The notes under the pieces: generated by a model
Database searches by the model: none
What the model saw: only the letters and a program-made list of their open reading frames with translations
Told to the model about the DNA's origin: nothing
Shown: positions 1 to 25,476 of the stretch, piece by piece
How positions within the stretch are numbered: position 1 is the stretch's first letter
Layout of the letters: each line of letters starts with the position of its first letter
Virus record (IMG/VR): IMGVR_UViG_3300044646_000364
Span: 1 to 25,476 of that record
Source: a virus
Reading direction: 5' to 3' (one strand)
DNA length: 25,476 bases
Position numbers and translations under genes: made by a program

Positions 1-506
1 ACAGCCTTTCGTTCTTCCTCAAGCTGTCTACGCTCACCATCGAGCTTTCTTTTCTCTTGTAGGCCCTTTGTTACAGAACCCATTTCGATATACTTGATTA
101 GAGTATTATCAATGTTCTGTATTTGTTTTTCAACTAGAACCTTTGTATTTGTTCTAGATTCAATTGTATCATTAAGTGTTTGTAGTTCGGCACTAACATC
201 AGATGTCATTAGTGCTTGGGTCTCTAGGTGAGCCTTGGATAGGTAACCAAATATACCCATCGATGTGATAAACATCAATACAACTACAGCCACCGACAAA
301 TAGTACTTAATTAGCTTTGGTGCTTCTTCCCAGTTTCTGTATAGCCAACTAGCCGCTACAAGTTTACCAAGCTCAAGAGCTGAGCCCATTAGGACAACGG
401 AAAAAAACGCGCCACTAAAGATGGCTGCCAAGCCTACTATAGAATAGTAGCCAGCAACACCAGATAGAATTAGTGCAACAGCTAGGACTAGATAATCAAG
501 AAGCAT
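1..506 (-). CDS. Membrane protein with C-terminal coiled coil, 3' end cut by window edge
   Basis: The reading frame opens at an ATG at 506 and stays open to base 1, so about 168 residues are visible and the C-terminus is missing. Hydrophobic segments cover roughly residues 1-22, 25-42 and 70-90 (VAVVVLMFITSMGIFGYL), suggesting three membrane passes. From about residue 95 the protein turns polar and heptad-like, rich in E, K, Q and R, which suggests a coiled coil. It overlaps the upstream gene by 11 bases (stop at 496). Proteins of this type are common beside the polymerase in marine T4-like phages, where they are usually called hypothetical or structural. I assign no function. The gene and its topology are well supported; the role is unknown. 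Confidence 0.8.
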   Translation of the reverse strand, partial: MLLDYLVLAVALILSGVAGYYSIVGLAAIFSGAFFSVVLMGSALELGKLVAASWLYRNWEEAPKLIKYYLSVAVVVLMFITSMGIFGYLSKAHLETQALMTSDVSAELQTLNDTIESRTNTKVLVEKQIQNIDNTLIKYIEMGSVTKGLQEKRKLDGERRQLEEERKA

Positions 507-798
507 CTTTGGCTATTGTGAATAGCTTATCTAACTCAGCCTTGAATACTTTCATCTTATCAACTCTATTTGGCCAGTAGATATAGTTCTTGTTTGGGTT
601 AAGCATGAGGTTGTTGATAAGAGGAGTAATCATTTCCTGAATTTGAACAACAGTATCCTTATAGAGCTCAGCATTGGTGGCCTGCTCATCAAGGAGTTTT
701 GAAAGTTCTTCAGTTTCTTGTTCAGCCCCAGTTAGCTTCTTTAGCTCATCTTCATCAACTGCGCTGAAACCAAAATCAAAGTTATAACCTTTTTGCAT
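496..798 (-). CDS. Conserved T4-like phage protein downstream of gp43 (unknown function)
   Basis: A 100-residue acidic, soluble protein. I chose the ATG at 798 (MQKGYNFDFGF), four bases past the gp43 stop, over the ATG at 810, which would overlap gp43. The N-terminal pattern NFDFGFSAVDEDEL and the C-terminal NPNKNYIYWPNR recur, from memory, in a family of small proteins of marine T4-like phages encoded next to baseplate or polymerase genes. The middle (about residues 25-60) is predicted helical and rich in E, L and Q. It is probably co-transcribed with gp43 and overlaps the next membrane-protein gene by 11 bases. No catalytic motif is visible and the function is unknown. Confidence 0.75.
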   Translation of the reverse strand: MQKGYNFDFGFSAVDEDELKKLTGAEQETEELSKLLDEQATNAELYKDTVVQIQEMITPLINNLMLNPNKNYIYWPNRVDKMKVFKAELDKLFTIAKDAS

Positions 799-802
799 AT
801 AG

Positions 803-3349
803 TTACCCAAACATGTCTTCTAGTGTTAATTGTTTATTGCCAACTTCCCAACCAATGTTGTCAGTAATAGATTTCATTGGTTCAATATATGACTTCTCAA
901 ATTGAGTATCATGGTCAATATAGTCATTGATACCAAACTGCTTTGGCAACGCTCCAGGGGATGATATCACATTTGTTGAAAATGGATTAGGTGTTCTTAG
1001 ATAACAAAACTTAATCTTATCCCCGTCTTGAATCTTGTTGTGCTTCTTATCTAGACCAAACTTATTTATGTAAGCATTGTAGACAAGAGCGCCTCTAACA
1101 TGAATTGGAATGGCTTTGCCTCCAATCTTGTGTTTGGTTACACCTTGGCAACTTCTAGGGAATGCAACATCTTCGAATGGTAATGTGTCAAATTCTTGTT
1201 TGAAATCCTCTACAAACCTAGCAAAATCATCCTTGGTGCCATTCATAATAATGTCAAGCGACTTCTTAATTGCTTCCTTAATCTTTGCTGGGGTAGAGGA
1301 CTTAACAGCCTCGATACCTTTCATCTTTAGCTTTGGATGCTCATACTGAACACCTTCTTCGTTAAAGACATTGAGAATGTATCTCTTCTTTGCAACCCAG
1401 ATACCCTTATCAGCAATTGACTCTCGCTTCATTTGCATACGCTGACTATGGATTAGCATATGGTTGGCAAGGTCATCATAACTCTTCTCAATGAATGGCT
1501 GGAAGACCTCATCACATGCCTTATCAAGCATACGAATAATCTTCTCGCGCTCAGGCAACTTACCACTATACACCTTCTCTACAAACTTATCTAGAGTGAT
1601 ATACAACGAGTCGGTATCTACAGCGATGACATAATCAACATTGTTAGTCTTGAGAGTCTTATTCAAGAACTCATTCATTCTATCTTGCATCCACCGAATC
1701 GATACCTGGCCAGATAATGTAATAGCCTCAGCCAGTTCAGTATCAAAGAATCTAAAGTAGATATTAGACAAAGCACCATAACAACTATTCAGCTGAATCT
1801 TCTTTGCCATCTGCATATTGTTATACTGGATGTACTTCTTCTCGTCCTCATGGTCTTTCGATACCTCAAACTTCTGCTTCGCTTCAAGCATCAGCTTCTT
1901 ATATCGCTTTCTATCGGCAAAGACCTTTTCCATTAGTGCTGGTAGGAATCCCAACTTATCCTTTCTATACATTGTACCATTAGCACAGAGTGTATAGTCA
2001 AGACTCTTGGCTTCGTCCTTATGCATTTGGAATACACCAGCATTGTCTAAACAATCTTCTGGTGTAAGGTCAACCTTTGACATCTTTGTATCAGGTGAGA
2101 TATTGTACTGCATGATCAAAGATGGGTATAGTGAAGTCAAGTCAAACGAGACAACATACTTATACATGCCAGGCTTGGGGTCCTTAACATAGGCACCCTT
2201 AATAGGTTGGTCCTTTTCTTCTCTAACCTTTTCTAGTTCTTCACCAGTCTTTGAAAGAGGAACAACGATATTACTATCAATCAGGTAGTTGTGGATGATC
2301 ATATCCCACATGCGTACAGTCTTTAGTGTATCAATGTAATCGACCTTCGCATCATATGCAATAGCAAGAACCTGATCGATAAGTTTCATCTTATCATCGA
2401 GCTTTGATACAAGAGTAACGTCGTGGATATTATACTCAATGAACTTTTGGAAGTCGTTCTTATAGAGACCAAACAAACTTTCGTATTCAGAGTAATCAAT
2501 CTTCTTCTCACCAAGCTCAAGGTGAGCAATATGGTTAAGAGAATAGCTTTCTGTATCGGAATAGGTAAACTTTCTATACAACTGAAGATAGTCAAGTACA
2601 GAAATGCCTCTTAGAGTCTTGGCCTTCATTACCTTGCCAGACCCTCTCATAATAATCTCTCTATCATCGATTACTTTCCAGGGAGAAAGTTTCTTTGACA
2701 TCTTACCTTCGTCATTGAATACTCTATCAATTCTATTGACGAGATAGGGAATATCGAACCCCTCTACGTTCCATCCTGTAACAATATCAGGGTCAACAAG
2801 AGGCGAGTCCCAAAGGGTTAGGAACTTCATAATCAAGTCGCGCTCGTTCTTACACTTAGCGTACATGATGTTGTCAGCAGAAGGAGTATAGTCACCACAA
2901 CCAAAGGTATAGTACCTATCCTTTACCTTGATAGTAATAGCAGTTAGTGCCTTATCAGCCTCATCGATGTTAGGGAATCCTTCATCAGCGGCGACCTCGA
3001 TATCGAGGTGGACGATGTTCATAATTGAAGCATCGTATTGAATCTCACCAGGATAGTATTCGTGGATGAATGGATAGATCAGGGAGTTCTTTGCTGTCAT
3101 TCCATATAGCTTGATTCCCTCGACTCCATCATACATCTTAATGTAATCCATCATATCATTGATGGATTCAAAGTCCTTCCGATCAGCTGGATAGCCATCA
3201 ATCGTCTTATAGGGAGCATTAGGATTGCTCGAGCGTTGGAAGCAGAAAGGTTGGTATGGGACGTCGGTATGGACCCTGCGGCCATCCTCATAGCCACGAA
3301 GAAGGATCTTATTCCCTCGGATGCTTACATTTGTATAGAACTTGCTCAT
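803..3349 (-). CDS. 43: DNA polymerase gp43, family B
   Basis: Replicative DNA polymerase with 3'-5' proofreading, 848 residues against about 898 in T4. The exonuclease carries Exo I (D116, E118 in HLDIEVA), Exo II (NVEGFDIPY, D199) and Exo III (YNIHD, Y306/D310). The polymerase carries motif A (SFDLTSLYPS, D403), motif B (K516 to YG at 524-525) and motif C (VDTDS, D578 and D580). All catalytic residues are present, so the enzyme should be active. The C-terminus QLTLEDMFG resembles a clamp-binding peptide and should tether the enzyme to gp45. It has its own sigma70-like promoter in the 64-base gap upstream and is followed directly by a small conserved gene. Confidence 0.98.
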   Translation of the reverse strand: MSKFYTNVSIRGNKILLRGYEDGRRVHTDVPYQPFCFQRSSNPNAPYKTIDGYPADRKDFESINDMMDYIKMYDGVEGIKLYGMTAKNSLIYPFIHEYYPGEIQYDASIMNIVHLDIEVAADEGFPNIDEADKALTAITIKVKDRYYTFGCGDYTPSADNIMYAKCKNERDLIMKFLTLWDSPLVDPDIVTGWNVEGFDIPYLVNRIDRVFNDEGKMSKKLSPWKVIDDREIIMRGSGKVMKAKTLRGISVLDYLQLYRKFTYSDTESYSLNHIAHLELGEKKIDYSEYESLFGLYKNDFQKFIEYNIHDVTLVSKLDDKMKLIDQVLAIAYDAKVDYIDTLKTVRMWDMIIHNYLIDSNIVVPLSKTGEELEKVREEKDQPIKGAYVKDPKPGMYKYVVSFDLTSLYPSLIMQYNISPDTKMSKVDLTPEDCLDNAGVFQMHKDEAKSLDYTLCANGTMYRKDKLGFLPALMEKVFADRKRYKKLMLEAKQKFEVSKDHEDEKKYIQYNNMQMAKKIQLNSCYGALSNIYFRFFDTELAEAITLSGQVSIRWMQDRMNEFLNKTLKTNNVDYVIAVDTDSLYITLDKFVEKVYSGKLPEREKIIRMLDKACDEVFQPFIEKSYDDLANHMLIHSQRMQMKRESIADKGIWVAKKRYILNVFNEEGVQYEHPKLKMKGIEAVKSSTPAKIKEAIKKSLDIIMNGTKDDFARFVEDFKQEFDTLPFEDVAFPRSCQGVTKHKIGGKAIPIHVRGALVYNAYINKFGLDKKHNKIQDGDKIKFCYLRTPNPFSTNVISSPGALPKQFGINDYIDHDTQFEKSYIEPMKSITDNIGWEVGNKQLTLEDMFG

Positions 3350-3388
3350 TCTGTTACTATTCTACGCCATTTTCCATGCAAAGATTAT

Positions 3389-3417
3389 ATTATATAACAA
3401 AAAGGACCAGGTGTCAA
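3389..3417 (-). promoter_or_regulatory. Sigma70-type promoter for gp43
   Basis: On the minus strand, TTGACA (3417-3412) is followed by exactly 17 bases and then TATAAT (3394-3389). Both hexamers match the bacterial consensus fully. The -35 box overlaps the TGA stop of the upstream glycosyltransferase gene. The gp43 start is about 40 bases downstream of the -10 box. This would let polymerase be transcribed early by host RNA polymerase, independently of the accessory genes upstream. Confidence 0.8.
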
Positions 3418-4433
3418 CTATCAATATAACTAACGAATTGTCTAGCAGATGATTGCCATGAGATGTTCTGAACGGATTCGAAGGTTCGTTCTCTATCAAT
3501 GTTTAGCGAGTTTATTACTGCATCTTCCAAATCATCGCTAACGTATCCATTGACACCATTAATGATCTGGTCAATTGGACCAGTAACAGGGTAACCAGCA
3601 ACAGGGGTACCACAGGCCATACTTTCTAGGATAGTTATTCCAAACGTATCTACTTTACTTGGAAATACGCAAACATCAGCTGACTGGTAAAAGTAAGCAA
3701 GTTCTTTTCCAAACTTATACCCAACAAATCTTACGGATGGATACATCTTTTCTAGCTTTGATCTATATGGTCCGTCACCGACCACGATCTTTATTGCACC
3801 ACCGATCTCCACCCTGCAAAAATCATCTATATTCTTTTCCTTGCTGACTCTACCAACATAAAGTAAAACTATCTCAGAAGACTTTTTGTCTTTATATTTG
3901 AAGCAACTATCATACCCCTTACCAAGTACAACTGAATTCCATTGCTTATTTTCTTCAGCATTGGATGTTGAAGAACACATAACAACTTGTGAATTTTTAT
4001 GGAACCAATCAAAGTACCATTTAGTTGTCCATGTAGGCAGCCCAACTATCTGTTGAATAAACTCTGGAAACTTTGTGTGGTATGCTGATGTGTATTGATA
4101 CTTTAGTGATGTGAGAGCACGACGTGCTCTAAAACCAAGAGAACCTTCTGTTGCAATATGGAACTTGACATTATATCCTTTCATGTTCCAATCATACTTC
4201 CTCATCTTCAACATATTCCTCATTTTTGTATAAGAACATATTGCCCATGGTATAGATTTGTAAAATGGGATTGATACACATGTGAATAATCCTGGATGAA
4301 TAACATCAACAGAATACCCCTCCGGAAGGTTACTGATGATATTCTTATAGGTGGTCACTACACCACTTACCTGAGGTTCCCAGGCATCTGTTATTAAGAT
4401 GATTTTTGTTCTAGCCAATTTAGTATTTCCCAT
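3414..4433 (-). CDS. agt: GT4 glycosyltransferase, Agt-like (diacylglycerol glycosyltransferase candidate)
   Basis: A 339-residue GT-B fold glycosyltransferase of family GT4. The N-terminal domain opens with ITDAWEPQVSGVV, the usual acceptor-side glycine-rich start, and contains HIATEGSLGFRARR and AYHTKFPEFI. The C-terminal donor domain has LLYVGRVSKEKN, VGDGP and SKVDTFGITILESMACG (the E-x7-E site in its D-x7-E form), followed by PVAGYPVTGP. These patterns match the alpha-mannosyltransferase-like subgroup that includes bacterial Agt, which adds a sugar to diacylglycerol to make phosphorus-free glycolipids. The start overlaps the metallophosphoesterase gene by 40 bases, so the two are translationally coupled. 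This is the gene order known from marine plcP-agt operons. The family call is firm; the lipid role rests on the pairing. It could instead glycosylate another acceptor. Confidence 0.75.
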   Translation of the reverse strand: MGNTKLARTKIILITDAWEPQVSGVVTTYKNIISNLPEGYSVDVIHPGLFTCVSIPFYKSIPWAICSYTKMRNMLKMRKYDWNMKGYNVKFHIATEGSLGFRARRALTSLKYQYTSAYHTKFPEFIQQIVGLPTWTTKWYFDWFHKNSQVVMCSSTSNAEENKQWNSVVLGKGYDSCFKYKDKKSSEIVLLYVGRVSKEKNIDDFCRVEIGGAIKIVVGDGPYRSKLEKMYPSVRFVGYKFGKELAYFYQSADVCVFPSKVDTFGITILESMACGTPVAGYPVTGPIDQIINGVNGYVSDDLEDAVINSLNIDRERTFESVQNISWQSSARQFVSYIDS

Positions 4434-5146
4434 CTACCATCGTGGCGCTCGACAAGCGCTGTGCAACTTTCTACCCAGTCCCCATCGTTCATGTACTCTA
4501 TACCATTGACTTCTTTGATTACTGCTTTGTGGATATGGCCACATATCACACCATCAGCTTTTTGTTTATGGCAGTATTCAGTTATTAGTCGTTCAAAGTC
4601 CCCAAGATAAGAAACAGCTTCCTTTGTTTTATTCTTAAGGTAGGCACTTAAGCTCCAATGTGGTAGACCAAGCATATTCCTCACTTTACTAACTAACATG
4701 TTAACATCTAGTAGTACATTGTATAGAATATCACCAATGTGATATAGCCAACTTAACTTGGTTCTAAGAACACCATCAAACATGTCGCCATGGATCACCA
4801 TATAGACTTTACCATTGACACCTTGATGTCTACACTGGTTCACAAGATCAATGTTGCCAAAATGTATATCAAATGGCAATAGATCCCTCAGAGAATCATC
4901 ATGATTGCCGACAACATATATTACTTTAGTATCTCTCTTGGCTGCAGTTAGTATTCGTCTGATTACATTGGTGTGGGATTGAGGCCAGTAAAACTTTCTT
5001 CGTAGTCTCCAGCCATCAATGATATCGCCAACAAGATATAACTGCTCACTTGTATTGTGCTTAAGAAAGTCACACAAGAGATCAGCTTTGCAGCCCTTTG
5101 ACCCCAAATGGATATCTGATATAAAAATAGATTTATAGTGGGTCAT
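4394..5146 (-). CDS. plcP: Calcineurin-like metallophosphoesterase, PlcP/LpxH-like
   Basis: A 250-residue two-metal phosphoesterase of the UDP-2,3-diacylglucosamine hydrolase-like group (COG2908). Metal ligands are all present: D11-x-H13, GD at 40-41, GNHD at 80-83, H119 in VIHGD, and GHIH at 203-206. The segment WRLRRKFYWPQSH is typical of this group. In marine bacteria a member called PlcP hydrolyses membrane phospholipids to diacylglycerol and a phosphorylated headgroup under phosphate limitation, and it is encoded beside Agt. Here the next gene is exactly such a GT4 enzyme, overlapping by 40 bases. No signal peptide is visible, so it should act at the cytoplasmic face of the membrane. A true LpxH activity on lipid A precursors cannot be excluded from sequence alone. 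Confidence 0.75.
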   Translation of the reverse strand: MTHYKSIFISDIHLGSKGCKADLLCDFLKHNTSEQLYLVGDIIDGWRLRRKFYWPQSHTNVIRRILTAAKRDTKVIYVVGNHDDSLRDLLPFDIHFGNIDLVNQCRHQGVNGKVYMVIHGDMFDGVLRTKLSWLYHIGDILYNVLLDVNMLVSKVRNMLGLPHWSLSAYLKNKTKEAVSYLGDFERLITEYCHKQKADGVICGHIHKAVIKEVNGIEYMNDGDWVESCTALVERHDGRWEILNWLEQKSS

Positions 5147-5214
5147 AGTAGTCTCTGCTAGTATAGAAGTATTTAACCCAACTATCAGCAGTTTAATAAA
5201 AACTTAATATAAGA

Positions 5215-5234
5215 AGGGGGAGTTGCCTCCCCCT
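5215..5234 (-). terminator. GNRA-capped hairpin downstream of hsp20
   Basis: The minus-strand RNA folds as AGGGGGAG, loop GCAA, CUCCCCCU: eight perfect base pairs closed by a GNRA-type tetraloop. It starts 8 bases after the hsp20 stop. A broken U-rich stretch (UCUUAUAUUAAGUUUUU) follows. It probably ends or stabilises the hsp20 transcript. Confidence 0.7.
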
Positions 5235-5241
5235 CCTTTGG

Positions 5242-5724
5242 TTACTTCTCTTCTACAAGTAACTCAGCCTTTTGTTCGATTGTCTTTTTACCAATTGGAA
5301 CCTTTCTAGGCTTTTGCTCTTCAGGGATTACATTCTCTAATTTAATTGTCAAGATACCATTATCTAACTGAACATCACGAACAACAATAGTATCAGCAAG
5401 AACAAACTCACGAGCAAATGAGCGTCCTGCAATACCCTTCACAATATACTCTCTTTCATCCCTTTCTGGCTTCATACCAACAACAGAAAGACGATTCTTA
5501 GAGGAAACGATTTCTAGATCTGCTTCGCTGAAACCAGCTACAGCCATTTCTAGCTCGTACGTGTAATCATCTTTCTTGATGAGTGAGTATGGAGGGAAGT
5601 TGTCGTTGCACTTGGCGATGGTAGCAGCATGCTGTAGAATATCAAATGCTCTATCAAAGCCGACTGAGTTGTGCCACGTGATGCGATCAAATTGATCGAT
5701 TAGACTTAGAGTGCTTCTAGTCAT
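5242..5724 (-). CDS. hsp20: Small heat-shock protein Hsp20
   Basis: An ATP-independent chaperone with an alpha-crystallin domain, about 160 residues. I chose the ATG at 5724 because AAGGAGA lies 6 bases upstream; the ATG at 5775 has no such site. The alpha-crystallin domain runs from about YSLIKKDDYTYELEM to the NGILTIKL motif, and the C-terminal tail has the I/V-x-I/V anchor (RKVPI). Hsp20 genes are widespread in marine T4-like phages; a link to virion protein folding or assembly is suspected but not proved here. A perfect late promoter lies 61 bases upstream and a strong hairpin follows, so this gene is probably a separate late transcription unit within an otherwise early/middle region. Confidence 0.95.
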   Translation of the reverse strand: MTRSTLSLIDQFDRITWHNSVGFDRAFDILQHAATIAKCNDNFPPYSLIKKDDYTYELEMAVAGFSEADLEIVSSKNRLSVVGMKPERDEREYIVKGIAGRSFAREFVLADTIVVRDVQLDNGILTIKLENVIPEEQKPRKVPIGKKTIEQKAELLVEEK

Positions 5725-5784
5725 AGTTATCTCCTTATTAAGCGAGTTAATGTTTACGTAGGCCCAATATGGCACCTACAATTT

Positions 5785-5792
5785 TATTTATA
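5785..5792 (-). promoter_or_regulatory. T4-type late promoter for hsp20
   Basis: The minus strand reads TATAAATA at 5792-5785, the exact T4 late-promoter -10 element read by a gp55-type sigma factor, which this phage encodes (23748-24317). It was the only perfect match I found by eye on the coding strand. The leader to the hsp20 start is about 55-60 bases and contains a short inverted repeat (GTAGG...CCTAC). Confidence 0.75.
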
Positions 5793-5801
5793 TAAACTTG
5801 C

Positions 5802-7256
5802 TTACAAAAATAGACTACGTCTTAAAATTTTGCCTGTAGAGTTTCTGGGAATACTATCGACATAGAATATTTTTTTTGGTATTTTGTATGGTGTAAGATT
5901 ATCCCTACAATATTGGATTGGATCTACTATTGGTGTGCCAACAATAAACGCAGCAACAATCTCTCCTCTGTTATCATCCGCTAGACCTATAACTGCTGAT
6001 TCCTCAACGCCGGGGCACTCATTAATAATATTTTCAATCTCTTCAGGATATATGTTTGTGCCACCAGATATGATAACATCATCAGCACGGCCAACAAAGT
6101 GTAGATAGTTCTCCTCATCCACATACCCAAGATCACCTGTAGCAATCATTTGTGTTTCTGCGTTGGCGTTGTTGGTGTCGGTGTACCCAGAAAACATTGT
6201 CATAGTTTTGGCATGTATCTCACCAACTTCAAGTGGCTTACATTCAATACCATTGTTAATAACTTTAATTGTTGACCCTATAACGGTTCTTCCAACTGTA
6301 GCTCGATGCATATACTTTTGGGATGGTCTGAGTAAAGTTATAGGACCGCATTCAGTAGAAGCATAAAGATCATAAACTATATCACCAAAGAAATTAATTG
6401 CCTTACCCTTAAGCAAAGGGGGGAACGTTGTGCTACCAACTACAATACTAGTCAGTGAACTTACATCGTATCTATGGGATGTAATATCACGAAGAATTAA
6501 TCTAAGTATAGATGGAACAACTAGCATGCATGTTACTTTTTCTTGCTCAATTGTCCTCATTATAGTCCTTGGGTTAATGCCTGTTGCTATTACAACTGTA
6601 CCCCCATTGTTTAGAGTTGCAATAGCAGTTCCATTGCCCCCAGCATTAGAAAATGATGCTATGGATAACATCACATCATACTCTTTCATACAATTCCAAT
6701 CAATCGGCATCAGATATGAGGTCATTGATCTTGACCTATGTGATATCAACATTCCCTTTGGCTTATTGGTAGTTCCAGAAGAATATACAATGTTAAATAT
6801 TGCAGAGTCTTTAAAGTCTGGATAATGCTCTATTGGTTTGTAATACTTCACCCACTCTTCGTACTTGCTGCCAAAGATTATTATTAGATCACAATGCTGT
6901 CCATATTCTTCTTTATAGAGGTCGTTGTCAATGAATAGAACGCGGGCCTTGCAATCCTTCAAACATTCAATGACTTCTCTTGCAACCCATTTAGGGTTAA
7001 TTGTTACAACAGGTACACCAACATCAGCAAGCCCCAATAATACCTCAAGATATTCAATACTATTATTTCCAACAATAGCAACATTACCCTGAAACCTGAT
7101 GTCCGTGAATGCAGCCTGGGACACACACCTCATGTTATCCGTTAGTTGTTTATAGGTAACAGAACGATCCCCATGTCGGACTGCCACTTTGTGGGGCGTC
7201 CGAGATGAGGATGAATGAATTCCGTTTGTTACTTTAAGTGGTATTAGACCATGCAT
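5802..7256 (-). CDS. AMP-binding acyl-CoA synthetase / ANL-superfamily ligase
   Basis: A complete 484-residue adenylate-forming enzyme that would activate a carboxylic acid with ATP and probably transfer it to CoA. The family core motifs are intact: YSSGTTNKPKG (158-168, P-loop), YASTECG (298-304), TGDLG (373-377), GRADD followed by SGGTNIYPEEIE (389-409), and the C-terminal catalytic lysine K476 in PRNSTGKILRR. The length is typical of a short-to-medium acyl-CoA or fatty-acid ligase. No carrier domain is fused, so it is not a peptide synthetase module. The substrate cannot be read from sequence. It lies upstream of hsp20 and the lipid cassette, transcribed in the same direction. Such ligases are unusual in tailed phages and this one looks acquired from a bacterial host. 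Confidence 0.93.
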   Translation of the reverse strand: MHGLIPLKVTNGIHSSSSRTPHKVAVRHGDRSVTYKQLTDNMRCVSQAAFTDIRFQGNVAIVGNNSIEYLEVLLGLADVGVPVVTINPKWVAREVIECLKDCKARVLFIDNDLYKEEYGQHCDLIIIFGSKYEEWVKYYKPIEHYPDFKDSAIFNIVYSSGTTNKPKGMLISHRSRSMTSYLMPIDWNCMKEYDVMLSIASFSNAGGNGTAIATLNNGGTVVIATGINPRTIMRTIEQEKVTCMLVVPSILRLILRDITSHRYDVSSLTSIVVGSTTFPPLLKGKAINFFGDIVYDLYASTECGPITLLRPSQKYMHRATVGRTVIGSTIKVINNGIECKPLEVGEIHAKTMTMFSGYTDTNNANAETQMIATGDLGYVDEENYLHFVGRADDVIISGGTNIYPEEIENIINECPGVEESAVIGLADDNRGEIVAAFIVGTPIVDPIQYCRDNLTPYKIPKKIFYVDSIPRNSTGKILRRSLFL

Positions 7257-7296
7257 TTAGCTACCTGTTATCAATTCTAGTTTGCCATAGCTGTAA

Positions 7297-7542
7297 TTAG
7301 CCAACTTTATTGCCCTCACCAGCCAGAATGTAACTATACACAGGCCAGGTTGCCATGTCCTTTCGCTTTGCACTTTGCACTTCGCGAATGAACGTATCCT
7401 TCTTGGCTCGCGAGCTCACACCCTTGTTAATCAACTCAATGCAGAATACTTTCAGCTCGTCAAGCGATACATCTGGACTAGCAACCATTTCGCCAAGAAG
7501 CTTTTTAAAGTCTTCGCCAATCTGTTCGTGCTTAACTTTCAT
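7297..7542 (-). CDS. Small hypothetical protein (81 aa)
   Basis: A predicted all-helical soluble protein with no recognised domain. Its start shares one base with the upstream stop (TAATG at 7540-7544), a translational coupling arrangement that supports both genes. It is charged, with a lysine/arginine stretch in the middle (SSRAKKDTFIREVQSAKRKD). It ends 40 bases before the acyl-ligase gene. Function unknown. Confidence 0.65.
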   Translation of the reverse strand: MKVKHEQIGEDFKKLLGEMVASPDVSLDELKVFCIELINKGVSSRAKKDTFIREVQSAKRKDMATWPVYSYILAGEGNKVG

Positions 7543-7754
7543 TACGCTACATCCTTTGATTCTTGAAAATACATCCGGTCGCCAACAGTGAGTAGAAGGT
7601 TACGTGCTCGCTCAATCCGCTCAACTAGATCATACACATCCTGCGATGATAGGTTCGTACCCTCATTCGCCATCACAGTGCTAACCATCGATACAATATC
7701 ATTCGCCTCGTTGAAAAACTGTTCAGTCTGTGTTGGATCAAACTTTCTATACAT
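7542..7754 (-). CDS. Small hypothetical protein (70 aa)
   Basis: I chose the ATG at 7754 (MYRKFDPTQTEQ) because a GAGG site lies 7 bases upstream; the longer frame from 7808 would start inside the preceding hairpin. The product is helical and acidic (FFNEANDIVSMVSTVMANEG, then a leucine/arginine-rich segment). No domain was recognised. The ribosome binding site directly follows the U-rich tail of the terminator-like hairpin at 7765-7831, so expression may depend on read-through. Confidence 0.65.
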   Translation of the reverse strand: MYRKFDPTQTEQFFNEANDIVSMVSTVMANEGTNLSSQDVYDLVERIERARNLLLTVGDRMYFQESKDVA

Positions 7755-7764
7755 AACTACCTCA

Positions 7765-7831
7765 AGAAAAGAGGAGGCCGACATTACGTGGGGAGTTACA
7801 CAAGGCAACTTCAGCCAGGTTGTCGGCCTCC
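7765..7831 (-). terminator. Terminator-like hairpin after the 159-aa basic protein gene
   Basis: An 11-base-pair perfect stem (7773-7783 with 7821-7831, GGAGGCCGACA and its complement) with a 37-base loop. On the minus strand it is followed by TCTTTTCTT. It begins 8 bases after the stop of the upstream gene. The loop is long for a simple terminator and contains a smaller GGC/GCC pairing, so it may instead be a processing or regulatory structure. Confidence 0.6.
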
Positions 7832-7838
7832 AATAACA

Positions 7839-8318
7839 TTAGGCCTTCTTGAACACTCGCGAGTAGTAGTAGTACGTGTTAGCGTACGTAATCTTGAGCT
7901 CATCCTGAACAGCCTTCAGCATCTTCTCTTGCGAGAGACCCTGAGCGGTCATGTCCTTGAACATCTCAAGAGCACGAGCACGCTTGGCGTTGTTAGCACC
8001 CTTCGCTCGCTTAGCCTTCGGAGCAGCCGAAACAGTCTTCGGAGCCTTAGCCTTAGCCTTTAGATTGAAGGATGGTGCCAAAACAGTCTTCGTCACAGCA
8101 GCCGGAGTCTTAGCAGACGCAGCCTGTTGACTATAGAGGTCCTGACCGTCAGCCGGACTATCCGACTGATACTTAGACATCTTAGCAAGAACAGCCGAGT
8201 TCGACAATCCACCAGCAATAAGAGTCTCAGCGGCAACGGTAGCACGCTCGACCTTATTAAGCGGAAGGTTCGTAACAGTCAGCTGACCGTCATTACCAGG
8301 AATAGAAATAGAAGCCAT
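7839..8318 (-). CDS. Lys/Ala-rich basic protein with C-terminal helical domain (159 aa)
   Basis: I chose the ATG at 8318 (MASISIPG) because GAGG lies upstream in a leader shared with other genes here. The N-terminal part (1-60) is neutral. Residues about 80-115 are histone-H1-like, rich in K and A with KAPK and PKAKRAKG. Residues about 116-157 form a helical unit (RALEMFKDMTAQGLSQEK...YYYYSR) of a type I have seen in phage proteins where it looks helix-turn-helix-like. A DNA- or RNA-binding role is plausible but not proved. It has its own sigma70-like promoter with a palindrome in the spacer, and it ends at a strong hairpin, so it forms a separately regulated unit. Confidence 0.75.
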   Translation of the reverse strand: MASISIPGNDGQLTVTNLPLNKVERATVAAETLIAGGLSNSAVLAKMSKYQSDSPADGQDLYSQQAASAKTPAAVTKTVLAPSFNLKAKAKAPKTVSAAPKAKRAKGANNAKRARALEMFKDMTAQGLSQEKMLKAVQDELKITYANTYYYYSRVFKKA

Positions 8319-8395
8319 AATATAAATCCTCAATTAATCATCACAAAGTCCGAACTCGCGTTCAGTATCGGCTGGACCACCCAACCAATGCGAGC

Positions 8396-8424
8396 AGTAT
8401 ACGCTACCGGTAGCTGAAGGTCAA
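8396..8424 (-). promoter_or_regulatory. Sigma70-type promoter with 12-bp palindrome in the spacer
   Basis: On the minus strand, TTGACC (8424-8419), a 17-base spacer, then TATACT (8401-8396). The spacer contains the perfect palindrome GCTACCGGTAGC (8403-8414). It would drive the 159-aa gene with a leader of about 70 bases. The palindrome is well placed for a repressor or activator dimer, or it could be a methylation/restriction site. Confidence 0.6.
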
Positions 8425-8617
8425 CTGCCAATACCCTTTAGAATCAATAAGTTACATATAGTTTAAAATTCCTAATAAAAACGCGGAGTTACAACTCCTG
8501 TAGAATCAAGGAGTTACAACATCCGCGTGGTTTTGCCGTAATAAGAACGATGTCATATTACGAATATACCCTGTTCTCACAAGGTATCAGCATACAACTA
8601 AACGAATCGTTCAGTTG
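8425..8617 (-). other. Non-coding, structured intergenic stretch
   Basis: No gene is supported in this stretch. It holds the terminator hairpin at 8471-8528, an inverted repeat CGTAATA/TATTACG (8537-8543 with 8556-8562), a short ATACC/GGTAT pair (8566-8570 with 8583-8587), and an 11-pair hairpin with one mismatch just after the upstream stop (8594-8618). A near-direct repeat is also present: TAGAATCAA-NN-AGTTACA at 8440-8457 and 8501-8518. Confidence 0.6.
8471..8528 (-). terminator. Two-tier hairpin with U-tract, terminator of the 70-aa membrane protein unit
   Basis: Outer stem ACGCGGA/TCCGCGT (8481-8487 with 8522-8528) encloses an inner stem AACTCCT/AGGAGTT (8493-8499 with 8509-8515). Reading the minus strand, TTTTATTAGG follows the outer stem, as in an intrinsic terminator. 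Confidence 0.7.
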
Positions 8618-8830
8618 TTAGGCTTTTGGTGCTTTTGGCTTACGAGCCTTCTTGACCTTCTCAACTGCCTTACCGGCTTCGGTCTTTGCTTCTACAGCAA
8701 CTTCCTTGGCGGCGGTAACAACATCTTGAACGTCAACCTTACCATCTTGGTTTAGGTCTGGAGTCTTAACAAGCTTCCAAACGATGTAGCCAGCAACAGC
8801 AAGTAGTAACAATACAACTAACGTACCCAT
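8618..8830 (-). CDS. Small membrane-anchored protein with EF-hand/dockerin-like loop
   Basis: About 70 residues. The ATG at 8830 is preferred over the one at 8836 because AAGGAG sits 7 bases before it but only one base before the other. A single hydrophobic segment (about residues 3-18, LVVLLLLAVAGYIVW) is followed by DLNQDGKVDVQDVV, which matches the calcium-binding loop D-x-N-x-D-G-x-x-D-x-x-D of dockerin/EF-hand proteins. The tail is Lys/Ala-rich and ends KKARKPKAPKA. The protein probably sits in the host inner membrane with a basic, possibly DNA-binding, tail. The Ca2+ loop is a motif call only. Function unknown. Confidence 0.75.
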   Translation of the reverse strand: MGTLVVLLLLAVAGYIVWKLVKTPDLNQDGKVDVQDVVTAAKEVAVEAKTEAGKAVEKVKKARKPKAPKA

Positions 8831-8841
8831 TGTCATTCTCC

Positions 8842-9105
8842 TTATTTAAATCCAAACATCTCTCTGACAGCCTGCCAGAAGGTTATTGGTTCATTATTAT
8901 CACTCTTCTTTCCATCAATGTCAACACTATCTGGAATCCATGGCTTGTCCATGTCTTCCCAACCCCTAGGGTCAGCCGAAGCGGCAGCAAGTGGAGCAGA
9001 AGCCTGTACAAGCTCAGCCTGTACCTTCTTAGCTCTCTTCTTCTTTACAAGGTTTTTTGCCTTCTTTCTTTTATTCGCCTTGATCGCTTTGACCACTTTC
9101 GTCAC
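8842..9105 (-). CDS. Small basic hypothetical protein (87 aa)
   Basis: The frame begins with a GTG at 9105, overlapping the regA 3' end by 35 bases, with AAAAAGG directly upstream; the exact start is uncertain. The N-terminal 30 residues are extremely basic (KANKRKKAKNLVKKKRAKK), followed by an Ala/Ser linker and an acidic-to-aromatic C-terminus (PWIPDSVDIDGKK, FWQAVREMFGFK). It ends within the ribosome binding site of the next gene. No domain recognised. It may bind nucleic acid through its N-terminus. Confidence 0.6.
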   Translation of the reverse strand: MTKVVKAIKANKRKKAKNLVKKKRAKKVQAELVQASAPLAAASADPRGWEDMDKPWIPDSVDIDGKKSDNNEPITFWQAVREMFGFK

Positions 9106-9502
9106 CCTTTTTACTTCTTCCGATATTGTATTTTGTCACCAGCTGCCATTCACTCTTCTGCTTGAAAGGAATGACTTTAATAAGTCTCATTGGTGCAACT
9201 GGTTCCTTTGTCTTTTCAGCGTCTACTAATCCAACCAAGCCCCAGTCGGAAAGTAGGTTAACAATAGTGTTTCTTCTGGCAATATCATCTTCTACCAATG
9301 AAGATGGTCTACCGTCAAGGGCAAAAAGCTCCTTGAAGTGTACAATATAGTATTTGCCTTTCTTATGGAGAATGTGACAAGACTGATAGAGGGTCTTGTT
9401 CTTTTCTGATGCAATACCAATTCTCGTTAAGGTCTCTTTGACCTTTAGGAAGTCATCATTTTGCTTTAGAGTGACTTCAATAAAACTATCTACTGTAATC
9501 AT
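9071..9502 (-). CDS. regA: RegA translational repressor
   Basis: RegA binds AU-rich start regions of early phage mRNAs, in T4 including those of gene 44, gene 45 and regA itself, and blocks translation. The 143-residue product carries the conserved RegA core: DFLKVKETLTRIGIAS, TLYQSCHILHKKGKYYIVHFKE and LFALDGR, then DDIARRN. T4 RegA is 122 residues, so this one has a longer, polar C-terminal tail (GRSKKGDESGQSDQGE). It overlaps the gp62 stop by 4 bases (ATGA). Recurrent GAGG/AU-rich leaders in this window are candidate targets. Confidence 0.95.
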   Translation of the reverse strand: MITVDSFIEVTLKQNDDFLKVKETLTRIGIASEKNKTLYQSCHILHKKGKYYIVHFKELFALDGRPSSLVEDDIARRNTIVNLLSDWGLVGLVDAEKTKEPVAPMRLIKVIPFKQKSEWQLVTKYNIGRSKKGDESGQSDQGE

Positions 9503-9891
9503 CTGTTCGCCCCACCTACATGCATTTTTTCTTTTAATTGTCTAAGCTGATCGACAGAAAGTATTAGTTGTATCTCCTTAGCTTTTCTAATATTACACTT
9601 ATAGTAATCACTAATGAGCTGTGTATCTTCATCTACTTCAGCTTTGTGCCATTTGGAGAACCTTTTGTTCTTCCTAATACTATTTAGAAGAAAATTAAAC
9701 TGGAGCTTTTTGTCTAATTCGTGATATCGGTTCATTTCATTGCAATACAGCACAGTATCCGCAAAATACGACAATCCACGGTTAACCAAATATGGATTGT
9801 ATAGTTTCTCGGCTTTTTCCGGATTTTCCGAGGTAGATATCACATCAATCTTGGTATAATTGATGGCGTTTACAAAGTCGAACGGATTCAT
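9499..9891 (-). CDS. 62: Clamp loader small subunit gp62
   Basis: Partner of gp44 in the clamp loader that opens gp45 and places it on primed DNA. I chose the ATG at 9891 (MNPFDFVNAI), which overlaps the gp44 stop as ATGA, the coupling expected for 44-62. An in-frame ATG at 9927 would extend it by 12 residues into gp44. The 130-residue product is shorter than T4 gp62 (187) but fits the compact marine T4-like form (YNPYLVNRGLSYF, FNFLLNSIRKNKRFSKW). Position between gp44 and regA matches T4. Confidence 0.92.
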   Translation of the reverse strand: MNPFDFVNAINYTKIDVISTSENPEKAEKLYNPYLVNRGLSYFADTVLYCNEMNRYHELDKKLQFNFLLNSIRKNKRFSKWHKAEVDEDTQLISDYYKCNIRKAKEIQLILSVDQLRQLKEKMHVGGANR

Positions 9892-10826
9892 GCGTATTCG
9901 CACTCTGCCATCAACTGGCTTAGACATGCTACCAGGTTGATCTCCTGGTCAGCAACGAATGCAGCCTTATATTGATAGTCAGCCAAGATAAGAATGGCCT
10001 GTGGGATAGATGTCCCTTTGAGAATGACAGATAAAGAGTCATAGATCTTTCTGAAAAGGACAGATGGCTCGATATCATTAGATTCAGCTACCCACTTCCT
10101 CATATCATTGAATCTTCTATCCTTTAGGATAGTAATTAGTTGAGTGAAGTGCTCGTCAGATAGGTTAACCAAGATACCAGAATCAATCTCACCACCAACA
10201 CTATACCGCTGAAGCTCATTTAGCACCCTTCTCCAATCAGGAAAGTGACGGGCAATCAACTCACCTACAACATTCTTATTGAACTTAATATTCTCAGTCT
10301 CAAGAATATTGAGAGTCCTCTTATAGAACTCACCAGCAAGCAATGGCTTCTCTTTAGGTGGAATCTTAAACTCAACAATAGAACATCTAGAATGTAGAGG
10401 TTCAATGATTCTAGACTTGAAGTTACAAGTTAGAATGAATCCACAGTTCTTTGAGAACTCTTCCATAAAGTTTCTCAAAGCAGGCTGGGTTGACTGGGCG
10501 TTAAGATAATCAGCCTCATCGAGGATAACCATCTTTCTTCCACCACCAAACGATACAGTACTAGCAAACTGCTGAATCTCATTTCGTAGTGTATCGATAC
10601 CACCGTTCATAGAACCGTTAATGATGATATAGTCACACTTTAGTTGCTCGCACATCGCACGAGCCGCAGTCGTCTTACCAGTACCCTGTGTACCAGTTAG
10701 TAGTAGGTTAGGAATAGTGCCACTATCAATGAATGCCTGGAATGTCTTCTTAATGTCCTTGGGTAGGACACAATCAGCTATAGTTCGAGGACGGTATTTT
10801 TCAACCCATAAAACTTCTTGTAGCAT
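9888..10826 (-). CDS. 44: Clamp loader ATPase gp44
   Basis: AAA+ ATPase of the clamp loader, 312 residues against 319 in T4. WVEKYRP at the N-terminus, Walker A GTQGTGKT (45-52), Walker B with DEAD (LDEADYL, 103-106) and the SRC arginine-finger motif (146-148) are all present. The start lies 4 bases beyond the gp45 stop, and the end overlaps gp62 by ATGA, so 45-44-62-regA are expressed as one unit. Confidence 0.97.
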   Translation of the reverse strand: MLQEVLWVEKYRPRTIADCVLPKDIKKTFQAFIDSGTIPNLLLTGTQGTGKTTAARAMCEQLKCDYIIINGSMNGGIDTLRNEIQQFASTVSFGGGRKMVILDEADYLNAQSTQPALRNFMEEFSKNCGFILTCNFKSRIIEPLHSRCSIVEFKIPPKEKPLLAGEFYKRTLNILETENIKFNKNVVGELIARHFPDWRRVLNELQRYSVGGEIDSGILVNLSDEHFTQLITILKDRRFNDMRKWVAESNDIEPSVLFRKIYDSLSVILKGTSIPQAILILADYQYKAAFVADQEINLVACLSQLMAECEYA

Positions 10827-10829
10827 ACA

Positions 10830-11504
10830 TTAAGCCTTCTTTGACTTAACGTCTGCGGCAACAAAGTATTCTAGGTTTAGTTTATCATTCTTGAATGAGC
10901 TGACGCCGTTGGATGATATATTGACCTTATAATCCCCAGCAATCAGCTTTAAGTTCTCAGCAGCAAATGCCATAGCAAGATCAGCCGTGGATGTTCCATT
11001 CACCTTTAGAGAAAACTTATTGGAAGAAGGATTCTTAGGGTCAGCAACGACAACACTTACAACACCATCCTTACTAACAACATTAATCTTATCAAGCTGT
11101 AGGATAGCAGTAGCCTTAATTACTTCATTAAGGCCTTGCGCTGTTAGGTCAAATGTAATCTCTGGATCTTTGACAGCAATCTTTTCAGCTACGCCTTCAG
11201 AGGGTGCTACCACCATTTCTTGGTTGGCATAAACATATTCTACGGATCTTCCTTCCGAAGAAACAATTACTGAATTCTCACCAAAGGTGAAATCCGGATC
11301 ATCAAAAATACTAATCACACCCAAGAACTGTTGCATATCATAGATAGCAAATGAAGCCGGGAATTGCTCAGTAACCGTAGCCTTCGCAAATATGTTCTTA
11401 TTAGTACTAATCGTACTTAGCACACTTCCCGGCTTCACCAACAGATTAGGATTGATCGAAGCAAAGTTCTTCAAGACCTGTAAGGTCTGACTTGAAATTT
11501 TCAT
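10830..11504 (-). CDS. 45: Sliding clamp gp45
   Basis: Trimeric DNA sliding clamp: processivity factor for gp43 and, in T4, activator of late transcription with gp55 and gp33. It has 224 residues (T4: 228). The pattern of alternating strands, the MKISSQTLQVLKNFASINPNLL start, and position next to gp44 identify it. Its leader (AAGGA, AU-rich stretch, ATG) is a plausible RegA target as in T4. Confidence 0.95.
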   Translation of the reverse strand: MKISSQTLQVLKNFASINPNLLVKPGSVLSTISTNKNIFAKATVTEQFPASFAIYDMQQFLGVISIFDDPDFTFGENSVIVSSEGRSVEYVYANQEMVVAPSEGVAEKIAVKDPEITFDLTAQGLNEVIKATAILQLDKINVVSKDGVVSVVVADPKNPSSNKFSLKVNGTSTADLAMAFAAENLKLIAGDYKVNISSNGVSSFKNDKLNLEYFVAADVKSKKA

Positions 11505-11522
11505 AATATAAATTGTCCTTTA

Positions 11523-11771
11523 TCACTTATTCTCGGAGCCTACAATATTCTCGTACATTGTAGTAAATTCTTCAATGGAAGACAACTCCTGAGCATAGTT
11601 ATTCTTGTGGAATACCTTTGCCATTTTTGTTAGAGTCTTCTTAGGAATTTCGTGAATCTTGGATGCAGCATCAATTGCATCCTTAATAAATTCCTTTTCC
11701 GCATCAATGCGGGTCATTGAGTTTGAAACCTCGACAAGGACTGCCTTTACTTTTTGCTTATCAAATGCCAT
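11523..11771 (-). CDS. dsbA: DsbA-like small protein
   Basis: An 82-residue helical protein. The C-terminal half (IPKKTLTKMAKVFHKNNYAQ then EEFTTMYENIV) aligns by eye with the C-terminus of T4 DsbA (89 residues), a dsDNA-binding protein associated with late promoters. In T4 dsbA sits elsewhere (near gene 33/uvsW), so this location next to gp45 differs. GAGG plus TAATTATATT precedes the ATG. The call rests on recalled similarity in a short protein and could be wrong. Confidence 0.55.
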   Translation of the reverse strand: MAFDKQKVKAVLVEVSNSMTRIDAEKEFIKDAIDAASKIHEIPKKTLTKMAKVFHKNNYAQELSSIEEFTTMYENIVGSENK

Positions 11772-11788
11772 AATATAATTACCTCAAG

Positions 11789-12751
11789 TTATTTCTTAAT
11801 CTTGGAAATATCAGCCGTAGCAGCAGCACCAACAGATGCTAGAGCAGCAAGACTACCACCAAACGTATAAGATCCAGTATGGTTCAACTGCATCCAAGGA
11901 CATAACCAAACCTTCAAGCCCATGTTACGAACCCACTGACAGAACATATAGTCTTCAGATAGATATCTCTTCGAGTACTGTCGTAGGATAGTATTGTTAG
12001 GGTCATTAACAAACTTAACAATATCATCAGGCGTTGCATTTGGATTAGCTTCCAAATATGCCTTTAGCTCAGCACCCATATACATTCTCTTACCATCGAT
12101 TGGTGTATCAAAGAAAGCGAAAATCTCTCTTGAACCATCGAAGTGAGCTGTACGGACATGGTCAGGCTTATATGACTGGTATGGGAATGTTTCCTCAAAC
12201 TTCTTGAATGTATTCTTTCGAATCATCATAAAGCCAGTACCAATCTCTAGTACTTCGGCTGGCTCACTTAGCTTAATCTGAGTTGGGCCTTCCTTAGCAA
12301 TAACAGGATTGAAAACATAATCACCAACAAACTGTTCGAGTGAGTTTGGATTCTCATCTGCAACACCCTTATCAACAGCCTGCTTAACCTTTTCCCAAGA
12401 GATGCACTTCTTAGGATATGGGCCACCAATGATATCGAATGGTGACTCATCAGACTGGAGAGCCAACAATGTAATAACATCGTTAGGGTCAAATCCGATA
12501 TCTGAGTCAATAAACATCATGTGGGTGAAGTCACTTCTCATAAACTCATCTGCACAATAGTTACGGGCGCGAGTAATGAGAGACTCATTAAACAAATAAT
12601 AGACCTTCATGTTAATACCATACTTAACACAAAGAGCTGTTAGATCACACATTGATCTTGTATAGTTGCCATGACACTGGCCCCCATACATTGGAGTAGC
12701 TACAAACAATGATCGTTTGCGCAACTCTTCGATTTCAATTTTAATTTCCAT
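11789..12751 (-). CDS. GT-A fold glycosyltransferase-like protein
   Basis: A 320-residue protein resembling family-2-type nucleotide-sugar enzymes. VATPMYGGQCHGNY opens the fold, ITRARN (59-64) precedes MMFIDSDIGF, whose D82-S-D84 is a DxD-type metal/sugar-nucleotide site, and the C-terminal part has SEDYMFCQW, GLKVWLCPW and an NHTGSYTFGG segment, typical of GT-A acceptor-side motifs. Relatives are frequent in marine T4-like phages with no known substrate. It might modify DNA, a virion protein or a host glycan. GGAG precedes the start in the 6-base gap after the Sm-like gene. Confidence 0.75.
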   Translation of the reverse strand: MEIKIEIEELRKRSLFVATPMYGGQCHGNYTRSMCDLTALCVKYGINMKVYYLFNESLITRARNYCADEFMRSDFTHMMFIDSDIGFDPNDVITLLALQSDESPFDIIGGPYPKKCISWEKVKQAVDKGVADENPNSLEQFVGDYVFNPVIAKEGPTQIKLSEPAEVLEIGTGFMMIRKNTFKKFEETFPYQSYKPDHVRTAHFDGSREIFAFFDTPIDGKRMYMGAELKAYLEANPNATPDDIVKFVNDPNNTILRQYSKRYLSEDYMFCQWVRNMGLKVWLCPWMQLNHTGSYTFGGSLAALASVGAAATADISKIKK

Positions 12752-12757
12752 TGTCTA

Positions 12758-13063
12758 TTACTCCACTGCTCGGAGAAGACTCTTCTTTCCACCTGCAGCT
12801 TGTGGTGGTGTTAGGATCTGGCTTGTTGCCATCTGGTAGTCGTTGACTAGTGAATCAACTGGATCTGTGATGAATAGAACGCTAGCTGGTAGCAATTCAA
12901 ATCCTTCCATTGCAGTTGTGTACTGCATGAATGGCACAAATACTAAACGATTTTCTTGGAAGGCAAGCAACAATGGCTTGTTAACCTTCAACTTAGTCTT
13001 TGTTTCTTGGAGATCACAAATGATCTCATCACCATTCATTAACTTAACAATCTTAATATTCAT
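12758..13063 (-). CDS. Sm-like (LSM-fold) small protein
   Basis: A 101-residue protein with the pattern KLMNGDEIICDL, a middle strand with P-LLL, then FVPFMQYTTAMEGFELLPASVLFI, which resembles a small Sm-like beta-barrel family common in marine T4-like phages. A related pattern occurs at 24433-24846. Such barrels often bind RNA, but the function here is unknown. Its leader is GAGG-TAATTATA-ATG. Confidence 0.6.
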   Translation of the reverse strand: MNIKIVKLMNGDEIICDLQETKTKLKVNKPLLLAFQENRLVFVPFMQYTTAMEGFELLPASVLFITDPVDSLVNDYQMATSQILTPPQAAGGKKSLLRAVE

Positions 13064-13068
13064 TATAA

Positions 13069-13578
13069 TTACCTCTGTTGGTTTTTCAAATAACGTATAT
13101 ACTTCTTTAACTGTCTCGATGCCTTTTCCCTATGTGCTGGATGCATCTTCTGGAGAAAGTTAACTCCCTGTAAATGATCATACTCATGTAAGAAGATTCT
13201 GGCTGTCATGCCAGTAAACTTTCTTGTCATTGTATTTCCGCCTGGCTCCGTAAAGCGGACACGAACATGGGCTGGTCTCTTGATAGGAGCAACCACGCCC
13301 TTATATGATAGACATCCTTCTGTTAAGGAAACAACTTCCTCAGACACGTCGACAATCTTTGGATTGAAACATGCAAACGCAGGATCACCTTCCATAATGA
13401 ATACTCTATATGGAAGGCCTACTTGATTAGCTGATAATCCGATACCCTTATGGTGGCGCATTGTGTCAAGAAGATTTTTGGCCAGTTCCATAGGGTCGAT
13501 AGGGGGATTGTCAAAATCAAAAAGAGGCAACTCTTGTTCCAAGATTGCACTCTTGTGGTCAATCAAATTATACACCAT
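13069..13578 (-). CDS. def: Peptide deformylase
   Basis: Removes the formyl group from N-terminal methionine of new proteins. The three signature motifs are intact: GIGLSANQVG (45-54), EGCLS (87-91, Cys89) and HEYDH (131-135), giving the metal ligands Cys89, His131, His135 and the catalytic Glu132. Its 169 residues are typical for bacterial enzymes and longer than the shortest cyanophage forms. It overlaps the upstream gene by 11 bases. Phage deformylases are thought to keep nascent-protein processing running during infection. Confidence 0.97.
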   Translation of the reverse strand: MVYNLIDHKSAILEQELPLFDFDNPPIDPMELAKNLLDTMRHHKGIGLSANQVGLPYRVFIMEGDPAFACFNPKIVDVSEEVVSLTEGCLSYKGVVAPIKRPAHVRVRFTEPGGNTMTRKFTGMTARIFLHEYDHLQGVNFLQKMHPAHREKASRQLKKYIRYLKNQQR

Positions 13579-14062
13579 ACTTTTTATCGTGCTCTTTATT
13601 CAAGCCATAACTACCATCATATTTATGTAAACTCTCAGCCTTGAATAGTAGGAACTGGCCAATTCTTGTATTCTTTCTAATAGTCAATGGGCCAGTCGTA
13701 ACATGCATAGCACCGGCCATGACACCATGATAGCCAGAATCATAGAGGCCAGAGGTTAGGAAGACACCATTACGGTTAAGAGTTGATCGAGTGATAACCC
13801 AACCAGCTTCACCCTCACCAATCTCAATAATGTTTTCCATTACAACTTCATATGTACCTGGCTCAAGTGTCCAGAAGCCAACTTCATTAGGAAGAAGTTC
13901 TTCTGACCCTCTATGAACCTTATAATCTTCGCTTAGAGCAAATGTTTCGTTCTTAATCTTAAAGACCTTACCCAAACGCAAGTCAACTGCATTAGGTTGA
14001 ACATCTACTTCATGTACATTTGTGAGCTTTGATCCGTGCTCACCCATAATATGGATCATCAT
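13568..14062 (-). CDS. dUTPase / dCTP deaminase-fold protein
   Basis: A 164-residue member of the trimeric dUTPase/dCTP deaminase superfamily, which handles deoxypyrimidine nucleotides. Visible motifs are DLRLGKVF (27-34), RSTLNRNG (92-99) and GLYDSGYHG (105-113, Asp108). The region where dCTP deaminases carry their catalytic Glu reads VMAGAMHVT with no Glu, while the Asp expected for dUTPase is present, so dUTPase activity is more likely. The start overlaps the previous stop as ATGA. It could also be an inactive or regulatory relative. Confidence 0.8.
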   Translation of the reverse strand: MMIHIMGEHGSKLTNVHEVDVQPNAVDLRLGKVFKIKNETFALSEDYKVHRGSEELLPNEVGFWTLEPGTYEVVMENIIEIGEGEAGWVITRSTLNRNGVFLTSGLYDSGYHGVMAGAMHVTTGPLTIRKNTRIGQFLLFKAESLHKYDGSYGLNKEHDKKYGV

Positions 14063-14343
14063 ACCTTATCTTCCTGTGGTTGTGTGAAGTGATATAGAAG
14101 GACGATATAATGGATAGCCTTGAGCAAATCCTTCTTATTGTGTCCTTCCTTCTTACCATATCTCATTAAGTACTTGATAGCAGTATCTCTAGAAGTAGTA
14201 TCAACACTACCAAGGGAATCCCAAACATCAATAGTCTGGATCTCTTCCTTACCAACATAATGCTGTTGATAGGTCTTACTAATATACTCTAGTACTTCCT
14301 TGAGGATCTTATCCTCTCTAAATCTATAATCAATATTCGACAT
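14059..14343 (-). CDS. DUF3310-like (SaV-type) small protein
   Basis: A 94-residue protein with the DUF3310 pattern: QQHYVGKEEIQTIDVWDSL, then AIKYLMRYGKKEGHNKKDLLKAIHYI. This family is common in phages and is often called a nucleotide kinase-like protein, though that function is not established. The GAGG-TATTTAAATT leader resembles other leaders here. It ends with an ATGA overlap into the next gene, fitting the nucleotide-metabolism context. Confidence 0.75.
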   Translation of the reverse strand: MSNIDYRFREDKILKEVLEYISKTYQQHYVGKEEIQTIDVWDSLGSVDTTSRDTAIKYLMRYGKKEGHNKKDLLKAIHYIVLLYHFTQPQEDKV

Positions 14344-15196
14344 AATTTAAATACCTCTGAACGAGAGTGTCAATGTAGTCCATATTATACTTGGCTAGAT
14401 TGTAATTGTCAATAGAAATATCACTTAGCTTTAGATCAAAGTCCACTTCCTTCTCATACTTGCCATCGTAGATACCAGTTGGGCTATAATCAAACTTACC
14501 ACCACTCAATCCAAACCACACACCGGCAGAACTATCCCAAGTGTCAATGTACTGCTTGAATGGTGCCATCAACTTAATTTCATTAGGACCATCTACCATA
14601 CCAAGGAAATGAATCTTCTTACCATTATTTCTAATACGATCAAGGATACCTCTTTCCTTAAGCTCTTGCATAAACATATAGCGAGCAACAAAGCGCTGAA
14701 GCTTGTTACCCTTCTCCACATTATATGCATTAGGTACAGCAAGAATAGATACACCGATATAGTCTACATGCTTAGATGTAGATGCCCAATCAAATGCACT
14801 AATCAAATCTTCTTTGTCACCAACTTTAGATTGAGGACAGAAGAATGTACCATAGCCTTGTCCCTTAAACATAGGAGCAAGATCGATAGCAGCTTTAATG
14901 GTCATAGAAGAATGTTCAGCTGGATAGTCCGACATAACAACATAGTCTGCTCTAACACGGGCAGCTGCCTCTAACACTTGCATTGGTGTTAGCATTGGCT
15001 TGCCTTGCTTATACATTTCGAAGGCACTATTATCTAGAATGACAGTAGTATCTTCAAAGTCTCTATATTCACTATAGAATTCGGTATACTCTTCGCTAGT
15101 CTCAACTAAGTGAGCAAGAGTTAAGTGACATGGATAGTCTTTAACAAGATCCAAAAACTCAACAGGTGCAATATGGCAAAAGTGTGTCATAATCAT
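14330..15196 (-). CDS. dpdA: DpdA-like DNA guanine transglycosylase (TGT family)
   Basis: A 288-residue TIM-barrel protein of tRNA-guanine transglycosylase type. Candidate catalytic acids are D55 in ILDNSAFEM and D218/D221 in IDTWDSSAGVW, with DYVVMSDYP and IGVSILAVP in between, then IHFLGMVDGPNEI. Length and spacing fit phage DpdA better than tRNA TGTs, which are about 375 residues and carry a Zn site not seen here. DpdA swaps guanine in DNA for a 7-deazaguanine. FolE2, QueD-like and QueE-like genes lie in the same operon, which strongly supports the role. The ATG at 15196 has AGAGG 5-6 bases upstream and overlaps the previous stop by 4 bases. Confidence 0.82.
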   Translation of the reverse strand: MIMTHFCHIAPVEFLDLVKDYPCHLTLAHLVETSEEYTEFYSEYRDFEDTTVILDNSAFEMYKQGKPMLTPMQVLEAAARVRADYVVMSDYPAEHSSMTIKAAIDLAPMFKGQGYGTFFCPQSKVGDKEDLISAFDWASTSKHVDYIGVSILAVPNAYNVEKGNKLQRFVARYMFMQELKERGILDRIRNNGKKIHFLGMVDGPNEIKLMAPFKQYIDTWDSSAGVWFGLSGGKFDYSPTGIYDGKYEKEVDFDLKLSDISIDNYNLAKYNMDYIDTLVQRYLNYVEY

Positions 15197-15582
15197 TTAT
15201 CCTCTACCGTTAAAATGGGACGGTAACGCTCATAAACAAGCTCACATCCATTCTCATTATCTTCACTTACAATGATTGTACAATCTCTATCTGGATACTG
15301 ATTCTTCAAGTATGCTAGTAGTTCTTCTGCAATCATTTCGCATGACAGGTAGTCTAGCTTGAGAGTTCCACTACCATACAATGCTTCTAATTCTCGTTTT
15401 AAGAGAATAAACTCGACATCACGGTCATCATGGAACACCTCAAGGTAGACCTTAAAGTGGAACATATGGCGATGTGGGTTAGCTAGGAAACTAACTTCCT
15501 TTAGTTTCTCATCGGTAGCGGCAGCTGGATAGCAATGGATACCTTCCTTCTGGAATGTTACCCAAATCTTTTTCTTAATCAT
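15193..15582 (-). CDS. Second QueD-fold (T-fold) protein, DpdL candidate
   Basis: A 129-residue protein that I read as a divergent 6-pyruvoyl-tetrahydropterin synthase fold. H16 (GIHCYPAA) and H37-x-H39 (NPHRHMFHFKVYLEV) would form the zinc triad, followed by VEFILLKREL, a CEMIAEELLAYL helix and TIIVSEDNENGCELVYE, in the canonical order. The catalytic cysteine that normally sits four residues before the HxH is absent (Leu33). This suggests zinc binding but a different reaction. Within a FolE2/QueD/QueE/DpdA operon lacking QueC, decarboxylation of 7-carboxy-7-deazaguanine is a specific possibility. It overlaps both neighbours by 4 bases. Confidence 0.6.
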   Translation of the reverse strand: MIKKKIWVTFQKEGIHCYPAAATDEKLKEVSFLANPHRHMFHFKVYLEVFHDDRDVEFILLKRELEALYGSGTLKLDYLSCEMIAEELLAYLKNQYPDRDCTIIVSEDNENGCELVYERYRPILTVEDK

Positions 15583-15953
15583 ATAACTTCGATCCTATAC
15601 ACTTTGAGTAGATCGCCATACCGACCATAGCGAATTGAAGACAAATAAGGATTCTTATCTTTATTATGTTTTGGTTTCATTGCTTGAATTAAGTTCTGTT
15701 CAGTAAACTCAATATGAGGCTGCTGACATTCATATGGCTTAATTAACCAAACAAACTTCCACGATTCATGTTCTTCAAGTAAGGTTCTAAAGTGGGTCAT
15801 ATCATAACCCTTCTCTCTAGCCTTTCTATGGTTCTCTTCTAACTGTTTCAAACCAAGAGAGGTTGAACCAACGTACATTAGTTCACAGCTAGAATTGTAT
15901 ACACCGTATACGCCTCTAAACCTATACTCAAGTGGATCTTTTATACCAGACAC
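15579..15953 (-). CDS. GIY-YIG nuclease-domain protein
   Basis: A 124-residue single-domain GIY-YIG protein. GVY (14-16) and YVG (27-29) form the name motif, a H at 42 (ENHRKA) follows, and E85 in TEQNLIQAMKPKHN matches the catalytic Glu and its P-x-x-N context. The usual arginine between YVG and the His is not clearly present (GLKQLEENH). No DNA-binding extension is fused, unlike classic homing endonucleases. It overlaps folE2 by 13 bases and the next gene by 4, so it is embedded in the modification operon rather than inserted as a free-standing homing gene. Confidence 0.75.
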   Translation of the reverse strand: MSGIKDPLEYRFRGVYGVYNSSCELMYVGSTSLGLKQLEENHRKAREKGYDMTHFRTLLEEHESWKFVWLIKPYECQQPHIEFTEQNLIQAMKPKHNKDKNPYLSSIRYGRYGDLLKVYRIEVI

Positions 15954-16888
15954 CCTGGAACCTCATGTGGACTAAATTTAGATGTGACTGCAATAGCATT
16001 CCAAGGATGTAGACTCTCTTCATGCGATACAGCTAAAGAGAAATCTCTAATTCTACCCTTGTCAAACCATTCGTCCAATGCAGCATACATTATACGGCAA
16101 ACATCTTCAGAGAACAACAGGTTGGCTCCATTCAATTCAGCAAACGCTTGCTCATCTCGTCTCTTGACAACAATCTGTACCTCAGTTGGAATATGCTTTC
16201 TGCAAAGCTCAACGAGATCTTCAAACCAAATGATCTTCGATGGATCAAACTCAACCTTGACCTTTAGAATAGATCTCTGGCTATGAGCATTGGCAGCAGC
16301 ATTACGATGAGTGCGGGCATCATATGCTAGCTCAAAAGAGCAAGGACAGGTTGAGCTATAGACATAGTCAATAGTAATAAAGAACTTGTAGTTACCATTG
16401 TGGTACTGACCCTCTAGCTCTGTCTTATAGGCAATATGACCACGAAGTTTTTCTTCTGGATTATCGTCTCTACGAGAACGGAGAGCATCTTGAGTCCATG
16501 GATACTTAAAGCGAAGCTTACAGTATGCACTTTTTGAACCCTGCTTCTCAGCGAGCTCCTTTAGTGCTCCTTGGATGCCATCAATTGAAAGATGGTCTTT
16601 GATCTTATTATGCATAATGAGATAGAGTCTCGAAAGATTCAATCCCTTAGCATTAGGGTCATCCAAAGAGCAATAAAGGCTGGCTTCTGCCTGCAACTGT
16701 TGTGTATTACCATCACGGCGCTTGACCATAATAGGAAGGTCAACTGGAGCAATGCCAACCTTACGAAGAGGAACCCTCGCACCAGGTAAAACTGGATTTA
16801 CTTGAGGGTCAGGTAACTCCTCACAGTAGAAATTACTATCATAATTAAATACAAGATCTGGCATCTTGTTAGAGTAATCAATACCCAT
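15941..16888 (-). CDS. folE2: GTP cyclohydrolase type IB (FolE2)
   Basis: Converts GTP to dihydroneopterin triphosphate, the first step to 7-deazaguanines (and folate). The 315-residue protein has the FolE2 features KVGIAPVDLPI, KGLNLSRL (81-88), STCPCS (179-184) and HSQRS (202-206). FolE2 is not homologous in sequence to the common FolE and can use metals other than zinc, which suits low-zinc seawater. The start overlaps the queD-like gene by 11 bases. In this context it most likely feeds DNA modification rather than folate synthesis. Confidence 0.93.
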   Translation of the reverse strand: MGIDYSNKMPDLVFNYDSNFYCEELPDPQVNPVLPGARVPLRKVGIAPVDLPIMVKRRDGNTQQLQAEASLYCSLDDPNAKGLNLSRLYLIMHNKIKDHLSIDGIQGALKELAEKQGSKSAYCKLRFKYPWTQDALRSRRDDNPEEKLRGHIAYKTELEGQYHNGNYKFFITIDYVYSSTCPCSFELAYDARTHRNAAANAHSQRSILKVKVEFDPSKIIWFEDLVELCRKHIPTEVQIVVKRRDEQAFAELNGANLLFSEDVCRIMYAALDEWFDKGRIRDFSLAVSHEESLHPWNAIAVTSKFSPHEVPGCLV

Positions 16889-17360
16889 TATTACACCTCA
16901 CGGTTTCAATAGCACCATTTACATAAAAAGCAGAGTTAAACTCATGCTCGTATATTTCTACAGTGTCTATCCAAACACGATTGTTTGTCAACTCTTGAAT
17001 CTTGGGATTAATGTTATCAAACACAAACTTACATGATGCTTCAATACCAGGACCCCAGCCCTTTGTTACATCCATGACATTCATACTAATTGCATCCATT
17101 TCATGCAATTCTTTAAACAGTTTAAGATATGGGTCATCAGATGCAATTAGCATTCTATGGTCCCATTGGTCCTCTAACCACTTCTTTACCCATTTAAGAT
17201 CACCAAAGTCCATGCACCACATTCTTTCATCTAATGTTTTACATGCAAACGTAAACTTAACATAACGCCCATAACCATGGGCCCACTTACAATGACCCTT
17301 ATCTCTCCATTGACGATGGCCAGTGGAGATCGGACCTATTCTTTTAGTTGAATAATACAT
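16878..17360 (-). CDS. queD: QueD-like 6-carboxytetrahydropterin synthase
   Basis: Second step toward 7-deazaguanine: dihydroneopterin triphosphate to 6-carboxy-tetrahydropterin. I chose the ATG at 17360 (MYYSTKRIG), which shares a base with the upstream stop and is preceded by GGGAG. The 160-residue protein has ISTGH (H15), C24-x3-H28, DFGDLK (51-56), DHR (67-69), a GIEAS segment and VEIYEHEFNSAFY. The second His of the usual HGH zinc motif is Tyr30 (AHGYGRY). The catalytic Cys24 is kept. Similar HGYG forms exist in phage and bacterial relatives as I recall, so the enzyme is likely functional. Confidence 0.85.
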   Translation of the reverse strand: MYYSTKRIGPISTGHRQWRDKGHCKWAHGYGRYVKFTFACKTLDERMWCMDFGDLKWVKKWLEDQWDHRMLIASDDPYLKLFKELHEMDAISMNVMDVTKGWGPGIEASCKFVFDNINPKIQELTNNRVWIDTVEIYEHEFNSAFYVNGAIETVRCNNGY

Positions 17361-17827
17361 TATTTTGTCTCCCACCAGAATTCAAACCATTCTGGAACTT
17401 TCTTTCTTGAAATCTTGTTAGCATAAAACTTGGGTACTATACCCTGATCTTTGTTATAAATCAAGGAGGCAACGTAAATATTTTCAGAGTTGAGTTTTGA
17501 CGAAACTGAACTACTCCAATCTTCAAACATTGTCTTTAGTGCTTCTCCACTATCAATAATGTCATCAACAACAAGTACCTTCTTGCCATTGTTAATATCT
17601 TCTGGTACCCAACAGTTAGATTCTTTATTCTCATGGTCTCTTGTCGACCAGCTGATTGGAACTAATCGCAATCCAAGCTTATGGGATAGTACTACACCAG
17701 GAATCAAACCTCCTCGTGATAGTGCTACGATATAACTAAACTCAACTTTTGATCTCTTGATCTTTCTGACAAGGGTATCGATATCCTTATCAAAGTCTTT
17801 AATTTTATACTTAATTAACTTTGCCAT
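17360..17827 (-). CDS. Xanthine/guanine phosphoribosyltransferase-like protein
   Basis: Transfers a purine base to PRPP to form the nucleotide. The 155-residue protein has VALSRGGLIPGVVL, matching the E. coli Gpt segment, a DHEN patch, the PRPP-binding signature VLVVDDIIDSGEAL, and an aromatic C-terminus (EWFEFWWE) like the Gpt purine-binding end. The base specificity is inferred. Placement between the QueE/oxygenase and QueD genes suggests a role in guanine salvage: transglycosylation of DNA would release free guanine, and its GMP product could return to the GTP that FolE2 consumes. AGGAAAGG precedes the start; it overlaps its upstream neighbour by 13 bases. Confidence 0.8.
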   Translation of the reverse strand: MAKLIKYKIKDFDKDIDTLVRKIKRSKVEFSYIVALSRGGLIPGVVLSHKLGLRLVPISWSTRDHENKESNCWVPEDINNGKKVLVVDDIIDSGEALKTMFEDWSSSVSSKLNSENIYVASLIYNKDQGIVPKFYANKISRKKVPEWFEFWWETK

Positions 17828-18297
17828 ACACCTTTCCTAAACCATGTTACGAGAACTAATCTTTTACCTTTTGTGACTTCTACAACGCCATGATCAACTG
17901 CTGTATTATAATAAATTGTCCGGCCAATAGGTTGAGGTAATGATCTTTTATTATTGCCTCGGCCAACTATAATATCGCCACCCACCAAATCATCTGATTT
18001 GTCTATTAGGGTGATTGCAGTACCACCAACAGTATCAGGGTTATCCTGATGAGTCTTAGCATATGCCCCTGATTGATACTCTAAGAAGTAATTGGTTACT
18101 GAGCACTCGCTACCATGAAACTTAATTAACTTAGATTGAATACCATCCCACAAATCTGATCTTACCTTTCTAATGTTACATTTGTATACATTAAACAAAT
18201 TAACATCTTGAGTGTGGAATTGTTTTGGCGAATTGTTATAAAGTTGCCTTAGATACTCCAACTCTTTTTGATTAATAATATTACTTGCTTTAATCAT
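17815..18297 (-). CDS. 2-oxoglutarate/Fe(II) oxygenase (160 aa)
   Basis: A double-stranded beta-helix dioxygenase. H83-x-D85 (KTHQDN) and H136 (VDHGV) bind iron; R146 (KGKRLVL) would bind 2-oxoglutarate. The spacing fits prolyl-4-hydroxylase/PKHD-type enzymes. This copy is separated from the other three by queE, shares TAATG with the queE stop, and lies inside the deazaguanine gene set, so hydroxylation of a modified base, nucleotide or protein are all open. The substrate is not known. Confidence 0.85.
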   Translation of the reverse strand: MIKASNIINQKELEYLRQLYNNSPKQFHTQDVNLFNVYKCNIRKVRSDLWDGIQSKLIKFHGSECSVTNYFLEYQSGAYAKTHQDNPDTVGGTAITLIDKSDDLVGGDIIVGRGNNKRSLPQPIGRTIYYNTAVDHGVVEVTKGKRLVLVTWFRKGVWQS

Positions 18298-19217
18298 TAA
18301 ACACCAATAGTGTTACCCCACAAGTACACATGGACTCTTGCCGAGACATTAAAGCCTCTCTTAAATGCCTCTTCAGCAATAGCACCAGCACTCATGTAAC
18401 CTTCTAGCTCACCAGTCTGACCTTCTTCCGTAGCACCAACAGGCATAATCCAAACAGGGAATGTTACTCCTGCTTTTCTGAATTCATTAGTTACATGGTC
18501 AACTTCTTCCCATGTCTCTTTCTTACCGTTAACAACATACTTGATTTGCCCATGGCCTCTAGAAAGAGAATGGTACTCAGCTAAGACCTCAGGAACAATA
18601 GCATCCTTATTTGTTTCACCAGAAGTAGTCCAGAGCTTAGGAGAAGATGAAATAAAGATCTCTCTGCCCATCTCTCTCCAGTTAGTCATAAAGTTACTAA
18701 ACTCTGGCTTCAGTGCCTGTGTAGCATTAGTCTCAAATGTAATGAACTTAGGACTATTCTTGATCCTATCGAAGTAATCAAGAATACCAACTGTACAGTC
18801 TTGAGCATGCTTCATTAAAGGCTCACCACCAGTGAAGCACATATGGATAGGCTGGCCTGCTGGATGGTCAAACTTTGACTCTAGATTATGGGGAGATCTA
18901 ATGTGGCCAAGAATCTGGTTAGCAATATACTCTGGTGTACCCTTATGCATTAGGTGCTTGAACTTCTTAGCCCAAGAATAGGAAGAGTCACAACCATATT
19001 TCCATACAGGTAGGTCTTCGACTCGCTTAATAAAGTCGACGGGCATATCTTTGTAGGGAAGCTTATATGTCTTAGGATCGGTTGGGTCTTTCTGACCAAA
19101 GCCATCACACTGGAGGTTACAGAGAAAGTATCTCAACCAAGCAGTTGGTATACCAGTGTATCGACCTTCACCCTGAATAGAATAGAAGATCTCAGAATAG
19201 TTATATTCTTTTTGCAT
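18297..19217 (-). CDS. queE: QueE-like 7-carboxy-7-deazaguanine synthase (radical SAM)
   Basis: Ring-contraction step giving 7-carboxy-7-deazaguanine (CDG). The 306-residue protein begins with YSIQGEG (12-18), the QueE hallmark, and has TGGEP (129-133) for SAM. The cysteine motif is split: C33-x3-C37, then about 38 residues, then C76 in YGCDSSYSW, equivalent to the CNLxCxxCDT motif with an insertion between the second and third cysteines. It is longer than bacterial QueE (about 210-225) because of this insertion and others. It heads the deazaguanine block behind its own sigma70-like promoter; GAGG precedes the start. Confidence 0.88.
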   Translation of the reverse strand: MQKEYNYSEIFYSIQGEGRYTGIPTAWLRYFLCNLQCDGFGQKDPTDPKTYKLPYKDMPVDFIKRVEDLPVWKYGCDSSYSWAKKFKHLMHKGTPEYIANQILGHIRSPHNLESKFDHPAGQPIHMCFTGGEPLMKHAQDCTVGILDYFDRIKNSPKFITFETNATQALKPEFSNFMTNWREMGREIFISSSPKLWTTSGETNKDAIVPEVLAEYHSLSRGHGQIKYVVNGKKETWEEVDHVTNEFRKAGVTFPVWIMPVGATEEGQTGELEGYMSAGAIAEEAFKRGFNVSARVHVYLWGNTIGV

Positions 19218-19254
19218 TACAAAAGCCTCAAATTAAACATTATTTATGACGACC

Positions 19255-19283
19255 ACTATACAACAGCTCATCGTTATTTTCAA
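19255..19283 (-). promoter_or_regulatory. Sigma70-type promoter upstream of queE
   Basis: Minus strand: TTGAAA (19283-19278), 17-base spacer, TATAGT (19260-19255). Each hexamer has one mismatch to consensus. It lies in the 66-base gap between an oxygenase gene and queE, the only sizeable gap in the operon, and would drive the deazaguanine genes separately from gp46. A late-promoter-like CATAAATA lies just downstream (19249-19242). Confidence 0.55.
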
Positions 19284-19835
19284 CTATCTCCAATGTGGAC
19301 CCAAAGCCCACATCACTAAAGTTTTTCTCACACCCCGTTGAACCTTCTCAACACTGTGAAATGTTGTTGGCTTAAAGATAACCATATCGCCTTTCTCAAG
19401 GCAAACAGGTTCATCATTAATAATAAGTTCACCACCACTATACTCACTTCTATCCGACAACATCAAAACCAAACTAATTTTTCTTTGATGTGGGGTTTTG
19501 TTATTGAAGATTGTATCAACGTGTCTTGCATAATGGTCATCTTTAAAGTATGTGGTGTGCTGTATCTCTAGCACCCTATAAAGTTCAACATCAAACGCAT
19601 GTTGATAGAAGTCGATAAATGGGTAGATGTTATCTAGAATGTTAAGATAAAACTTTCTATGGTTGTTAAAAGTTATAAACCGAGTCTCACAAGACCTCAT
19701 ATTCTTATCATTGGATATGCCTGATGTCAGACTGTTAACAGTCTGACCTTGACGGATTGGTATACGTTCTGTTGGGGAACTCCAACTGTCAATTAGGTCT
19801 TTTGGAATAGCTGACTTAACAGTTATAATTGACAT
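19284..19835 (-). CDS. 2-oxoglutarate/Fe(II) oxygenase (183 aa)
   Basis: PKHD-type dioxygenase. H105-V-D107 (YARHVDT) and H160 (TTFHSV) bind iron, R170 (RGVRKTL) binds 2-oxoglutarate; SGGELII and GDMVIFKP are conserved barrel segments. It is the third of three adjacent oxygenases sharing the ending pattern GVR-x-L-V/F...GP-W, so these are probably old duplicates. One base separates it from the previous stop. Substrate unknown. Confidence 0.88.
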   Translation of the reverse strand: MSIITVKSAIPKDLIDSWSSPTERIPIRQGQTVNSLTSGISNDKNMRSCETRFITFNNHRKFYLNILDNIYPFIDFYQHAFDVELYRVLEIQHTTYFKDDHYARHVDTIFNNKTPHQRKISLVLMLSDRSEYSGGELIINDEPVCLEKGDMVIFKPTTFHSVEKVQRGVRKTLVMWALGPHWR

Positions 19836-19836
19836 G

Positions 19837-20409
19837 CTACTTCCAGGTTGGACCAGTAATAAAAATGAACAAAATGTTTCTTACACCAGATGTTATTTGC
19901 TCTACCTTGTGTTGAGTGTATGATGTAAATAGGGCAACAGTACCTTTACCCTCTACTTTAGCTGGAAGCGGGTAGCCAGGATGCTCAAAAACAAACTCGC
20001 CACCCTCATACTCTGTTGGATCAGATAACATTACGGTCAAAGAAAGCTTTCTATCGGTTTTCAGATTGTTGTACTTAGGGTTGTTTAGAGCCATTTTATA
20101 ACTCATGGTATCATCATGCCAACCCACACCGTGGCCTGGTAGGTATGTAATATGCTGGATTGCTCCATCAATCTGATAATCAACATCAATACCTAGTTTG
20201 TTAATATTACTTTTTGTGTAATCAATTAACGATTTAAAGACACCTTCGTATGGCTTCATGTTAGCCGATAAGAATCTAACATTACATCTTCTTACACCTG
20301 TCTTACCAAACGATGGATCTATAGGTACATTGTTGATCATCCAGGTGTTGACATTGTTACACCATGTTGATGGAAAGTAATTTGGTGTTACTACAATCTT
20401 TGGAATCAT
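19837..20409 (-). CDS. 2-oxoglutarate/Fe(II) oxygenase (190 aa)
   Basis: I chose the ATG at 20409 (MIPKIVVTPN), one base after the upstream stop and with AAGGTGG upstream, over the one at 20442. H98-D-D100 (VGWHDDT) and H167 (YTQHKV) are the iron ligands and R177 (SGVRNIL) the 2-oxoglutarate ligand. LSDPTEYEGGEFVF is typical of PKHD-type hydroxylases. It ends GPTWK, matching its neighbours. Substrate unknown. Confidence 0.88.
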   Translation of the reverse strand: MIPKIVVTPNYFPSTWCNNVNTWMINNVPIDPSFGKTGVRRCNVRFLSANMKPYEGVFKSLIDYTKSNINKLGIDVDYQIDGAIQHITYLPGHGVGWHDDTMSYKMALNNPKYNNLKTDRKLSLTVMLSDPTEYEGGEFVFEHPGYPLPAKVEGKGTVALFTSYTQHKVEQITSGVRNILFIFITGPTWK

Positions 20410-20410
20410 A

Positions 20411-20959
20411 TTAAACCCACCTTGGACCCTTAAACCAAGCAACTAATGTATTTCTTGTTCCACTTGTTACTGGCGTTACTTTATGTAACATAATTGATGG
20501 GAACGCTATTGCTTCACCAGCAGTTAGCTTAATAGTTTTATTTTTTCTGCCACCTGCAAGAACTAAATCCCCACCCTCATAATTATCCCTATCCGTCAAA
20601 CCAACAATTACTGTAAGCTTGTGGACGACAGGTTTAATTACCCACACTGAATCACTATGCCAGTCGTATTCCATTTGCTGTTCTGATTTATACGTTGTGT
20701 ATTGGAATGAGCTAATATCAAACCAAATATTGAAACCAAACATTCGTTCGTTTGCAGCCATTGCAATATCTTTTAATGCATCTACTATTTGGGGTTCCCT
20801 CTTAGAAGAAATAATTTTCATTAAATAGTTTTCCGGTATGACACCACTACCGTTTGCTGACAAGATATGTGAATCACCAGCTGCATCTGGATACTTCTCA
20901 CATGCTTTGTGGATACCCTCAGCCCACTTACTATTAAAGTATTGCTTTGTCCAGATCAT
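20411..20959 (-). CDS. 2-oxoglutarate/Fe(II) oxygenase (182 aa)
   Basis: Dioxygenase with H101-x-D103 (YDWHSDS), H159 (IMLHKV) and R169 (SGTRNTL). LTDRDNYEGGDLVL and GEAIAFPS are the conserved barrel strands. It overlaps the gp46 stop by 4 bases, so it is co-translated with the recombination genes. First of three tandem copies. Marine T4-like phages often carry such genes near gp46; their targets are unknown. Confidence 0.88.
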   Translation of the reverse strand: MIWTKQYFNSKWAEGIHKACEKYPDAAGDSHILSANGSGVIPENYLMKIISSKREPQIVDALKDIAMAANERMFGFNIWFDISSFQYTTYKSEQQMEYDWHSDSVWVIKPVVHKLTVIVGLTDRDNYEGGDLVLAGGRKNKTIKLTAGEAIAFPSIMLHKVTPVTSGTRNTLVAWFKGPRWV

Positions 20960-22668
20960 ACAATCCTAGAAAAGTTTTTTGTCTTCTCGAATTTAATAAC
21001 ATTATGAAACTTATCAAACAACTGATCTGTCTTATGGCTAATAATAAACGTATTGGTATCAGCAGTGAGAGTCTGAATAATCTTCAAGAACTCATCTGTG
21101 CCAGAACTATCAAGAGAACTATCAAACACTTCATCCATAATCAAAAGATTAGTAGCAGCACTATTTCTCATCTTAGCAATTGCTCTCCATGTAAAGAGCA
21201 CTGCCAAGTTGATTCTCATCTTCTCACCTTCTGAGAATGAATTGTAACTAAACTCATCTCTGAATCTTGATCTGATAGTTTCATTAAACTGTTCATCAAT
21301 CTCAAACTGGACAAAGAAGTCCATGGCAGCCAAGTACTTGTTAATCAACTTATTAATGATTGGCATATACTGGCGAAGGATTCTGGTCTTGATACCACCA
21401 TCCTTTAAGAGAGCAGAAGCTGCCTGTAGTATTTCGTACTCCTCTAGCAGTTTCTGCTTCTTGTCCTCAGCTTCTGTCTTTTGCTTTTGTAGTTCTTTTA
21501 GTTTTTGTTTTTCTGCATCAACGTTTGCCGTGTTTGTTTCCAATCCATCAATTTCTGTTTGCAGGTAATCAATAAACTTCTTCTTAGAAGTTATCTCTGT
21601 CTGCAGTTTAGTAATCTCTTGCTGGATTGTTTGAATCTCTTTTTGGATTTTATTAATTCTTGTAATTTCTGTAACAGTATTGTTATAGTCCTCATCAAGA
21701 AGCTTTAGGTTCTCTTGTATTTCAAATACTTGTGTTTGCTTTGTAGTAATAGACTCGGCCTTGAACTCATGAGGAATTCCTTGCTTACAAGTTGGACAGT
21801 CATCATTGTCGTGGAAGAACTTAATCTCTTTATCCAACTTGGATAGTTTATCAATGGTCTTTTCCTTTAGGATAACAGACTTCTCCATTCTCTTGGTTAA
21901 CTTGTCGAGGTTAGTAGTTTGCTGAATCTTTTCCTCTATTGTCTTACCCTTGATTGTAAGATCATCATTACACATATCAATCTCAGCTTCAGTCTGCTCA
22001 ATCTTTACATTATTCTCATCAACTTTATTCTGTACATCTTTCTTTAAAGAATCAATGTAACTATTCTGAATGTTAATCTTCTCATCAACAAGATCGCTAT
22101 CATACTTTGCTTGCTTCAAGTCATCTTGGTTAGAAGAGACCTTACCCTTTAACAAAGTATTCATTGTGGTAAAGACTTGAATGTCAAGAAGGTCTTCGAT
22201 AACTTCTCTTCGCTGGGCGGCAGGAAGTTGCATGAATGGAACATAGGTAGAGGAACCAAGAACAACTACTTGAGAGAATGTTCTGTGGTTCATCTTAACA
22301 ATCTGCTTCTCGATTACTTCTTGATAGTCTTTACTATCAGCATCTTGATTGAGTAGTTGATCATTCTTATGAATCTCAAACCTGTTAGGCTTGATACCTC
22401 TAATGATCTTATAGTTAGCATTACCAACTACAAACTCAAGTTCAACACAAAGGTCTTTACCATTGATGGAGTTAATAAGCTGAGGCTTATTGATTTTTCT
22501 GAATGGCTTATTATAGAGAGCAAATGAAATAGCATCAAGAATGGTTGACTTACCAGAACCATTCGTACCTACAATCAGAGTTGACTTATGCTTAGTAAGA
22601 TCAATCTCTGTAAATATGTTACCAGTGGATAGAAAGTTCTTCCACTTCACTTTCTTAAATAGTATCAT
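20956..22668 (-). CDS. 46: Recombination endonuclease subunit gp46 (Rad50-like)
   Basis: SMC-type ATPase that works with gp47 in end resection and recombination-dependent replication. The 570-residue protein (T4: 560) has Walker A GTNGSGKS (34-41), a long coiled coil (about 170-415) with a zinc hook C291-PT-C294, ABC signature SFSEGE (477-482), and Walker B NLLIMDE (507-513). All are intact. It overlaps gp47 by 4 bases (ATGA-type). Confidence 0.97.
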   Translation of the reverse strand: MILFKKVKWKNFLSTGNIFTEIDLTKHKSTLIVGTNGSGKSTILDAISFALYNKPFRKINKPQLINSINGKDLCVELEFVVGNANYKIIRGIKPNRFEIHKNDQLLNQDADSKDYQEVIEKQIVKMNHRTFSQVVVLGSSTYVPFMQLPAAQRREVIEDLLDIQVFTTMNTLLKGKVSSNQDDLKQAKYDSDLVDEKINIQNSYIDSLKKDVQNKVDENNVKIEQTEAEIDMCNDDLTIKGKTIEEKIQQTTNLDKLTKRMEKSVILKEKTIDKLSKLDKEIKFFHDNDDCPTCKQGIPHEFKAESITTKQTQVFEIQENLKLLDEDYNNTVTEITRINKIQKEIQTIQQEITKLQTEITSKKKFIDYLQTEIDGLETNTANVDAEKQKLKELQKQKTEAEDKKQKLLEEYEILQAASALLKDGGIKTRILRQYMPIINKLINKYLAAMDFFVQFEIDEQFNETIRSRFRDEFSYNSFSEGEKMRINLAVLFTWRAIAKMRNSAATNLLIMDEVFDSSLDSSGTDEFLKIIQTLTADTNTFIISHKTDQLFDKFHNVIKFEKTKNFSRIV

Positions 22669-23744
22669 TGCTTAGTCTGTATTTCCATTGCCTCAACATA
22701 CAAGTCACCAAGTAACTTGTTTAGCTTAGACACATTGTCTTTGTTGCTGATATATTGATCGGAGAACTTTCTAATGATTGTTAGAGTGTCCTCTGCATCG
22801 GATATTATACTTGAATCTTCTTCTAAGTCAAGATGTAAATGATCCTCAACTACCTGAAGGTCAGCAACACCTGCTCTCTCAATTCTATCGATAACGCTGT
22901 CAAACCAATATGGGTTTGTTTTATTCTTGACAATAACTTTTACAAACTTTCCGTTGAGGAAAGAGTAGTCATCAAGAACTACATCATCACGTTCCTTATC
23001 AAGGTCATCGTAGTGGCACTTTTCAAATAGAGTCAAGTCATGCTTAACAAACTCAATCTCTCTTGTCTCTGTATCAAATACATGGAAGCCTTTAGGATCA
23101 TCATAATCAGACCACACAATCTCATAAGGACAACCAAGATAGGTCACGTTACCCTTTGTTGATCTATGGTGATAGTGACCGGAGAGTACAACATCAAACT
23201 TCTTGAAAATCTTAGCATCATACCCATGATCAATAACTGTACCCTTCTGCATCTCAAAGCCAGCAAGCTCAAGATGGCCAAAGCATACTTGCGCATCTGT
23301 GTCTGCAATCTTTTCAATCACTGAATCAAAGTTATCACTACACATCCACGGCACAAATAGAATATCTGTACTACCAAACTTAACTTCTGTTGCTCCTGTA
23401 TACCAATTAATGTTGTCTGGTCTATTGGTACCAAACAACTCTGTCATACAATTGACTTCGTTTGTATTCTTATAGAATGTATCATGGTTACCAATAATAA
23501 CATGTAAGTTTAAATTAGCATCAATAACACGATTGATGAATTGGTCTCTAAACTTTCTCAATGAGAGATAGCTGATATACTTTCTTCTATCTACAATATC
23601 ACCTAGGTGGATGATAGTATCAATATTATTTGCCTTGAGATAAGGAAAGAACACCTCATTGTAGAATCTACCAATGAAGTCAGAGAATATAGGACTATCA
23701 CCACGCCCGCCAAAATGCGTGTCTGTGACCAGAGCGATCTTCAT
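22665..23744 (-). CDS. 47: Recombination endonuclease subunit gp47 (Mre11-like)
   Basis: Metallophosphoesterase-type nuclease partner of gp46. The five phosphoesterase motifs are present: D8-x-H10, GD at 48-49 (HLGDIVDRRKY), GNHD at 85-88, GH at 156-157, and SGHYHH at 188-193. Its 359 residues are close to T4 gp47 (339). It begins 3 bases after the gp55 stop. Confidence 0.96.
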   Translation of the reverse strand: MKIALVTDTHFGGRGDSPIFSDFIGRFYNEVFFPYLKANNIDTIIHLGDIVDRRKYISYLSLRKFRDQFINRVIDANLNLHVIIGNHDTFYKNTNEVNCMTELFGTNRPDNINWYTGATEVKFGSTDILFVPWMCSDNFDSVIEKIADTDAQVCFGHLELAGFEMQKGTVIDHGYDAKIFKKFDVVLSGHYHHRSTKGNVTYLGCPYEIVWSDYDDPKGFHVFDTETREIEFVKHDLTLFEKCHYDDLDKERDDVVLDDYSFLNGKFVKVIVKNKTNPYWFDSVIDRIERAGVADLQVVEDHLHLDLEEDSSIISDAEDTLTIIRKFSDQYISNKDNVSKLNKLLGDLYVEAMEIQTKQ

Positions 23745-23747
23745 AAT

Positions 23748-24317
23748 TTATTCTTCCTTAATTAACTTCTCTAGGCCTTTCTTTGCTTGCCTTTCGGTCT
23801 TCTTCTTTAGAGCACTTGCCTCAAACTGTTCAATGAACGTATCCATATAGTCATTCGATGTATAGTCAGTGATCTCAATATCAAACTCACCAAGTTCATC
23901 CAACTCTTGAAGGTTCATCAACTCGTGGTTAATCATCTTCTGCTGAGTAACCTTATGCTTTACATACATGTACTTCTTTTCCTTCTGAATACGGCGAAGG
24001 AAAGCAAAGTAGATAATTTGTGTAAAGTAGGAGAAAGGGTTTGTAGACTTATCAGGGTCAAAGTTGTGGAAATAGTTAATACAGTTTTCCAAACCATCCG
24101 CAATCATTTCATCGCGGAATGTATAGTTAATAAAGTTAGGACTATAGGAGAGCTTATTGGCAATCTTGATTAAACAATCACCAATGTAATGTGGAATTAC
24201 AGGTTTTGATAGACCCTGTGCCTCGGCGGCAAGGACCTTCTTTTTAAATTCCACTATAGCCTTATAGAATTCATCATTACTAACGTAGTGATTAGCTTTG
24301 TCTTTAATATCGGTCAT
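23748..24317 (-). CDS. 55: Late-transcription sigma factor gp55
   Basis: A minimal sigma factor that directs host RNA polymerase to TATAAATA late promoters. The 189-residue protein (T4: 185) has the sigma region 2-like segment FRDEMIADGLENCINYFHNFDPDKSTNPFSYF split across about residues 73-105, followed by QIIYFAFLRRIQKEKKYM, the gp55 core. A perfect candidate target is found before hsp20. Its own promoter is sigma70-like and lies about 27 bases upstream of the start. Confidence 0.95.
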   Translation of the reverse strand: MTDIKDKANHYVSNDEFYKAIVEFKKKVLAAEAQGLSKPVIPHYIGDCLIKIANKLSYSPNFINYTFRDEMIADGLENCINYFHNFDPDKSTNPFSYFTQIIYFAFLRRIQKEKKYMYVKHKVTQQKMINHELMNLQELDELGEFDIEITDYTSNDYMDTFIEQFEASALKKKTERQAKKGLEKLIKEE

Positions 24318-24343
24318 TACAAATCCTTTTTTAACATTTTGTT

Positions 24344-24372
24344 ATTATATTACATTCAATAAGTTAGTTCAA
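24344..24372 (-). promoter_or_regulatory. Sigma70-type promoter for gp55
   Basis: Minus strand: TTGAAC (24372-24367), 17-base spacer, TATAAT (24349-24344). The -10 box is perfect. It sits in the 115-base gap before gp55 and should start the 55-47-46 transcript with host polymerase. Confidence 0.7.
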
Positions 24373-24376
24373 CCCG

Positions 24377-24405
24377 TTGACTTTTTGCGCTGTGTTAAGT
24401 ATAAT
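24377..24405 (+). promoter_or_regulatory. Sigma70-type promoter on the plus strand (antisense direction)
   Basis: Plus strand: TTGACT (24377-24382), 17-base spacer, TATAAT (24400-24405). It is the mirror image of the gp55 promoter, with four bases between the two -35 boxes. No plus-strand gene follows; a transcript would run antisense to the 137-aa gene and uvsW. Confidence 0.55.
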
Positions 24406-24432
24406 CACCTTTGTGGGGGTCAGATATATTAA

Positions 24433-24846
24433 TTAGTGCAAAATAGGGGTAGAAGAGGATACAACAGCAACCCCATCTAGCTCTTCATCATCTATTTCCA
24501 CTTCAAGTGGACTATCACTATAGTCATCTTGAAGACCACAGATGTCCTTTTCTAGATCTTCATCTAGTATCTGTTGGAACCTTTCCATAAACGTCAGATA
24601 GTACCTAATGATGCGTTCATTAGGTTTAGAGAAGGCAATGATTGAGCTTTTCTTTAATGCTACAATATTGTTCTCTGAGAAAGGCATTAGTTTAGAAGTT
24701 GTAACATTTGTTGTTTGGTTAATAGTAGTCTTTAACCTAACTACAACAGGATACTTCATCACAACATCATCTTCCGATTCGTTGTGAAGTTCTCCAATAA
24801 TGAATGAGTCATCATCGCTCAGTTTGACAAGAATGAATGCTGCCAT
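24433..24846 (-). CDS. Sm-like (LSM-fold) protein with acidic tail
   Basis: A 137-residue protein. Residues about 5-95 follow the same plan as the small protein at 12758-13063: FILVKLSDDDSFIIGEL, a central PVVVRLKT strand, KLMPFSENNIVALKKSSIIAF, then a Tyr-rich helix. The C-terminal 35 residues are strongly acidic (DLEKDICGLQDDYSDS, EVEIDDEELDG). The barrel fold call is by pattern only. It is placed between uvsW and gp55, with GAGG-TAAGTT before the ATG. Function unknown. Confidence 0.6.
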   Translation of the reverse strand: MAAFILVKLSDDDSFIIGELHNESEDDVVMKYPVVVRLKTTINQTTNVTTSKLMPFSENNIVALKKSSIIAFSKPNERIIRYYLTFMERFQQILDEDLEKDICGLQDDYSDSPLEVEIDDEELDGVAVVSSSTPILH

Positions 24847-24849
24847 AAC

Positions 24850-25476
24850 TTACCTCAATTGATAGCTCGTGATTTTGTATTCGAACTTCTCACTAGTATA
24901 AATTCCTACTCGCTCAATAAAATGCTTTAGGGTATGATTCTTAGCTTTCTTCCAAGAAAGATCATCAGCTATATCATACAATGTTGCTTGCTCTTTATTG
25001 TCGCCTCTTCTTAACGCTCTACCTATTGACTGCAAAGATCTAATTCTAGATTTTGTAGGTGAAGCAAATACAACATTGTGTAGGTTTCTAATATTTATGC
25101 CAGTTGAGAACGTGCCATATGAGGCAACGATGATAGCATTATCCTCCTTCTCTGTAATCTTTCTTACAAGCTCTCTATCCTCTACTTCAACTTCTCCAGA
25201 TACAAAGAAGATATGTCTATTGTCTGTATTCTGTTTTGTAATCATTTCGTGGAGAGGCTTACCATGCTTTTCAACAAACTGGTAAAGGATAAGAGTGTTA
25301 CCCTTCAAGTGTAGAGACAGCTGAGATATAAAATTGTTCCTTGCTTCATTACGAACAAGGAAATCAATCTCATCATGGTATTCTGTTCTACTATATTCTT
25401 TCTTGTTGGCATCCGTATGCTTGAGTACAATGGCCTGAATTTTAAAGTCAGCAAGATGCTTCTGTTCAATAAGTTC
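24850..25476 (-). CDS. uvsW: UvsW-like recombination helicase, 5' part outside the window
   Basis: The frame is open to the right edge, so only the C-terminal 208 residues are seen. They carry the second RecA-like domain of a superfamily 2 helicase: FVSGEVEVEDRELV, motif V (ASYGTFSTGINIRNLHNVVF), and motif VI (QSIGRALRRG). These match T4 UvsW, an RNA-DNA and branch-migration helicase that shuts off origin-dependent replication. An in-frame TTG at 25308 is internal, not a start. Confidence 0.92.
   Translation of the reverse strand, partial: ELIEQKHLADFKIQAIVLKHTDANKKEYSRTEYHDEIDFLVRNEARNNFISQLSLHLKGNTLILYQFVEKHGKPLHEMITKQNTDNRHIFFVSGEVEVEDRELVRKITEKEDNAIIVASYGTFSTGINIRNLHNVVFASPTKSRIRSLQSIGRALRRGDNKEQATLYDIADDLSWKKAKNHTLKHFIERVGIYTSEKFEYKITSYQLR

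Follow-up and report, generated by a model that had tools for sequence, protein, structure and literature searches.

A PlcP-Agt-like gene pair in a T4-type phage record and its predicted role in lipid remodelling

The locus described here raises the question of whether a phage could draw phosphorus from the membrane of its host while keeping that membrane intact. In many lakes and across much of the ocean, phage production is constrained by the phosphorus available. Membrane phospholipid is typically quoted as holding about 20% of cell phosphorus (PMC4796936), and by a rough estimate the phospholipid phosphorus of one small cell would correspond to about 6 to 20 genomes of 180 kb. The window, meaning the whole stretch of DNA that was analysed, is an IMG/VR virus record of 25,476 bases, and a preliminary description had read two of its genes as a PlcP-Agt-like lipid-remodelling cassette. 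The features of the window were as follows.

803–3349: T4-type DNA polymerase gene, 64 nt from the cassette
3414–4433, minus strand: agt-like gene for a GT4 glycosyltransferase, 339 aa (Pfam PF00534, Agt clade)
4394–5146, minus strand: plcP-like gene for a COG2908 metallophosphoesterase, 250 aa (Pfam PF00149, PlcP clade)
4394–4433, minus strand: 40-nt overlap of the plcP end and the agt start, from the ORF coordinates
5192–5209, reading on the plus strand, opposite to plcP: Pho-box-like direct repeat TTTAATA-AAAA-CTTAATA upstream of plcP, a putative host PhoB-type site
5213–5236, minus strand: hairpin GGGGGAG-GCAA-CTCCCCC with a T-rich tail, read from the sequence
5802–7256, minus strand: gene for a FadD/AMP-forming acyl ligase (PF00501, 190 bits)
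15941–19217, minus strand: genes for FolE2 (PF02649), a QueD-like protein (phrog_2389) and a QueE-like protein (phrog_2076)
17815–20959, minus strand: four short 2OG-Fe(II) oxygenase-like ORFs, the first of which matched phrog_61

The gene pair and its surroundings

The preliminary description of a COG2908 metallophosphoesterase with its metal ligands, overlapping a GT4 gene by 40 bases, was confirmed in both parts. The first product matched Metallophos (PF00149) at 41 bits (cut-off 21.5), and its expected dinuclear-site ligands D11, H13, D41, N81, H119, H204 and H206 were invariant in the phage and cellular relatives. The second product matched Glycos_transf_1 (PF00534) at 79 bits (cut-off 26.4) and contained the motifs HIATEG, HTKFPEF, GRVSKEKN and VDTFG, and the overlap of the two genes makes translational coupling likely. 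The pair is flanked by an sHSP gene on one side and the DNA polymerase gene on the other. T4-type replication genes (DNA polymerase, clamp, clamp loader and gp46/47) adjoin the cassette, indicating that the record is phage and not host DNA; the polymerase shares no more than 48% identity with those of known phages, the best matches being in cyanophages.

The acyl ligase gene lies two genes upstream of plcP, beyond the sHSP gene, and has relatives in the viral contigs L004 (96%), L091 (54%) and L006 (38%); its product may handle fatty acids within the same lipid module. Further along the window the FolE2, QueD-like and QueE-like genes make up most of a preQ0 pathway, which suggests that phage DNA or tRNA may carry a 7-deazaguanine modification; an unassigned ORF neighbours them at 14330–15196. 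The run of 2OG-Fe(II) oxygenase-like ORFs is an expansion interrupted by queE.

Family identity of the two enzymes

The phage homologues of the phosphoesterase in Mosig and S-SRM01 were deposited as LpxH, the enzyme of lipid A synthesis, and the AlphaFold model of the window protein (pLDDT 80) had LpxH as its closest solved structure at 16–18% identity, which is the expected nearest solved fold for a COG2908 protein. The profile scores were 35 bits for PRK05340 and 26 bits for TIGR01854, far below the LpxH cut-offs of 134 and 190 bits, respectively. When 14 whole genomes were searched with the phage protein the PlcP locus was matched in all 14, the sole other match being a fragment of 31 residues. 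Nine of these genomes also have a gene that strongly matches LpxH (181–285 bits, eight of the nine above cut-off), and in these nine the phage protein did not match the true LpxH, only the PlcP locus, at 49–56% identity. In the phylogeny ten LpxH sequences, including that of E. coli, were set off by a saturated branch (SH-aLRT 100) with the phage and cellular PlcP together on the opposite side, and a careful PlcP tree united the window with Mosig and 16 further phages in one clade (99/99). Placement within LpxH had been named in advance as an outcome that would overturn the PlcP reading, and the protein fell with PlcP. The LpxH identity was rejected on these scores, the separate branch and the unmatched LpxH of the nine genomes, and is very improbable. 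The predicted role of the phosphoesterase is that of a phospholipase C acting on membrane phospholipids.

The nearest cellular relatives of the phosphoesterase are PlcP-like proteins with 46–56% identity, from alpha-, beta- and gammaproteobacteria, Pelagibacteraceae among them. The preliminary description had cited the bacterial pair from marine heterotrophs; the pair is not confined to marine organisms, and these relatives are spread broadly through the Proteobacteria. The best tree favoured phages having acquired plcP twice, once in L131 and L137 and once in the rest, without forcing this topology (AU p 0.19).

For the glycosyltransferase, the best match was the plcP-adjacent GT4 gene in 9 of the 14 whole genomes, usually with a score far above all other GT4 genes of the genome. 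In the tree the phage and cellular Agt grouped apart from other GT4 proteins (SH-aLRT 95). The window protein thus lies in the plcP-linked clade, and here too the outcome named in advance as a refutation, a clade with soluble or LPS acceptors, did not come about. The tree and the plcP-adjacent genomic match led to rejection of an unrelated glycosyltransferase. Its structural model (pLDDT 91) adopted a GT-B fold with MshA as top match.

The numbering of a Pelagibacteraceae Agt equals that of the SAR11 enzyme GTcp at the compared motifs, and the window protein keeps the GTcp residues G82, G85, H104, R190, K195, D256, T257, F258, G259, E264 and W320. His104 and Asp256 are catalytic residues. Most GT4 enzymes carry Glu at the position of Asp256; Asp was found there in 90 of 93 phage sequences and Glu in 9 of 12 other GT4 sequences. 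The position of Arg163 is occupied by Lys in the window protein; of 93 phage sequences, 55 have Lys there and the other 38 Arg. Assays of GTcp, a SAR11 Agt, found the alanine mutants of His104, Arg163, Asp256 and Trp320 to be inactive and the D256E mutant to have lost more than 90% of its activity (PMC8231724). Arg163 belongs to the proposed diacylglycerol pocket of GTcp, where the substitution assayed was R163A and not R163K (PMC8231724). The predicted role of the window protein is that of a diacylglycerol glycosyltransferase, and from the sequence comparisons the identity of both enzymes as PlcP and Agt is well supported and highly probable.

Conservation of the pair, phosphate genes and promoter sites

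Of the 80 nearest cellular plcP loci, 66 showed the same gene order, with an agt homologue no more than 0.8 kb downstream of plcP. Among 96 distinct phage plcP sequences the next gene was agt in 62, mostly overlapping, and otherwise pstS (9), another glycosyltransferase (7), thyX (3), a TonB receptor (1) or some other gene (10); thus 30 of the 96 had a next gene other than agt, and the remaining 4 were cut by a contig end. A further 34 distinct phage plcP sequences were followed by agt in 15 cases and by another glycosyltransferase in 6. A search of viral contigs for the pair, as proposed earlier, found it in more than 70 related ones, and tblastn overlaps of −24 to −36 are common to most phage pairs. 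This recurrence in dozens of distinct viral contigs indicates that the pair is not a chance arrangement. Between the window and its relative L004 dN was about 0.10–0.12 with saturated dS for both genes, which indicates purifying selection on both.

These data bear on the reading that the two genes are mere neighbours, in which the phosphoesterase would act on a soluble phosphodiester and the glycosyltransferase would modify phage DNA, lipopolysaccharide or some other glycan. The weak PHROG matches, to generic glycosyltransferases and metallophosphoesterases, and the replacement of Arg163 would fit such a reading, but the overlapping pair is kept in many contigs and is syntenic with cellular plcP-agt, and the top genomic match of the glycosyltransferase is plcP-adjacent and scores far above other GT4 genes. 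This makes two unconnected activities improbable, and the clade placements with the recurrent linkage support a PlcP-Agt-like lipid-remodelling cassette in a phage.

Beyond the preliminary description, plcP was found linked to pstS and porin genes and to Pho-box-like promoters, and the pair was found in many viral contigs. A close relative of the window phage carries pstS and a porin gene just upstream of plcP, and in the pelagiphage isolate Mosig, whose host is Pelagibacter HTCC1062 (PMC7892664), plcP is divergent from the phosphate-binding-protein gene pstS. The pstS-type and porin domains in related phages were checked against Pfam. Putative porin genes (Porin_5) by plcP or pstS were located as follows.

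L006, 4627–5823: putative porin gene
L034, 3617–4573: putative porin gene
L041, 7840–9054: putative porin gene

One of the three has weak similarity to phosphate-selective porin O/P, and they are possibly phage-encoded phosphate porins. In another viral contig, L052, a TonB-dependent receptor gene (6803–9304) lies directly downstream of plcP.

The classical CTGTCAT Pho box was not enriched in the phages overall and had no good site in the window; the same scan found it in cellular plcP promoters. The pattern TTAA-N7-TTAA, a repeat with an 11-bp period, occurred once in the window, before plcP, and SAR11 cells have a related box with the consensus TGTAACA-N4-TGTAACA before plcP and pstS. Scored with a matrix trained solely on the cellular SAR11 sites, the site at 5192–5209 gave 11.9 bits, a value reached by 0 of 760 control ORF upstreams, and it was the only intergenic site of at least 8 bits in the window. 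Of 52 non-redundant upstream regions of phage plcP, 22 scored at least 8; among 246 intergenic control regions taken from these contigs and matched in base composition, 9 did so (Fisher 1.8e-12). This score was reached in 15 of the 20 phages in which the plcP upstream is intergenic, and in only 1 of 61 non-SAR11 cellular plcP promoters. Further contigs were fetched as a held-out set because the form of the motif had been chosen after looking at the first phages; 9 of the 33 held-out phage plcP upstreams scored at least 10, one of them a perfect consensus (Fisher 2.7e-7), with the counted sequences being related to one another, so that both p-values overstate independence.

In G015, a near relative of 188 kb, TTAA-N7-TTAA occurs at just two intergenic positions, one before pstS and the other before plcP, a restriction that makes it unlikely that the repeat stems from a generic terminator or promoter. 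In the relative G016 one of three intergenic sites of at least 9.5 bits precedes plcP. The hairpin at 5213–5236 is likely the terminator of the upstream sHSP gene, in which case plcP-agt would have its own promoter. The window site is comparatively weak and rich in AT, points in the direction opposite to plcP and directly follows this terminator-like hairpin; its reversed orientation and position leave the regulatory claim for this particular phage at moderate strength. Pho-box predictions in phage genomes are unreliable and may be mistaken (PMC10976474).

Hints to the host were conflicting. No psbA was found in ten long records, and betaproteobacterial pstS loci appear to carry the CTGTCAT box. 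G015 (contig L376, 5321–5701) encodes a permuted tmRNA of betaproteobacterial type with the tag ANDDVYNMALAA, which is a hint to a betaproteobacterial host; against 369 genomes it gave short, weak matches only.

Proposed mechanism and comparison with known systems

Starting from the computed features, namely both family identities, the catalytic residues, the linkage of the pair, the linkage to pstS and porins, and the starvation-type promoter sites across the phage set, we infer enzymatic activity, substrates, expression timing and a benefit to the phage, which together would form a phage-borne lipid-remodelling operon linked to phosphate starvation. When the infected cell is starved of phosphate, a host PhoB-type regulator or a phage promoter would turn on plcP-agt. 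PlcP would then remove the phosphate headgroup of host phospholipids, giving diacylglycerol and a phospho-alcohol whose phosphate could be recycled into nucleotides, and the coupled Agt would transfer sugar from a UDP-sugar onto the diacylglycerol. The resulting phosphorus-free glycolipid would fill the place of the lost phospholipid, preventing a build-up of diacylglycerol and keeping the membrane intact, and phosphorus would be spared for phage DNA. Lipid remodelling of this kind has experimental precedent in bacteria (PMC4796936, PMC8231724, PMC9239053). Counted against the mechanism are the change of Arg163 to Lys, the 30 of 96 phage plcP genes without agt, the reversed AT-rich site of the window and the sites in G016. 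The full mechanism is given a probability of roughly 0.75.

The same two enzymes would suffice if lipid remodelling served another purpose, such as a change of membrane charge or surface against superinfection, tuning of lysis or antimicrobial resistance. Other phage glycosyltransferases have been interpreted as surface modifiers (PMC7029224), and T4 infection is reported, in work cited in PMC12282109, to change host phospholipids. The repeated occurrence of plcP beside pstS and porin genes, together with the Pho-box-like promoters, argues against a purpose other than phosphate, which is unlikely, though less so than the pair being mere neighbours.

The presence of the pair in many viral contigs, often behind a starvation-type site, suggests that membrane phosphorus is probably a nutrient mined by these viruses. 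It is somewhat favoured, at little better than even odds, that a small phage-borne Pho regulon tied to host PhoB is common among aquatic T4-type phages. It would consist of pstS, a porin, and plcP with agt or another glycosyltransferase, and would mine phospholipid phosphorus for progeny DNA while glycolipid replaces the phospholipid. If viruses tap this phosphorus, infection would be linked to lipid composition, to glycolipid signals in phosphorus-poor water and to particle chemistry. A search of the open-access literature found no description of phage plcP-agt.

PlcP-Agt lipid remodelling is known from SAR11, roseobacters, Erythrobacter, Methylosinus and Pseudomonas (PMC4796936, PMC9239053, PMC8528852). 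The phage pair resembles these bacterial systems in its enzyme clades, the order of plcP then agt, the Pho-box-type promoters predicted across the phage set and the catalytic residues. It differs in being carried by T4-type phages, in forming a distinct phage clade with 46–56% identity to the nearest cellular PlcP, in having overlapping genes where the bacterial ones are spaced, and in the frequent Lys at the position of Arg163. The phosphate-acquisition genes known from phages are pstS, phoA and phoH, and those of cyanophages are under host PhoB (PMC10976474). The plcP-agt pair shares with these genes the presumed goal and the predicted type of regulation, and pstS stands beside plcP in several phages; unlike them it would obtain phosphorus from the host's own membrane phospholipid and not by import, with a second enzyme refilling the membrane. 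In work cited in PMC12282109, Roitman et al. in 2018 are said to have described cyanophage lipid desaturases, which are likewise phage genes altering the membrane lipids of the host, but act on the acyl chains and not on headgroup phosphorus.
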